A stretch of DNA of 64,000 nucleotides, taken from the NCBI GenBank assembly GCA_021832345.1, contig JAKBKY010000002.1, forward strand, positions 248,001 through 312,000. The letters run 5' to 3'. Positions 1 through 64,000 of this stretch are shown piece by piece. The position numbers were made by a program, and so were the translations under genes. A model generated the notes under the pieces. That model was not told the origin of the DNA. It ran no database searches and saw only the letters and a program-made list of their open reading frames with translations. Source of the DNA: a bacterium. Lineage in GTDB: Bacteria; Vulcanimicrobiota; Vulcanimicrobiia; Vulcanimicrobiales; Vulcanimicrobiaceae. Within the stretch, counting starts at the first letter, position 1. Each line of letters starts with the position of its first letter.

Positions 1-288
1 AGAGTCGAGCGGCTAGGAGGCTGTCGGAGTTAAGCACGCTTCCGTCTTTGGGCCGCCTTTTACCCGAATATTTCGTTGCTCATCAGTCACGAAGCTACGG
101 CTTCGCTCCTTCTTCGCGCCTCGTCTCCGAACAAAATTCGGCGCCAAATCCGAAAACAGCTTAACTCCGATAGCCTCCTAGGGCCGATTCGTGCGCATCA
201 GGCGGCGGGCCTGCGTCGCATTCGCTGCCCGCAGCACGCCGAGGCGCAGCGTCACGCAATCTTGGACGAACACCAGGCCCACAAGTAG
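1..288 (+). pseudogene. Possible 3' end of a gene interrupted by repeat A1
   Basis: If repeat A1 is removed together with one copy of the flanking CTAG, positions 1-12 join 182-288 in one open frame. It ends at a TAG at 286-288 and would encode about 40 residues ending EAQRHAILDEHQAHK. With the repeat in place this frame stops at a TAA at 31-33 inside the repeat. I read this as a gene entering from the left that has lost its last ~35 codons. The evidence is only the restored frame and its protein-like composition; the rest of the gene lies outside the window. Confidence 0.25.
13..181 (+). repeat. Palindromic repeat element, family A copy 1
   Basis: A 169-bp element bounded by CTAG at 13-16 and 178-181. 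Its terminal inverted repeats run about 22 bp, beginning CTAGGAGGCTGTCGGAGTTA and ending with the complement, with one mismatch. The centre carries a perfect hairpin, CGAAGC-TACG-GCTTCG, near 109-124; as RNA it would have a UNCG-type tetraloop. The same element occurs inverted at 22683-22851 with the same length and only scattered substitutions. It has no gene of its own, so it looks like a non-autonomous mobile element. Confidence 0.85.
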
Positions 289-318
289 GAGCTGACCCTC
301 GCGCCGAACTGCGGTCAG

Positions 319-1362
319 GTGTCTACTGCACTCTCGCCGCTGGCGACGCTCCTGGGTACGCAAGGGGCGATTCTCGTCGATGTCGTCGATAGCCCGGCGT
401 TAGCGGAGAATCCACTCGGCGATGCCGCCGCGCGGCCGGTCGTGGTCTACCTTCCGCCGGGTTACGATCCGCAGGGGTCGACTCGCTATCCGGTCCTGTA
501 CTGCTTGCACGGCTATACCGGCGATGCGGCGGCGCTCGTGAGTGCGCGGCCCTGGGAGACCAACGTCGTGCAGTGGATGGATCGCTTGCTTGTCGAGCGT
601 CGCATGCCTGCGGCGATCCTCGTGATTGTCGATGGGTTTACGAGGTTGGGTGGCTCGCAGTATGTCGATTCCGTCCATAATGGCCTGTATGCGACCTACG
701 TGGTGCGAGACGTCGTGGGGCACATCGATCGAACCTACCGGACGATTGCCGGCGAAGGCGGTCGAGCAGTCTTCGGCAAGTCATCCGGCGGGTTTGGTGC
801 GATGCACCTCATTCTTGAACACCCAGGGACGTTTGCAGCCTTTGCGTCTCACAGCGGGGACGCCTACTTTCGCTATGCGCATCCCCCCTCGTTTCCGGCG
901 GCGCAACGAATCCTTGAGGCGCACCACTGGGAGATCGCCGCCTTCGTTGCAGCCTTTGAATCGGCGCACAAGCGCCCAAAGAGCGAGTACGTGACCATGG
1001 AGATGCTTGGTTACGCGGCCGCGTACTCTCCTCGAAGTGCCGTGGCCTTCGATCTCGATCTGCCTTTCGATCGGATCAGCGGAGAGCTTCGAGAGGATAT
1101 CTTTGCACGATGGCTGGCGTTTGACCCGGTTGAACGCGCCTCAAGACATCGCGCGGAACTAGCTCGCCTCCGTCTACGTTATCTCGACTGTGGCCGGCGC
1201 GACGAGTATGGGCTCGACATCGGCGCACGAGCCATGACCCAGCGCATCCGCGATCTCGGTTTGCAGGTCGAACACCAGGAGTTTGACGACGATCATCGCA
1301 ACGTCGGGTACCGCTACGAAGTCTCCCTCCCTTTGCTGACCGAGGTCTTGGATCGAAATTGA
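319..1362 (+). CDS. Esterase of the esterase D / enterochelin esterase type
   Basis: A 347-residue alpha/beta-hydrolase-fold protein. The N-terminal third has the strand and oxyanion pattern of this family (VVVYLPPGY, then PVLYCLHGYTG). The nucleophile elbow is GKSSGGFG around residue 155, with Ser as the likely nucleophile. Asp and His candidates lie in the C-terminal part (for example DDDHRN near residue 325). The start is a GTG at 319 with no strong ribosome-binding site, so the true start is uncertain. The substrate cannot be told from sequence; the family includes enterochelin esterases, S-formylglutathione hydrolases and mycolyltransferase-like proteins. The next gene starts within its stop codon region (TTGA overlap), suggesting co-transcription. 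Confidence 0.75.
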   Translation: MSTALSPLATLLGTQGAILVDVVDSPALAENPLGDAAARPVVVYLPPGYDPQGSTRYPVLYCLHGYTGDAAALVSARPWETNVVQWMDRLLVERRMPAAILVIVDGFTRLGGSQYVDSVHNGLYATYVVRDVVGHIDRTYRTIAGEGGRAVFGKSSGGFGAMHLILEHPGTFAAFASHSGDAYFRYAHPPSFPAAQRILEAHHWEIAAFVAAFESAHKRPKSEYVTMEMLGYAAAYSPRSAVAFDLDLPFDRISGELREDIFARWLAFDPVERASRHRAELARLRLRYLDCGRRDEYGLDIGARAMTQRIRDLGLQVEHQEFDDDHRNVGYRYEVSLPLLTEVLDRN

Positions 1363-1934
1363 AGTTACGAAGCTTTGCGATATGCCTGCTCATCCTCATG
1401 TCCGCAGGCAGCGCCTCGGCACAGGTGGCCGCACCAACGCCCGCACCGACTCCGACACCCAACCCAACGTACAGCGATCGCGCGCTCCATTACGCACCAC
1501 CGCCGGGGTACGTCCCACTGATGATTCGACACATCCCATCGGCGGAGTTGCCCGGCCCCGTCGTCGTTGCCGCATGGGGTCGAAATTTTCGCCAAGAGAA
1601 TCAGAAGCTGATCGAAATCACGTTGCGGCCATATACCGAATCGACGCACTCTTTTCGTGTCGACATTGCCAATCAGCTACGCGACAAGATTAACGGCATC
1701 GTTATCATCAATCAAGGGATCGTCAAGACCAGTAACGGGATGCCGGCCTACTTCTTGAAGATCATCACCGGCAGTGGATTTACGCGCATGGTTATTCGCG
1801 AGCTTGCCTGGAGCGACGGCGTCCGCGGCGTGCAGCTATCCATTGCCAGTCGCGTGGGAATGGTGAGCAATCAAGAAGCGCTACGCGCGCTCGAACGCGC
1901 CTATGCCGTCCGCTATCCGCAAGGTCAGCCCTAG
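1359..1934 (+). CDS. Exported protein of unknown function
   Basis: A 191-residue protein starting at a TTG that overlaps the preceding stop codon. Residues 1-22 form a clear signal peptide (MKLRSFAICLLILMSAGSAS), followed by a Pro/Thr-rich linker (PTPAPTPTPNP) and a mixed alpha/beta domain of about 150 residues without a motif I recognise. It is probably periplasmic or anchored outside the membrane through the linker. Translational coupling to the upstream esterase suggests a shared role, but no function can be assigned. Confidence 0.7.
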   Translation: MKLRSFAICLLILMSAGSASAQVAAPTPAPTPTPNPTYSDRALHYAPPPGYVPLMIRHIPSAELPGPVVVAAWGRNFRQENQKLIEITLRPYTESTHSFRVDIANQLRDKINGIVIINQGIVKTSNGMPAYFLKIITGSGFTRMVIRELAWSDGVRGVQLSIASRVGMVSNQEALRALERAYAVRYPQGQP

Positions 1935-1948
1935 GAATCCGTCGGTTT

Positions 1949-4503
<2,555 letters not shown>

Positions 4504-4594
4504 GGCTAGAGAACCTCCAAGATCGCAGCGTGGTTGAGTGAGCAGCGTTTTCCGCATGCCGCCTGAACGCGCCTGTCGGCGACCAGGGCAGAAG

Positions 4595-5047
4595 ATGAAG
4601 CGGGCGAATCTGGATGGTATGCAATCTCGGCTCCGGGGAGCAGCCCTGGTCGTCGCCACGCTCTTCGCCCTCGTCGGTTGCAACGACCAGGGCGGCCTGC
4701 CGCCGCAGCAGGCCTATGCACCTATGCGTGGGGTGGTCGTCGATGCGCTCACCAAGACGCCGATCGCCGGAGCCGTCGTGACGGTCGAAACAGTGCTGAG
4801 CGCAACGACCGACGCGTCGGGACACTTTTCGATTGCGCAAGTTCCGATCGGCACGATCGACTATACCGTGAGAGCGCCGGGGTATCTTCCCGTGCGCACG
4901 ACGCTGGACGTGGCACCGAGCAAACCCGTACTCATCACGGTGGCGTTGACCGCACGGTCGGTTTCCGGCTCGGGGCGCCCGCTGCATGCGAGTAGTAGGT
5001 TGCGGGTCGTACGAACGAGGCTCGCTCGGCGACGGCGCGGTCGATGA
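4595..5047 (+). CDS. Lipoprotein with a carboxypeptidase regulatory-like domain
   Basis: About 150 residues. A signal peptide ends in the lipobox LVGC (Cys about residue 29), followed by one small beta-sandwich domain of the carboxypeptidase regulatory-like type (GVVVDALTKTPIAGAVVTVE, then DASGHFSIAQVPIG). Such domains usually serve as surface-exposed stalks or ligand-binding modules. The Arg-rich tail after residue ~125 lies entirely within the convergent 3' end of yvcK (113-bp overlap), so it may be a recent extension. ATG 4619 is an alternative start. Exact role unknown. Confidence 0.6.
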   Translation: MKRANLDGMQSRLRGAALVVATLFALVGCNDQGGLPPQQAYAPMRGVVVDALTKTPIAGAVVTVETVLSATTDASGHFSIAQVPIGTIDYTVRAPGYLPVRTTLDVAPSKPVLITVALTARSVSGSGRPLHASSRLRVVRTRLARRRRGR

Positions 5048-6308
5048 TTCCAATCACGTTGTCTGCCAGCCGTTGCGAATCGTGTCTCACCGTCTGTGTT
5101 TCGCTGATCATCTGCGCCTGAACCACCGTCATGCCCAGAGCTTCGATACGCGCGACATCGGGCGCAACCGGCGTCTGCCCTTCTTCGGCGTAGAGCTCGC
5201 GTAGGCGCTGTGGCGGAGCAGAGTTCACGAGCACGTAGTCGCAAACATGTGTTCCCGCATGAGCCAATAGCGCTTCAACGTGATCGGCTGCCGTCATGGC
5301 GTCAGTTTCGCCCGGTTGCGTCATCACGTTGCACACATAGAGTTTTAGACCCGGTGCCGCAGCGATCTCCTGCGCTATGCGATCGACCAAGAGATTCGGT
5401 AGAATCGACGTAAAGAGTGAACCCGGGCCGAGGACGATAGCATCGGCGTCGCGTATCGCCGCAATGGTTTCATCGAGTGCGGCAGCATACGGGGGATCGA
5501 AGTAGAGCCGCTCGATTGGGGCATGGGGGCTACCGATCTTACTCTCACCCTCCACCGTTGTTCCGTCACGCAGGGTCGCACAGAGCCGGACGACGCCCAA
5601 GGTCGCGGGCAGCACGCGACCAACGACGTTCAGCACACGGCTCGACTCCTTGATCGCGCGGTCGAAGTTTCCCGTAATGCCGGTCATCGCCGCTAAGAAG
5701 AGATTGCCGAACGAATGACCGCTCAAACCCTCGCCTTCTTCAAAACGAAAGCGGAAGAGTTCGGTGACCAGAGCCTCATCGTCTGCCAGCGCGACCAAAC
5801 AGTTCCGAACGTCGCCGGGCGGGAGAACGCCGAGTTCCTTCTGCAGGCGGCCGGACGACCCCCCGTCGTCACTAACGGTGACGATCGCCGTGAGATTACT
5901 GGTGGATCGCTTTAAACCACGCAGCAGGGTCGAGAGCCCGGTTCCGCCTCCTACGGCGACGATCTTATACCCGTCGCGCAGCCTGGCTCCGCGTATGGTA
6001 TCCATCAAACCATGCTGCCCGAGCGAACGGCTGGCGCGAAGAAGCGCCCGCGTCCACATCCACGCACTGGTGAGGACGAGTGCAATGCCGATAATGCCGA
6101 AGATATCCGTCAGAAAGGAAGGCGGGAAGTAATCGGCGACCGCGCTATCGAGCACCTCGTTGACATGTAAGCGAAAACCCTCCGCGACAATGTAGCGGTC
6201 GACCGCATCGAGCAACAGGAGGATTCCGATCAGCGCGACCATCAGCCAGCGCTTCACCCCCAAACCCGGGACCAGCCAGCGCAACGGATCGATCCAGCGG
6301 CGCTTCAT
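4935..6308 (-). CDS. yvcK: YvcK/CofD-like gluconeogenesis factor with N-terminal membrane anchor
   Basis: A 457-residue protein. Two predicted membrane helices occupy about residues 17-38 and 68-90. The YvcK/CofD-like domain starts at KIVAVGGGTGLSTLLRGLK and continues with TVSDDGGSSGRL, GDVRNCLVALAD and GHSFGNLFLAAM, all signatures of the family. In Firmicutes, YvcK binds UDP-sugars and coordinates carbon flux with cell-wall synthesis. The membrane-anchored form is known in several phyla. Its ATG overlaps the rapZ stop (ATGA), the common rapZ-yvcK arrangement, but no whiA follows here. Confidence 0.88.
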   Translation of the reverse strand: MKRRWIDPLRWLVPGLGVKRWLMVALIGILLLLDAVDRYIVAEGFRLHVNEVLDSAVADYFPPSFLTDIFGIIGIALVLTSAWMWTRALLRASRSLGQHGLMDTIRGARLRDGYKIVAVGGGTGLSTLLRGLKRSTSNLTAIVTVSDDGGSSGRLQKELGVLPPGDVRNCLVALADDEALVTELFRFRFEEGEGLSGHSFGNLFLAAMTGITGNFDRAIKESSRVLNVVGRVLPATLGVVRLCATLRDGTTVEGESKIGSPHAPIERLYFDPPYAAALDETIAAIRDADAIVLGPGSLFTSILPNLLVDRIAQEIAAAPGLKLYVCNVMTQPGETDAMTAADHVEALLAHAGTHVCDYVLVNSAPPQRLRELYAEEGQTPVAPDVARIEALGMTVVQAQMISETQTVRHDSQRLADNVIGIIDRAVAERASFVRPATYYSHAAGAPSRKPTVRSTPP

Positions 6309-7171
6309 CGTTCAATATCCCGGGCGTTGAAGCGGACCCGCAAGAGCGGATCCGCTTCAAGCGCTGCGCTGATTCGCCGCGCAACATAGACTGAACGATG
6401 CCGCCCGCCGGTGCAGCCGAATCCGATGGTCAACTGCGTCTTCCCCTCGGTGCGATAGCGTGGCAGCAGGAAGTCCAGTAAGTCGTTGACGCGTTCGAGG
6501 AATGGGTGTAACGCACCATCGTCCTCGATGAACGCTGCGACGGCATCGTCTAAGCCGGTCAATGGGCGCAAGACGTCGTCATAGTTTGGATTGCGCAGAA
6601 AACGCACGTCGAGGAGCATATCGAGGTCTAGCGGTAGGCCGTACTTGAATCCAAACGCGACCACGGTGACGTAGAGATGCGCGGCATCGCCATCAGGTGC
6701 AAACACGTCTAGGAGGCGCGTCTTTAAGTCGGCGTGGTTGAGACCGGTGGTGTCGATAATGGTGGTCGCGCTACGGCGCAGATGCGCAAGCTGTGCTTGT
6801 TCGGCGGCAATCGCATCGCGCAACGCGCCGACTGCCGCAAGCGGATGGCGCCGGCGAGTTTCGCTGTAGCGGCGCACGAGGGCGTCATCCTTGGCATCGA
6901 GGAAGAGCACGTCGCAACGTGCAGATTGCTTCTGCGCCTGGGCGATTGCTGCGTCGGCTTCCCCGAGCGCGCCGCCGCTGCGGACGTCCAGCGCGAGGGC
7001 GGCGAGGGGCATGCCGGCACCGGCCAGCAGGGTCAGCGTCGGCAGAACGAGGGCCGGCGGCAGGTTGTCGACGCAGTAATAGCCCAAATCCTCAAAGGTC
7101 TTCATCGTCTGGCTCTTGCCGGCTCCGGAGAGGCCGGTGACGAAGACGACGCGCTCGACCATATCGGTCAT
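6305..7171 (-). CDS. rapZ: RapZ nucleotide-binding protein (YvcJ family)
   Basis: A 288-residue protein with a Walker A motif (VTGLSGAGKS) close to the N-terminus and the family's C-terminal signature FGCTGGRHRSVYVAR. RapZ binds nucleotides. In Enterobacteria it controls glucosamine-6-phosphate synthase through small RNAs; elsewhere its role is less clear. The start is ATG 7171 or ATG 7162. Only about 21 bp separate it from the divergent DUF2203 gene, so one of the two genes must have its promoter within the other. It is followed directly by yvcK. Confidence 0.9.
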   Translation of the reverse strand: MTDMVERVVFVTGLSGAGKSQTMKTFEDLGYYCVDNLPPALVLPTLTLLAGAGMPLAALALDVRSGGALGEADAAIAQAQKQSARCDVLFLDAKDDALVRRYSETRRRHPLAAVGALRDAIAAEQAQLAHLRRSATTIIDTTGLNHADLKTRLLDVFAPDGDAAHLYVTVVAFGFKYGLPLDLDMLLDVRFLRNPNYDDVLRPLTGLDDAVAAFIEDDGALHPFLERVNDLLDFLLPRYRTEGKTQLTIGFGCTGGRHRSVYVARRISAALEADPLLRVRFNARDIER

Positions 7172-7192
7172 ATTCTGGAGTCTCGCACGAGC

Positions 7193-7594
7193 ATGAAGTT
7201 CTTTTCGCCCCAACGCGTCAACGCCCTCATTCCGAAGGTGGCACCATTAGTTGCCGAACTCCTCGTCAAACGGCGGGAGCTGGCCATCAAGCTCCTCGAG
7301 AGCGAAACCCTCGGTACGAGCGTGGGACCCGCGGCCTCACGGTTAGCAGGACCGCGCCACGTGCTGCCGACCCCGCGCTTCGGCGAACGCAAAGCCGAGA
7401 TCGTACGCCTGATCCACCGCATCGAAACGTTTGGGTGCGTTGTGAAGGACATCGATCTGGGTCTCCTCGACTTTCCCGCGACCCGCGGCGGATCGCCTAT
7501 CTGGCTGTGTTGGAAGGCGGGAGAGGAGACCATCGCCTACTGGCACGGTTCAGACGAAGGCTTTGCCGACCGTCGCCCGCTCGACACCCTCTAA
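7193..7594 (+). CDS. DUF2203 family protein
   Basis: A 133-residue protein starting MKFFSPQRVNALIPKVAPL, a typical beginning for DUF2203. The helical N-terminal half is followed by the conserved segment KDIDLGLLDFPATRGG and PIWLCWKAGEETIAYWH. No catalytic residues are known and the family has no assigned function. It is transcribed divergently from rapZ with a very short gap, and converges with the downstream DUF1858 gene. Confidence 0.75.
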   Translation: MKFFSPQRVNALIPKVAPLVAELLVKRRELAIKLLESETLGTSVGPAASRLAGPRHVLPTPRFGERKAEIVRLIHRIETFGCVVKDIDLGLLDFPATRGGSPIWLCWKAGEETIAYWHGSDEGFADRRPLDTL

Positions 7595-7603
7595 AGGGAG
7601 TTC

Positions 7604-8029
7604 TTAGACGGGCGTGGCGCCGGCTTCGACGGGAAGAAAATCCTCGGCCAAACCTTGGAGACGAACTTCACCGAACTCGGCGGTATAGGCACCGTTCTCA
7701 GACCCGGTGATCTCGCCGACCTCCGGGACGCCGGCCAGTTGCGGGATCTTCGCCCGAATCTCGTCGGGGATGCGAACCTTATCGCCGACCGCGAGCGCCC
7801 CTTGATCCCAGAGGGCGTTCAGGGCGTCCAAGAGCATCGGAAGCGGGATGCCGTAGTCTTCGCTGATGGCACCGATCGTGTGCGATTCGCTGATCCCACA
7901 GTTCGAACAGCCGCCCAGATGAAAACGGGCAAAGACTCGGCGCGCGCCGGCATGCAGCTTGAAGGCCTCGTCGACCGTCATCTCTGGGGTAAAACGCCCT
8001 TGGGTCACGATGGTTTCCTCTTGGTCCAT
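7604..8029 (-). CDS. DUF1858 / redox-disulfide domain protein
   Basis: A 141-residue protein. The N-terminal half matches the DUF1858 pattern (TVDEAFKLHAGARRVFARF) with a CxxC pair in HLGGCSNCGISESHTI, typical of the redox-disulfide domain associated with hybrid-cluster proteins. The C-terminal half is a basic and acidic mixed region without a recognised domain. Start ATG 8029 was chosen because it gives MDQEETIVTQGRF directly before the domain. It is a single gene between DUF2203 and rnpB. Confidence 0.65.
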   Translation of the reverse strand: MDQEETIVTQGRFTPEMTVDEAFKLHAGARRVFARFHLGGCSNCGISESHTIGAISEDYGIPLPMLLDALNALWDQGALAVGDKVRIPDEIRAKIPQLAGVPEVGEITGSENGAYTAEFGEVRLQGLAEDFLPVEAGATPV

Positions 8030-8101
8030 GTGAAGATCATTGGCTAAGACGCGGTTGACGTCCCGTCGGGTTGCAGCCTCCCTCAGCGAGGACGCACAGG
8101 A

Positions 8102-8472
8102 GCGCGGAGTGCGCCTGTAAGCCGGATTCTGTGCCTCGCGCAAGCGCGAGCGACGATCATCTCTCTGGGGCAAACGTCACCGTTTACCTCGATGCGACTC
8201 TCCGTACGAGCGGGCCGCTCGGTCGTACGCTTGCGCACGACGGATCGGAGGAGTCTTGCTTCAGGTGGGGTTTACCCGAGCCCGCGTCACCGCGGAGCTC
8301 CGTGAGCTCTTACCTCACGATTTCACCCTTACCGTCGAAACGGCGGTATGTTTCTGTGGCACTTTCCTTCGAGTCGCCCCGACAGGACGTTATCCTGCAC
8401 CTTGCCCGATGAAGCCCGGACTTTCCTCAGCACACCGATCCGCGTGCTGCGATCGCCCAGCGCACTCCGCGC
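8102..8472 (-). ncRNA. rnpB: RNase P RNA, bacterial class A
   Basis: On the minus strand the RNA begins with an arm, GCGCGGAGTGCGC, that pairs with the 3' end GCGCACTCCGCGC. It contains the conserved GAGGAAAGTCCGGGCT (P4 5' side) and ACAGAATCCGGCTTA (P4 3' side), with GGGTAAACCCC between. The length (~371 nt) fits class A. A -10 element (TATACT, 8477-8482 on the minus strand) places the transcription start at the predicted 5' end. It is the catalytic RNA that matures tRNA 5' ends. Confidence 0.96.
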
Positions 8473-8607
8473 CGCAAGTATAGCATGCATCGCCGGTCGT
8501 GTCCGCAGGTCGTGTCCGCAAGACCGGAAACCGGCAATCCGGAGTCGAAAAGCGAGGCCATACGGGGAATATCGGATAAGTAGACTCTCTGTGAAAGGAC
8601 GTACTTC

Positions 8608-9147
8608 ATGTCTGATGCTGATGATGGAACCCCGATCCATTCCGAGACACGCGCGCCCGGGCCGGCCCCGGTCGGCGCGGACTCACCGGCCGTAAAACTG
8701 ATCGACTCGGTTCTTACTATGGGCGGAGAGAAACTGATCGGCCTCGCTGCGGTTGTACTTATCGCGATTGGATATTTCGCGCCGCTCGTCACCGCCCAAA
8801 CAAGCGGTTTTTTTTCAGGTGTTAGTTCCGTCTCGTTCTCGCTCAGCCAAGCCGGTTTTCCAGGGGTTATCACACTCGTGCTCGGCCTTGCGCTGGCGCT
8901 CCTGCCCTTTTATCGGGAGCGTATCGCATTCGCCAACCGCGAGCTGATCGTGTACGGAATCGCGTGCGCGCTCTTTGGGACGCTTGCGGCGCTTTGGCTT
9001 GCATCGCTCTCCTTGCCGGTCTTTGTCTCCGCCATCGGTGGGCTTTCGCTCGGCTTCTATGCCCTGATCGTCGGCTTTGCGTTCAACGTCTTCGCGACGG
9101 CGAAGAGCCTGAAAGAACGCGGAACGACGCAACACCTTCATCCGTAG
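8608..9147 (+). CDS. Small integral membrane protein of unknown function
   Basis: A 179-residue protein with a polar, Pro-rich N-terminus of about 45 residues followed by four predicted membrane helices. These are near residues 45-62, 82-102, 112-132 and 138-160. An ATG start is preceded by AAAGGA. There is no recognised domain. Upstream (8490-8520) lies a 13-bp tandem repeat, GTCGTGTCCGCAR, in the rnpB promoter region. Function unknown. Confidence 0.65.
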   Translation: MSDADDGTPIHSETRAPGPAPVGADSPAVKLIDSVLTMGGEKLIGLAAVVLIAIGYFAPLVTAQTSGFFSGVSSVSFSLSQAGFPGVITLVLGLALALLPFYRERIAFANRELIVYGIACALFGTLAALWLASLSLPVFVSAIGGLSLGFYALIVGFAFNVFATAKSLKERGTTQHLHP

Positions 9148-9184
9148 GCGCGTCTGCTCGCTTTTGCTAAAGGGGAACTTCGAC

Positions 9185-9292
9185 ATGCCTCTAAAATCGC
9201 TACTCCGTTCTGCTATAACGGTAGAGGCAAACGTCCGCGCGGCCGGGGCGGTCACAATCAAAAAGACGTTCGCCGGAATGCCGTCAGCCTGA
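9185..9292 (+). CDS. Possible 35-residue small protein coupled to a HEPN gene
   Basis: ATG at 9185 is preceded by AAAGGGGAA (good Shine-Dalgarno spacing). The frame runs 35 codons and ends in TGATG, so its stop overlaps the start of the HEPN gene at 9292. The peptide starts MPLKSLLRSAITVEANVRAA. The stop-start overlap and ribosome-binding site support translation, perhaps as a leader that couples expression of the next gene. It is short and has no recognised family, so it may be non-functional. Confidence 0.35.
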   Translation: MPLKSLLRSAITVEANVRAAGAVTIKKTFAGMPSA

Positions 9293-9768
9293 TGCTACGC
9301 CTTGTCGATGCTGCATACGCTCTCGTCGCCGCCGGTGGGGACGAACGATTGCGTTTCTCCGTGAGTTTTGCGCTGTTCGAGTACGCCTTAAAGGAGTGCA
9401 TCGCGGTGGACGAGCGAGGAGGCAGGGCGTTCGCGAACTGGCCGGAGTTCGAGCGTAGGCGGGACGATCTCGCCGTACTCGGTGATGCTGAGACCGCCAG
9501 CGCGGTTCGGCGGCTTCTGGCACGTCCGCCGAAGGTGCAGATGGCTTCCGGAGGCCACGCCGTCTTCAGAGATCGGCCCCTTGAGGGAACGCAGAACCAA
9601 TGCATCTGTGAAGCGCTGCGAAGAATCCGCAACAGCCTGTTTCACGGCGGCAAACAGCCGTACACCGCCGACGATGCCGAGCGCGTTAGGCTCGGCTTGC
9701 AGATCATCGGGGGCTACCTCGCCGTTCACGACGATCTCCGAGCCGCGTTCGAAATGGGAATGCGGTGA
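9292..9768 (+). CDS. HEPN-type protein, possible ribonuclease
   Basis: A 158-residue, mostly helical protein. It contains RIRNSLFHGGK near residue 112, an Rx4H motif (R-NSLF-H) followed by GGK, characteristic of HEPN domains such as the pEK499-type family. Many HEPN proteins are RNases in toxin-antitoxin or phage-defence systems, with the R and H being catalytic. It starts directly after the 35-codon frame and is followed 22 bp later by a second Rx4H protein. The neighbourhood (hicBA, unknown genes) is an accessory region. A non-toxic role remains possible. Confidence 0.6.
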   Translation: MLRLVDAAYALVAAGGDERLRFSVSFALFEYALKECIAVDERGGRAFANWPEFERRRDDLAVLGDAETASAVRRLLARPPKVQMASGGHAVFRDRPLEGTQNQCICEALRRIRNSLFHGGKQPYTADDAERVRLGLQIIGGYLAVHDDLRAAFEMGMR

Positions 9769-9790
9769 AACGCGACGGCGAAGACGAACT

Positions 9791-10861
9791 GTGAGCGAAT
9801 CCTACGACGAGGCGTTCGGCTTGCCTGATCCGGCGGCCGCACTTGTGCGTGAGGTGTTCGCCCGATTCGGGCGCGCCTTTTACGAATCCAATTGCCTCGA
9901 GCGACAGATCGTAGCAGTGCTGTTGCACATCGAATGGCGCGCCAACCTGAAGCCGCCTATGACGCGAAAGCAGTTCAAGGAGGACTACGACAGATTTTAC
10001 GGGGCACTCCAAGGCATGCCTATGGGGAGGCTTGTCGCAAGAGCGAAGGCTCTATCCGGTCTCCCGGAGGACATCCGAATCTCTCTCGACCAATGCCTCG
10101 CCGCGCGCAACAATCTTGCGCATCATTACTACTGGGATCGCTCCGGAGACTTCGCCATCGTCGAGGGACAACGTCGAATGCTGGAGGAGTGCGACGGTTA
10201 CTGCGCGCTGTTCGAGCAGACGGACGCGGCCCTCGTGCACTTTCTACGACCGTGGCTCGCTCGTCACGGCCTGACCGACGAGGCCATCGAGGACGAACGC
10301 CAACGCTTGGTCGACGAGGCAGCCGCGAGGGCACGGCAGAGCGATTATGCGGATGTATGTCGGGGCTTTCATTCAGCAAACAGTCAACATCAACCAGTGA
10401 AGAGAAGGATGGAACGACAAGTCACAATCCGGATGCCGGAGGCGGATCCACAATGGCGAGAGATCACGAAGGTCGAGATCGACCTGCTGTACCTTCTACG
10501 ATCTCCAAAATACGACGACGACGACCGGCAGCATTTTAGCGCGTCGGTTAACGCAGGACTCGGAGAACTCGTCGAGCGTTTCATGGGCCCGACCATCCAC
10601 GACGCCGGCAAGGTTGAGGTGAAGATGCGGTTTCCCGCCGTCGCGGTCGAGGAAGAATTTCTGATCTCCATCGGTTCTCAAAGGGACAGTACGTGGGGAT
10701 ACACGGTCGCGATGAAGGCCACGCCGTACAACGAGCCATTCGTCGAAGCATGGCTTCCGCGCGTCAACGCCGTAGTGGCCGGCATCCTCGGGGTTGCGCA
10801 AGACATTTTCGACGGCGACCCAGGCGAGCACATGACAATCAGGATTTTGGGAGAGCCGTAG
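9791..10861 (+). CDS. Second HEPN-like protein with a separate C-terminal domain
   Basis: A 356-residue protein from a GTG start; the open frame extends upstream but overlaps the preceding gene. Residues ~1-190 are helical with a conserved-looking ARNNLAHHYYW (Rx4H) at about residue 105, again HEPN-like. Residues ~205-356 form a different alpha/beta domain beginning MERQVTIRMPEADPQ, preceded by AAGAGAAGG, so this part might also be translated alone from ATG 10410. Two adjacent HEPN-type genes suggest a toxin/defence cassette. No nucleotidyltransferase (MNT) partner is visible. Confidence 0.55.
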   Translation: MSESYDEAFGLPDPAAALVREVFARFGRAFYESNCLERQIVAVLLHIEWRANLKPPMTRKQFKEDYDRFYGALQGMPMGRLVARAKALSGLPEDIRISLDQCLAARNNLAHHYYWDRSGDFAIVEGQRRMLEECDGYCALFEQTDAALVHFLRPWLARHGLTDEAIEDERQRLVDEAAARARQSDYADVCRGFHSANSQHQPVKRRMERQVTIRMPEADPQWREITKVEIDLLYLLRSPKYDDDDRQHFSASVNAGLGELVERFMGPTIHDAGKVEVKMRFPAVAVEEEFLISIGSQRDSTWGYTVAMKATPYNEPFVEAWLPRVNAVVAGILGVAQDIFDGDPGEHMTIRILGEP

Positions 10862-10899
10862 GCGCTGGCTATCGTCGATGCAAACCAACGATGAAATAA

Positions 10900-11214
10900 A
10901 TGGGTCTTCGGAGTTCCGTGCTTGTTGACCGGCGGTGCAGGAACGTATCTTCAGATCCTTTCCTTTCCGACGATCTCTTCGCTCGGTCGCTCCCGCCCGA
11001 CAGATCCGAATGGCCAAAGCCGGGCAAGGATCACACCTTACGGTATGTCGTTGCCCGAGGTCGTCGCTTCGAGTCCAGCGTCATTGCGACTAAGGTATCG
11101 CGGCTGGGCGCGATCGCTCTGTATCTTTCGGTCGCGACCGGTCTCGTAATCAATTTTCCGTCGCCGTGGTTAGCGGGAGCGGGTAGGGTCGCAGCCATCG
11201 CCGCGATCGTTTAG
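10900..11214 (+). CDS. Doubtful open reading frame with hydrophobic C-terminus
   Basis: An open frame of 104 codons in the stretch between the HEPN genes and the next small gene. The last ~35 residues are hydrophobic (LGAIALYLSVATGLVINF) and could form a membrane helix. The N-terminal part looks like random high-GC coding and there is no good ribosome-binding site. It may be a degenerate gene. Apart from it, I see nothing in 10862-11226. Confidence 0.2.
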   Translation: MGLRSSVLVDRRCRNVSSDPFLSDDLFARSLPPDRSEWPKPGKDHTLRYVVARGRRFESSVIATKVSRLGAIALYLSVATGLVINFPSPWLAGAGRVAAIAAIV

Positions 11215-11226
11215 GCCTTCCGCCTA

Positions 11227-11499
11227 TTGAACGATGTGCCTGGCTTGAAGAGGCGGGTGCGCTTGTCCGAGGGTTTTCAAGAGTTGCAAAGCATGCGTAA
11301 CGGGAGCGTCGTAGCTCAAAACGCCACGATTGACTTCGACGCGGCGCTAGCCACCCCGGATGAAGAGATCGCGAGAGTAAAAACGCCCCTCGAACGTCTT
11401 ACACGTGAGGAGCGTCAAATCATCGAAGAGCGAGAGGCTCAGAGGCAAGCCGCGCTCAGGGCGGCGGAAGCCGCCCAACCGCCGGCAGAGCAACCTTAG
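11227..11499 (+). CDS. Small hypothetical protein with Glu/Arg-rich helical tail
   Basis: A 90-residue frame starting TTG (GTG 11236 and ATG 11293 are alternatives). The C-terminal half is strongly helical and charged (RLTREERQIIEEREAQRQ) and ends in a Pro/Ala tail. The composition is protein-like, and an intrinsic terminator follows 70 bp downstream at 11571-11600, which supports a real transcription unit. No family recognised. Confidence 0.4.
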   Translation: MNDVPGLKRRVRLSEGFQELQSMRNGSVVAQNATIDFDAALATPDEEIARVKTPLERLTREERQIIEEREAQRQAALRAAEAAQPPAEQP

Positions 11500-11570
11500 A
11501 TACGCATGGCCGTGCCCCAGTCATCAACGCGTGGATTTCAGGCGCGTAGGTAGCACGATCTCTGCGGCCC

Positions 11571-11600
11571 GGAGGCCCCGCTTACGCGGGGCTCTCTTTT
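11571..11600 (+). terminator. Intrinsic terminator
   Basis: A perfect 7-bp stem GCCCCGC-TTAC-GCGGGGC is followed by TCTCTTTT. It would end transcription of the small gene at 11227-11499, and possibly the HEPN cassette. Between it and hicA (11601-11692) I see nothing. Confidence 0.7.
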
Positions 11601-11692
11601 GCAGCGAAGTCGATCCTGCGAGCGCGGATAGAGTAGCCTGGCTCGGTCTCACTACCCAAGTGGCGGCGGGCCTCGGCGGGCTGAAAGCGCTC

Positions 11693-11926
11693 CTAATGTG
11701 CGAGGAGTTCCTTTAGCTCGTCAACCGTCAGCTCGGCTTGTCTAAGGATCGAAAGTAGCGTGCCGATTGGCACGACATGGCTGGCGTGGGCGGGAACCAC
11801 GACGAGGCGAGGAATACCGGGGCGCCGCAAGTAGTGATGACTCCCGCGCGTATGCGAAAGTACGAAACCGTCGCGCTGTAATGCGGCGACGATCGCTTTA
11901 CCGGGGACGCGCAGGGCTTTCGGCAG
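11693..11926 (-). CDS. hicA: HicA-family mRNA interferase toxin, CTG start
   Basis: Seventy-seven residues. It reads PKALRVPGKAIVAALQRDGF at the start, with the catalytic His in RGSHHYL and the family ending LLSILRQAELTVDELKELL. This is the complete double-stranded-RNA-binding-like HicA fold. There is no ATG, GTG or TTG in frame between an upstream stop and the domain; the only plausible start is CTG at 11926, 2 bp after the hicB stop. A rare start would keep toxin output low. It lies downstream of hicB, so the antitoxin is made first. Confidence 0.85.
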   Translation of the reverse strand: MPKALRVPGKAIVAALQRDGFVLSHTRGSHHYLRRPGIPRLVVVPAHASHVVPIGTLLSILRQAELTVDELKELLAH

Positions 11927-11928
11927 CG

Positions 11929-12153
11929 CTAGATCGCGATCTCGACGAGTTCAGCCGGGGTAGGCTCGACCGCAAGCTCGATGCCCTCGATCTCGGCGGC
12001 CTCAAGATAGCCAAGGATCGCTTCGCGCGTGCTCGCAAGCGCCTCGTCGCGCGTAGTCCCGAAGGTGGAGAGATGATCCAAAGCAGGCACGTACGTGACC
12101 CAGGCCCCCTCGGCCGGATCGTACTCGACAATCACCTGGAACTGGCGCTTCAT
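11929..12153 (-). CDS. hicB: HicB-family antitoxin
   Basis: Seventy-four residues, beginning MKRQFQVIVEYDPAEGAWV followed by VPALDHLSTFGTTRDEALA, the partial RNase H-like HicB fold that binds HicA. There is no C-terminal DNA-binding domain, as in the short HicB forms. A -10-like TAGTAT (12160-12165, minus strand) ends only 6 bp before the ATG, so the mRNA may be leaderless. It is transcribed away from the tRNA-Ala genes. Confidence 0.85.
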   Translation of the reverse strand: MKRQFQVIVEYDPAEGAWVTYVPALDHLSTFGTTRDEALASTREAILGYLEAAEIEGIELAVEPTPAELVEIAI

Positions 12154-12202
12154 GCTGCTATACTACACCCCGTCGTATTCCGGTGCCCCCGGCAACTGGA
12201 AT

Positions 12203-12278
12203 TGGTGGAGGCAAGGAGACTCGAACTCCTGACCCTCACGCTGCCAGCGTGATGCTCTACCAACTGAGCTATGCCCCC
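12203..12278 (-). tRNA. tRNA-Ala (GGC)
   Basis: A complete cloverleaf on the minus strand. The acceptor GGGGGCA pairs with TGCCTCC (one G-U), the anticodon loop CTGGCAG is centred on GGC and the T-arm has GTTCGAG. CCA is encoded at 12203-12205. It is paired with a second tRNA-Ala 52 bp upstream. Confidence 0.97.
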
Positions 12279-12330
12279 CGAGGCGGCCTCCTCTTCACGC
12301 CGCTTCGAGCAAGTCCTCTGTGCGAGAAGT

Positions 12331-12406
12331 TGGTGGAGACGAGGGGACTCGAACCCCTGACCCTCTACATGCAAAGCAGATGCTCTACCAGCTGAGCTAC
12401 GTCCCC
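12331..12406 (-). tRNA. tRNA-Ala (TGC)
   Basis: A complete cloverleaf on the minus strand. The acceptor GGGGACG pairs with CGTCTCC, the anticodon loop is TTTGCAT (TGC) and the T-arm has GGTTCGAGTCC. CCA is encoded. Unlike in many bacteria it is not inside an rRNA operon. Confidence 0.97.
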
Positions 12407-12508
12407 GAGACCGGGGGTGCTGTTTTGAGTTCGATGTAACGCAGCCCTGCGCGAGGTCCGGACGAAAAGGATGGGGCTTGCAGCGTGTGCTATACTCTCG
12501 ACCTGCAC

Positions 12509-12585
12509 GGGCCATTAGCTCAGCTGGTTAGAGCGCATGCTTGATAAGCATGAGGTCCCTGGTTCGAACCCAGGATGGCCCACCA
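12509..12585 (+). tRNA. tRNA-Ile (GAT)
   Basis: A complete 77-nt tRNA with encoded CCA. The acceptor GGGCCAT pairs with ATGGCCC and the anticodon loop is TTGATAA. A -10-like TATACT lies at 12491-12496. The convergent PQQ gene ends at the very next base, so the two transcription units abut. Confidence 0.97.
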
Positions 12586-13920
12586 TCACAGAACATTCCC
12601 CTGCCCGTGCATCGCGCGCAGCTTTGCCAACGGGATAGCATAGACCGTCTGGTCGTCGGCGACGTAGAGCGTCGAACCGTCGATGAGCGGCGGCGAAATG
12701 GTGAAGATCTGGGGGAAGTGTACACGGGCGATGAGGTGTCCGGAGCGTGCGTCCACCATGTAGAAGTAGCCTGCGGTGTCTCCAACGTAGAGTCGCCCGC
12801 GGTTCACCACGGCGCTCATCTTGACGGGGGCGGCCGTGCGCAGCCGCCAGAGCGGCTCTCCGTCGGCCACAGAGAACGCACGAACCTCATCGAGTACGGG
12901 TATGGCTTGGTAGAGTGTGCCTCGATGGATCAGCCCGGCGACGGCCTGTTCGTTGGAGCCGCGTGTCGTCCATCGCCCTGCCTGGGAGCGCCAGCGCCAG
13001 CGGAGTGCGCCGGTGCGTGCGCTCACCACGCTCACGGTGGAGTAGGTCGCCTGATCGGCGGGCTTGCCGGGCAGCCATCCGGCGCCCTCAAGGGCAACGA
13101 GACCATCGGAGACTGCGGGGGAGCAGTCGGCGTTCCCGTGATAGGCTCGCTGGACGACCCTCCCATCGCTCAGCGCAACGATGTCGAGATGCGCGGGCTC
13201 TCCGGAACGCGGGCCGCCGCCCACGATCACATACAGGCGGCCGCCTGTGACGGCAGCCGAACTCATCGTGGCAATTCCTCGCGTCGGTCGCGTCCACAAA
13301 GTCCGTCCGGTCGCAAGCGATAGCGCCTTGATGCGATCGTGGCCGTTTGCTCCGATGATGGCTAGCTGTCCAACGGTGCGTGCCAGTGCCGCTGTCGGCA
13401 TGTCCTCGCCCACGGTCCGTCGCTGCCACACGATCCTTCCGTTCTGGGCATTGAGCGCGAGGATGCGATCCCCACCCGGTCGCCCCCATACGGTTCGTCC
13501 CCGCCGGTCGACCAACACTCGATTGGTTCCCGTCCCAACGACGACCAGGCCGGCAGCCACGAGCGGGGTCGTCATCGCGACATCCGGCAGCGGAGTCGAC
13601 CAGATGAGGCGGCCGGTACGCGCATCCAGCGCACTCACTTGCCGATTGAAGCTCTCGACGAAGACCTTGCCGCCGGCGATGGCCAGACCTCCGTTGACCT
13701 TGCCGTGAAGCGAGCGCTGCCAACTCGTCGCACCAAGCCCCGGGCGCACTGCCTGGTGGCTTGAGCGAAACTGGTACATCGGCCACATCCCAGCGGGGCA
13801 CCGCCCGGCACCCAGGGTTGCCAGCAGGATGACCGAGAGCGCGAAGCGCAGCGGGGCGCGTGTCGCTGCGCGCCATGGCGCCGAGCAACTGCCGGTCCTT
13901 ATCCGATTAAGGCGATCCAC
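12586..13920 (-). CDS. PQQ-type beta-propeller protein, probably exported
   Basis: About 444 residues. A hydrophobic signal segment (RFALSVILLATLGAG, residues ~26-40) is followed by repeated blades with the PQQ/BamB signature, such as SALDARTGRLIWSTPL, LALNAQNGRIVWQR and KALSLATGRTLWTR. Such propellers are scaffolds for outer-membrane assembly or quinoprotein enzymes; no dehydrogenase catalytic residues are evident, so a scaffold is more likely. It starts with GTG 13920 inside the end of the small upstream gene. It is the last gene of a four-gene operon with a lytic transglycosylase. Confidence 0.7.
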   Translation of the reverse strand: MDRLNRIRTGSCSAPWRAATRAPLRFALSVILLATLGAGRCPAGMWPMYQFRSSHQAVRPGLGATSWQRSLHGKVNGGLAIAGGKVFVESFNRQVSALDARTGRLIWSTPLPDVAMTTPLVAAGLVVVGTGTNRVLVDRRGRTVWGRPGGDRILALNAQNGRIVWQRRTVGEDMPTAALARTVGQLAIIGANGHDRIKALSLATGRTLWTRPTRGIATMSSAAVTGGRLYVIVGGGPRSGEPAHLDIVALSDGRVVQRAYHGNADCSPAVSDGLVALEGAGWLPGKPADQATYSTVSVVSARTGALRWRWRSQAGRWTTRGSNEQAVAGLIHRGTLYQAIPVLDEVRAFSVADGEPLWRLRTAAPVKMSAVVNRGRLYVGDTAGYFYMVDARSGHLIARVHFPQIFTISPPLIDGSTLYVADDQTVYAIPLAKLRAMHGQGNVL

Positions 13921-14123
13921 TTGGCCAGATACGCATCGTCATCTTTGATCTGCGTCATCGCCATTGTCCGCAAAACCTCGCCTTCGCGCAAGATCTCGGC
14001 GCGCTCGGCGGCGACCTCGTCGAAACGCTGGTGCGTCACAAGAAGGCCGCGCGACGCCGCGCCGACCTCTTCACCGTCTGCGGTACGCCGCACGACGCCC
14101 TCCTTACGATCGATCCGTATCAT
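13899..14123 (-). CDS. Small protein, paralogue of the upstream gene
   Basis: Seventy-four residues. Its last ~45 residues align with the C-terminus of the product of 14120-14425: FDEVAAERAEILREGEVLR here versus FDEAMDERSENMREVNVLR, and both end in a K-I-IG pattern. It starts at an ATG overlapping the previous stop (ATGA) and overlaps the next gene by 22 bp. I recognise no family. Size and helical nature recall needle, rod or pilin-like subunits or regulators, but this is speculative. Confidence 0.55.
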   Translation of the reverse strand: MIRIDRKEGVVRRTADGEEVGAASRGLLVTHQRFDEVAAERAEILREGEVLRTMAMTQIKDDDAYLAKWIALIG

Positions 14124-14425
14124 TGACCGATCATCTGGATAAACTTTTTAACGATGCCGTCGTCGGCTTTGCGCTGTGCCATCGTGATATCGCGAAGTAC
14201 ATTCACTTCGCGCATGTTCTCCGAGCGCTCGTCCATCGCTTCGTCAAAGGCCGTGGATTGAATCTGCATCGTCTCTTGGTGGCGCATCTGTTCGCCATAG
14301 AGACCGAGCTGGAAGAGTTCGTCTTGGGTGTTGAGGCCGGTCATCGCGGCATTCTGTGCGCCGCCGGCGATGCCGCCGACGATCGCCGGGAGGGCCATTT
14401 CGGCTAAGGGTGCGAGAAAGGACAC
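14120..14425 (-). CDS. Small protein with glycine-rich hydrophobic N-terminus
   Basis: A 101-residue protein from GTG 14425 with GGAGG 9 bp upstream. The N-terminus, LAEMALPAIVGGIAGGAQNA, is a glycine-zipper-like hydrophobic helix. The C-terminal ~50 residues match the next small protein. It sits between a lytic transglycosylase gene and its own paralogue. This could be a subunit of a cell-envelope structure whose assembly needs local peptidoglycan cutting, but no family is recognised. Confidence 0.6.
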   Translation of the reverse strand: MSFLAPLAEMALPAIVGGIAGGAQNAAMTGLNTQDELFQLGLYGEQMRHQETMQIQSTAFDEAMDERSENMREVNVLRDITMAQRKADDGIVKKFIQMIGQ

Positions 14426-14472
14426 TGCTGGATACCTCCTATTGTGGGTGGTCGAGGGTGATGCGTCTGGAT

Positions 14473-15108
14473 TCAAGCCTGCTCGCCGTCGAGGAGCGCG
14501 GCGTTGCCGGTGCCGTCGTTATCGGTGCTCTCCGCGGAAGAGCGCTTGTTGCCTGACGCCCAAGCCGGCGGCATCGGCAGCGGTGGGGGCGCCGGTATGG
14601 GAAGCCGGCTTGGGGAAGCAGCCTCGGTAGTCCGAGCGGTACCGGCTGCGGGCCCCGCGTCCCCGGCGATGCGCCGCTCGTGTCGGAGGACGGAGTCGGC
14701 GTACCCCAGCAGGGCGCCGTCCCCCCATCGGGTCTGCGTGCCCACCGCACGCGGATCACCCGCATTGTACGCTTGGAGGGCCGCACGAACGTTGCCGTGG
14801 TAGCGGTCGAGCAGACCCCGAAGCATACGAGCTGCGTACTCGGCATTGGCCGCCGGGTCCATCGCCGCCCCTGAGGCCGCGAAGGCATGAAAGCGGTCGT
14901 CGATTTGAAAGAGGCCCCGCCCGTGACCGTTGTCGCCATCGATGTTGCGCCCGGCGTTGGAGCCGGGACCGCCCGTCTCTTGAGCGGCGACCGCCGCCAG
15001 CAAGGCAGGATCGAGGGAGTAGCGGGCGGCCGACGCGGCGATCTGGGGGGCGTACGCTACCCCGGCATGTTGCAGGGCTGCGGCGGTTGGAGCAAGGTGA
15101 AGCATCAT
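14473..15108 (-). CDS. Lytic transglycosylase (SLT domain)
   Basis: About 211 residues. The SLT domain (residues ~20-140) has the catalytic Glu in LAAVAAQETGGPGSN, the GRGLFQID motif and the LQAYNAGDP motif near the end. A Pro-rich C-terminal tail follows (PIPAPPPLPMPP). There is no obvious signal peptide from the chosen ATG 15108; TTG 15144 is another start and adds nothing hydrophobic. Such enzymes cleave peptidoglycan, often to let secretion or pilus machines through. It leads the operon 14473-12586. Confidence 0.75.
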   Translation of the reverse strand: MMLHLAPTAAALQHAGVAYAPQIAASAARYSLDPALLAAVAAQETGGPGSNAGRNIDGDNGHGRGLFQIDDRFHAFAASGAAMDPAANAEYAARMLRGLLDRYHGNVRAALQAYNAGDPRAVGTQTRWGDGALLGYADSVLRHERRIAGDAGPAAGTARTTEAASPSRLPIPAPPPLPMPPAWASGNKRSSAESTDNDGTGNAALLDGEQA

Positions 15109-15137
15109 GGCGACCCTCGATCCCCCGACGACGGCGT

Positions 15138-15166
15138 TTGACAAGAGCTCGGTCCGGTTCTAGAAT
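15138..15166 (+). promoter_or_regulatory. Sigma-70-type promoter for yceD-rpmF-fab operon
   Basis: TTGACA at 15138-15143, a 17-bp spacer and TAGAAT at 15161-15166: nearly consensus. It faces yceD (start 15216) and lies between two divergent operons. Confidence 0.75.
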
Positions 15167-15215
15167 GGCGTGTGTCGTGAAGAGGTCCCCCGGGGCGGGG
15201 ACCTTGCGCTATGTT

Positions 15216-15716
15216 ATGGGTCATTCTCACAAGATCAATGTTGGGTCCGTACTCGCGGGAAGCGGGCGGCGCCTGGTGGTGGCCGATCGGATCGCGCTTG
15301 AGCCGTTCGAGGGGATCGCTTTCCCCGAGCCGCTCCGGGTGGATCTGGAAGTGGGCTTTGCCGATGGGCAGCTCCTGATCGAGGGCAAGATTGCTGCAAA
15401 CTTTCGCGGAGAATGCGACCTGTGTCTTGGTGAGGTTTGCGCAGAGATGCTCCTGGATGTCGATGAACGCATCGAACTCGAGGACGAAGGCATCGACGGG
15501 CCTTTTGGCGAGAGCAACGTCCTTGTCGGCGAATCTCTCGATGTCGGGGACCTCGCGATGCAACTCGTGCTGAGCGCGCTACCATTGGGGTTGCGTTGCT
15601 CGCGGGAGTGCCAAGGCTTATGTCCGCAGTGCGGCACGAACTTGAACGCGAGCACTTGCTCGTGTCAGAACGGAGAGAAACGTGGCAAATCCGAAGTGGA
15701 AAACTCCGCGCAGTAA
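15216..15716 (+). CDS. yceD: YceD/DUF177 family protein
   Basis: A 166-residue DUF177 protein. The four-cysteine zinc-like signature is CDLCLGE followed later by CQGLCPQCGTN, as in the family. The gene almost always precedes rpmF and has been linked to 23S rRNA accumulation and ribosome assembly. ATG 15216 was chosen because it gives MGHSHKINVGSVL. Its end overlaps rpmF by 35 bp, an unusually long coupling. Confidence 0.85.
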   Translation: MGHSHKINVGSVLAGSGRRLVVADRIALEPFEGIAFPEPLRVDLEVGFADGQLLIEGKIAANFRGECDLCLGEVCAEMLLDVDERIELEDEGIDGPFGESNVLVGESLDVGDLAMQLVLSALPLGLRCSRECQGLCPQCGTNLNASTCSCQNGEKRGKSEVENSAQ

Positions 15717-15888
15717 GACGCGCAGCCGGCGTGCGGCGAACTGGCAGCTCGGCCCGGTAACGGCCGTCGAGTGCCCGCAATGCCATCAACCGAAGCGGCC
15801 GCACTTTATCTGCGAAGCGTGCGGAACCTACGCCGGCCGTCAAATCGTCGAGGCGAAGGACGAGCATGCCGCTCACGCGCACGGTTAG
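15682..15888 (+). CDS. rpmF: 50S ribosomal protein L32
   Basis: Sixty-eight residues. It starts GTG with GGAGAG upstream: MANPKWKTPRSKTRSRRA, then the zinc-binding CPQCHQPKRPHFICEACG. This is a complete L32. It begins inside the 3' end of yceD and is followed 4 bp later by fabH, so ribosome and fatty-acid genes are linked. Confidence 0.96.
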   Translation: MANPKWKTPRSKTRSRRAANWQLGPVTAVECPQCHQPKRPHFICEACGTYAGRQIVEAKDEHAAHAHG

Positions 15889-15891
15889 ACG

Positions 15892-16899
15892 TTGAATCAG
15901 ACGGGGGTCAAGATCGCGGCGGTGGCTCACTATGCTCCCGCGAGGATCGTGACGAACGAAGATCTTACCCGTTGGCTGGACACCTCCGACGAGTGGATCA
16001 CGTCGCGAACCGGGATGAAGCGCCGCCATTGGGCGGCCCCCGGCCAGGCCACGAGCGACCTGGCCATCGCGGCCGCGCGGCGCCTGCTCGAACAGACAAA
16101 CTGCGATCCAAACGAGGTCGACTGCTACATCGTCGCAACGTGCACTGCCGACTATCCGTTTCCGGCTACCGCGTGCATCGTCGCCTCCAAGCTCGGAGCC
16201 AAAGGTAAAGCCGCCTTCGATATCGAGATCGCCTGCAGCGGATTCATCTACGGGCTGACCGTCGCAAGCTCGTTGATTCGCTCCGGCGTCTATCGGAGAA
16301 TCGTGTTGATCGGTGCCGAAACGCTCTCCAAGATCGTCAATAAAGGGGACCGCGGCACCGCCATCCTGTTCGGCGACGGCGCGGGTGCCGTCTTGCTTGA
16401 GGCCACGCAAGAAGACTCGTTTCTCTCAGCGGATCTGGGCAGCGATGGAAGCCGGCCCGAGATCCTGCTGGTCGAAGCGGGCGGCTCTCGGCGTGCCACC
16501 GACGCCGCGGCGATCGCCGCCAATGCGCATTTGATCCACATGGCCGGTCGCGAAGTGTTCAAATTTGCCGTCAACAAAATGATCAGCGCGACCGGTCGCG
16601 CCCTCGAAAAGGCGCACCTGACCAAGAGCGACGTGGATTTCCTCATCCCCCATCAAGCCAATAAACGGATCATCGATGCCGCTGCGAAGTATCTTGGGAT
16701 GCCGCCTGAGAAAGTCGTCTGCAACATCCATGAGTACGGGAACACCTCGGCTGCGTCGATCCCTATCGCGCTCTCGGAGAGCGTCGAGCAAGGGCGGATT
16801 GCGCCGGGCAATGTGATCGTCTTCGTCGGTTTCGGTGGTGGGCTATCCTGGGGGGCCGTTGCCTGGCGTTGGCAAGCGCTTGCCTCAGAGGGCAGATGA
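15892..16899 (+). CDS. fabH: 3-oxoacyl-ACP synthase III (KAS III)
   Basis: A 335-residue KAS III. The catalytic Cys lies in IEIACSGFIYGL, the His in LIPHQANKRI and the Asn in YGNTSAASIPIAL. It starts the condensation of acetyl-CoA with malonyl-ACP. It begins with a TTG (LNQTGVKIAA). plsX, which often sits between rpmF and fabH, is missing. It is followed by fabD, fabG and acpP. Confidence 0.95.
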   Translation: MNQTGVKIAAVAHYAPARIVTNEDLTRWLDTSDEWITSRTGMKRRHWAAPGQATSDLAIAAARRLLEQTNCDPNEVDCYIVATCTADYPFPATACIVASKLGAKGKAAFDIEIACSGFIYGLTVASSLIRSGVYRRIVLIGAETLSKIVNKGDRGTAILFGDGAGAVLLEATQEDSFLSADLGSDGSRPEILLVEAGGSRRATDAAAIAANAHLIHMAGREVFKFAVNKMISATGRALEKAHLTKSDVDFLIPHQANKRIIDAAAKYLGMPPEKVVCNIHEYGNTSAASIPIALSESVEQGRIAPGNVIVFVGFGGGLSWGAVAWRWQALASEGR

Positions 16900-16903
16900 C
16901 GGC

Positions 16904-17866
16904 ATGAACGCACAACGCATAGGCGTCGTCTTTCCCGGCCAAGGCTCCCAGGTCATTGGGATGGGCCAGGATGTGGCCGCCGGCAATCGGCGTGCCGCCC
17001 AGCTCTTCTCCACCGCATCGGAGATCTTAGGCTATGACCTGCTCGAACTCGTGCGAAACGCTCCCCAGGAGCGCTTACGCCAGACCCAATTCAGCCAACC
17101 CGCCATCTTCGCGACCAACATCGCTCTGTATTTTGCCGTCGGGCAGACGCTGCGGCCGGTAGTCAGCGCCGGGCACTCCTTCGGCGAGTTTTGCAGCCTG
17201 ACCATCTCAGGCGCAGTCTCTTTCGAAGACGCGCTCACGATGGTCGATGCTCGCGGTAAGGCGATGCAACTGGCGGCCGAGCGCACCCCCGGAGGCATGT
17301 CGGCGGTGTTGGGCATGGAGGCCTCCGCGATCCTTGAGGTTGTCAACGATGTCCGTGGGAAGACCGGCACACGGGTCGCGCTGGCGAACTTCAATGCGCC
17401 CATGCAGACCGTAATTAGCGGCGATCTTCTCGGCGTACGGGCTGCCGGCGATGCATTGCTCGCCGCCGGCGCCAAGCGAGTCGTGCCGCTCAACGTCTCG
17501 GGTGCCTGGCATAGCGAACTGATGGAGCCGGCCGTCGCGGCATTCTCTCGTGCCGTGGAGGCAGCGCAGGTGAGCCTGCCGCAGTTCGACGTCATCAGTA
17601 ACTTGGATGCGCGACCCTACCGTGACGTTGCGACCATCCGTAAACATCTCATCGCATCGATCACCTCGGAGGTGAGATGGCACGACACCTCCCTGGCGCT
17701 GTTGGAGTATGGGCTCGACTCGTTGGTCGAATTCGGAGCAAGCCCCGTGCTTGCGTCTCTGGCCAAGCGGTTGCCCGGTGTCCCGCCGGTCCATACGGTG
17801 AGTGATCTCGCGGGGGTCGAGAGGTTCGAGCAGACGCTTGAACCCCTCGTCGGGCGACCGGCATGA
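16904..17866 (+). CDS. fabD: Malonyl-CoA:ACP transacylase
   Basis: A 320-residue protein. GQGSQ near the N-terminus and the nucleophile motif GHSFGEF (usually GHSLGEY) are present, with His in SGAWHSELM. It transfers malonyl from CoA to ACP. ATG 16904 follows the fabH stop by 5 bp. Its end overlaps fabG by 4 bp. Confidence 0.95.
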   Translation: MNAQRIGVVFPGQGSQVIGMGQDVAAGNRRAAQLFSTASEILGYDLLELVRNAPQERLRQTQFSQPAIFATNIALYFAVGQTLRPVVSAGHSFGEFCSLTISGAVSFEDALTMVDARGKAMQLAAERTPGGMSAVLGMEASAILEVVNDVRGKTGTRVALANFNAPMQTVISGDLLGVRAAGDALLAAGAKRVVPLNVSGAWHSELMEPAVAAFSRAVEAAQVSLPQFDVISNLDARPYRDVATIRKHLIASITSEVRWHDTSLALLEYGLDSLVEFGASPVLASLAKRLPGVPPVHTVSDLAGVERFEQTLEPLVGRPA

Positions 17867-18609
17867 GCCCTCCACAGAGGGTTGCGCTCGTCACGGGAGC
17901 CAGTCGCGGCATCGGCCGAGCTATCGCCGTCGAGTTAGCACGCCGTGGAGCGGCGCTAGTCCTGATCGGGCGAGACGGCGGAGCCCTGGAGGAGAGCGTC
18001 GCGGCGATCGGTCGAGTCGCCCCAGAGGCGCCGGCGATGGTGATCTGCGCCGATGTCACGGATGCTGCGGCCGTAGCAGGCTGCGTGGATCAGGCCATGA
18101 CCCGCTTCGGGCGGCTCGACGTCGCCGTGGCTAATGCCGGCCAAGCGCACGACGGACTGCTCATGCGCCTCAAGCCCGAGGCCCTTGAGCTCAACCTGGC
18201 CGTCAACCTCAAGTCTGCGTTCTACCTCTGCATGGCCGTCTCGAAGCCGATGATGAAGCAGCGATCCGGATCGATCGTCCTGGTCAGCAGCATCGTCGGG
18301 CTCACCGGCAACGCGGGGCAGGCGGCCTATGCAGCCTCCAAGGCCGGAATGCTGGGCCTCACCAAGTCCCTAGCAAAGGAGTTAGGGTCGAGGAATATAA
18401 GAGTCAACGCTGTCGCGCCCGGACTCATAGAGACGGCGATGACGAAGGATATGTCCCAAGCGGCGCGCGAGTATATCCTCAAGCAGACGGCCCTGGGCCG
18501 CCCTGGAATACTTGAGGATGTCAGCGGCGCCGTCGCGTTTCTTTGCTCTGATGATGCCGGATACATAACGGGCCAAACGCTCGTCGTAGACGGCGGCATC
18601 GTGATGTAA
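17863..18609 (+). CDS. fabG: 3-oxoacyl-ACP reductase
   Basis: A 248-residue short-chain dehydrogenase. The NADP-binding TGASRGIGRAIA, NAG in VANAGQAHDG, catalytic Ser in LVSSIVG and YAASK in AAYAASKAGML are all present. Position in the fab cluster and length support FabG rather than another SDR. It starts ATGA over the fabD stop. Confidence 0.93.
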   Translation: MSPPQRVALVTGASRGIGRAIAVELARRGAALVLIGRDGGALEESVAAIGRVAPEAPAMVICADVTDAAAVAGCVDQAMTRFGRLDVAVANAGQAHDGLLMRLKPEALELNLAVNLKSAFYLCMAVSKPMMKQRSGSIVLVSSIVGLTGNAGQAAYAASKAGMLGLTKSLAKELGSRNIRVNAVAPGLIETAMTKDMSQAAREYILKQTALGRPGILEDVSGAVAFLCSDDAGYITGQTLVVDGGIVM

Positions 18610-18642
18610 CTCACCTGACGAAAGCCTACCAAGAGGAGACCC

Positions 18643-18885
18643 ATGTCGACCACGTTCGATAAAGTTAAAAAAATCATCGTCGAGCAACTCGGCGTCGACG
18701 AGTCTGAAGTGACTCCTGAAGCGTCAATCACTGACGATCTGGGCGCGGACTCGCTCGATCAAGTCGAACTCGTGATGGCCTTCGAAACCGAGTTCAACAT
18801 CGATATCCCAGACGAAGAGGCCGAAAAGATCAAGACCGTCGGCGACGCCGTCAAGCGCGTCGAAGAGGCGACTGCGGCCGGATAG
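18643..18885 (+). CDS. acpP: Acyl carrier protein
   Basis: An 80-residue acidic protein. The phosphopantetheine serine lies in [17 protein letters not shown] strong ribosome-binding site (AGAGGAGA) precedes the ATG. Context (fabG before, ffh after) and length fit the housekeeping ACP of type II fatty acid synthesis. Confidence 0.97.
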
Positions 18886-18886
18886 T

Positions 18887-20212
18887 ATGCTCGAGCAGTT
18901 AAGCGACCGGCTCGGTGCGATTTTCGCACGGCTGAGCGGTCGCGGGCGGGTGAGCGAGAACAACGTGAACGAGGCGATGCGCGAGGTGCGTATCGCCTTG
19001 CTTGAAGCCGATGTCTCTCTCGCCGTCGCCAAAGAGTTTGTCGCACGCGTAAAAGAGCGGTCGACGGGCGCCGACGTCTTGGCTTCCCTGACGCCCGGGC
19101 AGACGATTCTCAAGATCGTTTACGACGAACTCGTGACGTTGCTCGGCGGCGCGCAGGAGCGTTTGCAGTTCTCCGACGCACCGCCCTCGGTCATCCTTCT
19201 CGTCGGATTGCAAGGGTCCGGTAAGACGACGCAGGTCGCGAAGCTCGCTTTGCGCTTAAAGGAGCAAGGACGTCGCTCGCTTTTGGTGGCGGCGGACGTC
19301 TATCGCCCGGCTGCGATCGCGCAGCTTCAAACGCTTGGCCGGCAGATCGACGTCCCGGTCTTCGAGCAAGGGCAGGGCGACCCGGTAAAGATTGCCCGTG
19401 ACGGCGTCGCGCAAGCTCGGCGATTAGGTCTTTCAACGGTCATCGTGGACACTGCGGGAAGACTGCAGATCGATGCACCGTTGATGGATGAACTCGAGAA
19501 GATCAGTAGTGCCGTCAAACCAAAAGAGATCCTGTTGGTGGTTGACGCTATGACCGGCCAAGAGGCGACCAACGTCGCTAAAGGCTTTCATGCGCGCCTC
19601 GGCATCACCGGTGTGATCCTGACCAAACTCGACGGCGACGCCCGCGGCGGTGCGGCGCTCTCGATCCACCGCGAAACGGGTGCCGCGATCAAGTTCGTGG
19701 GAACAGGCGAAAAAGTTTCAGCCTTGGAGCCGTTCTACCCGGATCGATTGGCATCGCGAATTCTCGGCATGGGCGATGCGCTAACGCTGATCGAGCGCGC
19801 GCAGAGCGTCTATTCCGCCGAGCAAACAAAGGCCCTCGAGCAGAAGCTTCGGCGCAAGGAGTTCACGCTTGACGACTTCCTCGAACAACTGCGATCCGTT
19901 CGCAAGCTCGGATCGATGAGTGAGATACTCAAGATGATCCCCGGTGCGTCGCGGGTACTTCCAAAAGACTTCGAGGTGCCTGAGCGAGAGCTGGGCAAGG
20001 TTGAGGCGATCATTTGCTCGATGACGATGCGCGAACGCTCGAACCCTGCGATTCTCAACGGGTCGCGGCGCAAGCGAATTGCCTACGGCAGCGGAACGCA
20101 GGTTGCCGACGTAAACCGCTTGGTCAAACAGTTCGATCAGACTCGCACCATGATGAAGTCGGTCGGCCAAGGAAAGCGGCCCGGTAAGCTCCCGTTTCCT
20201 GCCGCTCGCTAA
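18887..20212 (+). CDS. ffh: Signal recognition particle protein
   Basis: A 441-residue SRP GTPase. It has an N domain, G domain with GLQGSGKTTQVAKLA (G1), DTAGR (G3) and TKLDGDARGG (G4), then a methionine-rich M domain ending in Pro-Gly-Lys-rich sequence. It binds signal sequences and the SRP RNA, whose gene is at 43847-43962. It is followed by rpsP, a common arrangement. Confidence 0.97.
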   Translation: MLEQLSDRLGAIFARLSGRGRVSENNVNEAMREVRIALLEADVSLAVAKEFVARVKERSTGADVLASLTPGQTILKIVYDELVTLLGGAQERLQFSDAPPSVILLVGLQGSGKTTQVAKLALRLKEQGRRSLLVAADVYRPAAIAQLQTLGRQIDVPVFEQGQGDPVKIARDGVAQARRLGLSTVIVDTAGRLQIDAPLMDELEKISSAVKPKEILLVVDAMTGQEATNVAKGFHARLGITGVILTKLDGDARGGAALSIHRETGAAIKFVGTGEKVSALEPFYPDRLASRILGMGDALTLIERAQSVYSAEQTKALEQKLRRKEFTLDDFLEQLRSVRKLGSMSEILKMIPGASRVLPKDFEVPERELGKVEAIICSMTMRERSNPAILNGSRRKRIAYGSGTQVADVNRLVKQFDQTRTMMKSVGQGKRPGKLPFPAAR

Positions 20213-20277
20213 CAGAACAGCATGCCGCGTGCTTTAACGCGGTGTACTCTACAAAGAATAACGGATAGAAAACACAC

Positions 20278-20571
20278 ATGCTCAAGATCAGGTTGCGCCG
20301 CATGGGCGCCAAGAAACAGCCGACGTATCGTTTCGTCGTTGCCGACGCGCGGGCGCCTCGCGATGGGCGTTTCATTGAGATTCTGGGTCATTACAACCCT
20401 CGCACGGAGCCCAAGACGCTTGTCGTCGATGAAACGAAAGCGAAGGAATGGATCGCCAAGGGTGCGCAGCCGACGGAGACGGTCCGTCGCCTGCTGGCCG
20501 AACGCGGCATCGTGGAGCGGGGGCCACTCTCGCCGACCAAACGCAAGACCAAGAGTGCCGAAGGCGCTTAG
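20278..20571 (+). CDS. rpsP: 30S ribosomal protein S16
   Basis: A 97-residue S16. It starts [20 protein letters not shown] and contains [15 protein letters not shown], both family signatures. It is slightly longer than the average S16 owing to a Lys-rich tail. No strong ribosome-binding site is visible. Next is khpA after 2 bp. Confidence 0.97.
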
Positions 20572-20573
20572 CG

Positions 20574-21065
20574 ATGAGTGCCTTCGACGATGAGTTTGGG
20601 CTCTTCAGCGAAGGAGCCGATGAGACCGAACGCCGTTCAACCCTCGGCGCACGCAAGATTTCGGCCCGAGGAGAAAACGGCCCGCGCGTGGCCGCTGAGA
20701 AACCTGCGCCTCGCTCCGGCCCGTCCGGCCGCAGCGAGCGGCCAAGACCGATGCGTTCGGGTGGCGATCCATACGCCGGCCAGCGTCGCGCGAGTAGCTT
20801 GCTCGAATTTCTTACGAAACGGCTCGTAAGTCTTCCCGATGCAGTTCAGGTCGAACTCTTCGCCGATGAACACGGAGAACCGGTCATCGAAATCATCGTC
20901 GACCCGGAGGATATCGGCAAGGTGATCGGGCGCAGTGGACGTGTCGCCGGCGCACTTCGCACCTTGGCGCGGGCCTCGGCGCAGGATCGCGTCTCCGTCG
21001 ATATCCTCGATAGCGAAGAAGCGGCCGAGGAGACCGACGGCGAGGCAGACGAAAACGCCGACTGA
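20574..21065 (+). CDS. khpA: KhpA-type KH-domain RNA-binding protein with long N-terminal extension
   Basis: A 163-residue protein. The C-terminal ~75 residues are a KH domain with the GxxG loop in GKVIGRSGRVAGALR, as in KhpA (YlqC), normally about 75-80 residues. The first ~80 residues are low-complexity and charged (for example APRSGPSGRSERPRPMRSG), an unusual extension that may be disordered. It lies between rpsP and rimM as in many bacteria. Confidence 0.88.
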   Translation: MSAFDDEFGLFSEGADETERRSTLGARKISARGENGPRVAAEKPAPRSGPSGRSERPRPMRSGGDPYAGQRRASSLLEFLTKRLVSLPDAVQVELFADEHGEPVIEIIVDPEDIGKVIGRSGRVAGALRTLARASAQDRVSVDILDSEEAAEETDGEADENAD

Positions 21066-21066
21066 A

Positions 21067-21546
21067 CTGGCGATTGCCCGACTCGTCGGAACATTCGGGC
21101 TTCGGGGTGAACTCAAATGCGATCCGACGACGGCGGGTCGCGCGGCAATCGTGACGGGGGTTACCCTCGTGTGTGGCCGTGAGCGCGCTCGACATGAGAT
21201 CGTTATCGCCCACGTTCGGGAGCACGCCCGGCGCTTACTCGTGACGCTGCACGGAATCGATTCACTAGAGGCTGCGCAACCCTATATCGGCGAGACGCTC
21301 TACGCAGCGCCGGAGCAGATCCCGCTTCTGCCCGGTGAATACCTCGATGCAGATCTGATCGGATGTTTGCTCTACGATGACGCAGGAACCGAGCTTGGCT
21401 CGGTCGAGCGTGTCGACCACTTCCCGGCGAGCGACATGCTCGTTGTCGGCGGCAAGATGGTGCCGATGGTGCAGGCCTTTATTCGCTCGATCGATCTCGC
21501 CAAGCGCAGGATTGATGTGGATCTGCCGGCCGGGCTCCTCGAATAG
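21067..21546 (+). CDS. rimM: Ribosome maturation factor RimM, non-canonical start
   Basis: About 159 residues. The N-terminal domain reads IARLVGTFGLRGELKCDP and the C-terminal PRC-barrel DMLVVGGKMVPMV with VDLPAGLLE at the end. It is needed for maturation of the 30S head. No ATG, GTG or TTG occurs in frame near the conserved start; CTG at 21067, just after the khpA stop (TGAACTG), is the best candidate, ATT 21073 another. Translational coupling to khpA may allow it. trmD, which usually follows, is absent here; repeat C follows instead. Confidence 0.85.
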   Translation: MAIARLVGTFGLRGELKCDPTTAGRAAIVTGVTLVCGRERARHEIVIAHVREHARRLLVTLHGIDSLEAAQPYIGETLYAAPEQIPLLPGEYLDADLIGCLLYDDAGTELGSVERVDHFPASDMLVVGGKMVPMVQAFIRSIDLAKRRIDVDLPAGLLE

Positions 21547-21559
21547 ACGAGTGCAGGCC

Positions 21560-21706
21560 GTCAAGCAGGTCATATCTCATCTCGCGGGTCTTTTCGGTCG
21601 CTTCGTCGTTGCTCTTCGGTCACGAAGCTACGGCTTCGCTCCCTCATCGCGCCTAGAATCAACTCGAAAATCCCTCGCGATCTATAAGATACGCTCTGCT
21701 TGACGA
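21560..21706 (+). repeat. Palindromic repeat element C (A-type core, B-type ends)
   Basis: A 147-bp element with imperfect terminal inverted repeats: GTCAAGCAGGTCATATC at the left and the complement of GTCAAGCAGAGCGTATC at the right. Its centre is nearly identical to family A, including the CGAAGC-TACG-GCTTCG hairpin within CACGAAGCTACGGCTTCGCT. The ends carry AGCAGGTC and CTGCT as in family B. It starts 13 bp after the rimM stop and ends 6 bp before the convergent secreted-protein gene. Confidence 0.7.
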
Positions 21707-21712
21707 CCTACA

Positions 21713-22912
21713 CTAGAAGTTCTTCGGGTGCGCTAGGGCGTACCCATCGACGGCCTTCTCGATTGCCGCCTGAAGCGACCCAGCGCTCTCCTTGTTCGTG
21801 TAGAGCCGGGCGCCGAAGCACGTGTAAACGTTGAGCCGAAATGCGTTCGAGGTGGTACGTGAGAAGAAGTTCCCGGTCGTCGTCTGTGTAACGATGCCGG
21901 AGACGACCGTGGCATCTCGGTGCGTACCGCAGATGCTGCTGGCGGCAGTTTGAACGTTGGGCGGAATGCCGCCTACAAGAGTAACGCTGAAGTCCTCTGC
22001 GAGCTCTGCTTGCAGAAGATTTGTGGCGCTCGTAAGCATACCGCCCGGTAGCCCAGGGCCGGAGACACGAACGAGGAAAACGCGGCGGGGGGGCTTGACG
22101 GCCGCTGCTTCCAGGGGTTTGGGAGCGGCAGCCTTGTGTTGAAACAGCTTGAGGATGCTCTGGAGCCCGAAGCTATATGCAGTTGTGCCGGAGGCTTTAG
22201 GATTGGGCGTTGTGCTTGGTTGCGGGTTGCCTTCACCTGACGCATCGTTACGCGCGGCAACGCGATCGAGGATAACCGTCCGCGCGTCGAGCGCTTGCGA
22301 GGCGGCATCACCGACGGTGCGCAGTTGCGCCGTAGTCGAGTAGACGATGAGGCCCGTCTGTGCGCTAACGATCTGCGCAACCATGGAGGCCGAGTCGCCG
22401 AGCGGCGTCAGATAGCCGCTGATGTAGTAGTCGGCGCCCAGCTTACGCACTTGTGCCAGGTACTCACGCCGCGTGAACGTGCCGATTGGCTTAATGACGT
22501 TGATGCCCCCCGACTGACGAATCGTCACATCGAAGATCTTGGCGACGGTGTGGCCGGAGTTCTTCGGCAGATCGCCTGCGCGCTCGAACGGGAAGATGAC
22601 CACCCGAGGCCCGTTGACCACGGGTGCGGGGCTTGGCTTGGCCGCCGCCGGCTTGACGTGCGCAGCGCTCGGTGGGACGGTTCTAGGAGGTTGTCGGAGT
22701 TGAGCCGTTTTCGGACTTGGCGCCGAATTTTGTTCGGAGACGAGGCGCGAAGAAGGAGCGAAGCCGTAGCTTCGTGACTGATGAGCAACGAAGTATTCGG
22801 GCAAAAGGCGGCCGAAAGACGGACGCGTGCTTAACTCCGACAGCCTCCTAGGCGGTGCTGCTGCCACGAGGGCAAGACAAGCTAGGGCGATGCAGACGAG
22901 AGAGCGACGCAA
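21713..22912 (-). CDS. Secreted protein of unknown function carrying an in-frame repeat insertion
   Basis: A 399-residue protein. The signal peptide is MRRSLVCIALACLALVAAA, cut near residue 20. The next ~57 residues (from RRLSELSTRPSF to about QPPRT) are encoded by repeat A2 at 22683-22851. After a Pro/Ala linker comes a domain beginning RVVIFPFERAGDLP, resembling the TolB-N-like or FlgO-like domains that sense or modulate envelope functions, then GADYYISGYLTP. The second half (~250-399) is a similar alpha/beta domain. Without the insert the gene would encode about 344 residues. Function unknown. Confidence 0.7.
   Translation of the reverse strand: MRRSLVCIALACLALVAAAPPRRLSELSTRPSFGRLLPEYFVAHQSRSYGFAPSSRLVSEQNSAPSPKTAQLRQPPRTVPPSAAHVKPAAAKPSPAPVVNGPRVVIFPFERAGDLPKNSGHTVAKIFDVTIRQSGGINVIKPIGTFTRREYLAQVRKLGADYYISGYLTPLGDSASMVAQIVSAQTGLIVYSTTAQLRTVGDAASQALDARTVILDRVAARNDASGEGNPQPSTTPNPKASGTTAYSFGLQSILKLFQHKAAAPKPLEAAAVKPPRRVFLVRVSGPGLPGGMLTSATNLLQAELAEDFSVTLVGGIPPNVQTAASSICGTHRDATVVSGIVTQTTTGNFFSRTTSNAFRLNVYTCFGARLYTNKESAGSLQAAIEKAVDGYALAHPKNF
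22683..22851 (-). repeat. Palindromic repeat element, family A copy 2, inside a gene
   Basis: A 169-bp element, the reverse complement of A1 (13-181) with a limited number of substitutions and no length change. It is bounded by CTAG at 22683-22686 and 22848-22851. It lies wholly inside the secreted-protein gene and in the one phase that has no stop codon. Subtracting a duplicated CTAG leaves 165 bp, exactly 55 codons. Confidence 0.88.
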
Positions 22913-22917
22913 AATGG

Positions 22918-23607
22918 TTAGTCCTTTATCTCCGTAACGAAGGCGCGCAGCAGATCGTTCACTTCGCAGGGGCGCTCGAGCATCGCTAGATGACCGGCTC
23001 CCGCGATGACTTCCGCTCGGGCGGCGGGCACCCGTGCTGCCAGTTGATGCGCGTACTTCGGTGGGGTCATGAGGTCCTGCTCACCAACCAATGCAAGCAG
23101 CGGAACACGAATCTCCGGAAGGCGTGCCGTGACGTCAAAGGCATTGCAGGCGAGAAAGTCGCGTTTCGTCTGAGCGGGTCCGATCGCGTGGAGCAACGTC
23201 GTGGCCAGGGCCACGCGTTGCGGCGTCGGCTCCGCAAAGAAGGCGGCCGCCAGCTCCGCGCAGACGCCGTCAAAGTCGCTCTCCAGGCGTTCCAGGATCT
23301 GCGGGGCCACCCGTAAGCGCGATCCGGAACCGATGAGCACGGTCGCTCGCAACCAGTCGGGAGCGCGTAGCGACAACTCCAGAGCAATGGCACCGCCCAT
23401 AGAACTGCCGCAGAGGACGACGGCGCGGAAACCGGCCTGCGTAACGAGAGCTTCCACGCCATCGGCGAACTGTTCGATCGAGGTTGGTGCACCTGGAGAT
23501 TGGTGACCGGGCAGATTCAGCGCGACCAGATCGGGGAAGGCCGCGCGCTGTTCCTCAAAGACCTGATTGGTACAACCGGCGCCGTGCAGGCAAAGCAATG
23601 TGCTCAT
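22918..23607 (-). CDS. Alpha/beta hydrolase
   Basis: About 229 residues. The oxyanion segment is LLCLHGAGCTNQVF, the nucleophile Ser lies in VLCGSSMGGAIALE, the Asp in LVGEQDLMTPP and the His in IAGAGHLAMLE: a complete catalytic triad. Such small hydrolases act on esters or lactones; the substrate is unknown. ATG 23607 overlaps the stop of the preceding YihY gene (ATGA), so the two are co-translated. Confidence 0.85.
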   Translation of the reverse strand: MSTLLCLHGAGCTNQVFEEQRAAFPDLVALNLPGHQSPGAPTSIEQFADGVEALVTQAGFRAVVLCGSSMGGAIALELSLRAPDWLRATVLIGSGSRLRVAPQILERLESDFDGVCAELAAAFFAEPTPQRVALATTLLHAIGPAQTKRDFLACNAFDVTARLPEIRVPLLALVGEQDLMTPPKYAHQLAARVPAARAEVIAGAGHLAMLERPCEVNDLLRAFVTEIKD

Positions 23608-24419
23608 GCAGCCAACTCCGCAAACCATGGACTGCGAGCGCTCCACGCAACGCAGAGTTCCGCGCCGAAGAGAAAGAGCGAAGCGATCACGTAGAACCAG
23701 AGCAGTAAGACGATTGGAGCCGAAAGTGCCCCGTAGATGTGGGTGAAATCGACGTGGCCGATGTAGAGCTCAAAGAGGAACTGCAGCAAGGGCCAGATGA
23801 GCGTTACGAGGATTGCGCCGGGTACGGCAAAGCGCCACGGCAGGCGCGCATTCGGCAGCACGGTGTAAAGAGTCATACACACAAAGAATACCAGACTGAG
23901 CGAAACGCTGTAAGCGACAAACTGTGCAAGGTAATGCGCATCCGGTAGACCAGTGAGGGCGACGACGACGGCGAGAACGACGGGCAGGGACATCGCCAGG
24001 ATCACGAGCACGCCGATCAACGGGAGCATCACCAGCGAATAGAGGATGCCGTGCATGAACGGGCGTCCTTTGGGGACCCCGACCGCACGATCCAGCGCAA
24101 AGGCTAGGCCGAGGAAGAGGTTCTTTCCCGACCATACGACCACAACCAGCGCAACCAGACTTGAGATGCCGCGACCGTAGATGTACGAGCGCAGGTTGGC
24201 TGCCACGAAACTATGCAGCGTCGGGGAGAATGTGTCGAAGAACTCCAGCGTTCGGCGATCGGCGTGCGGGAAGATTGCGGACGCTCCCGCCAACAAAAGT
24301 ACCGCCAGCGGAAAGAGCGCAAAAAATGCATTGAAGGCGATCGCTTGGGCGAGGAAGCCGCAGCCGTCACTTGAGAAGCGAGCCGCGGCATCGCGCAGCG
24401 TTGGAAAGAATCGCGCCAT
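23604..24419 (-). CDS. YihY/BrkB family inner-membrane protein
   Basis: A 271-residue protein with six predicted membrane helices. The family signature is near the N-terminus (AIAFNAFFALFPLAVLLLAG) and at the end (IYGALSAPIVLLLWFYV). Once described as ribonuclease BN, it is now known as an uncharacterised membrane family. Start ATG 24419 was chosen by family alignment; the open frame runs further upstream into the divergent gene. Confidence 0.85.
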   Translation of the reverse strand: MARFFPTLRDAAARFSSDGCGFLAQAIAFNAFFALFPLAVLLLAGASAIFPHADRRTLEFFDTFSPTLHSFVAANLRSYIYGRGISSLVALVVVVWSGKNLFLGLAFALDRAVGVPKGRPFMHGILYSLVMLPLIGVLVILAMSLPVVLAVVVALTGLPDAHYLAQFVAYSVSLSLVFFVCMTLYTVLPNARLPWRFAVPGAILVTLIWPLLQFLFELYIGHVDFTHIYGALSAPIVLLLWFYVIASLFLFGAELCVAWSARSPWFAELAA

Positions 24420-24442
24420 TCGATGCGGTATATCGCGAAATC

Positions 24443-24928
24443 GTGCTGCTATTCCCACCGGGGCCTCCCGTGACGCTGGCGATTGACGGTCGCGTGGTGC
24501 CGGCCTTCCACCGCGCCTATCTCTCCGGAGGCCGGGTGATCGGGCCGCTCGCACCATTTCTGACGGCCGTGGCCGACCGAATCGTCTTTACGGGGGACGG
24601 CTTTATCGTGAGTCGCGGTACGCGCAACGTTCGCGTACGCCTCGTCCCTTTCGGGCCGTCGTTGCTCTATACCGACGTCCCCCTGGCTCCGGTTCTGCGG
24701 GGGCTCGGCGCCCAGGTCTCCTACGACGGCGCTAGCCATACGCTCGAGGTGACGCTCCCGGAGCCGGGTCCCTTGCGCAGCCCCGCTCCCTTCACTCCTG
24801 CCGCACGGCAGGTGGCTCCGCGCGTGGTCTTTACGCCGCGTCCGGTGGTGACACCGCGACCGATTTGGACGGGCTCGCCGCGACCGCGGCGTACGCCGAT
24901 ACCCGCTTCATTCTGGCGACCCCCTTAA
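24443..24928 (+). CDS. Copper amine oxidase N-terminal-like domain protein
   Basis: About 161 residues from GTG 24443; the start is uncertain (TTG 24371 would overlap the divergent yihY). It contains VTLAIDGRVVPAFHRAYLSGGRVIGPL and later VRLVPFG, resembling the small stalk domain of copper amine oxidases often used in extracellular proteins. It ends in a Pro/Arg-rich tail. No signal peptide is seen from this start, which suggests that the true start is elsewhere. Role unknown. Confidence 0.5.
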   Translation: MLLFPPGPPVTLAIDGRVVPAFHRAYLSGGRVIGPLAPFLTAVADRIVFTGDGFIVSRGTRNVRVRLVPFGPSLLYTDVPLAPVLRGLGAQVSYDGASHTLEVTLPEPGPLRSPAPFTPAARQVAPRVVFTPRPVVTPRPIWTGSPRPRRTPIPASFWRPP

Positions 24929-24975
24929 ACTCGTTCCCAGGTGCCGGGTCGGGGTGTATTCTTAGGAGCACGACG

Positions 24976-25317
24976 ATGTCAAGAAGCCGGATACGCGCTA
25001 AAGACAACGAGGAACCCGCCGAGCGGCTCTGCCCACGATTCCACCGCGCCGTGGAGTTGATCGGCCGCCGCTGGAGCGGTGCGATCATTCGCGTCTTGCT
25101 GGCCGGCCCGTGCCGCTTTAACGAAATGCTCGCCGTCGTTCCCGGCATCTCGGATCGATTGCTGAGCGAACGCCTGCGCGAGCTCGAAGCGGAAGGTATC
25201 GTGGGGCGCACCGTCCTCCAATCCCCGGTGCGCAGCGTCTACGAGTTGACGCCACGCGGACGAGCCCTCGAGGGGCCGCTTCGCGCGATCGAAGATTGGG
25301 CCCAAGAGTGGCCTTGA
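24976..25317 (+). CDS. HxlR-family transcriptional regulator
   Basis: A 113-residue winged-helix protein. It has RFHRAVELIGRRWSGAIIRVL, then GISDRLLSERLRELEAEGIV and YELTPRGRALEGPL, the HxlR signatures. HxlR proteins often respond to aldehydes or electrophiles through cysteines; here a Cys lies at LCPRFH near the N-terminus as in many members. An AGGAG precedes the ATG. Targets unknown; the adjacent membrane gene is a candidate. Confidence 0.88.
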   Translation: MSRSRIRAKDNEEPAERLCPRFHRAVELIGRRWSGAIIRVLLAGPCRFNEMLAVVPGISDRLLSERLRELEAEGIVGRTVLQSPVRSVYELTPRGRALEGPLRAIEDWAQEWP

Positions 25318-25425
25318 GGCGTACGGAAGACCGGCACAGGCTTGCAAGGAGCGCGTGCGATGGCATCGGTCTCACAGTCGCATGAACGAGCGCCCGGGTG
25401 GGCAGACGACGCTGACGCTGTGACG

Positions 25426-25454
25426 TTGACAGTGCAGAAGAGCCGGGATATGCT
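25426..25454 (+). promoter_or_regulatory. Sigma-70-type promoter
   Basis: TTGACA (25426-25431), a 17-bp spacer and TATGCT (25449-25454). It drives the membrane protein at 25497 and possibly the cyclase behind it. Confidence 0.6.
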
Positions 25455-25496
25455 TGTGGCTACCAAGAGTAAGTGTTGACAAGGAGCTTTTGACGG

Positions 25497-25949
25497 ATGA
25501 CTCAGCCTAGCGTTTCAGCACGGCCGACCGGCGTCGTGGGGCCAGCCGTTGCGGCCGGGATCCTCGCCGGCATTCTCATCGATGCCTTCATCATCAGTAT
25601 CAAGATGGCGCCCTTTCCTGGGGTCTATCAGTTCATCGCGTCGGGCCTGGTGGGCAAGGTGGCCTTCTCGTCGAGCGCCTACATTTGGCTCGGCCTGCTG
25701 CTACACTTTGTGATCTCGGTGGTCTGGGCACTGCTCTACGTCTTCATCGCGCGGGCGCTGGGCGTGTTGCGCTCCTGGATATGGAGCGGGATCGTCTTTG
25801 GCATCGTGGTGCTGATCGGCATGCAGATCGTGGTTGTCGCCCGCGGTTTGGCGCCGCTACCGGAGCTGGCGGGCCTCGGCGAGTTGTTGATCGCCCACGT
25901 TATCTTCTTTGGGTTGCCGATCGCGTTCTATCTACGACGGCTTGGCTAG
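25497..25949 (+). CDS. Small membrane protein of unknown function
   Basis: A 150-residue protein with four predicted helices (about residues 14-36, 60-85, 92-112 and 125-145). The ATG is preceded by AAGGAG. The helix pattern resembles YagU-like or DUF6789-like proteins but I cannot assign it. The cyclase gene starts 25 bp later on the same strand. Confidence 0.6.
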   Translation: MTQPSVSARPTGVVGPAVAAGILAGILIDAFIISIKMAPFPGVYQFIASGLVGKVAFSSSAYIWLGLLLHFVISVVWALLYVFIARALGVLRSWIWSGIVFGIVVLIGMQIVVVARGLAPLPELAGLGELLIAHVIFFGLPIAFYLRRLG

Positions 25950-25974
25950 CACCCCTCGGCGCAGCACCGGTACG

Positions 25975-27300
25975 ATGCCCGGTGAACGGATTGTTGGGGT
26001 TGGCGGAACAGAGGCCGACCAGCGCGCCTTAGAGGTACTCTTGCGCGGAGCGGATCTGCCGATCGCCCGTTTTCTGACGGTGGAAGAGGCGCTCTCCGCG
26101 ATTGCATCCGACGAGGTGGATCTCTTACTCCTCGATCTGATGCTGGCGAGTAACGAAGTCTTTGCCCTGCTGCGCGCGGCCGTTCCGCCGGGAGCCGGCG
26201 GAAATCGAACGCCCGTGATCGTGACGGCGCCGCCGAGCGCAAAGGAACGTGTGCAGGCCTGCTTGCAGCGGGGCGCCGAGGACTACCTGACGACGCCGTT
26301 CGATCCCCAGATGCCGCTCCTGGTCACGCGCAGAGTCGAGTTGTGTTTGCGTCGACGTCGCCTTCGCGAATTCACCTCCCGCCTCCAGATGGGCGCGCGC
26401 GGCTCGAACGACACGCAGGTGCTGCGCCTCTACACCGATTCCGCGAGCCGCTTCGTCCCGCGCGAGTTTCTGCAACATCTGCACCGCGATACCCTGGCCG
26501 ACGTAAAGCTGGGCGATCACGTCCAGCGCGATATGACGGTCTTCTTTAGCGATATTCGCGACTTTACCACGCTCTCGGAGCAGCTCACGCCGCAGCAGAA
26601 CTTCGATTTCTTGAACTCGTACCTCAAGCAGGTCACGCCGATCATTCGAGGCCGCCATGGCTTCATCGATAAGTACATCGGCGATGGAATCATGGCGCTC
26701 TTCCCAGAGCCCGGCGAGGCCCTCGCTGCAGCGGTCGACCTTGGGCGTCAAGTCGTGCGCTACAATCAGGGCCGGCACGCCGCCGGCTACACCCCGATTC
26801 GGATCGGGATCGGCATCCACCGCGGTGACCTGATCCTGGGCACGATCGGAGAAGAGGAGCGGATGCAGACGACGGTCATCGCCGACGCCGTCAATGTCGC
26901 TTCGCGGATCGAAGGGTTGACCAAGACGTTCGGCGTCTCTCTCCTCGTGAGCGGCACCGTGATTGCGGGTCTTGAGCCTCAACATGGTTTCCGTCTACGT
27001 CACTTGGGCGCAGTCAAAACCAAGGGACAGACTCGCAGCGTCGCGATCTACGAATGCTACGATAACGATCCACCGGAGGCGATTGCGCAGAAGGAGAAGA
27101 CCGCTGAGATCTTCGCCCAAGGAATCAGCGAGTTTCGCAAGGGTATGTTCTTGACGGCCGGTCGGATCTTTGCGCGGCTCGCCGAGATGGACAAGACCGA
27201 TATCGTGGCCGCCTACTATCGCGATCGGTGCACCCTATCGGCCGTACGAGAGCGCGGCCCCGGCATCTGGGACGGCGCCGAGAAAATCGAACTAAAGTAA
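25975..27300 (+). CDS. Adenylate/guanylate cyclase with N-terminal receiver-like domain
   Basis: A 441-residue protein. Residues ~1-125 resemble a receiver domain (DLLLLDLMLASNE with the likely phosphoacceptor Asp). A class III cyclase domain follows, ~170-370: metal-binding Asp in TVFFSDIRDFTTLSEQ, the GDGIMALF loop, then TVIADAVNVASRIEGL. The C-terminal tail (~375-441) has a short helical repeat. It probably makes cAMP in response to a two-component input. No histidine kinase is adjacent. The IS605-type element begins 6 bp after its stop. Confidence 0.85.
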   Translation: MPGERIVGVGGTEADQRALEVLLRGADLPIARFLTVEEALSAIASDEVDLLLLDLMLASNEVFALLRAAVPPGAGGNRTPVIVTAPPSAKERVQACLQRGAEDYLTTPFDPQMPLLVTRRVELCLRRRRLREFTSRLQMGARGSNDTQVLRLYTDSASRFVPREFLQHLHRDTLADVKLGDHVQRDMTVFFSDIRDFTTLSEQLTPQQNFDFLNSYLKQVTPIIRGRHGFIDKYIGDGIMALFPEPGEALAAAVDLGRQVVRYNQGRHAAGYTPIRIGIGIHRGDLILGTIGEEERMQTTVIADAVNVASRIEGLTKTFGVSLLVSGTVIAGLEPQHGFRLRHLGAVKTKGQTRSVAIYECYDNDPPEAIAQKEKTAEIFAQGISEFRKGMFLTAGRIFARLAEMDKTDIVAAYYRDRCTLSAVRERGPGIWDGAEKIELK

Positions 27301-27367
27301 GGTTACCGGAAGCGCCGTAAAGCCTCGGCGTTTAGGCCGGGGATAGAAGGCGTTAGGCGCGTAGCGC

Positions 27368-27781
27368 CTACAATGGCGTGCGCTGGTTTTCGATGTACTG
27401 CTTGATGATCGCCAGGGGCGCTCCTCCGCAGGAAGCGGCGAAGTAGCTAGGCGACCACAAGACGCCCTTCCAATAGCGCCTCACAAGAGTGGGGTACTGC
27501 TTGCGCAACAGGCGCGACGAAACGCCCTTCAAGCTATTCACCAGCGCCGACAGGGCCACTTTCGGCGGGTAGTTCACGAGTAGGTGAACGTGATCGTCTT
27601 CCCCGTCGAACTCGGCGAGCGAAGCCTCAAAGTCGTGGCAGACGTTCTCGAAGATGGGGCGCATCGCGTCGAGGATCGCTTTGCTGAAAACGTGGCGACG
27701 ATATTTCGCAACAAAGACCAAATGAACGTGAAGCGCGAATATGCAATGCCGTCCGGTGCGAATTTCACTTGTATGAGCCAT
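27368..27781 (-). CDS. tnpA: IS200-type Y1 (HUH) transposase
   Basis: A 137-residue single-strand transposase. The HUH motif is in EDDHVHLLVNYPP and the nucleophilic tyrosine in IIKQYIENQ; both are present, so the enzyme looks intact. ATG 27781 was chosen by family length. It acts on the hairpins at the element ends. It diverges from tnpB, with only 22 bp between the starts. Confidence 0.9.
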   Translation of the reverse strand: MAHTSEIRTGRHCIFALHVHLVFVAKYRRHVFSKAILDAMRPIFENVCHDFEASLAEFDGEDDHVHLLVNYPPKVALSALVNSLKGVSSRLLRKQYPTLVRRYWKGVLWSPSYFAASCGGAPLAIIKQYIENQRTPL

Positions 27782-27803
27782 GGACCAATGGTAACATAAG
27801 AAT

Positions 27804-28994
27804 GTGACGCGTCGCCAGGGGTATCGCTTTCGACTCAAGCCGATCCAGGCCGAAGCTGCGCTCTTGCGCCGATTCGTCGGCTGCTCGCGCTTCGTCTGGA
27901 ACGAGGTGCTCGCGCTCAACGAGATTCGGCACGAGTGCGGCGAAAAGCGCCTGGGCTATAAAGCCATGTGCGAGTACCTGGTCTACCTCAAAGGCGAGTA
28001 CCCGTTCTTGCGTGAGGTCCATTCTCAACCGTTGCAACAGACGCTCAAAGACCTTGCGACAGCGTATCACCGCGCGTTCGATCCCAAGCTTTCGGCACGA
28101 TTCCCACGGTTCAAGAAGCGCGGACGACCGCAGAGCATCCGATTTCCGCAGGGCTTTGTCATCGATGGCAGCGGCATCTCTCTGCCAAAGATCGGCTGGA
28201 TCGGTTTTCGCAAGAGCCGCGAGATCGAGGGAACGCCCAAGAACGTCACGGTATCGAGCGACGGCAACCATTGGTACGTCACGATTCAAACGCAGCGCGA
28301 GGTGTCCGAGCCGGTTCACGCCTCGACCTCAGCGGTCGGGATCGACCTGGGCGTAGTGCGGTTCGCCGCCCTTTCGGATGGCACGTTCGTCCAAGGCGCG
28401 AACGCCTTCAAGAAGTTCGAGAAGCGCCTGGCCTTCTATCAGCGCCGGATGGCGCGCAAGGTCAAGTTTTCAGCCAATTGGCGCAAGGCAAGAGCGAAGG
28501 TTTCACGCCTGCAACGCAAGGCCGCGAATCTTCGCAACGACATGCTCCATAAAGCCAGTACGACGATCGGCAAGAACCACGCGGTCGTCGTGATGGAAGA
28601 CCTGCGGATCACCAACATGACGGCATCGGCGAAAGGGACGCTCGAAGACCCCGGCACGAATGTCCGCGCCAAGAGCGGGCTCAACCGGCGCATCCTCGAC
28701 CAAGGCTGGGGCGAGTTCCGGCGTCAACTCGGCTACAAACTCGAATGGAGCGGCGGGACGCTGCTGCTGGTCGATCCGCGCAACACAAGCCGAACCTGCG
28801 CACAATGCGGTCATGTGAGCCGCGAGAATCGGCAAACGCAAGCGGCGTTTCGATGCGTTGTGTGCGGCCACGCGAGCAACGCCGATACGAACGCCGCAAT
28901 CAACATCCTCCGAAGGGCTGGATCGGCCCGGATCGCCTGTGGAGATTCGCCGTTGGGCGAGTCGTCGAAGCAGGAAACTCAGCGTGTCGCATGA
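27804..28994 (+). CDS. tnpB: TnpB RNA-guided nuclease (OrfB)
   Basis: A 396-residue TnpB. The RuvC catalytic residues are visible: Asp in AVGIDLGVVRF, Glu in VVVMEDLRI and Asp in SNADTNAAINI. The zinc ribbon is CAQCGH...CVVCGH. Length and motifs suggest an active nuclease guided by an omega RNA from the right end. TnpB helps keep the element in place by cutting empty donor sites. It starts with GTG. Confidence 0.92.
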   Translation: MTRRQGYRFRLKPIQAEAALLRRFVGCSRFVWNEVLALNEIRHECGEKRLGYKAMCEYLVYLKGEYPFLREVHSQPLQQTLKDLATAYHRAFDPKLSARFPRFKKRGRPQSIRFPQGFVIDGSGISLPKIGWIGFRKSREIEGTPKNVTVSSDGNHWYVTIQTQREVSEPVHASTSAVGIDLGVVRFAALSDGTFVQGANAFKKFEKRLAFYQRRMARKVKFSANWRKARAKVSRLQRKAANLRNDMLHKASTTIGKNHAVVVMEDLRITNMTASAKGTLEDPGTNVRAKSGLNRRILDQGWGEFRRQLGYKLEWSGGTLLLVDPRNTSRTCAQCGHVSRENRQTQAAFRCVVCGHASNADTNAAINILRRAGSARIACGDSPLGESSKQETQRVA

Positions 28995-29039
28995 GCGATA
29001 CGTGGAAGAATCCTCGGCCGTCGCCGGGGAGTAGTTCAA
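28850..29039 (+). ncRNA. Predicted omega RNA region of TnpB
   Basis: By analogy with ISDra2, the 3' part of tnpB and the right end form the guide RNA scaffold, ending at the element boundary (29039); the guide is the flank from 29040. The terminal hairpin at 29012-29029 would be its last structured part. The boundaries are inferred, and the left end is arbitrary. Confidence 0.35.
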
Positions 29040-29977
29040 CGGAAGCGCAGCCTATGGGGCGGGCAAAACTTCCAGTGTGGGGGGCAGACTAGCTGTTGCG
29101 TGGCAGACGCCCCGTTTCTTCCCGTACGGCTCTGGTGCAGTACCGGGCCGCAGCCGCCCTTATATTGATCGTAGAAGCCGTTGTAGGAGAGCGGCGTTCC
29201 GCAGGCGACGTTGGGATTGAGGTTGCCGAAGAGTGTCGGGTCTTGAGCGAACTCGGCCTTTAGGGCGTTTATCCGTTCCTGATCGGTTGGGTGATTGGAC
29301 AGAAATTCGGAGGGATTCGGCATAGCACTGTTTTTGAAGGCTCTCATCAGCCACACCATCCCCCAGGAATCCAAGCCTGCCTGCGCACAGGTGATGGCGC
29401 CTTTGTGATCGGCGTTCTGCTCGACCGCACGAGAGAAATGCAGCGACTCCAAGTTGGCGGCGATGTTGATCGCTCCATAGGCCAGACCACCCTCAGCCTT
29501 GCCGAAAATCAACGATGCAATGCCGGCATACAGGCCCAGTTGCTGATTCTTCGCGTAGAGGTTCATCACGTCGTTGTGGATATCGTGCGACGTTTCATGG
29601 CACAGAACGCCGGCGAGCTCTTCCTTGTTCTTCACGAAGTGCATCATCGCGATTGTGACATAGACGTTTCCACCGGGAACGGCAAAGGCGTTCGGAGCGG
29701 CTTGGTTGACCAGAATGAAGTGAAACGGCACAAAATACTGCGGATCGGCGATCGCGGCAATGCGCTGCGCGATCGGATCGAGAATCTTGTAGTAGGGCGA
29801 GCTTGTGATAATCTCGCCTTTTTGCTGTAGACTCTGGTACTCTTGCCGGCCGATCTGCAGCTCTTGCTGTTGTTCTTGCGTGTAGGCGAGCGCCGGCGCA
29901 GCGGCCCCCAGCGTAAGGAGCATCGCCATCGTCACGGCCAGAAAGCGTCTCGCCGACGTCGCAGTTCTTCCAAGCAT
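29036..29977 (-). CDS. M48-family metallopeptidase, exported
   Basis: About 313 residues. Signal peptide FLAVTMAMLLTLGAAAPALA; zinc motif HETSHDIHND (HExxH in variant form H-E-T-S-H), and third ligand Glu in VEQNADHKGA. It is a BepA/LoiP-like protease acting in the envelope. ATG 29977 was chosen by signal peptide. The last codons (CGT TGA) are formed by the edge of the insertion sequence; without it they would be CGG TAA, giving the same protein. Confidence 0.85.
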   Translation of the reverse strand: MLGRTATSARRFLAVTMAMLLTLGAAAPALAYTQEQQQELQIGRQEYQSLQQKGEIITSSPYYKILDPIAQRIAAIADPQYFVPFHFILVNQAAPNAFAVPGGNVYVTIAMMHFVKNKEELAGVLCHETSHDIHNDVMNLYAKNQQLGLYAGIASLIFGKAEGGLAYGAINIAANLESLHFSRAVEQNADHKGAITCAQAGLDSWGMVWLMRAFKNSAMPNPSEFLSNHPTDQERINALKAEFAQDPTLFGNLNPNVACGTPLSYNGFYDQYKGGCGPVLHQSRTGRNGASATQQLVCPPHWKFCPPHRLRFR

Positions 29978-30011
29978 CTCTGCTATCGTACCCCCATCTA
30001 GGGAAGTCAAC

Positions 30012-30049
30012 GAAAAAACGAAGAGCGTCCTCTCGCAAGAGGGCGCTCT
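30012..30049 (-). terminator. Intrinsic terminator of nrdJ
   Basis: On the minus strand, AGAGCGCCCTCT-TGCG-AGAGGACGCTCT is an almost perfect 12-bp stem, followed by TCGTTTTTT. It lies 33 bp after the nrdJ stop codon. Confidence 0.85.
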
Positions 30050-30082
30050 GTTGCTTGAGCCGCCGGTTGGCCGAACCTTGTT

Positions 30083-33000
30083 TTAGCTACATCCGCTGGT
30101 CGACCCGCACGAATCGCACTTCTCGCACGAGCCGTTGCGCACCATCGTGAGTTGGCCGCATTCGCTGCAGGCGTTGCCGGTATAGCCCTTCGCTCTTGCA
30201 GCGTTGACGGCATCCGCACGCGCAATCGTTGCCACTGAGGCGCTCATCGTGGCCGACGGCCCCGGCCTAGGAGTCGAAGGGGTGACAGGGGCCGTGGTTG
30301 CGGGGCCGCTCGGTGTCTCGCCCTGGGTTGGATGAAGGTGCGTGCTGACCGGGTGCAGGCGTTCCTGAACGCCCACAGGACGAACGCGCACCTCTTGCTT
30401 CTCTTCGGCGATGTACTCATCGCTTGTTTCCGGACCCATCGCATCCATCTCCATGCTGGGTTGAACATGTGCGAGGTCGTAGCGGCCGAGATAGCTCACG
30501 GCAAGTTCGCGGAAGATGTAGTCGAGGATGGACGTCGACATCTTGATGTGATCGTGTCCCACGACCGGGCCGTTGGGTTCAAAGCGCGTAAAGGTGAACG
30601 CCTCAACGAACTCCTCGAGCGGTACCCCGTGTTGTAAGCCGAGCGAGATCGCGATGGCGAAGTTGTTCATCAACGACCGGAACGCAGCCCCCTCCTTGTG
30701 CATGTCGATGAAGATCTCGCCGAGCTGGCCGCCTTCGTACTCCCCGGTGCGCAAGTAGACCTTATGTCCGCCGATGATCGCCTTCTGCGTGTAGCCGCTG
30801 CGGCGCTCCGGAAGGCGGCGGCGCTTGGCGATGTATCGATAGACGATCGTTTCAGCAACTTGAAGCGGTTGCCGATAGGGACGTTGCGGCGGCGATTCGT
30901 CGTGCTCGGTCATATCGCCGCCAAGATCGTAGCTGGCAGCCAGCGGCTGCGAGAGCTTCGAGCCGTCGCGGTAGAGCGCGACGGCCTTGACCATCCGCTC
31001 CCAGGCGTAGCGATAGGCTTCCTTAACGTCGGTAATCGTGGCCGTCTGAGGGAAGTTGATCGTCTTGCTGATGGCGCCCGTGACGAAGGGTTGCGCGGCC
31101 GCCATCATATCGACATGCGCCAGCGGGCGAATAAAACGTGAACCGTACTTACCGCACGGCGTGGCGCAATCGAAGACGGGCAGGTGCTCGTCGTTTAAAT
31201 ACGGAGCACCCTCGAGCGTCATCCGCCCGCAGATGTGTGCCGAGGCTTCTTCAATCTGCTGCGCGGTGAAGAGGAGGCCATCGCGTAGCAGCGAGAAGTT
31301 CCAGTCGTTGAGTTGTTCGTCCGTGAAGCCGAGGTTCGACCGGCAGAACTCTTCACCGAGGACAAACTTGTTGAAGACAAACGGCAGCTCGAAGGCACTG
31401 GGCAGGGCCGACTCTAAGCGCGCAATCGCCGCGTCGTCGAAGCCCTTAGCCTGCAGGGTTGCTCGGTTGATGTGCGGCGCTCCATCGAGGTGCCCGGTCC
31501 CTTTCGCGTAGGTTTCGATTGCGGTAATCTGCTCTTCGCTATAGCCAAGCTTGCGCAACGCGGCTTCAACGGATTGGTTAACGATCTTAAAGTAGCCGCC
31601 GCCTGCGAGTTTCTTGAACTTCACCAGGGCAAAGTCCGGTTCGATGCCGGTGGTGTCGCAGTCCATCACCAAGCCGATCGTGCCGGTCGGTGCGATCACC
31701 GTCGTTTGAGCGTTGCGGAATCCGGCCACTTCGCCGATCGCCAGCGCATCATCCCACATCCGGCGGGCCAGGGCCCAGGTCTCTTGCGTGAAGAGTGTCG
31801 GTGCGTGCGTCACCGGCGGAATCTGCAAGCCCTCATACTCGGCACACGGCGCCTGATAGGCTGCCCGCCGATGATTGCGGATCACCCGCAGCATGCCGGC
31901 GGCGTTTGGTGTATAGCGGGGGAATGCTCCTAGCTGCTGCGCCATCTCCGCAGAGCAACGATAGGCCGCTCCCGTCATGAGCGCCGTAATGGCGGCGCAC
32001 CACGCGAAACCCTCTTCGGAATCGTACGGTAGCCCCATGCGCATCAACAACGTGCCGAGATTAGCATACCCTAAGCCTAAGGTGCGGAAGTCGTAGGACC
32101 TCTGTGCGATCGCCGGCGACGGGAACTGTGCCATCAACACGCTGATCTCAAGGGTGATCGTCCAGATGCGAGCGGCCTGTGCAAAGCGCGCCGCGTCAAA
32201 GTCGCCCCGTTCATTTTGAAAGGTGACCAGGTTCAGACTTGCGAGATTACACGCAGTATCGTCAAGGAAGAGATACTCCGAGCATGGGTTACTGGCATTG
32301 ATGCGACCGTCGCTGGGGCACGTGTGCCATTCGTTGATCGTCGTATCGTACTGGACACCGGGATCGGCACATTGCCAGGCGGCGACCGCAATTTTCTCCC
32401 ACAACTCTTGCGCCGGGATGGAACGTGCTACGCCGCCGTCGGTACGGCGAATCAGATCGAAGTCCTCGTCCGCATCAAGACGCGCGAAAAACTCATTGGA
32501 GATACGAATCGAGTTATTGGAGTTCTGCCCCGAAACGGTACCGTAGGCTTCGCCGTCCCAGTTCACGTCATAGGAATCCACTTCGAGGGCCGTATACCCT
32601 TGCTTGGCATAGTCGAGCGCGTACTGGATATTGCCTTGTGGAATGCCCGCTGCGACCGCATCGCGCAAGGCCCGTTTCAGCGAAGCGTTCATGCGCGGAT
32701 CCAGGCGCGCTTCAGGCGGAAGACTCGCCTCATGCGCGGCGCTCATGATTGCGCTCAAGTGGCGTTGGGTCGCGATGGAGCCCGCGACCAGATCGGAGAC
32801 TTTCTGTTCCTCGCGCACCTTCCAGGTGACGAACTGTTCGATGTCGGGATGGTCGATGTCGAGAACGACCATCTTGGCCGCGCGCCGCGTGGTGCCGCCG
32901 GATTTGATCGCCCCGGCCGCGCGGTCGCCGACGCGCAGAAAGGACATCAAGCCGGACGACGTTCCGCCGCCGGAGAGCCGTTCCCCGACGCCGCGGATCT

Positions 33001-35140
33001 TGGAGAAGTTCGACCCCGTATTATGGATCACCACGAGACCGTGTTCCCCGGCGAGATACGTGTTGGTCGAGCGCGTGGTCAAATCATTGAACGCGACATC
33101 GACCTCAACGGGAGTGACTTCCGTGACAAACGCCACGCCTTCGGCGACGAAGCGCAGTTGCTCGAGGTCCGCATCGATCTCGTTTTCCGGCTTTGCAGCA
33201 ATCGCCGCTAACACTTTCTGGGGATTTACGATCCCTTCGTAAACCAGGCGGCCCACGTGAAACGTAGCGTCCCCCGACATTCCGTGCAGGCCGTATTGAT
33301 CACGATGCGGGAACAGCTTTTGCGCGAGATCGGGAGCGACGGGAAGACAATACTTGCGGAATCCGCGTTCGTCGTTCCGTTCGAGCGCGCCGATATGTTT
33401 GGTCGTAGCGAGGTTTGCGATGATGTTGCTCCGCAGGCGCATCGCCGTCGACTTGCGGATGATCGTTGCCGAATAGTAGCCGCCGTTGAATATGACACCG
33501 CCGCCCAATCCCAAGAGCGACGCCATGCCGGCGATCTCTTCGACGAACGACTTGCAGACCGACGTATACGTTGCGCGACCACCTTGCACGGTCCCATCGG
33601 AGTCGATCAGACCGGCAAGAAACGCCTCCTGGATGTGAGCATTCGCTGGCTTGATGAATGAAGGCACCTCCAGGGTTTTTGACTTGCTGCCCGGCGTGTG
33701 GACAACCGATGCGAAAAACTCGCAAGCTGCTATGCGCGTGCAGGTCAGCGAAAGGCACTTTGTTGGAAAGCCGGGGCGATCGTCCGCGCGAATTGCCGAC
33801 TTTGCGCTAAATCGCTCCAGCAGAATCCGGGCGACTTTTTCCAGTGATTCGCGATCTTCATCGTAGAAGCGGAGGCGGAGCTTCCTATAGTAATACGTTC
33901 CGTACGGACGGTCTACGCGCGTGCGTCGTTCATTCAGTGAGCCATCGCCCAGGAAGTATCCGACAAGCCATGCAAGATCTTCGTCGATCGTAACCGAGGC
34001 GACTTGAGCCGAGCGATAGCGCGTATACGTGTATGAAATTTGAGGGATTCTTTTGCGCAGTTCGACCAAGCGGCGCGATGTGCTATTCGGCCCGATCACG
34101 GCATCGCCGGCGCGCAACGCATCCGCCCGGCGCTCGCCGATCTTCTCCCCGTCCCATACCATGAACGGATGCCAAGCGGACACCGTCGCTCGGGCGCCCG
34201 TATCAAACTTCACGGTAATCTTGTCGTCTCTTGCGACATCATAGGACCACACGCGCTCGATGATATCTTCAACGATCCGTCCGCTCTCTCCATCGAGGGA
34301 AAACGTCTTTAAACCAAGATCGCCGATATCGACATATCGACCTTTCCCGTCGAACTCGTGAACCGGGCGCTTTCGCGACATCTCCGCGAAAAAGTCGCCG
34401 ATGCGTATGAGTCCGCGCCCGGCCACCGGTACAAGCGAACGTTCCGAAACGCAGCCGCTGCCGAACTTGAAGATCCGCGCCTCACGGACCCAGAGATCCA
34501 TGATGCCGCCCTCGTTGACGAGATCGTCGTCGACGCTTTGGATGAAACATGCATGCGGAGCCGGATGCTCGTATGCGCTCGTCGAGCGCGTCAGCTCGGC
34601 GCTACGGGGATCGACGAAGTAGTGCCCTTGCGCCGGCCCCGAGATACCGTACGCCCAATGCAGGCCCGTGTTAAACCATTGCGGAGAGTTGGGCGCGCCG
34701 ATCTGCCGCGCCAGCATCGCGCACATCTCGTCGTAGTAGGCGCGCGCGTCATCTTCGGTGTCGAAGTAGCCGTGCTTCCAGCCCCAATACGTCCAGCACC
34801 CGGAGAGACGGTGAAAGACCTGGCGCGAGTCAAGCTCGGCACCGAACTGGTCGTGGCGCGGCACCTCCCGCAGACGCTGCTCGTCCGGGGCGCTACGCCA
34901 GAGCCACTGCGGCACGCCGTCCTCCGGCAGCGCCGTTGTAAAGCGCGGTACACCCGCCTTGCGGCAGTACTTTTGCGCTAGAACATCGACGGCGACCTGG
35001 CTCCAGGTGGTCGGGACCATCACGTTCTCGGCCTCAAAGATCACCGAGCCGTCGGGGTTGACGATGCGCGAGGCACGTCCCTCGAAGGTGACTCCGGCGT
35101 ACGGCTCGCCGGGCTGGGAGTAGGTGCGGCGGACGTTCAC
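30083..35140 (-). CDS. nrdJ: Vitamin B12-dependent ribonucleotide reductase, interrupted by an intein
   Basis: A 1685-codon gene; without the 478-residue intein the product is about 1207 residues, normal for long NrdJ. The extein reads RIFKFGSG then [19 protein letters not shown], the uninterrupted form of the family. Active-site segments [11 protein letters not shown] and [15 protein letters not shown] are present. The C-terminus has a TSCPD-type domain and a CSECG...CEKCDSCG cysteine cluster. It makes deoxynucleotides using adenosylcobalamin, without oxygen dependence. It starts GTG with AGGAG 7 bp upstream. Confidence 0.95.
33020..34453 (-). other. Intein with LAGLIDADG homing endonuclease in NrdJ
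   Basis: Residues 230-707 of the precursor. It starts with Cys ([14 protein letters not shown]), has a Hint block B with SAWHPF, and ends with VVIHN before an extein Thr, all the residues needed for splicing. Two LAGLIDADG motifs, [12 protein letters not shown] and [12 protein letters not shown], indicate a homing endonuclease that could still be active (acidic residues in both). The insertion point, GSG/TGSN in the NrdJ active domain, is a known type of hot spot. Confidence 0.93.
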
Positions 35141-35233
35141 AACAACGCTCCTGTGGGGCTATGCAGGGATGAACAACTTCGGCGGCCGATTACGAACACC
35201 TGTTCGCGTGGTGAGGACGCCGTCATCACCTTG

Positions 35234-35279
35234 GGCACCAATTGTGCCACGATTTCGACGATAGCACAAGATATTGGGG
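35234..35279 (-). promoter_or_regulatory. Possible pair of NrdR boxes upstream of nrdJ
   Basis: CCCCAATATCTTGTG (35265-35279, minus strand) fits the NrdR core CwATATaTwG at nine of ten positions. A palindromic GGCACCAATTGTGCC lies at 35234-35248. Their centres are 31 bp apart, the usual spacing for tandem NrdR boxes, though the second is a weak match. No nrdR gene is in the window. Apart from this, 35141-35430 has no gene. Confidence 0.4.
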
Positions 35280-35430
35280 TCTCAACTCGGGACTCCTTGC
35301 GGATCGACTGCGAATAACGACAAAAATCTGAGGATGAGCACCTGGATCAGGGGGAAAAGGTGTGGCCTACGTGCGCGTCCTGTGGATACTTCCGAGGATA
35401 GTGCGAACAACTTCACCGAATCCGTCCTGC

Positions 35431-35916
35431 ATGTTTGGTCCCGATCACTTTGCCGTGCGTCTGATCGATGTCTCCCTCGATGAACTCGACGCCGCCGGCG
35501 TTCGGGGGCTGATTCTCGATTTGGATAATACGCTTGTGGCCTTTCGCACAAGCGAGCTTGAGGAGGCTTGCGTTGCCTGGATCGAGAGCGCCAGGCGGCG
35601 TGGCTTCTCCATGGTGATGCTCTCGAATAACTTCTCGCAACGTGTCAACGATATCGCGACGCGCCTGGACATCCCGTGCGTCCCGAACGCCCTCAAACCG
35701 TTGCCCTTCGGCTTTCTACGCGCCTTGCGCACGCTTGCGTTGCCTCGCGCAGCGGTAGCGGTGGTCGGCGACCAACTCTTCACCGACGTCTTGGGTGGAA
35801 AGCTCTGCGGTCTGCGGACGATCCTGACCGAGCCGATCGAAGCCGCAGAGTTTCCGCTCACTCGCGTCTTTCGATTCCTCGAGCGCCTGGTCTTACCGCA
35901 GCGGCGCCCGCTATGA
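35431..35916 (+). CDS. yqeG: YqeG-family HAD IIIA phosphatase
   Basis: A 161-residue HAD hydrolase. Motif I is LILDLDNTLVAF (usual DLDNTL), motif II MLSNN and motif III VGDQLFTDVLGG. The start was set to ATG 35431, which gives the typical N-terminal length; the frame continues upstream. It is widespread beside aroE, and probably acts on a phosphatidylglycerophosphate-like or nucleotide substrate. It overlaps aroE by 4 bp (ATGA). Confidence 0.88.
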   Translation: MFGPDHFAVRLIDVSLDELDAAGVRGLILDLDNTLVAFRTSELEEACVAWIESARRRGFSMVMLSNNFSQRVNDIATRLDIPCVPNALKPLPFGFLRALRTLALPRAAVAVVGDQLFTDVLGGKLCGLRTILTEPIEAAEFPLTRVFRFLERLVLPQRRPL

Positions 35917-36647
35917 AACTCGCGTTGATCGGCGACCCCGTCGAGCATAGTCGAAGCCCGCGTTTACATCAAGCATTTCTCCAGGAAGCCGGCATCGACG
36001 GTACGTACGTCGCGATTTCGGTTCCGCGCGGCAACGCCGTGACCATCGTGCGCCGCATGCGTCTCGACGGCTACACCGGGTGCAACGTCACGTATCCGCT
36101 GAAAGAAGAAGTCCTCCGCGGATGCGACATCCTCGACGAAGAAGCGCAACGCGTCCAAGCGGTAAACACCATCTTCTTCGGGCGTTCTATCCTCGGGACA
36201 ACGACCGACGGCATCGGCGCGCGCGTAGCGTTGGAGGCGCTCATCGACGAGCCGGTGTCGCTCAAGCGTATCGGCGTGCTCGGCAGCGGTGCAACGGCAC
36301 GAGCGATTCTCTCTCAGCTCCATGAAACCGACGCCTATAGTTATGTGTGGGCACGCAACGCCGACCGCACGGCAGAGCTCTGCTCTCGGTTCGAGGCAGA
36401 GCCGTGGCCGCCGGAGAACCCGCCGGAGATCATCGTCAGCACGCTCCCACCGGAGGCTCGATTACCGGCAGATATTCTCGAGCAACTGGCCTGCGCAGAT
36501 CTCGTTATGGATGTGAACTACGGGCCGCGCGCCACGCTCGGGCGCATCCTCGGACGCGAAGTTGTTACCGGAGAAGCGATGCTCCAAGCCCAAGCGCGCG
36601 CATCCTTCGACTTTTGGCTCGCGCACGTCGATAACGTCGTCGAATGA
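35913..36647 (+). CDS. aroE: Shikimate dehydrogenase
   Basis: A 244-residue protein. MKLALIGDPVEHSRSPRLHQ is the classic N-terminus, with the catalytic Lys in NVTYPLKEEV, Asp in TTTDGIGARV and GSGATARAI for NADP. It reduces 3-dehydroshikimate in aromatic amino-acid synthesis. It is slightly short (usual 270-290), with a compact C-terminal helix. It overlaps the next gene by 4 bp. Confidence 0.93.
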   Translation: MKLALIGDPVEHSRSPRLHQAFLQEAGIDGTYVAISVPRGNAVTIVRRMRLDGYTGCNVTYPLKEEVLRGCDILDEEAQRVQAVNTIFFGRSILGTTTDGIGARVALEALIDEPVSLKRIGVLGSGATARAILSQLHETDAYSYVWARNADRTAELCSRFEAEPWPPENPPEIIVSTLPPEARLPADILEQLACADLVMDVNYGPRATLGRILGREVVTGEAMLQAQARASFDFWLAHVDNVVE

Positions 36648-37528
36648 GTCATCCTCACGGCGCGCACGCGCGCGAAACGCAGGCCTTGCGCGTGGCGTTC
36701 TTCGCGACGCTCGCCATCCTCCTCGTCGAAGCGTTCGGCGGTTGGTACGCCGGCAGTTTAGCCTTGCTGGCGGACGCCGCACATATGGCAACCGATGCCG
36801 CCGCCGCAGGGCTCGCGCTCTGGGCGGCCGCCGTCGCCTCGCGAGCGCCCGATGATGTCATGACCTACGGCTACGGCCGAGCCAAGGTCCTGGCGGCGCT
36901 GGCCAATGCGGCGGCACTGATCCTGGTCGTGACCATCTTGGTCTGGGCTGCCGTGCTTCGCCTGGCCGATCCGACCCCGGTGCGACTCTATGCGATGATC
37001 GCCGTCCCTGCGGCCGCGCTGATCGCCAACCTCCTCCTCTCGCTCTACCTAGCTCGACGCGGCGGCGGATCGCTCAACGTCCGGGTGGTGATCGCCCACG
37101 TGGCAGGGGATGCGGCCATCTCGTTCGGGGTCATCGTCGCCGGAATCCTGATCGCCGTCACCGGTCGCGCGGTCATCGACCCGATCGTGTCGCTCGCGGC
37201 CAGCGCCATCGTCGCCTACTCCGCCTGGGGATTAGTGCGCGAGTCGCTCGGCGTCCTCATGGAAGCCGCCCCGAGAGAGGTTCGACTGCCGGAGGTCCGC
37301 GCCGCGCTGCTAGCCCTCGACGACGTGGGGGGAGTGCACGATCTGCACTGCTGGACCCTGGCCGACGGGCGCATCGCCGCGAGCCTGCACGTCGCCGTGC
37401 CCGAGCAGACTCTCGCCCGCGCACCCGATCTGGTCGTCCGGGTCAAGCAGATCCTGAACGCCAAGTTTGCCATCGCTCATGCGACCGTCGAGGTCGAGTG
37501 CGACGACTGTGCCAGCGTCTGCCACTAG
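36644..37528 (+). CDS. Cation diffusion facilitator (zinc/cadmium efflux type)
   Basis: A 294-residue CDF protein with six helices. The metal site reads LLADAAHMATDAAA in helix 2 and VIAHVAGDAAISFG in helix 5. A His-rich N-terminus (MSHPHGAHARE) and cytoplasmic C-terminal domain follow the family plan. It exports Zn or similar divalent ions using the proton gradient. Its TAG stop at 37526-37528 lies in the CTAG that borders repeat B1. Confidence 0.92.
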   Translation: MSHPHGAHARETQALRVAFFATLAILLVEAFGGWYAGSLALLADAAHMATDAAAAGLALWAAAVASRAPDDVMTYGYGRAKVLAALANAAALILVVTILVWAAVLRLADPTPVRLYAMIAVPAAALIANLLLSLYLARRGGGSLNVRVVIAHVAGDAAISFGVIVAGILIAVTGRAVIDPIVSLAASAIVAYSAWGLVRESLGVLMEAAPREVRLPEVRAALLALDDVGGVHDLHCWTLADGRIAASLHVAVPEQTLARAPDLVVRVKQILNAKFAIAHATVEVECDDCASVCH

Positions 37529-37691
37529 AGCAGGTCGCGGAAAAGGCCCGCACATCTCTCGCACCCCGCTTTGGGTCGCTTTCGTCGTCGCTCGTTGCTG
37601 AAATGACGCGGTCATTCTGCGCTCCTCGCTCCTCGAAACCGCCTCAAAACCACGGCGCGATAGCCGCACCAGCCTTTTTCCGCGACCTGCT
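37529..37691 (+). repeat. Palindromic repeat element, family B copy 1
   Basis: A 163-bp element with terminal inverted repeats AGCAGGTCGCGGAAAA and the complement. Its centre has the hairpin AATGAC-GCG-GTCATT. It is the reverse complement of B2 (49025-49188) with one length difference. CTAG precedes it (37525-37528) with an additional AG, and follows at 37690-37693. It begins at the first base after the cation efflux stop and lies 30 bp from tRNA-Ser. Confidence 0.85.
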
Positions 37692-37721
37692 AGAAGACAC
37701 GGCACTTCCACGAACGCGATT

Positions 37722-37808
37722 CGGAGAGGGGGAGATTCGAACTCCCGAGGCGCTTGCGCGCCTGCTCGCTTTCCAAGCGAGTGCATTCGACCACTCTGCC
37801 ACCTCTCC
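37722..37808 (-). tRNA. tRNA-Ser (GGA)
   Basis: A class II tRNA on the minus strand with a long variable arm (CAGGCGCGCAAGCGCCT). Acceptor GGAGAGG/CCTCTCC; anticodon loop TTGGAAA (GGA). CCA is not encoded. Confidence 0.97.
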
Positions 37809-37855
37809 GTGAGGCGCTCGCCTCGGAGGGCGGCGGGCGAATCTTGGCGGTCGCT

Positions 37856-38644
37856 CTAGGGAATCCTGGATCGCTGCGCCAGGAGAAGGTCCTCGAACTC
37901 GTCGGGTGGGAGTGCGCGACCGAAGAGAAAGCCTTGGGCAAACTCGCAGCCGCACTCCCGCAAGAACTCTGCCTGAGGCGCTGTTTCGACGCCTTCGGCC
38001 AGTACCGCAAGGTCGAGCGCATGAGCCATCACCGTGATCGCGGAGACGATGGCCAGATCGTTGGCGTCTTCGGGAATATCGCGCACAAACGACTTGTCGA
38101 TCTTTAGCGTATCGATCGGCAAGCGCTTGAGGTAGCTCAAGGATGAGTATCCCGTGCCGAAGTCATCGAGAGAGAGCGAGATGCCGAGGAGCTTGAGTTG
38201 GCGCATGATGCCGATCGAATCCTCGGGGTTGTGCATCGCGATGCTTTCGGTAATCTCAAATTCCAAATGATCGCCACGCAGTCCCGTGTCGTGCAGCACA
38301 TCTTGAATCGACTTGAGCAGATTGCTGTGCAGAAACTGGCGACTCGACAGATTGACCGCCAGGCGCAGCGGTAGGTTGAAACGTTGCTGCCAACGCCGGG
38401 TTTGCTCGGCAGCGGTGCGTAGGACCCATTCACCGAGCTGAACGATAAAACCGGACGTCTCCGCCTGCGCGATGAAGGTCTCGGGAGGTGAGAAGGTTTC
38501 GTCGCGTTGCGGCCATCGGCAGAGTGCCTCGACCCCGATGATCTCGCCGTCGGAGAGCCTCACGATAGGTTGAAAATTAACACGGAACTCGCCGTAACTG
38601 AGAGCGTTGGCGAGTCGCTGATGCATCGGGAGACGATATGTCAC
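37856..38644 (-). CDS. EAL-domain cyclic-di-GMP phosphodiesterase
   Basis: A 262-residue stand-alone EAL domain. EVEAL-type motif in IGVEALCRW, then NLSSRQF, EITESIAMHN, DDFGTGYSSLSYL, KIDKSFV and AEGVET: all catalytic residues are present, so the enzyme should be active. There is no sensor or GGDEF domain, so regulation must be at expression or by partners. It starts GTG 38644, and repeat D lies only 30 bp upstream in its leader. Confidence 0.92.
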   Translation of the reverse strand: MTYRLPMHQRLANALSYGEFRVNFQPIVRLSDGEIIGVEALCRWPQRDETFSPPETFIAQAETSGFIVQLGEWVLRTAAEQTRRWQQRFNLPLRLAVNLSSRQFLHSNLLKSIQDVLHDTGLRGDHLEFEITESIAMHNPEDSIGIMRQLKLLGISLSLDDFGTGYSSLSYLKRLPIDTLKIDKSFVRDIPEDANDLAIVSAITVMAHALDLAVLAEGVETAPQAEFLRECGCEFAQGFLFGRALPPDEFEDLLLAQRSRIP

Positions 38645-38673
38645 GCAGAGTTTGCCTTCGCCGTCCTACTTAT

Positions 38674-38836
38674 GGGCACCTCGATAAATCCGGGTGCATG
38701 GTTTTGGCCATCGGGGAATGCAGATGCGAGGAGGGTGCGAGGGAGCATATACAGCGTGATCTGTGACTGAGCATCCGACGAAGCAGATGCGTTTCCCAGG
38801 GGACAAAGACGAGTGCCGGGATTTATCGAGGTGTCC
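38674..38836 (-). repeat. Palindromic repeat element D in the leader of the EAL gene
   Basis: A 163-bp element with terminal inverted repeats of about 24 bp: GGGCACCTCGATAAATCC at one end and the complement of GGACACCTCGATAAATCC at the other. The centre contains GTGACTGA after a weak hairpin (ACAG-CGTGAT-CTGT), similar to the core of family A. It fills most of the gap between the aldolase stop and the EAL start. At 38853-38872 is a TAGAATCGGC tandem repeat. Confidence 0.65.
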
Positions 38837-38877
38837 TTAATAAACCATGCCGATTCTAGCCGATTCTAAAAGAGTAT

Positions 38878-39462
38878 CTATTGCTCGAGCCCTGCCGTTC
38901 GGCAGAGATACGCGATCTTGGCGGCCTCCTCGGCCAAGTCGGTCAACACGAAGGCGCTCTCCAAGCTCGAACCGACGGCACAGAGACCGTGGCGCTCCAT
39001 GAGAACGCTGTTCACGCCGCCTGCGAAGGCATCGGCGACCGCCGCTGCCAGCTCTTGCGAGCCGGGCTTCTCGTAGGGCGCCCATCCGACGGGCCCCAGC
39101 GTCTCCGTCGCGCCGACGGTGTCCCGTGCGAAGACCCCACCCGTCTTGGACCAGACCACGCAGTACGTTGGGTGGGTGTGGATCAGAGCGCTCACATCCG
39201 GCCGGACGCGATACGTCGCCAGATGCAACGGCAGCTCGCTGCTGGGCGTTCCCTCGCCGATGACGCGTCCGTCAGGGCTCACGACGACCAGTTCTCCCGG
39301 ATCCAGATCGCCGAGGGCGGCGGCGGCGGGGGTCACCAGCAGGTTCGCGTCCTCGAGACGGACACTGATGTTTCCGCTCGTGCCGCTCACCAGAGCCCGC
39401 TTCCAAAGACGAGCAGCGTAGCGAACGATCTGATCGCGAACTCGCCGCTGGGAGATCGTCAC
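38878..39462 (-). CDS. Class II aldolase/adducin-family protein
   Basis: A 194-residue protein. SGTSGNISVRL at the start, the general acid-base Glu in SSELPLHLA, zinc ligands in LIHTHPTYC and MERHGLCAVG. Similar to L-fuculose-phosphate aldolase and methylthioribulose dehydratase; the substrate cannot be told. Single gene between the vapBC pair and the EAL gene. Confidence 0.85.
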   Translation of the reverse strand: MTISQRRVRDQIVRYAARLWKRALVSGTSGNISVRLEDANLLVTPAAAALGDLDPGELVVVSPDGRVIGEGTPSSELPLHLATYRVRPDVSALIHTHPTYCVVWSKTGGVFARDTVGATETLGPVGWAPYEKPGSQELAAAVADAFAGGVNSVLMERHGLCAVGSSLESAFVLTDLAEEAAKIAYLCRTAGLEQ

Positions 39463-39504
39463 GCCCCTTCGTACCGTGCCGTTAGAATGCGGCAGCGTGA
39501 GTGC

Positions 39505-39891
39505 TCACGCAATGCGCACATCGGTTTGGGAGAAGTCGTTCCCTTTGCAGAGCAACGGTTCGTCGCGTGTGATCGCGGTCGCGTAGCTGAAACAATCGCC
39601 AAAATTCAAAGCGGCGGGATGCCGCCCCTTGCCATACATGCGAAACGCAACGCGCGCAACCGCAAGTTCGCGCTCGCCGAACGGCAGTATTTCGGCGCCC
39701 AGCGCCATCATGAGTTCATCCAGGCGTACGAGTCCCTCCGCGCCCAGCAGAGTCGTGACCACCATTTCGCATTCCAAGAGCGTGGGAGCCGCAATGCAGA
39801 TCCCTCCGGCAGCACGCACCGCGTCGAGAAAGCGCGCCGCCTCGTGCTCTTTCAACAGCAATGCGACGACGGCTGAAGAATCCAAAACCAC
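39505..39891 (-). CDS. vapC: VapC-family PIN-domain toxin
   Basis: A 128-residue PIN domain. Asp in VLDSSAVVALLL, Glu in LLECEMV, Asp pair in NFGDCFSYA: the four acidic residues typical of VapC RNases are visible. GTG start with AGGAG, embedded in the vapB stop region. It is probably a tRNA- or rRNA-cutting toxin neutralised by VapB. Confidence 0.92.
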   Translation of the reverse strand: MVLDSSAVVALLLKEHEAARFLDAVRAAGGICIAAPTLLECEMVVTTLLGAEGLVRLDELMMALGAEILPFGERELAVARVAFRMYGKGRHPAALNFGDCFSYATAITRDEPLLCKGNDFSQTDVRIA

Positions 39892-39900
39892 TACGTGCTC

Positions 39901-40146
39901 CTAGGAGGGAAGCCCGTGCTCGTCATAGCCGAGAATCTGTTCTGGAGAGCGTGCGTCTAGCCGCGGGAGGCTCCAAGCTGCAGCCAAAACGCGCTCTACC
40001 GCTGCTTGGCGACCTTTGCGAGCGCGTACGCGGGCCAAGCGTTCGCGAACGGCCTGCCCAACGGCGGACGTGATGCTTTCGCCCGTCTCGTGTGCCAGCT
40101 CCCGCGCGAGCTTGCCGGTTTCGGAGTCTTTGATGCTTACTGCCAT
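39901..40146 (-). CDS. vapB: VapB-family antitoxin (PSK-type)
   Basis: Eighty-one residues, MAVSIKDSETGKLARELAHE, the Rv0623-like 'transcription factor' antitoxin family, with a C-terminal toxin-binding tail (ARSPEQILGYDEHGLPS). It precedes vapC by 9 bp. It probably autoregulates the operon through the palindromic promoter region. Confidence 0.9.
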   Translation of the reverse strand: MAVSIKDSETGKLARELAHETGESITSAVGQAVRERLARVRARKGRQAAVERVLAAAWSLPRLDARSPEQILGYDEHGLPS

Positions 40147-40152
40147 TCTAGA

Positions 40153-40181
40153 AATATACCAGAAATGGTGGAAATCGACAA
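40153..40181 (-). promoter_or_regulatory. vapBC promoter, predicted leaderless
   Basis: On the minus strand TTGTCG (40176-40181), a 17-bp spacer, and TATATT (40153-40158). The -10 ends 6 bp before the vapB ATG, so transcription should start at about the ATG. The element overlaps AT-rich repeated motifs (AGAAATA/AGAAATG) that may be the operator. Confidence 0.55.
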
Positions 40182-40214
40182 GCCGACGACGGATAACATC
40201 GGTACTCGAAAGCG

Positions 40215-41672
40215 TTACTCTCCCTGCGCTAGCGAAAACCCTCTCTCCCCGTTGAACGTGTAGAGTCCCTCCGTCTTGATGGCGTCGAAGCCGGCGCGCG
40301 AAACGGCTTCCAGCAACGCAATGGTGTGCGCGGCGCTAAACGTGCCGCCGTCGCCTTCAAAGCGAGCGCACCAGTGGTCGCTCCAATAGGTGTCGGGATT
40401 ACCGTCCGGCCACACCTTCGTGCCCCGGTTGCTGATGGTGGTCAGCCGTGTCCCGGCAACGTGGAGGCGCTGCAGCGCAGCCCCGAGAGCATCGGGGTTG
40501 CCGGCCGGCACATCCAGGAAGATGTCCACGCCCACGCGTTGCTTCTGCGGCACCGGCCCGGCCTTACGCATCGAGAGATCCATGGAGACTCCACGTGCGT
40601 ATGCAGCGGGCTTGAGCACCTGCGGCTTCTCTCCGAGTCGTGCGATCACCGCATCGGCGAACTCGGCCGTACCGACCTTCTTTTTTGAGACGCCGTCCTT
40701 GTAGATATCGTAGGTATGGACGCCGTCTTCGATGGTGCGTAACCAGGCGTTATGGGCGCGTTCCGCCGCGTCACTCTGACCGATGTGAACCAGCATCAGG
40801 AGTGCGCCGTGCAGCAGCCCGGACGGATTGGCCAGGTTCTGCCCGGCACGCCGCGGCGCCGAGCCGTGGATCGCTTCGAACATCGAGCAATGATCGCCGA
40901 TGTTCGCCGACCCGGCGAGTCCAACGGAACCCGTGATCTGAGCGGCCACATCGGAGAGCACGTCTCCGTAGAGATTCGGCATGACGATCACGTCGAAGGC
41001 TTCGGGCGTATCGGCCATCTTGGCCGCGCCGATGTCCACGATCCAGTGCTCGCTCTCGATCTGCGGATACTCGGCCGCGATCTCGGTGAACGTCCGATGA
41101 AAGAGGCCGTCCGTGATCTTCATGATGTTATCTTTGGTAAAACAGGTGACTTTTTTGCGGTTGTTGACGCGCGCATACTCGAAAGCATAGCGAATGATGC
41201 GCTTGCTTCCCGGGCGCGAGATGAGCTTGAGGCATTGAGCGACCTGGTTGGTCTGGCGATGTTCGATGCCGCCGTAGACGTCCTCTTCGTTCTCGCGCAC
41301 GATCACGATGTCCATATTCGGGTGCTTCGTTGAGACGAACGGATGCAGCGACGAGCATGGGCGAACGTTGGCATACATCCCCAAAGTCTTGCGAATCGTG
41401 ACATTGAGGCTCTTGAATCCACCGCCCTGCGGGGTGGTGATCGGTGCCTTTAAGAAGACCTGTGCCCGCCGCAGCGACTCCCACGACGCAGGCTCGATAC
41501 CGCTCTGCAACCCGCGCTTATACACCGCTTCTCCGATTTCGATCGGCTCAATCGCCAGTTGCGCTCCGGCGGCGGTGATAATCCGCAGCGTGGCATCCAT
41601 GATCTCGGGGCCGATTCCGTCGCCATGGGCCACGGTGATCGGAACCGGTTTGGTCGTCGCAGTCGTGCTCAC
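40215..41672 (-). CDS. icd: NADP-type isocitrate dehydrogenase
   Basis: A 485-residue protein of the isopropylmalate/isocitrate dehydrogenase family. VAHGDGIGPEIM at the start, LNVTIRKTLGMYANVRP for substrate, IVRENEEDVYGGIEH, and the NAD(P) region MFEAIHGSAPRRAGQNLANP. The ~140-residue C-terminal extension is like that of Thermus isocitrate dehydrogenase. TCA-cycle enzyme converting isocitrate to 2-oxoglutarate. A single gene; the conclusion on cofactor is tentative. Confidence 0.88.
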   Translation of the reverse strand: MSTTATTKPVPITVAHGDGIGPEIMDATLRIITAAGAQLAIEPIEIGEAVYKRGLQSGIEPASWESLRRAQVFLKAPITTPQGGGFKSLNVTIRKTLGMYANVRPCSSLHPFVSTKHPNMDIVIVRENEEDVYGGIEHRQTNQVAQCLKLISRPGSKRIIRYAFEYARVNNRKKVTCFTKDNIMKITDGLFHRTFTEIAAEYPQIESEHWIVDIGAAKMADTPEAFDVIVMPNLYGDVLSDVAAQITGSVGLAGSANIGDHCSMFEAIHGSAPRRAGQNLANPSGLLHGALLMLVHIGQSDAAERAHNAWLRTIEDGVHTYDIYKDGVSKKKVGTAEFADAVIARLGEKPQVLKPAAYARGVSMDLSMRKAGPVPQKQRVGVDIFLDVPAGNPDALGAALQRLHVAGTRLTTISNRGTKVWPDGNPDTYWSDHWCARFEGDGGTFSAAHTIALLEAVSRAGFDAIKTEGLYTFNGERGFSLAQGE

Positions 41673-41700
41673 GAGTCTCCTTACATGTGCGTGGGGAAGG

Positions 41701-41734
41701 TGCGGTCGAGCAGTGCTTTAGCTACTCGACCGCA
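41701..41734 (-). terminator. Hairpin, possible terminator after the peptide-binding gene
   Basis: A perfect 10-bp stem, TGCGGTCGAG/CTCGACCGCA, with a 14-nt loop, between the stop of the peptide-binding lipoprotein gene and icd. The following bases on the minus strand (CCTTCCCC) are a weak U-tract, so the role is not certain. Confidence 0.5.
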
Positions 41735-41768
41735 CGGTTCATCTACGAGAAAAGTCGCTCCGCCGCAC

Positions 41769-43403
41769 TTACGGCGAGTTGGAGAAGTACCAGTCTTGAG
41801 CGTTCCAGCCCTCGCTGATGCCGTTGGGCTTAAAGTTGTGTAGCTGCGGCGAGAGCGCGTAGCGGATCGGCGTATCGTACAAGAACGCCGCCGGTGCGTC
41901 ACGGAGCAGCAGTTGTTGGATGCGGACGTAGGCGCGCTTGCGAACGCTCCGATTAAAGGTGGAGAGCGCCAAGCGCTGGGCTGCGTCCATGGCCTTGGAA
42001 CAGTACTGCGAGACATTGTTCCCCGCGGGCGGGACCATACTGCAGGTCCACATCGAGGAGTCGTCGGGATCGGTTCCGGCAACCCACGCATAGAGCGCCA
42101 TGTCGAACTTCTCGCCGTTGAGGATGCCGCCGGCCTGTGCCGATTCATAGAGGATGGCATAGTTGTAACTCTTGAGTTGGACGGGAATCCCGACCTTCTT
42201 GAGCATGGATTGCACCTCGACGACGAGGTCGAGCGCGAGTTGATTGCCCTGCCCGTAGACCAACTGTAACGCAAGCGGCTTGCCGTTCTTCATGCGGATT
42301 CCGCCGCGACCACGCAACCAACCCGCGCCGCGCAGCAAGGCGTCGGCATGTGCTACGTTGTACGGAATCGGCTTGAGCGCCGGATCGTAGGCCCAGGAGA
42401 AGGGCGTCTGGTCGGCGATGGCGACCGTCGCCGTCCCGTAGGTATTGTCGTTGACGATTCGTTGCTTGTTGATGGCAAATGCGATGGCGCGACGCACGGC
42501 AACGTCGTTGAGCGGCGGGCGCTTGGTATTGAACATGACGGCCGTCCATGACGGCGCTTTTGCGAGGTAGAGCTTGACTGCCGGGTCGCTCTCCAGATTG
42601 TGGTACATCGTCGCGGAGATCTCATAGGAGAGATTGATGTCGTGGGCACGGATCTCCGATTCCATGGTGTTGCCGTCGGGAATGATCTTCAACGTCACCC
42701 GTTTGATCTTGGGCGCGCCGAGAAAATAGTGCGTGTTTGCAGCTAAAACGATCCGATCCCCGCGTATCCAGCGCACGAAAGTGTATGGGCCCGTTCCGAT
42801 CGGAGCGGAGTTGAACGGAATGTTGTTGAGGTTGGGATACTTGGCGAGCAGATGCGCGGGGAGAATCCCCATCGGTGAGTCGCTCTCCGCAAAGAGCGTA
42901 TCGATCGCCGGCGGGTAGATCTTTTTCATATGGAAGACGACCGTGTACTTGTTCGGCGTAGAGACCGACTTCACCACATCGTAGCCTTCACGAGAGACCA
43001 CGTTATTATTGGGATTCATAATGGCTTGCCAGGTGAACTTCACGTCCTTGCTCGTAAAGGGACGTCCATCTTGCCAGGTGACGCCGTGGCGCAAGTGGTA
43101 GGTGATCGTCAGGCCGTTCTTACTGATGCCGCCATTCTTGAGGGTTGGGACCACGGCCGCTAAGTCTGGAATGTCGCGCCCGTGATTGGTGATCGTCACG
43201 AGCTTGGAGAACATCAGCCCGTCAATCGAGGCCTCGATCTGGTTCTGCGTCAGGATCGGGTTGAGCTGCGTCGGAGTGATCGGAATCCCGATGCGCAGCG
43301 TGCTCGGCAGAGGTCCCGTTGAGGTCCCGGCCTTGGAACAGGCGACCGGGGCGAGGAGCACGAGCAGTAACGCAGCCATTCGAAGGCGTGTGGGCGAATG
43401 CAT
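41769..43403 (-). CDS. Peptide/nickel ABC transporter substrate-binding lipoprotein
   Basis: A 544-residue SBP family 5 protein. The lipobox is LLAPVAC at residues ~16-22, followed by LRIGIPITPTQLNPIL. Family motifs include ITYHLRHGVTWQDGRPFTSKDV and APIGTGPYTFVRW. No permease or ATPase adjoins it, so it may feed the transporter at 57-61 kb or another. ATG 43403 was chosen by the signal peptide. Confidence 0.9.
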   Translation of the reverse strand: MHSPTRLRMAALLLVLLAPVACSKAGTSTGPLPSTLRIGIPITPTQLNPILTQNQIEASIDGLMFSKLVTITNHGRDIPDLAAVVPTLKNGGISKNGLTITYHLRHGVTWQDGRPFTSKDVKFTWQAIMNPNNNVVSREGYDVVKSVSTPNKYTVVFHMKKIYPPAIDTLFAESDSPMGILPAHLLAKYPNLNNIPFNSAPIGTGPYTFVRWIRGDRIVLAANTHYFLGAPKIKRVTLKIIPDGNTMESEIRAHDINLSYEISATMYHNLESDPAVKLYLAKAPSWTAVMFNTKRPPLNDVAVRRAIAFAINKQRIVNDNTYGTATVAIADQTPFSWAYDPALKPIPYNVAHADALLRGAGWLRGRGGIRMKNGKPLALQLVYGQGNQLALDLVVEVQSMLKKVGIPVQLKSYNYAILYESAQAGGILNGEKFDMALYAWVAGTDPDDSSMWTCSMVPPAGNNVSQYCSKAMDAAQRLALSTFNRSVRKRAYVRIQQLLLRDAPAAFLYDTPIRYALSPQLHNFKPNGISEGWNAQDWYFSNSP

Positions 43404-43519
43404 CGATGCGGGTCCTTTCCTGGAGTTAGCAGTAGCGAATCTTGGGGCAAGACTCATCGTAAGGCCTGTCGTGTGGCGCTTGTGCAGTAGCGCGCCGCAG
43501 CGTACGCACGAGCGCATGA

Positions 43520-43741
43520 CTAGAACTTGACGTTGGGCGGCACTACGCGCTCGGTCGCAGTGAAGCCATTCTCTCGGTGCGAGCCGTCGCAGAAGGGTTT
43601 TATCTTCGAGCCTCCGCAGCGGCAGAGCGCGATGCTCTCGCCGCTGACCGTGTAAGGATTCCCGTCGCAATCGGTCACCAGGATCGGTCCCTTGACCAGA
43701 TACGGCCCACTCTGGCGGACCTTGATCGTGACCTCACTCAT
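43520..43741 (-). CDS. CDGSH iron-sulfur domain protein
   Basis: A 73-residue protein. The signature CRCGGSKIKPFCDGSH gives the three Cys plus one His ligands of a [2Fe-2S] cluster. Small single-domain CDGSH proteins act in redox or iron handling; the role here is unknown. It is single, between the lipoprotein gene and the SRP RNA. Confidence 0.9.
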   Translation of the reverse strand: MSEVTIKVRQSGPYLVKGPILVTDCDGNPYTVSGESIALCRCGGSKIKPFCDGSHRENGFTATERVVPPNVKF

Positions 43742-43846
43742 GCCGGGGCCTTCGACGTGCCGGCGGGTGCTCCATGTTCAGGCCAGGATCACCACCCCTA
43801 GCCTTCACGCAGGTCCCCAAGCGGGCTCTGTGCTATGATGGCGCAG

Positions 43847-43962
43847 CCATGATGGGAGTCGGGCTTCGCGCGGCGTAACCTCGTGAACCCCGCCAGGTCT
43901 GGAAGGAAGCAACGGTAAGCGAGCCCTTGCGGGTGCCGCGAACCACCTGGCTCCCGTCGTGG
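43847..43962 (+). ncRNA. ffs: Small bacterial SRP RNA (4.5S)
   Basis: About 116 nt. The distal stem holds the conserved SRP54-binding region CCAGGTCTGGAAGGAAGCAA with the matching GTAAGC and CCACCTGG. Ends CCATGATGGGAG and CTCCCGTCGTGG pair. TATGAT at 43834-43839 is a good -10, placing the start at the first paired base. It partners with Ffh (18887-20212). Confidence 0.93.
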
Positions 43963-44001
43963 TCCGCTACGCCGTGGTCCGCTCATAGAAGTAAGGTGGA
44001 G

Positions 44002-44496
44002 ATGATCCTATCGACCGATAGCGCCGCTGCCGCCGCCTTGGCGCTCGCCTTGATCGTCCTCGTCGTCTATCATCTGGCGGTGATGAGGCCGGCTCTAGCA
44101 CGCGTACACAACGAGCTTCGGGCTCACGACGAAGCCCTCGGCGGCGGAGCCGGCCCACTCACCGGCCGCCTGGTCGCAGTCGAGCAGGGACTGGCCGCCT
44201 CCCAGAAGGCCGCTCAGGCATTGGAGAACCGCCTGAGCACGCTTGAGGCATTCGCACGAGGAGACCTCTCTCGGATCGGCTTCGTCCGCTACGATGCCTA
44301 CGATGATACCGGGTCGGATCTCTCCTACGCACTGGCCTTGCTCAATCGCAGCGGCGACGGCGTCGTCCTGACCAGCCTCTACTCACGGACGGAGACCCGC
44401 ACGTACGGCAAGGCGGTGCAGAACTTCGAGCCGGCGGCTGCGGCCTCGGACGAAGAACGACGAGCCATCTCCCTGGCTCGTGAGGCAACTTCATGA
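44002..44496 (+). CDS. DUF4446 family protein
   Basis: A 164-residue protein. One N-terminal membrane helix (ALALALIVLVVYHLAVM), a coiled-coil stretch (~residues 30-80) and the DUF4446 core FVRYDAYDDTGSDLSYALALLN. Family function unknown. ATG 44002 has AAGGTGGA upstream; the frame extends upstream into the SRP RNA without meaning. It overlaps the M23 peptidase gene by 4 bp. Confidence 0.8.
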   Translation: MILSTDSAAAAALALALIVLVVYHLAVMRPALARVHNELRAHDEALGGGAGPLTGRLVAVEQGLAASQKAAQALENRLSTLEAFARGDLSRIGFVRYDAYDDTGSDLSYALALLNRSGDGVVLTSLYSRTETRTYGKAVQNFEPAAAASDEERRAISLAREATS

Positions 44497-45419
44497 TCGA
44501 CAAACGCTATCACATCAAGATCGTGCCGCATCGTGGTGAAAGCGTCCATCGCTTTGACCTGCACCGGTATCAGATCGTCGGTGCCGTCTCGGCAGTAGTC
44601 CTGCTCTTGCTCGGCTCGATGGGCCTGGCGACGATCTCGACGTTGCGCTCGTATGCCCGAGTCGCCTCACTGCGCGCGCAGACGCAGAGAGTTCGCTCGA
44701 CGGTGCAAAAGATCGACGGTCAGACGGTGCGGCTTCGAGCCGAACTGCGGCGTGTCCAGCAGGAGAACGTGCGGATCGAGCAACTTATCGGCGTGCATGT
44801 GCCGCTGGCCATCCCGAAGACGCACCCACGACGCACGGCGGCACCGCCCAAGCGCGTCTCCATGCGGACCGTCCAGGCAACGCTTCGCACCCTTGCAACG
44901 GCCTCGGCCGCCACAACATCGCAGACCCTCGCCCTACAACAGCTCGCCATGAAGGTCTTAAACATCACGCACCTGAGCGAGCTTGCCGAAGCGCGGCTAG
45001 TCGCCGATATTCCGTCCATCGATCCGGTCCCCGGATCGATCATCACCGGCTGCTTCTGTTATCGAACCTATCCGGATGTGGAGTTCCACGAAGGTTTGGA
45101 TCTGGCCGCCGACTACGGCACACCGGTGCGGGCTGCGGCCGCAGGCACGGTGGTCGCTGCCGGTTGGGACGGCGGATACGGCCGCAAGATCGTCATCGAT
45201 CACGGCAACGGCTATCAAACCTGGTACGCTCATCTCTCGCGCCTCGCAGTGCATCCGGGCGAACGCGTCTATAAAGGCGAGGAGATCGCTTACGTCGGCG
45301 AGAGCGGTTTTGCCACCGGTCCGCACCTGCACTATCAGGTGATGCTCGACGGCGTCCCCATCAATCCCGCGCCCTACCTGCACGGAATCCCGTCAAATGT
45401 TGTTGCATCCCTTCCGTAG
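44493..45419 (+). CDS. M23-family peptidoglycan peptidase with membrane anchor and coiled coil
   Basis: A 308-residue protein. Membrane helix ~residues 25-50, coiled coil ~55-95, and an M23 (LytM) domain ~185-300 with zinc ligands in FHEGLDLAADYG and GPHLHYQV. All catalytic residues present. Like EnvC-type or sporulation-type M23 proteins, it would act on peptidoglycan cross-bridges during growth or division. Confidence 0.9.
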   Translation: MIDKRYHIKIVPHRGESVHRFDLHRYQIVGAVSAVVLLLLGSMGLATISTLRSYARVASLRAQTQRVRSTVQKIDGQTVRLRAELRRVQQENVRIEQLIGVHVPLAIPKTHPRRTAAPPKRVSMRTVQATLRTLATASAATTSQTLALQQLAMKVLNITHLSELAEARLVADIPSIDPVPGSIITGCFCYRTYPDVEFHEGLDLAADYGTPVRAAAAGTVVAAGWDGGYGRKIVIDHGNGYQTWYAHLSRLAVHPGERVYKGEEIAYVGESGFATGPHLHYQVMLDGVPINPAPYLHGIPSNVVASLP

Positions 45420-45448
45420 AAGGAGACAGACGTGAGAAGTAACCAAGC

Positions 45449-45736
45449 GTGAACGAAGCCCTCTGTCTCCTAACGGAGATCTGCTCCAAGTTCGTTTTCA
45501 TTTACACGATCATTCTGCTGGTCTATGCCGTGGTATCGTGGATCCCGGACTTGCGCGGCCGCTGGACCGTCTACCTGGCGATGCTGGTCGAACCGGTCCT
45601 GACACCGCTACGTCGCGTTCTTCCTGCCGGGGGTGGCTTGGATTGGTCCTTCCTCGTCCTCATTCTGTTGTTGCAATTCGTAGTACAGCCCGGGCTCGCA
45701 AGCGTTGCCGGCAACGTCTGTTTTCGCGTCTTTTAA
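45449..45736 (+). CDS. YggT family membrane protein
   Basis: A 95-residue protein with two hydrophobic helices and the YggT signature YAVVSWIPDLRGRW, then EPVLTPLRRVLPAGGGLDWS. The family is found near division genes and has been linked to cell-envelope or osmotic tolerance. It starts GTG. Confidence 0.88.
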   Translation: MNEALCLLTEICSKFVFIYTIILLVYAVVSWIPDLRGRWTVYLAMLVEPVLTPLRRVLPAGGGLDWSFLVLILLLQFVVQPGLASVAGNVCFRVF

Positions 45737-45758
45737 CGTCTGTTAAGGGCGCGTAGAC

Positions 45759-47588
45759 ATGTCGCAGATTCACGTTGACCCTCACCGCCTCACGGTCATG
45801 CAGCAGGTGCGAAATTTCTGCATCATCGCTCACATCGATCATGGGAAGACGACGCTTTCGGATCGGCTGCTTGAAGTCACCAAAACGATTGCCTTAAGAG
45901 AGATGGAAGATCAGGTTCTCGACGCAATGGATTTGGAACGCGAGCGCGGCATCACGATCAAGATGCACCCGGTCACGCTGGACTACCTCGCCCAAGACGG
46001 CAAGACGTACGCACTCAATCTGATCGATACTCCGGGACACGTTGATTTCTCATACGAGGTATCGCGTTCGCTTGCGGCCTGTGAGGGAGCCGTCCTCATC
46101 ATCGATGCCGCGCAGGGAATCGAAGCCCAGACTCTGGCTAACTACCACCTGGCGCTCGAGCACGGTCTGACGATCATTCCGGTCATCAACAAGATCGATC
46201 TGCCGGCGGCAGATCCCGACCGCGTGATGGGCGAGATCGAAGAGCTCCTCGTCATGGAACGCAACGAGTGCATCCTGGCCAGTGCCAAGAACGGCATCGG
46301 CATCGAAGACGTCTTAGAAGCCATCGTCGCGCGCGTGCCGCCGCCAAGAGGCCACCGGGAGCATCTACGCGCACTCGTCTTCAACGCCCAGTTCGACCCG
46401 TATCGCGGCGTCGTATCGTACGTGCGAGTGGTCGACGGGCAGTTGCGTCCCGGAACGAAGTTCATGTCGATGGCGCACGAACGCGTTTACGAGTGCACGG
46501 AGGTCGGGAAGTTCGCCCCACAGATGCGCCCTGTAGACCGCTTGGAGCTCGGTGACGTCGGCTATATCATCGCAAACGTCAAGTCGCTCGGGGACATCGA
46601 CGTCGGCGATACGATCACCGAAGCCGCCAAACCGGCGCACGTTCCGCTGCCCGGTTATCGCCGGGCGGTGCCGATGGTCTACTGCGGCCTCTACCCCAAC
46701 GACGGCGATGAATACGGTGATTTGCGCGATGCTCTCGAAAAGCTCAAACTCAACGATGCAGCACTGGTCTACGAGCCCGAGAGTTCCGTTGCTTTAGGTT
46801 TCGGATTTCGATGCGGATTTCTGGGCTTACTCCACATGGAGATCGTACAAGAACGCCTGGAGCGCGACTATAATCTCGATCTCATCGCAACGTCGCCGTC
46901 GGTGGTCTTCCGCGTCACGAAGACGGACGGAGCCATTGAAACGATCGACAATCCCTCGAAGTTGCCTGCGATGACCTATATCCGCAGCATTGAAGAGCCC
47001 TACGTGAAATCGACGATCATTACCCCGCCGGAGTACGTCGGGGCGATCATGGACCTTACCCAGTCACGCCGCGGTACGCTTGCCAATATGGAGTATCTCC
47101 ACGACGGTCGAGTGATTCTGACCTACGAAATGCCGTTGGTCGAGGTGATCGTCGACTTCTTTGACGCGTTGAAGTCGCGAACCAAGGGTTATGCATCGCT
47201 CGATTACGAGGTTATCGGCTACCGTGAGGGAGATCTCGTCAAGCTGGAGATTCTGCTCAACGGGGAGCCGGTCGATGCTCTTTCATTCATCGTCGCTCGC
47301 GAGAAGGCGGCTCATCGTGGACGAGCGCTCGCAGAGAAACTCAAAGAACTCATCCCGCGACAGATGTTTGAGGTTCCGATTCAAGCCGCCATCGGCGGCA
47401 AGGTCGTCGCGCGTGAAACCGTCAGTGCGATTCGTAAGAACGTCTTGGCAAAGTGTTACGGCGGAGATATTACGCGTAAACGCAAGCTCTTAGAGAAGCA
47501 GAAGGTCGGTAAGGAGCGCATGAAACGCGTCGGCAAGGTGGAGCTCCCGCAGGAAGCATTCATGGCCGTGCTGCGACTCGACGATTGA
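45759..47588 (+). CDS. lepA: Elongation factor 4 (LepA)
   Basis: A 609-residue translational GTPase. G1 [15 protein letters not shown]3 [17 protein letters not shown]4 VINKIDLP, with the LepA-type C-terminus ([17 protein letters not shown]...). Length matches LepA (~600). It binds ribosomes and assists 30S assembly or back-translocation. Overlaps rdgB by 4 bp (TTGA). Confidence 0.97.
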
Positions 47589-48178
47589 ACATCTGCGTTG
47601 CCACGAAGAATGCCGGCAAGCTCGACGAGCTGCAGGCGATCTGGGCCGACGCCGGCTATGTGCTGCGCACTGATCCCTGCTACGACGATGTCGTCGAGGG
47701 AGACGAGAGCTACGAAGCCAACGCCCGCCTGAAAGCACAGGCACTCTACCGGCAGCTCTACCGTTGCAATCGCCCTGCGGCGGTTTTGGCGGATGACTCC
47801 GGCTTAGAGGTCGACGCTCTCGCGGGGCGCCCGGGCGTGCTCTCGGCACGCTTCGGCGGAAGCTCCATCACCTGGCAGCAGCGACGTGCCTTCCTGCTCG
47901 CCAAGCTCGATGGAGTGCCTTTGCCGCAGCGTCACGCACGCTTTGTCTGCACCATGCTGCTGATCGATCTCGACGGCACCCGGCACGTTGGACGCGGCGA
48001 GGTGAGCGGACATATTGTCATGCGAGAGGAGGGCTCCGGTGGTTTCGGATACGACCCCATTTTCTGCGCCGACGGAACGACTGCAACGTTTGCGCAGCTC
48101 TCGGCAGCGCAGAAGAACGCCATCAGCCATCGTCGCCGGGCAACGCAGGCCGTGATCGCCGCCATGCAGGCTCGATGA
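47585..48178 (+). CDS. rdgB: XTP/dITP diphosphatase (RdgB/HAM1)
   Basis: A 197-residue protein. [11 protein letters not shown] at the start, then [24 protein letters not shown] and [10 protein letters not shown]: complete RdgB/HAM1 signatures. It removes ITP and XTP from nucleotide pools. The start is a TTG overlapping the lepA stop. Overlaps the GNAT gene by 4 bp. Confidence 0.95.
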
Positions 48179-49026
48179 ACGGCCCGTTGATCGCGCGAGC
48201 GCTGGACCACGAGATCGCCCAGCTTGCACTACGTCGCGAAGGCCGCGAGGAGGGCCGCGCGCTCTACCACACATTAGCGCAGGAATCGCCCGGTGGCGCT
48301 TGGGTGGCCCGCGACGAGGGCGGCGTCGTTGGGAGCGCGTTCCTCACGGGCTCACCCGACGAGCGCTACGTCAGCGAGCTCTTTGTCGAACCCGGTTTTC
48401 GTCGCCGCGGTCTGGGAACGAAACTGCTGGCCGCAGCGACAGGTGACGCTTCGCTGTCGCTCATGGGGTGTGTCGGCGCCGCACAGTACGCCGGCCTGGG
48501 CTTTGCAGCGCGGCGCGGCGACGCCGTTCACACCCCCATCCTGGATCTTGCCGGGACCCTCCCGCGCATGGAGACCCTGGCAAAGATGGCGGTCGGCACC
48601 TACCGTTTTCGCACGGCAACGATCGACGCGCTCGCACATGGCGGGGTTCTCGATGCGCTGGATCGTGAGGTGCGCGGTTACGCCGTCGCCGATCAACACG
48701 CATACTTCGCCGGGCGCGCTACCGGCACGCTCTTCGAGCTGGACGGCGAAGCGGTGGGTTACACCTACGTCTGGCCAAGCGGCCGACTCGGCCCACAGGT
48801 GATCGTCTCCTCCGCCTACGCGGTGCAGCTCCTGGGGTTCGGTCTGGCAACGCTCGCCGCTACCTACGCGGCCGCCTGGTGCACCATGTTGGTTCCGAGC
48901 GCCAATACGCGCGTTGCGTCGACGGCCCTGCGTTTAGGGTTGGACGTACAGACCACCCGGCTGCTCGCAGGAACCGCCGTCGCCGACCCGAGTCGCTCGA
49001 TCGGGTTTCACCATCTCTGGTTCTAG
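48175..49026 (+). CDS. GNAT N-acetyltransferase with tandem domains
   Basis: A 283-residue protein. The acetyl-CoA motif VEPGFRRRGLGTKLL lies in the first GNAT domain (~20-130); a second, degenerate-looking one occupies the C-terminal half. The substrate is unknown. Its TAG stop is the TAG of the CTAG next to repeat B2, so transcription runs directly into the repeat. Confidence 0.75.
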   Translation: MNGPLIARALDHEIAQLALRREGREEGRALYHTLAQESPGGAWVARDEGGVVGSAFLTGSPDERYVSELFVEPGFRRRGLGTKLLAAATGDASLSLMGCVGAAQYAGLGFAARRGDAVHTPILDLAGTLPRMETLAKMAVGTYRFRTATIDALAHGGVLDALDREVRGYAVADQHAYFAGRATGTLFELDGEAVGYTYVWPSGRLGPQVIVSSAYAVQLLGFGLATLAATYAAAWCTMLVPSANTRVASTALRLGLDVQTTRLLAGTAVADPSRSIGFHHLWF

Positions 49027-49188
49027 CAGGTCGCGGAAAAAGGCTGGTGCGGCTATCGCGCCGTGGTTTTGAGGCGGTTTCGAGGAGCGAGGAGCGCAGA
49101 ATGACCGCGTCATTTCAGCAACGAGCGACGACGAAAGCGACCCAAAGCGGGGTGCGAGAGATGTGCGGGCCTTTTCCCGCGACCTGCT
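49025..49188 (-). repeat. Palindromic repeat element, family B copy 2
   Basis: A 164-bp element, inverted relative to B1 and nearly identical, bounded by CTAG at 49023-49026 and 49187-49190. The terminal inverted repeats AGCAGGTCGCGG are present at both ends. It begins in the stop codon of the GNAT gene and separates it from a tRNA cluster. Confidence 0.85.
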
Positions 49189-49236
49189 AGTGTCGTGCGC
49201 AGGAGTGCGGACCGTCGTTGCTAATCTTTGAGCGCC

Positions 49237-49310
49237 CGGGACGTAGCTCAGCTTGGTAGAGCGCTTGCTTTGGGAGCAAGAAGTCGCAGGTTCAAATCCT
49301 GTCGTCCCGA
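49237..49310 (+). tRNA. tRNA-Pro (TGG)
   Basis: Acceptor CGGGACG/CGTCCCG; anticodon loop TTTGGGA (TGG). CCA not encoded. A -10-like TAATCT lies at 49222-49227. Confidence 0.97.
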
Positions 49311-49394
49311 TATGACCGCTCGTCCGCGGCGGCAGGGAGTGGTATGCTGGCCAGGGTACCAAGGCGACCCAAGCGCGTTGAAGGTGCCTGAGGT

Positions 49395-49468
<74 letters not shown>

Positions 49469-49507
49469 TATCTCCATACAACAAAACGTCCGCCTCCGAC
49501 ACACGCG

Positions 49508-49584
49508 GTGACTGTAGCTCAGTTGGTTAGAGCGCATGACTGTGACTCATGAGGTCGCGGGTTCGACCCCCGTCAGTCACCCCA
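49508..49584 (+). tRNA. tRNA-His (GTG)
   Basis: Acceptor GTGACTG/CAGTCAC with the extra G at 49507 that pairs with discriminator C, diagnostic of tRNA-His; anticodon loop CTGTGAC (GTG). CCA encoded. Confidence 0.97.
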
Positions 49585-49646
49585 ACTCCCCTCGAAGGAT
49601 TCACGCGACCGTAAAAACGGAGTAAAGACGGCAAGGAGGCACGAAG

Positions 49647-52409
49647 GTGGCCGCGATGCATAGCCCCCAACGCCTGCGCATTGCGGTCGCCTCAGTCGTC
49701 GCGCTGCTCGCCCTGGCGGCATTGGCGACTCTGGGCTGGTTTCTCCCGCGCCTGAACGCACAGGCGGGACTGGACCAGGCGGCGCTGGCGCAAGAGCGCG
49801 TCTCCCTCGGACTGCTCATGCGTACGGTCGGCGCGATCCGCGGGCTGGATCGCTACAGAGGTGCCCTCGGGCGACCATCCGCCGCCACTGCGGCGAGCGC
49901 TGCGGCGGCAGCCATGCGCTCGTTGCACACGACAGCCGAGCAACATCGCCCCAGATTCCCGAAGTTCGCCGGCAAGGTCGCCAAGAGCGAGGCTCTGTGG
50001 ACCGCCGCCTCGCGAGCGCGCACCGCTGCCGCCGCCACGAAGGTCATCCGGTCGCTGGAGTCCGCGATCGATCATCTCGAAGACGAGAGCGGACTCACCT
50101 ACGACCCGAACCACAACGCGCAGAGACTCTCAGACTCGCTCTTTGTCGCTGCGCCTCGGTCGCTTGATTACCTTGGACGCGCGCTCGAGCTGGCTGCGCA
50201 AGCATCAGCCAAGCCCCTCACGCTGCACGAACGCCTTCGCCTCGCCGGCTTGATCGAGGCGATCAAAGGCAGCTTCGATCTCTCCATCGATGACATCGAT
50301 GCGGTCCTCGCGACCATGCGCAGCGAGATCCCGTCGCGAGCCGCCGAGTTGGCGCAGATCCTGCGGGACGGTCACGCGTATACGGCGGCCGGCACACGCT
50401 TCGCCCACCAGCTACAACGCCACGTCCTCTATGAAACGCACCCGACCATCAGCTATGCAGCGCTGCATGCTACCGCCGTCCTTGCTCGGCGCAAGACCAT
50501 CCTGGAAGCCTCGGCGCTGCAAACGGCCCTCACGCTCAATCTCGCGCACCGCGAAGCGCTCCTGCGCCTGCGCGCTCGCCTCACGTTCGTCGCCATACTG
50601 CTTGGGATACTGCTCGCCGGATCGCTCCTCGTCTTGCTCGCGGCGCTCTTTTCAGCACGGGCGCGCCGCATGCTCGCCGAGTCGCAACGAGAGTCAGAAC
50701 GCCTTGTTGCCGAACTCGCTCGACGCCGTGCGGAGGAGGCGCTACGGCTCTCGGAGGCCCAATTCCGTGCAGTCTTCGATCGTGCCGCCCTCGGTATCGC
50801 GATCTTGGATCGCCGGGGAGCGGTGCTCGACGCCAACGGCGTCTTTCGCGAACTCTTCCCCCGGAACAACGCCCTTCTCGAGGGTCGCGGCGAGCAGTTC
50901 GCAGCCTTAATGGCCGGCACATGTGATTCGTTCGAGTTTTCGTATCACGGGCTACGTCCGTCAGGCGTGGAAACGTGGGTTGATGCAACGGTCTCGCTCG
51001 TCGAAGACGCCGGGGGTGGATCGCTCTATGGAATATGCATGGCTCGCGACGTCACAGCGTTGCATCAGAGCGAGCGGCAACGGCGGTACGATCAAACCCA
51101 TGATGCCCTCACAAGCCTACCGAACCGGTATCGGTTCGAGGAGATACTCAATCAACGCTTCGGCGAGACCACTGCCGCGCTGGATGCCGTGTTCGCCGTC
51201 ATTTTTATCAACTTAGATCACTTTAAGGACGTCAACGATAGTCTCGGCCACGGGGCCGGCGATATGGTCTTGGCTCGGGTGGCGGATCGTTTGCGCGCCG
51301 TGGTCGATAGCGACGACGTGGTCGCTCGGCTAGGCGGCGATGAGTTTGCCATCCTCATCCGTTCACTTGCAGACATCGTACGAGTCGAGCAGCTAGCACG
51401 ACGCGTCGTCAGCGCGCTTGGCAAGTCGATCGAACTGGATGGCCGCTCCATCTATGTGGGAGCGAGCCTCGGCGTGGCCGTTGGGTCCTCGGGGTACGAG
51501 CGTGCTACCGATGTCCTGCGCGACGCTGAGATCGCCATGCAGCAAGCCAAGAGCCAAGGCGGTACGCGGTACGCGATCTTTGATTCTCGAATGCACGCGC
51601 GGGCAGCGCGGCGTATCCAACTTGCCTCCGACCTGCGCTCCGCCGTGGAACGGCGCGAACTCCGGTTGCTCTATCAGCCGATTCTCGACATCGTCGACGG
51701 GCGCTGCGTCGCCTGCGAGGCGCTGCTGCGCTGGGACCACCCGACCCAAGGCGTCATCTCACCCGTCGACTTCATCATGCTCGCGGAGCAGATCGGGTTG
51801 GCATCGTCGGTGGGATCGTTCGTTCTTGAGAGCGCCTGTGCGCAGGTTGCGGCGTGGAAGGAGCGCGGCGGCGCCCAGCCATGTGCGATGCATGTGAATA
51901 TCTCGGCGGCTGAACTGATCGACGGCGACTTCACGCGCCGAGTTCTGGCCACCATCGCTCGGCACGGCGTCGATCCGGGCGCGTTGGTCTTGGAGATTAC
52001 CGAGCACGTCGTCCTAGAGACCGGGCCGCGTGCAACTTCCGTGCTGGAAGCCCTGCGCGAACACGGGATTCAGATCTGTATCGACGACTTCGGCACCGGC
52101 TACTCTTCATTGAGCTATCTACAACAATTTCGCATCGACTGGATCAAGATCGATCGCTCGTTCGTAGCCGGAGACGACGGCGAGCTTGCCAGCGAACCGA
52201 TCGTCAAAACCTTACTCGCGCTCGCCGAGGCATACGATGTGCGCGTCGTGGCGGAGGGCGTGGAGAGCGAGCGTCAGCGCCTGCTCCTCAAACAGGCTGG
52301 ATGTCGTTTCGCGCAAGGGTTTCTGTACGCACAGCCTCTCTCCCCGGAGCAACTGCTTGCAACCTATCCCGAGGTGCTGTACGGAGCCCTTCGGACCGGC
52401 TCCTCATGA
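49647..52409 (+). CDS. Membrane sensor with PAS, GGDEF and EAL domains
   Basis: A 920-residue protein. Helices near residues 10-32 and ~305-330 enclose a mostly helical extracytoplasmic region. After that come a PAS-like domain (~355-475), GGDEF (~485-640; active-site LGGDEFAIL at ~562) and EAL (~670-915; ACEALLRW at ~689, DDFGTGYSSL at ~812). Both catalytic motifs are intact. GTG 49647 follows AAGGAGG at good spacing. It probably adjusts cyclic-di-GMP in response to an external signal. Confidence 0.9.
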   Translation: MAAMHSPQRLRIAVASVVALLALAALATLGWFLPRLNAQAGLDQAALAQERVSLGLLMRTVGAIRGLDRYRGALGRPSAATAASAAAAAMRSLHTTAEQHRPRFPKFAGKVAKSEALWTAASRARTAAAATKVIRSLESAIDHLEDESGLTYDPNHNAQRLSDSLFVAAPRSLDYLGRALELAAQASAKPLTLHERLRLAGLIEAIKGSFDLSIDDIDAVLATMRSEIPSRAAELAQILRDGHAYTAAGTRFAHQLQRHVLYETHPTISYAALHATAVLARRKTILEASALQTALTLNLAHREALLRLRARLTFVAILLGILLAGSLLVLLAALFSARARRMLAESQRESERLVAELARRRAEEALRLSEAQFRAVFDRAALGIAILDRRGAVLDANGVFRELFPRNNALLEGRGEQFAALMAGTCDSFEFSYHGLRPSGVETWVDATVSLVEDAGGGSLYGICMARDVTALHQSERQRRYDQTHDALTSLPNRYRFEEILNQRFGETTAALDAVFAVIFINLDHFKDVNDSLGHGAGDMVLARVADRLRAVVDSDDVVARLGGDEFAILIRSLADIVRVEQLARRVVSALGKSIELDGRSIYVGASLGVAVGSSGYERATDVLRDAEIAMQQAKSQGGTRYAIFDSRMHARAARRIQLASDLRSAVERRELRLLYQPILDIVDGRCVACEALLRWDHPTQGVISPVDFIMLAEQIGLASSVGSFVLESACAQVAAWKERGGAQPCAMHVNISAAELIDGDFTRRVLATIARHGVDPGALVLEITEHVVLETGPRATSVLEALREHGIQICIDDFGTGYSSLSYLQQFRIDWIKIDRSFVAGDDGELASEPIVKTLLALAEAYDVRVVAEGVESERQRLLLKQAGCRFAQGFLYAQPLSPEQLLATYPEVLYGALRTGSS

Positions 52410-54862
52410 ATGCTATCCGGGTCGGCGTGATCGGCACCCAAGCTCAGGTCGATACCGTTTCGGCAGCTCTGGACCCGAGTTTCGCAACGGTCGTCGGCTT
52501 GGAGCGCGCGCTGCCGATCGATCTCGATGTCGTTCTCTACGGACGACCCACCGTTCCCAGCGCTGAGTTGACGGAAGCGATTTCGAGCGCTGGAGTTCCC
52601 GTCGGGCTGCTGGCCGAGTCAATCGAGTCGACGACGGTCATCCTAGCCACGCAGCTGCGCGCTCGAGAGGTCCTCCTCTACGACGATCTGGCTCAACTGC
52701 CGGCGACGATCAACCGCATGTTCCCGCGCGAGCCGCAAGCACTTGGGCCGGGCGAGGAGATCGTTTCATCCTTACTGCGCAAGCTTGTCGATCTCTCCCC
52801 GACCTACCTGCAAATTCGGGACGAGCACGGCCGGTTTGTCTTGGTCAGTCAGTCGCTGGCTGATTTCTACGGCACTACGGTTGAACAGATGACCGGCAGC
52901 AGCATCCGGGATTTCACCACATCACTCGCCGAGGCGCAAACCGAGCTTGCGGAGGACGCGCAGGTCATTGGAACGCGCCGCTCTCACGTCGGCGAGCGTG
53001 ACGTTACCGATTGTTCCGGCGCACTTCGCAGGCTGCACATCATCAAGCGCCCGATGCTGCTTGAGGGCTGCTCCCAGGTCTATGTGATGTCGGTGGCTAT
53101 GGACGTCACGCGTCGACATCGTAGCGAGAAGTCACTCGAAAAAACCAATGCATTCCTTAAAGACGTTCTTGACACCATCAGCGAGGCGGTCTTCGCGCTC
53201 GACCCGTCGGGCAAATTCACCTTGGTCAACGGACGACTCAGCGAGCTGAGCGGGTACGGCGCACCCGAACTGCACGGCATGACCTTTAGCCAGGTCTTTG
53301 CTTCATCCAGCACCTTTGATGCCAAGCGTGCGGCGACCATCCTCCTCGATGGTCAGGTGGCGGAGCAGCGCTTCGAGGGGCGTATCGTCCGAGCTGACGG
53401 AAGCGAACGCGACGTCTCCTGCCATCTGCTGGCGTTGCGAGAAGCCGGCCGCACCGTAGGGGGCGTCGGCACCCTGGTCGACATGACCGAGCGGAAAGCG
53501 GCAGCCGCTCGGATCGCGTATCTGGCCTACCACGATCCGCTGACGGGCTTACCGAACCGACGCCTGCTCAATGATCGGTTGGCCATGGCGCTCTCGCAAG
53601 CCGAGCGCGACCGGCGCATGGCCGCCGTGTTGTTTCTCGACCTCGATCGCTTCAAGTCCATCAATGATTCGCTGGGTCATCGGGCCGGCGATGAGATCCT
53701 GCGCGAGCTGGGTACGCGCCTTGCGGGTTGCGTACGCGCCGGAGATACGATCGCACGCATGGGCGGTGACGAGTTTGTGGTGCTCCTGCCGGCGATCGAG
53801 CGTGCCAGCGACGCAGTAGCCGTCGCAGAGAAGGTCCTTGCCGCGATACGCCAACCGTGTCGACTGGAGGGTCGCGAGTTCGTCGTCACCGGCTGCATCG
53901 GCATCGCGCTCTTCCCGGACCACGCCCTTGACGGCGACACCCTTGTACGCCAAGCCGACATCGCGCTCTTTGACGGCAAGCGCCGCGGTCGCGATTGTTG
54001 GAGTTTGGCCGACCCTAGCACCAGCGGACGCCCGTTGGATGCATTCGTTTTGGAGAACGATCTGCGCCGCGCACTCCGTGATGAGGAGCTTCGGCTCTAT
54101 GCGCAACCGATCGTGGATATGCAGACGCGAGAGATCGTGGGGGTTGAGATCCTGGTTCGTTGGCAGCATCCCACGCGCGGGTTGGTCCTACCGGACACCT
54201 TCATTCCCCTCGCAGAAGACACGGGCATCATCGTGGCGCTCGGGCAGTGGGTTCTCGACCGCGCTCTGGCGTTTTACGTCCAGCTCCGCCAGGCGACGAC
54301 GCTAACCTATCCGATCTCCGTCAATGTCTCGCCGCACCAGCTCAACGGGCAGCTCTTCGAATCGGTGCGTCGTGCGCTGGAGCGCCACGAGCTTCCGGCC
54401 GCCGCCCTCGATCTTGAAGTAACCGAGACCGCCCTCATGCAGAATGCAGCGGCACCCCGCGGCGAACTCGATGCCTTGAAGTCGCTCGGGGTCCGCGTAA
54501 CGATCGACGACTTCGGCACAGGCTACTCGTCGCTCGGATATCTGGCGCGCCTGCGCATCGACGGCATCAAGGTCGATCGCTCGTTCATGCCCGATGAGAC
54601 GGCGGGCGAGCAGCCCGGCTTGATTGCCGGAGCGATCGTCTCTCTGGCCGCAGGGCTTGCGCTCGACATTACGGCAGAGGGCGTCGAAACACCGGCACAG
54701 CGCGACTTCTTTCTGGCACGCGGGTGCCGGCGCGGACAGGGCCACCTCTTCGCCGAAGCGATGCCGATCGATGAGTTCCTCGCGCTAGCTTGCCGCCAGG
54801 CGCGCGATGGCGTCTTCCCGGAGGACCCGGCGCAGGACCTTGCCGCCGACGGAACGCGGTAA
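52406..54862 (+). CDS. Soluble PAS-PAS-GGDEF-EAL protein
   Basis: An 818-residue protein. A short receiver-like N-terminus (~1-110), two PAS domains (~115-230, ~240-360), GGDEF (~370-530; MGGDEFVVLL at ~451) and EAL (~550-800; the motif is EIL in VGVEILVRW, then DDFGTGYSSLGYL). The EIL variant is still compatible with activity. It begins in the stop of the preceding gene (ATGA), so the two cyclic-di-GMP proteins are made together. Its 3' end overlaps the convergent ligase gene by 78 bp. Confidence 0.9.
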   Translation: MNAIRVGVIGTQAQVDTVSAALDPSFATVVGLERALPIDLDVVLYGRPTVPSAELTEAISSAGVPVGLLAESIESTTVILATQLRAREVLLYDDLAQLPATINRMFPREPQALGPGEEIVSSLLRKLVDLSPTYLQIRDEHGRFVLVSQSLADFYGTTVEQMTGSSIRDFTTSLAEAQTELAEDAQVIGTRRSHVGERDVTDCSGALRRLHIIKRPMLLEGCSQVYVMSVAMDVTRRHRSEKSLEKTNAFLKDVLDTISEAVFALDPSGKFTLVNGRLSELSGYGAPELHGMTFSQVFASSSTFDAKRAATILLDGQVAEQRFEGRIVRADGSERDVSCHLLALREAGRTVGGVGTLVDMTERKAAAARIAYLAYHDPLTGLPNRRLLNDRLAMALSQAERDRRMAAVLFLDLDRFKSINDSLGHRAGDEILRELGTRLAGCVRAGDTIARMGGDEFVVLLPAIERASDAVAVAEKVLAAIRQPCRLEGREFVVTGCIGIALFPDHALDGDTLVRQADIALFDGKRRGRDCWSLADPSTSGRPLDAFVLENDLRRALRDEELRLYAQPIVDMQTREIVGVEILVRWQHPTRGLVLPDTFIPLAEDTGIIVALGQWVLDRALAFYVQLRQATTLTYPISVNVSPHQLNGQLFESVRRALERHELPAAALDLEVTETALMQNAAAPRGELDALKSLGVRVTIDDFGTGYSSLGYLARLRIDGIKVDRSFMPDETAGEQPGLIAGAIVSLAAGLALDITAEGVETPAQRDFFLARGCRRGQGHLFAEAMPIDEFLALACRQARDGVFPEDPAQDLAADGTR

Positions 54863-56329
54863 CTCCGGGACCCGAAGTACCGCGTCCGGCACTTTAAAGT
54901 CCGCTAGGCGTTCCCCGACGACGCTGCGTACGGCTGCGCCGGTATCCTCGGGAGCCGGTGCGTCGCTGCACAGGACGACGCAAGCGCAGGTACGTTCGCC
55001 GAGCACCGGGTCTGGAATCCCGACAACCGCGACAGCCTCGATCCAGGGCAGCGTTCGGATCAGTCCCTCGACCTCTTCAGGGAAGACATGGAGACCGCCT
55101 CGGATGATGATCTCTTTGGCGCGTCCGGCAAGATGAAGAAACCCCTCATCATCGATCCATCCTAGATCGCCCGTCCGAAACCAGCCGTCGTGGGTAAACG
55201 CCTCGCAGGTACGCTGCGCGTCACCAAAGTATCCGCCGAAGACACCGGGGCTCTTGACCAAGATCTCGCCATAGGTAATGTCTTCCGCCACCGGTTCAAT
55301 GCGTAGCACTGCGTCGGGAAGCGGTCGCCCGACGCTGCTGCGCCGTGCCTCCGGCGGATCGTCGAAGCGCGTCATCGTCACAGCGGGCGCCGTCTCCGTC
55401 AGGCCCCAGGCGATCTGGACATCGCAGTTCAGCTCGGAGCGAATCGCATCGATAAGCTCCGGTGAGACGGGAGCCGCCGCTACGATGCCGGTCCGCAACG
55501 ACGACAGATCGCGCGGGACTCGTGCCTGCGCCGCGAGTTCGAGGACGAACATCGTCGGCGTCCCATGATGCACCGTCACGCCCTCCCACTCGCAGAGATC
55601 CAGCGCCGGGCCCGCCGCATGGTCGCGGACGAGCACGGTGCGTGCGCCGGCCATCGCGGCCGCCAATACCCCGGCTGACAAGCCGAAGATATGCGTGATG
55701 GGCACCGTGAGCAAGACCACGTCGCTCTCCACCAGCCGCAGAATATCGCCGACGCGGGCCGCATTCCACAAGAGGTTGCCATGGGAGAGAATGGCGCCCT
55801 TGGCCGGACCGAGCGTCCCCGATGTATAGCCGATCGTAAAGGTGGCATCGGCGTCCAGCATCCTGTTGCGGTCGTCGTCTTCGGTTGGCAAGTCGCCGGC
55901 CGTAAAGAAGCCCGTAGGATCGTCGTCCACCGGTACGCAGCGCATACCGCGCAGCTCGAGTTCTGCGATACGCGCGGTGGTAGGCAGGAAGAGCATCTTC
56001 GCGCCGCAGTGGGTGATGATCCCACGAAGATCATCGCGTCCGAGCCGCGGGCTTGCCCCGACGAAGATCACGCCGCCGAGCGCACAAGCCCAGTAGAGGA
56101 GCAGTCCTTCGAGGCTATTGGGCAACGCCACAACGATGCGCTCGCCTGGTTCCATGCCGTAGGAGGCTAGACGCTGCGCCGCGCGATCGGCGCAGGCAAA
56201 AAGTTCACGCCAACTCAAGCGTTTGGTGCCGTCGGTCACCGCCTCGACGTGCGGCCGTAGCGCAGCATTTCGGCGAAGGATATCGCCGAGAGTTGCGGTC
56301 GGAGCGTGGTGACGGCCGGCACGCGACAT
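54785..56329 (-). CDS. AMP-dependent acyl-CoA synthetase/ligase
   Basis: A 514-residue ANL-family protein. P-loop TIGYTSGTLGPAKGAILSH, IAWGLTETAPAV (A5), GWFRTGDLGWIDDEGFLHL (A7), AKEIIIRGG (A8) and the catalytic Lys in SVGGKVLRRVL. It activates a carboxylic acid with ATP and probably joins it to CoA; substrate unknown. The convergent overlap with the GGDEF-EAL gene covers its last ~25 codons. Confidence 0.88.
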   Translation of the reverse strand: MSRAGRHHAPTATLGDILRRNAALRPHVEAVTDGTKRLSWRELFACADRAAQRLASYGMEPGERIVVALPNSLEGLLLYWACALGGVIFVGASPRLGRDDLRGIITHCGAKMLFLPTTARIAELELRGMRCVPVDDDPTGFFTAGDLPTEDDDRNRMLDADATFTIGYTSGTLGPAKGAILSHGNLLWNAARVGDILRLVESDVVLLTVPITHIFGLSAGVLAAAMAGARTVLVRDHAAGPALDLCEWEGVTVHHGTPTMFVLELAAQARVPRDLSSLRTGIVAAAPVSPELIDAIRSELNCDVQIAWGLTETAPAVTMTRFDDPPEARRSSVGRPLPDAVLRIEPVAEDITYGEILVKSPGVFGGYFGDAQRTCEAFTHDGWFRTGDLGWIDDEGFLHLAGRAKEIIIRGGLHVFPEEVEGLIRTLPWIEAVAVVGIPDPVLGERTCACVVLCSDAPAPEDTGAAVRSVVGERLADFKVPDAVLRVPELPRSVGGKVLRRVLREDAIARLAAS

Positions 56330-56372
56330 CGAGTCAGCACCTTATGCGCTTCGCCCGCCCCTACCTCTTGGG

Positions 56373-56401
56373 TTGTCAAATGAGCATTGCACAGGTAGAC
56401 T
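56373..56401 (+). promoter_or_regulatory. Promoter of tRNA-Lys genes
   Basis: TTGTCA (56373-56378), a 17-bp spacer, and TAGACT (56396-56401), 14 bp before tRNA-Lys(TTT). Confidence 0.7.
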
Positions 56402-56415
56402 CTGGGAGGCTGCGA

Positions 56416-56488
56416 GCGCCTTTAGCTCAGTCGGTAGAGCAGCGGACTTTTAATCCGTTGGTCCCGGGTTCGAGTCCCGGAGGGCGCA
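56416..56488 (+). tRNA. tRNA-Lys (TTT)
   Basis: Acceptor GCGCCTT/AGGGCGC; anticodon loop TTTTAAT (TTT). CCA not encoded. First of a lysine pair with both anticodons. Confidence 0.97.
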
Positions 56489-56498
56489 GAGCGTTTCA

Positions 56499-56543
56499 GG
56501 GGATGTGAGGAGAAGGACCTGCGTCCGAAGCCGTCGCATCCCC
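56499..56543 (+). other. Structured hairpin between the two tRNA-Lys genes
   Basis: GGGGATG (56499-56505) pairs with CATCCCC (56537-56543). Inside is a second short stem, GGAC-CTGC-GTCC. It may direct processing or be part of a longer transcript; no known RNA family recognised. Confidence 0.4.
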
Positions 56544-56562
56544 AAGTGACCGTCGTGCGCAT

Positions 56563-56637
<75 letters not shown>

Positions 56638-56804
56638 CATTGGGCGTGAGGCAGAAGAGCGCATCGCACACGACCGCAGATGCGTTCTCCGAGGGTTCAA
56701 GACGATACTTTAACGTGCTGTTCATCGTCCTTGCCGTACTCACGGCGCCCGTCCCTAAACATCTCCCGACGCCGTCGGCTCTGAGGTGCCCCTTGCTGCC
56801 GCTC

Positions 56805-56844
56805 AAAAAGCCGGCGTACGCACCATGCGCGCACCGGCTTTTTT
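56805..56844 (+). terminator. Bidirectional intrinsic terminator
   Basis: AAAAAGCCGG (56805-56814) and CCGGCTTTTTT (56834-56844) form a stem with A- and T-tracts on both sides. It ends the tRNA-Lys transcript. Between 56638 and 56804 I see nothing else. Confidence 0.75.
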
Positions 56845-57251
56845 GCGGCCCGATTCACCTACTCCCGCGTAATCCGCGCGAACGGGCGGCGTTTCTCACC
56901 GACGTAGCGGCTGCAGTTGCGGACGGCCTTATTACCGCTGCCGGGACACATCGGAATCCTGCGCTTGAAGGCGATCCCGTCGTGCAACCGTTCATTCGCG
57001 GCGGTCTTCCGTCGATGCTGTTCGGCTGGGCGCTCGGTGACGTGGCGCGATCGGCGCTCACCCGTCGCTGGACGCCCGGGCAGCGTACCCTGGCATTGCG
57101 CTATGAAGCAGGATGGCACATCGTCGGCATCGGGAGCTGGATTAGCCCGATCGCGTATACGTGGAACTCCCCACCCATTCTGATTCAGGCCGCGTTGCAC
57201 GCTCCGGTCACCGAGGGTCTGTGGCTCCAGTGGGACGAGCGGCACCCATGA
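56844..57251 (+). CDS. Hypothetical protein, start unresolved
   Basis: A protein-like frame of about 136 codons ending at 57251 (ERAAFLTDVAAAVADGLITA, later LRYEAGWHIVGIGSWISP). It has no ATG or GTG near its apparent beginning; it may begin with a rare codon, or be a 5'-truncated remnant, since the frame runs back through the terminator. No family recognised. Confidence 0.4.
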   Translation, partial: CGPIHLLPRNPRERAAFLTDVAAAVADGLITAAGTHRNPALEGDPVVQPFIRGGLPSMLFGWALGDVARSALTRRWTPGQRTLALRYEAGWHIVGIGSWISPIAYTWNSPPILIQAALHAPVTEGLWLQWDERHP

Positions 57252-57295
57252 TCCCTTGATCGCGGTGCGTCACATCTCCGGCAAGCGTACTCGCA

Positions 57296-58189
57296 TCAGG
57301 CCGTCGCCGCATTGGCGACCGGCTCTACATCGACGCCCGCCACACCGACTTGAACGATCGATTGATCGAGCGCCACGCGTAACCCCTCGCCCAGCAGGCT
57401 GAAGGCCAACAACGTCAAGACGATCAATATCCCCGGCGTCACGATAAGCCAGGGCGAGTTCTGCACGGCCGGGCTCAAGGCGTCCTGAAGCATGCCGCCC
57501 CACGACGGCGTGGGCACTTGCACCCCGAGTCCGAGAAACGAGAGTCCGGCTGCGATCAGGATGTTATCACCGATCGCAAGCGTCGCCGCCACCACGACCG
57601 GGGCCAAGGCGTTGGGGATGAGGTGACGCAGCAAGATGCGTGTCGGCCCGGCGCCAATCGCACGCGCGGCCTCGATAAAGTCGCGCTCACGTAAGGACAT
57701 CACCTCTGCGCGTACAAGCCGCGCCACGCCCATCCATGAGAGCAACCCGATGATGAGGATCATCATGCCCAGTTCAAACGAGTTGGTCAGCGCCTCGACG
57801 GTGATGATGAGGAAGAAGGATGGGAAGGAGAGCATGGCATCGACGGTGCGCATCATCACGGAATCCAACCAACCGCCCGCAGCACCCGAGATCGCACCAT
57901 AGACGGTGCCGAACGTGATCGCGATGATCATCGCCGTGAAGCCGATAAGTAGCGAGATGCGCGCGCCGTAGAGCGCTCGAGAGAGCTCATCGCGACCGAG
58001 CATATCGGTCCCTAGCGGATGAACAAGTGAGGGCGGCTGTGGATCGCCGAGCAAGGCATGGTTGATCGCAATCGGTGAGACGCGCCAAAGCAGCGGACCA
58101 AACAGGGCGGCAAGGATGATCGCAATGGCTAAGACGAGGCCGGCCACTGCGGATCGCTCGTAGGTAAAGCGTCGAAGAAATCGTCGCAT
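57296..58189 (-). CDS. Peptide ABC transporter permease (DppC/OppC type)
   Basis: A 297-residue permease with an N-terminal segment (ALLGDPQPPSLVHPLGTDML), six helices and the EAA-like EAARAIGAGPTRILLRHLIPN loop that docks an ATPase. It overlaps the upstream permease gene by 4 bp. No ATPase gene follows in the window, so that part must be elsewhere. Confidence 0.92.
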   Translation of the reverse strand: MRRFLRRFTYERSAVAGLVLAIAIILAALFGPLLWRVSPIAINHALLGDPQPPSLVHPLGTDMLGRDELSRALYGARISLLIGFTAMIIAITFGTVYGAISGAAGGWLDSVMMRTVDAMLSFPSFFLIITVEALTNSFELGMMILIIGLLSWMGVARLVRAEVMSLRERDFIEAARAIGAGPTRILLRHLIPNALAPVVVAATLAIGDNILIAAGLSFLGLGVQVPTPSWGGMLQDALSPAVQNSPWLIVTPGILIVLTLLAFSLLGEGLRVALDQSIVQVGVAGVDVEPVANAATA

Positions 58190-59148
58190 CAGTCGTACCG
58201 TATCCGTGGATCGACGGCCGCATATGCGATATCTGCAAGAAGATTGCCGGCAACGACCAACACGGCAGAGATGAGCGTGATACCCATGACCGTGGGGTAA
58301 TCGCGTGCGAAGACTGACGTCACACCCAGGTAGCCCATCCCGGGAAGCGAGAAGACGTACTCAATAAAGTAGGCTCCGCCGATCAGCGAGGGTAGGCTCA
58401 AGCCGAGCAACGTGATCGTCGGCAGCAGCGCATTGCGAAGAGTGTGTTTCACGATGACGGTCCAATTCGTCAATCCCTTGGCGTGCGCGGTGCGCACGAA
58501 TGGCGCTCCGAGAACCTCGATCGTCGCACTGCGCTGGTAACGCATCCACGAGGCAAAGCTCACGGTTGAGAGCGTCACCACCGGAAGCACCAGGTGGTCG
58601 AGGCGATCCAGCAGGTTATGCGATTGTCCAAGCGAGGAGATGCCCGAGAGCGGAAACCAGCGCAAGTGCACCGCAAAGACATCGATCAGCAGGATGCCGA
58701 GCCAAAAGACCGGCATGCCGTAGGCCACGAACGCGAGGGTCGTGACGATCTCATCGAAGGCCCGGCCGCGTTTCACCGCGGCGTAGACGCCGGTAGGGAT
58801 CGCAATCGCTAGCGTGAGCAGCGTGGAGAGGCCGATCAACTCGAGCGTCACCGGAAGTTTGCCGAGGATCTTGGCGATGACCGGACGGCTGTCAACGTAG
58901 GAGTAGCCGAGCGAACCGTGCAGTACGAGGTTCTGGAGCCAGTAGAAGTACTGGACGTACCACGGCCGATTCAACCCCAAGAGCGCGATGAGATGCTCGC
59001 GTTGGATCGGTGTCATGCCGCGCGCCGACTGGCCGAGAATCGCCGCCGGGCCGCCGGGAGAGAGGCCCATCAGCGCATACGAGATGATCGTGATCACCAA
59101 GAGCAGCGGGATCGACCCGAGAATGCGCCGAGCGGCGTAGGCGATCAT
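58189..59148 (-). CDS. Peptide ABC transporter permease (DppB/OppB type)
   Basis: A 319-residue permease. MIAYAARRILGSIPLLLVIT start, GLNRPWYVQYFYWL, and the EAA loop FVRTAHAKGLTNWTVIVKHT. ATG 59148 was chosen by family N-terminus; it overlaps the substrate-binding gene (ATGA). Confidence 0.93.
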   Translation of the reverse strand: MIAYAARRILGSIPLLLVITIISYALMGLSPGGPAAILGQSARGMTPIQREHLIALLGLNRPWYVQYFYWLQNLVLHGSLGYSYVDSRPVIAKILGKLPVTLELIGLSTLLTLAIAIPTGVYAAVKRGRAFDEIVTTLAFVAYGMPVFWLGILLIDVFAVHLRWFPLSGISSLGQSHNLLDRLDHLVLPVVTLSTVSFASWMRYQRSATIEVLGAPFVRTAHAKGLTNWTVIVKHTLRNALLPTITLLGLSLPSLIGGAYFIEYVFSLPGMGYLGVTSVFARDYPTVMGITLISAVLVVAGNLLADIAYAAVDPRIRYD

Positions 59149-60731
59149 CGGTCGAGCCGCCAGTTCCAGACATCGTACCAAAAGTAGAGATCCGGTAGCG
59201 CCGCCTGACGGTCGATATGTAACGCAGGCACGTAGGCCGCGCGAAAGTACGTGTAGTAGCCCCACAGCACGGGGAGCTGTCTGGCCGTAATCGCCTGCAT
59301 CTGGTTGTAGTATGGTCGGCGCTTAGCCGGCGTGATGGTGCGCAGTCCCATCTGGAGATCGTGATCGACCGTAGGATTCGAGTAGGCGGTCTCGTTGTTT
59401 CCGATCGGCACGATCTGCGAGGAGTCGAAGAAGGTGAACTCGTCCGGGTCGGTGACGCCGCCCCAACCGGTAAACGCCAGTTGGTAGTGCAGGTCGCTGG
59501 AATCGGCGATGAAGGTCGCATAGTCGAGTTCTTTGACGTGAATGCGGATGCCGAGCGCGCGCATATCGGATTGAAACTCTTGACAGACATCGATGATCGT
59601 ATGGCTGCCCGTTGACGCTAACAGCGTGTAGTCCAGCCGCACGCCGTCCTTGCTGCGAATGCCGTCGCGCCCAACGCGCCAGCCGTCGGCATCGAGCAGC
59701 GCTCGTGCCTTTGCAGGGTCGTAGGCGTAATGGCGCACGTTGGGGTCGTACCAGTAGTGCAGGGCCACCGGCACGATACCGGTGGCTTCGATCGCATCCT
59801 TATGCAGCAGGCCGCTGATGACCGCCTGCCGGTCCCAACCATACATCATCGCCTGGCGCACGCGCTCGTTGCGCAGTCCCGGTGTGCGCAGATTGACCAT
59901 GATGAACCAGGTGTACAGATCGGGCAGATGCACGAAACGCAGTTGCGGCGCTTGTTTGCGCAGCGTGACGTAGTCGTTGCTTCCCATGCTGTCGTAAAGG
60001 TCGGCCGAACCGTTCTCCATCGCTTGGTCGCGTGCGTTGGGATCGAGGACGACGCGAAACTCCAAGCGTTTGATCTTGACCGGCCCGTGCCACCAATGGG
60101 GATTGGCGACGAAGATCGCCTCCGCATCGTGGTTCCAACGCTCGAGCATATACGGCCCCGTGCCGATCGGATGTTGACCAAAGGGGGAGGTCCGGAGTTG
60201 CGCATCGGGGGTCTTTCCCAAGATGTGGTAGGGGAGGATCGGCGAGTCTAGGGCACCGCTGACGAAGAGCGCATTGGTATGCGAGAGGTCGAACTGCACG
60301 GCATAGGGCCCGAGCGCGCGAACGTTTTTGATGTAGTTGAACTGTCCGGCATAGGGATAGCCGGTCTTGGGATCGAGCATCGCGTGCCAGGTCCAGACGA
60401 CGTCCTTCGAGGTAAACGGCGCGCCGTCCGACCACCTCACCCCGTGCCGAAGCTGGACCGTCCAGTGCAGGCGATCGGGGGTCGATGTCCACGAGGTTGC
60501 AAGCCACGGAATCATCGTGAAGTTGGGGCCGACGTTGGCGAGCGAATCGAGCACGAGTCCGTAGTAGAGAAAACTCGGTTCGTTGTTGGCAAAGAGCGGG
60601 TTCATCGTATTGGCATCGCCCGCCTCGAGCACCACCAGCGTTCCGGGGTCGCGCCGAGCGACCGACGGTATCGCACAAGCGGAGAGCGACACGCATACCA
60701 GGAGCATCGCCGCAATGGCCGTGTGCTTCAC
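59145..60731 (-). CDS. Peptide ABC transporter substrate-binding lipoprotein
   Basis: A 528-residue SBP family 5 protein. Lipobox LSAC at residue ~19 of MKHTAIAAMLLVCVSLSAC; LHWTVQLRHGVRWSDGAPFT and HPIGTGPYMLERW follow. First gene of the three-gene operon; it is distantly related to the lipoprotein at 41769-43403. It starts GTG. Confidence 0.92.
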   Translation of the reverse strand: MKHTAIAAMLLVCVSLSACAIPSVARRDPGTLVVLEAGDANTMNPLFANNEPSFLYYGLVLDSLANVGPNFTMIPWLATSWTSTPDRLHWTVQLRHGVRWSDGAPFTSKDVVWTWHAMLDPKTGYPYAGQFNYIKNVRALGPYAVQFDLSHTNALFVSGALDSPILPYHILGKTPDAQLRTSPFGQHPIGTGPYMLERWNHDAEAIFVANPHWWHGPVKIKRLEFRVVLDPNARDQAMENGSADLYDSMGSNDYVTLRKQAPQLRFVHLPDLYTWFIMVNLRTPGLRNERVRQAMMYGWDRQAVISGLLHKDAIEATGIVPVALHYWYDPNVRHYAYDPAKARALLDADGWRVGRDGIRSKDGVRLDYTLLASTGSHTIIDVCQEFQSDMRALGIRIHVKELDYATFIADSSDLHYQLAFTGWGGVTDPDEFTFFDSSQIVPIGNNETAYSNPTVDHDLQMGLRTITPAKRRPYYNQMQAITARQLPVLWGYYTYFRAAYVPALHIDRQAALPDLYFWYDVWNWRLDR

Positions 60732-60803
60732 CGAATCTCCACGTTCGCCAGATACTCTTCCGGCGACAGGGTCCCTTTCGGAGCGCGCCTCTGCGCAAGC
60801 TTG

Positions 60804-61679
60804 CTAGGGCGATTCAGCCAACAGCTTGCAATACGAGTCATACCGGCTCTGCGCGATCTGGCCGCCGTCCACGGCTCGCCGAACTTCGCAGTCGGGCTCT
60901 TCCAGATGGCGGCAGTCACGAAAGCGACAGCGCCGACTCGCCAGGTCGACAAATGCCCCGGCGAGCTGCGCGCAAGCAAGCGGGCCGAGCCCAAAGTCGG
61001 CGACGCCCGGGCTATCGATGAGAAATCCGTCAGTGCCGCGATAGAGCCGTGCGGTGCTGGTGGTCGCTCGACCCAGACCGCGCCGCGAAAGTTCGCCGAC
61101 GACGGCCTCGCCGCCGAGCGCTCGAAAGATCGAACTCTTCCCCACCCCGGAGGGGCCGACCAAAAGCGCGGCGCGACCGGCCAGCAGCAACCGCAGCGCT
61201 TCGACGTTCTCTCCACGCTTCGGGTTGATGACCAGTACCTGATAGCCGAGTCCACGATAGAGATCGACCAGAACGCGCTCCTGATCGTCGGCGGCGAGAT
61301 CCGGCTTCGTGAAGACGATCACCGGCTCGACTTCATGCAGTGCGGCAAAGGCCACCAACTGATCCAGCGTCAGTGTTCGCACGGGCGGATCCGCAAACGA
61401 ACTCACTACCACCAACGTATCGACGTTGGCAGCCATCGTCTTGCTCCGGCCCTCAGGCGTCCGCCGCTCGATGGAGGATTCGCGCGCCTCGAGACGCTCG
61501 ATGACGACCCCGCCGCCCTGCAACGGACGCACCCAGAGCCGATCGCCCGGGACCGGCATCGACCGCTTCCCCAGGCTGCGTCGCAGCGACGCGAGCACCA
61601 GGCCGCCGACGCCGTCCAGACTCAGCCACGCCGAGTTCTTCCCCACGGCGACGACCAATGCGCGGCAGAGGTCGCTCAC
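60804..61679 (-). CDS. rsgA: Ribosome small subunit GTPase RsgA
   Basis: About 291 residues. Circularly permuted G motifs: G4 FTKPDL precedes G1 LVGPSGVGKSSIFRAL and G3 IDSPGVADFG. A zinc-binding CRFRDCRHLEEPDCEV is at the C-terminus and an OB fold at the N-terminus. It checks 30S maturation. I chose GTG 61679 because it fits the OB fold; the frame reaches 61736. Confidence 0.93.
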   Translation of the reverse strand: MSDLCRALVVAVGKNSAWLSLDGVGGLVLASLRRSLGKRSMPVPGDRLWVRPLQGGGVVIERLEARESSIERRTPEGRSKTMAANVDTLVVVSSFADPPVRTLTLDQLVAFAALHEVEPVIVFTKPDLAADDQERVLVDLYRGLGYQVLVINPKRGENVEALRLLLAGRAALLVGPSGVGKSSIFRALGGEAVVGELSRRGLGRATTSTARLYRGTDGFLIDSPGVADFGLGPLACAQLAGAFVDLASRRCRFRDCRHLEEPDCEVRRAVDGGQIAQSRYDSYCKLLAESP

Positions 61680-61721
61680 GCGCAAGAAAGCTGCGGTCGC
61701 ACGGCAAAGAGGCACAGCATC

Positions 61722-62273
61722 GTGATCGCCAGCCATACGCTACGCCTAGCGGCGCCCCTCGATCCAGGATGTCGCAGTGACTGCGAGGCGTTCGCGCGCG
61801 CAGCGCAAGGGCGCCTGCGCTGGCTCGTCCACGATGATCTTGGGCGCGCATATGCGCTCCTCGAAACGGACGTCGCGCGCACACAATGGGGAGCCGAGGT
61901 GCCGCGCGGCGTCGTGCTATACCCGGGAGCGATCATCGCCCTTGCCATTTATCCTCAGCCGGCAGAAGCCTTGCAGAATCTCCAGACGGCGCTTGGAGGG
62001 CCCGGCCGCCCCAGCGGCATCCTGGAATCTGTGCTGACTGACCGCGCATTACTCCTCGAATGGGATCCCACCGTTACCGGCACACTCCTCATCTGGGCCG
62101 TCGTCGACGCCGAGTTGCGCCGATACGGCAACTGCTCGCGCCGCTGCCGGCTGCTCGCGCCGCTGCCGGAGGGCCTCCTCGCGAAGATCGCCGCCGCCGG
62201 CCTGCAGACGCCTGAGATCGCCTGCGACCGCATTCTGGAATCGTTGATCGAGGCGCATCATGTCGACGTTTGA
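61722..62273 (+). CDS. Hypothetical protein upstream of cdaA
   Basis: A 183-residue protein starting at GTG 61722. It is alpha/beta with a central VVLYPGAIIALAIYPQPAEA and a Cys-rich segment (GNCSRRCRLL). No family recognised. It overlaps cdaA by 14 bp, so it belongs to the c-di-AMP operon. The long frame extending upstream to 60279 is antisense noise. Confidence 0.6.
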   Translation: MIASHTLRLAAPLDPGCRSDCEAFARAAQGRLRWLVHDDLGRAYALLETDVARTQWGAEVPRGVVLYPGAIIALAIYPQPAEALQNLQTALGGPGRPSGILESVLTDRALLLEWDPTVTGTLLIWAVVDAELRRYGNCSRRCRLLAPLPEGLLAKIAAAGLQTPEIACDRILESLIEAHHVDV

Positions 62274-63153
62274 GCATCTGTTGCGCTATGTCGGCATGAC
62301 CGACGCCATCGACGTCATTACGACAAGCGTCCTCATCTACTACGTCCTCTTGCTCATCCGGGGAACGCGAGCCGTTCAGATCCTCATCGGGGTGCTGGTG
62401 CTCGTTGGCCTGCTTGGCCTGGCACATTTGCTGCATCTCTTCTTGCTCGGCTCGATCCTGCAACTCTTGGTCGTCGGTGCGGCCGTGACGCTGCCGATCG
62501 TCTTCCAGCCGGAGCTGCGCCGTGCACTCGAGCAGATCGGCCGCGGAGGCTTCTTTCGCAGTGGAAGCGATGCGAGCATGGAGTCCGGGCGCACCGAGGA
62601 TCGAACGCTCCGGATGCTCACGCAAGCCGTCTATCTGTTGGCACGCCATCGTGTTGGCGCGTTGCTCGTGATCGAACAGCAGAGTGGCCTCAAGGAGTTC
62701 GTCGAGAGCGGGACGACACTCGATGCACACCTTTCAACGGAGTTGCTGTTGGCGCTCTTCATGCCGCGTTCGCCGCTCCACGACGGCGCCGTCATCATCG
62801 CAGACGACCGCGTCGCGGCAGCCGGCTGCTTTCTTCCGCTTGCGGATCAACCGCTTGGAGAGCGTCGCCTGGGAACGCGCCATCGTGCCGCCGTGGGCAT
62901 CAGCGAACAGACCGACGCGGTGGTGGTCGTTGTCTCCGAAGAGACCGGCAACGTCTGCGTGGTACGAGACGGGAAGCTCTCGCGCCCGATCGACGACGAC
63001 ACCCGCTTGCTCCGAGTGCTTCTGGCGTTCACACGACCGCATCGCGGGCGTCGTTCGCTGCGCAACGATATCTTAGCGCCGTTACGCGCTCGACTCACCG
63101 GCCGCGTGCAAGGAGAGATGGGTGGAGATCATCCGCAAAAACTTCAAACTTAA
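62260..63153 (+). CDS. cdaA: Diadenylate cyclase CdaA
   Basis: A 297-residue protein. Three N-terminal helices (~residues 15-90) and a DAC domain with SPLHDGAVIIADD and LGTRHRAAVGISE, the DGA and RHR motifs. It makes c-di-AMP from two ATP. Next to cdaR and glmM as in Firmicutes; overlaps cdaR by 32 bp. Confidence 0.95.
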   Translation: MSTFEHLLRYVGMTDAIDVITTSVLIYYVLLLIRGTRAVQILIGVLVLVGLLGLAHLLHLFLLGSILQLLVVGAAVTLPIVFQPELRRALEQIGRGGFFRSGSDASMESGRTEDRTLRMLTQAVYLLARHRVGALLVIEQQSGLKEFVESGTTLDAHLSTELLLALFMPRSPLHDGAVIIADDRVAAAGCFLPLADQPLGERRLGTRHRAAVGISEQTDAVVVVVSEETGNVCVVRDGKLSRPIDDDTRLLRVLLAFTRPHRGRRSLRNDILAPLRARLTGRVQGEMGGDHPQKLQT

Positions 63154-63787
63154 ACTACTCTCCGTGACGCTCGCCATCATTGGTTGGGCGTACTTCCGCT
63201 TTGGAAGCAATCCGCTGATCTCCGCGCGATTCGATCAACAACTCTCCGTGCCCATTACCACGATCAATCTTCCGACGGGCTACGTCGCTCACTTCACCGA
63301 CAAGGAAGCCGTCGTTACCGTGGAAAGCAGACGGAGCCGACCGCCGATCAAGCCCGACGAGATGAAAGCGGTCCTGGACCTTGCCGGCAAACATAGCGGC
63401 ATCTACAACATCCCGGTAGAGTTGGTGGCTCCAAGTGTGGTCGTACAGAGTTTGAGTCCGGCGTCAGTGACGCTCTCGATCGAACGCATCGAGACGCGGC
63501 TCCTCCCGGTATCGGTGCATTACGCCGGGCAGGCCGGAAAGATCGTCGTCGGTAGCCTGCAGACGACGCCGGCCACCGCCACGATACGCGGCCCCGTGAG
63601 CGCGATTTCACAGGTCGTCACCGTCCGTTTAGACGTTCCGTTACCGAGTCAGCCGCAACGCTACGATGCGATGGTGCGCCCCGTTCCCATCGACGCTGCG
63701 GGACTCGAAGTTCCAGGCTTACAGGTCGCACCAAACCTCGTACGGGTGCAAGTGCATTTTGTTGCCGGCACGGGGAACACGCGCTGA
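63122..63787 (+). CDS. cdaR: YbbR-domain regulator of CdaA
   Basis: A 221-residue protein. One N-terminal helix ([16 protein letters not shown]) then YbbR repeats ([30 protein letters not shown]). In Firmicutes CdaR binds CdaA at the membrane and controls it. GTG start inside cdaA; ends in TGATG over glmM. Confidence 0.88.
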
Positions 63788-64000
63788 TGGGCATCTTCGG
63801 AACTGACGGCATCCGCGGTGTCGCCAATGCGGATCTGACCCCCGAGCGCGCCTTTGCGATCGGCCGCGCTGCGGCCTCGGTCTTAGCGCAACTGGCAGGG
63901 CGCCGCGATCACCTGGTCCTCGGGCGCGACACGCGCTGTTCCGGAACGATGCTCGAAGCGGCCATGGTGGCGGGCATCACGTCGGTAGGTCTGGATGTCG
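63787..64000 (+). CDS. glmM: Phosphoglucosamine mutase, 5' part
   Basis: The first 71 codons: [14 protein letters not shown], the GlmM N-terminus, then [12 protein letters not shown], leading to the catalytic Ser region. Cut by the window end. It makes glucosamine-1-phosphate for cell-wall synthesis; c-di-AMP synthase is often regulated through GlmM contact. Confidence 0.95.

Follow-up and report, generated by a model that had tools for sequence, protein, structure and literature searches.

Do a peptidoglycan-cutting enzyme, two small related proteins, and a beta-propeller act together when their genes lie end to end on one strand of a bacterial chromosome, and if so, in what? The original prediction read the four minus-strand genes at 12586–15108 of the window (the whole analyzed stretch of 64,000 nucleotides) as a compact operon for an envelope-spanning structure or a secretion device. 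This interpretation is partly right: the first three genes, here called LT, S1, and S2, are conserved together, and no regulator family on record matches the small proteins, but the membership of the propeller does not stand.

Gene layout and encoded proteins

The ORF coordinates bear out both the predicted minus-strand cluster and its junctions: a 47-bp gap between LT and S1, a 4-bp overlap between S1 and S2, and a 22-bp overlap between S2 and the propeller gene. LT (14473–15108, ATG start) encodes 211 aa with a proline-rich C-terminal tail. S1 (14120–14425, GTG start) encodes 101 aa, with a Gly/Ala-rich hydrophobic N-terminus and a long Gln-rich helix; a longer S1 starting from TTG at 14476 was rejected, since the proteins of relatives begin at the position matching the GTG. 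S2 (13899–14123, ATG start) encodes 74 aa, a variable N-terminus and the C-terminal module shared with S1, in one helix. The divergent flank is formed by yceD and rpmF (15219–15888, plus strand; PF02620, E 4.2e-14, and gene order in relatives), with fabH, fabD, fabG, acpP, and ffh downstream of them.

The fourth gene (12586–13920, minus strand, GTG start) encodes a PQQ/BamB-like beta-propeller whose N-terminus includes a hydrophobic stretch (PF13360, E 1.1e-31); against the BamB equivalog TIGR03300 it scores 88.5 bits, below the cut-off of 285.2. Of the 149 phylum genomes, 51 have homologues, which are close to S1/S2 in only three: co-oriented beside them in the window's genome alone, nearby and convergent in G111 and G112, and otherwise elsewhere or absent. 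Hence, we judge the propeller to be a local neighbor and not a member of the unit. Its 3′ end directly abuts a convergent tRNA-Ile gene (12509–12586), which may be a typical landing site for acquired genes. At 11929–12153 (minus strand), the window also encodes a small protein that matches HicB-like antitoxins below threshold (PF15919, E 0.0015).

LT carries an SLT domain (PF01464, E 5e-10, 39.4 bits against a cut-off of 21.3), matches goose lysozymes in PDB (E 4e-6), and aligns over residues 4–158 with the virion enzyme PRD1 P7 (E 3e-5). By homology of its catalytic domain, it is a putative goose-type-lysozyme-like (GH23-like)/SLT peptidoglycan hydrolase; the motif AAQETGG presumably contains the catalytic Glu of the family. 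Unlike these relatives, LT is chromosomal and apparently vertically inherited, has the proline-rich tail, and adjoins S1/S2. No Sec signal is visible by eye in the N-termini of 15 LT genes.

The C-terminal module that the two small proteins were predicted to share is common to them far beyond chance: hhalign pairs residues 52–100 of S1 (about 14126–14272, minus strand) with residues 26–74 of S2 (13902–14048, minus strand) over 49 columns at 41% identity (profile–profile probability 98.7%, E 2.1e-16). The module is charged, and neither a signal nor a clear transmembrane segment is found. The glycine-rich hydrophobic N-terminus claimed for S1 is present, but is only borderline as a transmembrane helix: the maximum 19-residue Kyte–Doolittle value is 1.60 in the window and 0.76–1.44 in four relatives, and hydrophobicity is weak in family f3. 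AF2 models predict a single helix in each protein, at residues 18–73 of S2 (mean pLDDT 83.7, pTM 0.50) and, with low confidence, 20–100 of S1 (pLDDT 69.0, pTM 0.25). Gln makes up 13.6% of the S1 helix vs. 3.4% in long ORFs of the window; cysteine is absent from all 33 aligned S1 sequences; and hydrophobic or coiled-coil periodicity is not significant in either small protein (P 0.18 and 0.55).

Searches of Pfam, NCBIfam, PADLOC, and PDB place S1 and S2 in no known regulator family, yielding no meaningful family match in the first three and no convincing one in PDB; the PADLOC anti-phage defence models are matched by none of the four proteins. In PDB, the S1 profile matches chains of viral haemagglutinin (best E 0.0054) along with a few other entries, and the S2 profile has one match at E 0.24. 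The haemagglutinin matches are taken as an analogy of architecture and not as kinship. S1 and S2 are a real, undescribed protein family within a conserved unit; among open-licence PMC papers on type III secretion, flagella, or lytic transglycosylase in Eremiobacterota, no title or opening of an abstract describes LT–S1–S2.

Alternatively, the three genes could form an ejection or lysis module of phage type that has been domesticated, with LT as a virion enzyme or endolysin, S1 as a pilot- or holin-like membrane protein, and S2 as its soluble regulator. LT matches PRD1 P7 and phage enzymes of the lytic tail and internal-virion types, virion-borne wall-penetration enzymes among them, and its lack of a visible Sec signal agrees with such an origin. 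Among 50,697 phage records, S1 has a sole match, a microvirus DNA pilot protein (E 0.08, 31% identity); PHROG pilot matches (E 0.038 and 0.072) are each seen in single members of the 33 S1 sequences, and single members also weakly match internal-virion, pilot, and T7 gp14 families of PHROG or Pfam among many unrelated ones. These matches are, however, all weak and scattered, and we treat them as analogy. Furthermore, a holin would have one or more clear transmembrane segments, and S1 is at best borderline in this respect in the five sequences above; S1 and S2 occur without LT in deep branches, no relative of S1 was found in a scan of 2.9 million viral contigs, and none of 60 relatives has an HK97-type capsid, the test applied for a gene transfer agent. 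Phage or gene transfer agent origin was rejected on the last two grounds, and we consider a domesticated module unlikely.

Distribution and gene order

The original prediction is supported insofar as the peptidoglycan enzyme and the two related small proteins form a real conserved unit, as seen in a survey of S1 over 149 genomes, a search with the A2 profile, and a gene-order table of 46 genomes. S1 is found (E ≤ 0.01) in 97 of the 149 genomes of the phylum, 96 of them within the window's class, which comprises 117 genomes (families f1, f2, and f3); the sole match among the 32 genomes outside the class is weak (E 0.0055). The window is from Candidatus Eremiobacterota. Related loci in the named genome collection (44 loci) are almost all from this group too, and the titles of the few others say no more than "bacterium", "uncultured bacterium", or "unidentified bacterium".

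In the gene-order table, which covers 46 of the 97 S1-bearing genomes and uses RpmF as flank marker, 39 genomes have LT upstream in the same orientation, and 39 have S2 at most 500 bp downstream of S1 (with an S2-like gene scored by the S1 profile in G094, and S2 437 bp off in G108). In f1 and f2, the divergent neighbor of the unit is usually RpmF, which precedes the fab operon. Among 36 S1/S2 pairs from named relatives, 27 have the 4-bp overlap. LT is absent from seven of the 46 loci (G031, G035, G055, G077, and three f3 genomes); S2 is absent from the f3 genomes, G037, and G054, falls beyond the contig end in G045, and lies about 6.8 kb away in G107. The three examined f3 genomes have S1 alone, beside other genes. 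The seven loci without LT and the solitary S1 of f3 indicate that LT is an addition to the unit and not its core. As read from gene order rather than from a class tree, the unit seems to have grown stepwise, from S1 to S1–S2 and then to LT–S1–S2.

These absences would also suit a lack of any joint function, with LT a locally captured hydrolase and S1/S2 a cytoplasmic helical pair, either scaffold or regulator; the charged module without a signal or clear transmembrane segment points the same way. The tight and persistent order of the three genes in 39 of 46 genomes argues against it, while the S1/S2 overlap ties S1 to S2 and is uninformative on LT. On balance, we regard this reading as somewhat improbable.

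The class contains 21 S1-negative genomes, and the position of FabH was checked in 15 of them (all except G034, G039, G049, G063, G121, and G123). In eight, the contig stops at the locus or close to it (G040, G070, G071, G079, G087, G092, G100, and G126), this call resting, for G070, G071, G079, G087, and G126, on FabH lying 10–1321 bases from contig base 1; G092 has a weak A2 profile match (1e-5). G022, G057, and G073 have no reliable FabH position, and G030, G036, and G078 no FabH match. The absence of S1 in G052 is a real loss.

Local variants of the locus were observed as well. G037 and G054, of genus g5, encode an extra Ser/Gly-rich protein of 127 aa between LT and S1 (L126, 8573–8956, and L127, 9391–9774; no Pfam match for the L126 copy), and in G042, also of g5, about 400 bp at this place are an unfilled gap. 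G108 has two copies of S2 downstream of S1 (L040, 10339–10578 and 11993–12217).

A hookless export system and its losses

Many genomes of the class have two kinds of FHIPEP, a flagellar one scoring near 850 bits and a second one near 640 bits. In the window's genome, the latter lies in an operon (G000:C3, about 68,950–82,750; loci L061, L074, and L141) for a hookless flagellar-type export apparatus, for which T3SS2 is our own label. The operon contains FlgB-, FlgC-, FliE-, FliH-, FliI-, FlgG-, FliM/N-, FliP-, FliQ-, FliR-, FlhB-, and FlhA-like genes, an SLT enzyme of its own, and FliF with a FliG middle-domain-like (FliG_M-like) segment at its end; metF is located between fliP and fliQ, and no hook, filament, or needle gene is seen in the operon. 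FliE, FlgG, FliN, FliI, FliF, and SLT are confirmed by Pfam, and FlhA by the FHIPEP search; FlgC (E 0.039) and FliM (21.6 bits) are below the Pfam cut-off; the names of FlgB, FliH, FliP, FliQ, FliR, and FlhB rest on inspection by eye and on position. As counted from a list, 103 of 117 class genomes have a strong FliF2 match (E ≤ 1e-37). G118, a single contig of 3,508,363 bases carrying LT–S1–S2, has one FHIPEP, of the second kind. In other classes of the phylum, genomes G005, G011, G014, and G133–G140 (5.0–8.4 Mb) have at least seven FHIPEP matches each, which suggests many type III export systems per genome.

The cultured Vulcanimicrobium alpinus WC8-2 is described as having neither flagella nor a flagellin gene (PMC9758169), and the non-flagellated Lysobacter enzymogenes OH11 retains a functional export system of flagellar type that is linked to twitching (PMC7277350). 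By analogy, the latter may serve as a precedent for T3SS2, as flagellar export genes are kept without flagella in both; unlike it, T3SS2 is streamlined, has the FliG_M-like segment fused to FliF, and has its own SLT.

S1 and S2 might be obligate inner-rod- or needle-type subunits of T3SS2, LT being its dedicated wall opener. T3SS2 has rod parts (FlgB-, FlgC-, FliE-, and FlgG-like) without a visible hook, filament, or needle gene; the size and missing signal of S1/S2 suit such subunits; and the small proteins and T3SS2 are co-distributed throughout the class. They also decay together in three genomes. In G037, S1 ends after residue 88 and S2 is lost, while in T3SS2 nothing remains between FlgB and the end of FliP, the FlhB frame is split, and FlhA has a stop; in G052, LT is broken and S1/S2 are gone, with T3SS2 lesions in fliF and fliI; in G107, S1 is truncated and T3SS2 is cleanly deleted. 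G054 has the same S1 break as G037 and no T3SS2 gene found, although at 68% completeness the absence of T3SS2 may be due to incompleteness, as in G104 (56%). No broken S1/S2 locus was found among the opened T3SS2-bearing genomes with an S1 match (part of 88). For three of three breaks falling within six of 94 genomes, a rough hypergeometric estimate, uncorrected for phylogeny, gives 1.5e-4; its sample, six T3SS2-damaged genomes and 88 others, was taken from lists, and the S1/S2 loci of part of the 88 were opened.

Other losses separate the two systems. At the syntenic site, T3SS2 is lost or decayed in G101, G099, G100, G107, G092, and G110 (L146–L151); metF and secD are kept, and T3SS2 remnants are present in five of these six. 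G099 and G101 have lost T3SS2, with no FHIPEP found, and G110 has it in fragments, yet S1/S2 are kept in all three. By eye, the T3SS2 scars of G099 and G101 are alike, and that of G100 is different; in a nine-genome tree, the T3SS2-bearing G102 and G103 fall among the T3SS2-less genomes of genus g32, so the timing of the g32 losses is uncertain. Between G099 and G101, pN/pS is 0.04 for S1 and 0.06 for S2, and it is low for both in g32. Relaxed selection on S1/S2 after T3SS2 loss is, accordingly, not seen in the six g32 genomes. In G099, an in-frame stop interrupts the domain of LT, and in G101, S1 has Pro at a nearly invariant Leu; these may be early decay or sequence errors.

Purifying selection on S1/S2 in the T3SS2-less G099 and G101 and their persistence in G110 thus count against obligate subunits, as does the SLT that T3SS2 already has; a needle or inner rod would have a cognate export apparatus, and here S1/S2 are conserved without FHIPEP. 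Nor do 17 S1 and 17 S2 sequences scanned against Pfam match T3SS needle or inner-rod families, and hhalign gives no signal of S1/S2 with the axial proteins FlgB, FlgC, and FliE. The obligate role, hinted at by joint decay, is weakened by G099, G101, and G110, and we rate it as quite unlikely. Of the readable T3SS2 loss lineages, S1/S2 are lost in three of five and retained in two of five; joint decay in the former and persistence in the latter argue for association and not obligate membership, and S1/S2 are probably associated with T3SS2 without being an obligate part of it.

A possible wall-crossing device

Our best explanation, held tentatively, is that the class has inherited LT–S1–S2 vertically as a unit encoding a wall-crossing helical device, which would work by analogy with phage ejection conduits, alongside T3SS2 but not obligate to it. 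The envelope-spanning or secretion role of the original prediction stays putative. We infer that S1 and S2, arising in the stepwise history described above, could go back to a single small helical ancestor and probably assemble together via their common C-terminal helix. The Gly/Ala-rich N-terminus of S1 may associate with the membrane or insert into it, and S2 would be its soluble partner. LT would reach the wall by a non-Sec route and open peptidoglycan locally, letting the helical assembly cross; the device most likely works alongside T3SS2, which occurs in nearly the whole class, and may be functionally tied to it.

Conservation of the operon, the shared module, low pN/pS, and the wall-cutting family of LT, with virion-borne enzymes among its phage matches, point to such a device, as do the pilot-protein match of S1 (E 0.08) and its Gln-rich helix; the link to T3SS2 is suggested by the joint breaks in G037, G052, and G107 and the S1 truncation in G054. 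Against the explanation stand S1/S2 kept in the T3SS2-less G099, G101, and G110; the absence of LT and S2 in deep branches; and the lack of periodicity and of FlgB/FlgC/FliE homology, the weak hydrophobicity in f3, and the low-confidence S1 model.

Two known systems offer likenesses in the way of working only. In injectisomes, the lytic transglycosylase EtgA interacts with the inner rod EscI. LT–S1–S2 would resemble this pair in having a wall enzyme beside small rod-type proteins; unlike EscI, S1/S2 match no rod or needle family and persist without an FlhA homologue in G099 and G101. S1 resembles the microvirus pilot protein (phiX174 H tube) in its Gly/Ala-rich N-terminus and long Gln-rich helix, but there is no significant homology, no capsid, and no phage context, and S1 has a second partner protein without a hydrophobic part. 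Amide and guanidinium side chains line the phiX174 pilot tube (PMC7354561). As a far bolder and highly improbable conjecture, S1/S2 might form a Gln-lined tube, the cellular counterpart of the pilot tube, spanning the periplasm once LT has opened the wall. Such a conduit would serve the hookless T3SS2 together with one or more further exporters, and non-flagellated Eremiobacterota would thereby secrete through a new kind of channel.

S1 and S2 add an undescribed protein family, under purifying selection where measured, to most genomes of a little-known, barely cultured class of soil bacteria, in which a reduced flagellar-type export system, T3SS2, also comes to light. The pattern of joint vs. 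separate loss makes the relation between the two directly testable. If S1 and S2 build a wall-crossing helical conduit, the three genes would encode a very small envelope-penetrating device.

Follow-up and report, generated by a model that had tools for sequence, protein, structure and literature searches.

A MITE with IS1182-type ends has very probably inserted into a secreted-protein gene at a CTAG within its linker, duplicating the CTAG and leaving the gene open with 55 added residues. The gene lies in the 64,000-nucleotide stretch of DNA that we analyzed, referred to here as the window, and its features are collected in Table 1. In the course of events that we propose, the element would have entered a CTAG within linker codons (CCG CCT AGA), moved in trans by an IS1182-family transposase, and the insertion would have duplicated the CTAG target. 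A net gain of 165 bp in a stop-free phase would have kept the gene open, translation would run through the element, and the mature protein would gain, close to its N-terminus, 55 basic residues within a linker rich in proline, where the extra residues may be near-neutral.

Table 1. Coordinates of the host gene, the inserted element and its second full copy in the window.
Feature	Position	Strand	Basis or remark
Host gene, 399 codons, TTG start	21713..22912	-	ORF list; found in 35/60 relatives; orthologue alignment
Signal-peptide region of host gene, MRRSLVCIALACLALVAAAP	22853..22912	-	Sequence and alignment to 21 orthologues
169-bp imperfect palindromic element, in frame with host gene, encodes RRLSELSTRPSFGRLLPEYFVAHQSRSYGFAPSSRLVSEQNSAPSPKTAQLRQPP	22683..22851	-	
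CTAG, one putative target-duplication copy (gene's 5' side: CCG C|CTAG)	22848..22851	.	
CTAG, second putative target-duplication copy (gene's 3' side)	22683..22686	.	
Terminal inverted repeat CTAGGAGGCTGTCGGAGTT (5' end in gene's sense)	22833..22851	-	
Terminal inverted repeat CTAGGAGGTTGTCGGAGTT (3' end in gene's sense)	22683..22701	+	
Second full element copy	13..181	+	Intergenic by heuristic gene caller

The host gene product is predicted from its sequence to be a secreted protein of unassigned function that is kept across the bacterial family, and a Pfam and NCBIfam profile search with this protein gave no family above the cut-off. Among its homologues in other genomes, the matches to those of the closer relatives begin past the insert. 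We aligned 21 orthologues, all from the bacterial family of the window genome; two rows of the alignment gave no start accompanied by a ribosome-binding motif and show the open frame instead. Each of the 21 possesses a signal region at the N-terminus, a short linker rich in proline, which differs freely between orthologues, and a domain start of the VVVYPF type, and the 55-residue segment is absent from every one, across many genera. Fusing the own flanks of the window copy at one CTAG yields ALVAAAPPRTVPPSAAHVKPAAAKPSPAPVVNGP, which is a linker of the orthologue kind. An earlier reading of this locus, made from the sequence only, had proposed that 55 residues were inserted in frame immediately after the signal peptide, and had named as refuting outcomes a segment common to all orthologues or a broken gene; the alignment bears the proposal out, with the cleavage site placed by inspection only, and a broken gene is ruled out by an ORF that is intact through to its conserved end.

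It is unlikely that translation truly begins at a site downstream of the element, such as the GTG in PVVNGP, in which case the element would be only open leader DNA and the signal peptide would have been lost. Although this GTG is in the right frame past the element, and the heuristic gene caller did put its start after the element, the upstream signal-peptide region and the AAAGGA that precedes it are intact, in frame and aligned with the orthologues, and the caller's choice stems from the unusual composition of the signal and linker codons. The other end of the gene carries a different palindromic element (window 21554-21716), which has CTAGTGTAGGCCGTCAAGCAG-like ends and a 49-bp core in common with the 169-bp repeat but other arms. 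The last CTAG of that element is the stop codon of the host gene itself, so that both the start region and the end of the gene carry an element.

The sequence-only reading had also placed the 169-bp repeat inside the gene and counted it as 55 net codons in the only stop-free phase, and both statements proved exact, with CTAG found at both ends and one phase in six open in the window copy and in the family consensus alike. The reading of the element in the gene starts at CCT AGG, and the net gain of 165 nt supplies residues 22-76 of 399. Since a CTAG within a gene is limited to two phases, the third being a TAG stop, and the element can enter in two orientations, one such insertion in four should be readable, and the phase of the window copy thus needs no special selection; the in-frame event looks like a tolerated chance in a flexible linker. 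On either strand the element folds much more stably than shuffled sequence, with z = -6.6 for the coding-strand RNA and z = -9.4 for the other strand, and an Rfam search of positions 20000-25000 gave no structured-RNA match up to E = 1. With its inverted partner at the start of the window it forms an inverted pair of 177 nt at 93%.

The window's own genome holds 10 other copies that are 93-97% identical to the window copy over most or all of its length, and 28 matches in total when old and partial ones are included; the family also occurs in related genomes, and these copies together rule out a chance repeat. CTAG flanks both sides in 29 of the 37 copies that we compared, the inverted repeats being CTAGGAGGCTGTCGGAGTT, and in nine of the 37 the outer arms differ from the consensus but match each other. 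The length of the element varies as well: L066:4656-4711 is a 56-bp hairpin with little beyond the element's two ends, and a similar short form is present in L096, while four loci of genome G020 (L090, L091, L092 and L093) hold variants of 222-223 bp with an extra stretch of ~54 bp, a two-piece longer form that is common in genomes G096 and G097. A third palindromic family, with CTAGCAGGTCGCGGAAAA ends, has copies at window 37525-37693 and 49023-49190 that are 100% complementary over 157 nt, and L180 is a complete element with ends near-identical to those of this family, whose transposase scores best as IS5. CTAG itself is scarce in the whole window, with 64 occurrences observed where base composition would predict 223 and a Markov model 94.

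To place the family relative to genes, we took the 46 full-length copies in regions of G000 and G020, with 213 other nearby CTAG sites as control and genes called by a simple codon-usage heuristic caller. Copies sit exactly on the CTAG that holds the TAG stop of a neighboring gene in 24 of 46 cases, compared with 37 of 213 background sites (p = 3e-6); the excess is strong in G020 (18/30 versus 8/81) and does not reach significance in G000 by itself (6/16 versus 29/132, p = 0.21). By the caller, no copy lies deep inside a gene (0/46, or one when the window copy is counted), compared with 94 of 213 control sites (p = 2e-9), which places almost every copy between genes or at a gene end and makes the window copy an exception. 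The window copy escaped the caller, which gives signal and linker codons low scores, and other N-terminal cases may be missed for the same reason. Most of the apparent in-frame extensions of other copies are chance long frames, and the copy in L071 lies on the TAG stop of its upstream gene. The census suggests a rule whereby an element that targets CTAG often lands on TAG stops, keeps them, and multiplies with little damage. The CTAG ends of this element read as TAG on both strands, which would let a gene's CTAG stop survive insertion in either orientation, and its single stop-free frame of 55 codons would spare some in-gene insertions; we offer only tentatively, as a rather doubtful idea, that the element is built for little harm, with outer arms that match within single copies as if the hairpin had corrected itself during movement. 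Our literature search found no account of CTAG insertion at stop codons, of palindromic IS1182 MITEs or of MITEs in Eremiobacterota.

Less probable still than a downstream start is a protein-coding palindrome of the kind described in Rickettsia, retained for a useful peptide or belonging to a family adapted to translation. Among 31 copies, 25 keep the stop-free phase open, and the same genome contains a likely second in-frame N-terminal case, a glycosyltransferase gene (L047:3579-4646) that reads MNP, then the element, then the enzyme; the element lies three codons past the ATG, and orthologues 69-71% identical are without it, while a GTG closer to the domain is a possible alternative start. 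In this gene 19 bp (CTAGGAGGCTGCCGGAGCT) that are the same as the left end of that copy reappear just past the element. A weaker in-frame candidate is found in G020, in an ABC-transporter gene. Against a family adapted to translation, the synonymous share of changes in the open frame of the 31 copies is as simulated (0.347 versus 0.321, p = 0.23), with no excess and no sign of protein-level selection, which fits non-coding mobile DNA as our explanation expects, and with few exceptions the copies are located outside genes or on stop codons.

Base-level evidence for duplication of CTAG comes from other copies of the element, in G020 compared with G096 and G097, two genomes of the same genus that are ~95% identical to G020 in the regions compared; the genus of the window is represented by one genome. 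When 165 bp are removed from one G020 copy, the locus aligns without gaps to both G096 and G097. At the target of this copy G096 reads CCAG and G097 reads differently, and as neither has CTAG there, we infer the duplication from the two CTAGs of G020 itself. At another G020 copy, only one CTAG is present in G096; its TAG is the stop codon of the upstream gene, a stop that G020 retains. For a third G020 site, the G096 counterpart is longer by four bases, which a simple CTAG duplication does not explain. At L081:15414-15582, compared with L193 and L196, the element is present in G020 and G097 and G096 has CGCGCTAG, which may be an older empty site or a loss scar. That these base-level empty sites belong to other copies, with none for the window copy, is the one point in favor of a 55-residue segment that is ancestral and was lost from other lineages, a history made exceedingly improbable by its absence from all the aligned orthologues and by the presence of the same 169 bp at unrelated loci of its own genome.

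Transposase searches of relatives yielded complete elements with the same ends, L183 (1.55 kb) and L164 (1.54 kb). The transposases of both exceed the NCBIfam cut-off for IS1182 and fall below the IS5 cut-offs, and the right end of L183, TAGGAGCCTGTCGGAGTT, has no mismatches to the family-A query, with three for L164. A near-identical end, CTAGGAGCCCGTCGGGGTT, occurs at 10 contig ends in genome G017, as expected of an unassembled multicopy insertion sequence. The 169-bp element is too short for a transposase gene, and a search for PF01609 and PF13751 transposases gave no matches in the window's own genome, so the mover is deduced from relatives and the copies in this genome may be stranded. 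The element is best read as a non-autonomous IS1182-type MITE that duplicates its CTAG target. In a relative, G008:C1 has ~29 PF13751 matches, most with identical scores, suggesting a recently multiplied insertion sequence.

A comparator group for this element is the IS1182 family, in which complete elements of related genomes match its terminal inverted repeats, but from which it differs in having no transposase gene and in being palindromic over its whole length. Some IS1182 members are described as targeting palindromic sequences (Siguier et al., in the statement cited in PMC5678879), and for IS1272, a member of this family, replacement of inverted repeats with no duplication has been reported (PMC5678879), whereas the 169-bp element duplicates CTAG. 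IS5 has the target YTAR, which is mostly CTAG, an under-represented tetranucleotide (PMC5493358); the CTAG target is alike, but the L164 and L183 transposases, whose elements have the family-A ends, score as IS1182. The open frames of MITEs fused in frame with host genes, for example intragenic ERIC elements, have been described as not unusual (PMC10969869), and the present element has other ends, another target and another host group. Rickettsia palindromic elements (RPEs) are palindromes of a reported 100-150 bp that insert in frame and leave the gene open (PMC3767692, PMC10969869), and nearly half of those first reported lay in genes (PMC10969869). The likeness to them drawn in the earlier reading holds for the outcome at this locus, where an element that is slightly longer and palindromic throughout leaves its host gene open, but does not extend to membership of that family, given the IS1182-type ends, the CTAG duplication, the autonomous partners and the few copies within genes, with one secure and one likely in-frame case against 24 of 46 copies on stop codons. 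The host is also not a member of the Rickettsiales and belongs to a different phylum, the Eremiobacterota. The locus presents, in a phylum that has received little study and outside Rickettsia, a mobile hairpin that lengthens a protein and leaves it unbroken, and the element is an additional IS1182-type MITE that is RPE-like in its effect at this locus and not in its ends or distribution.
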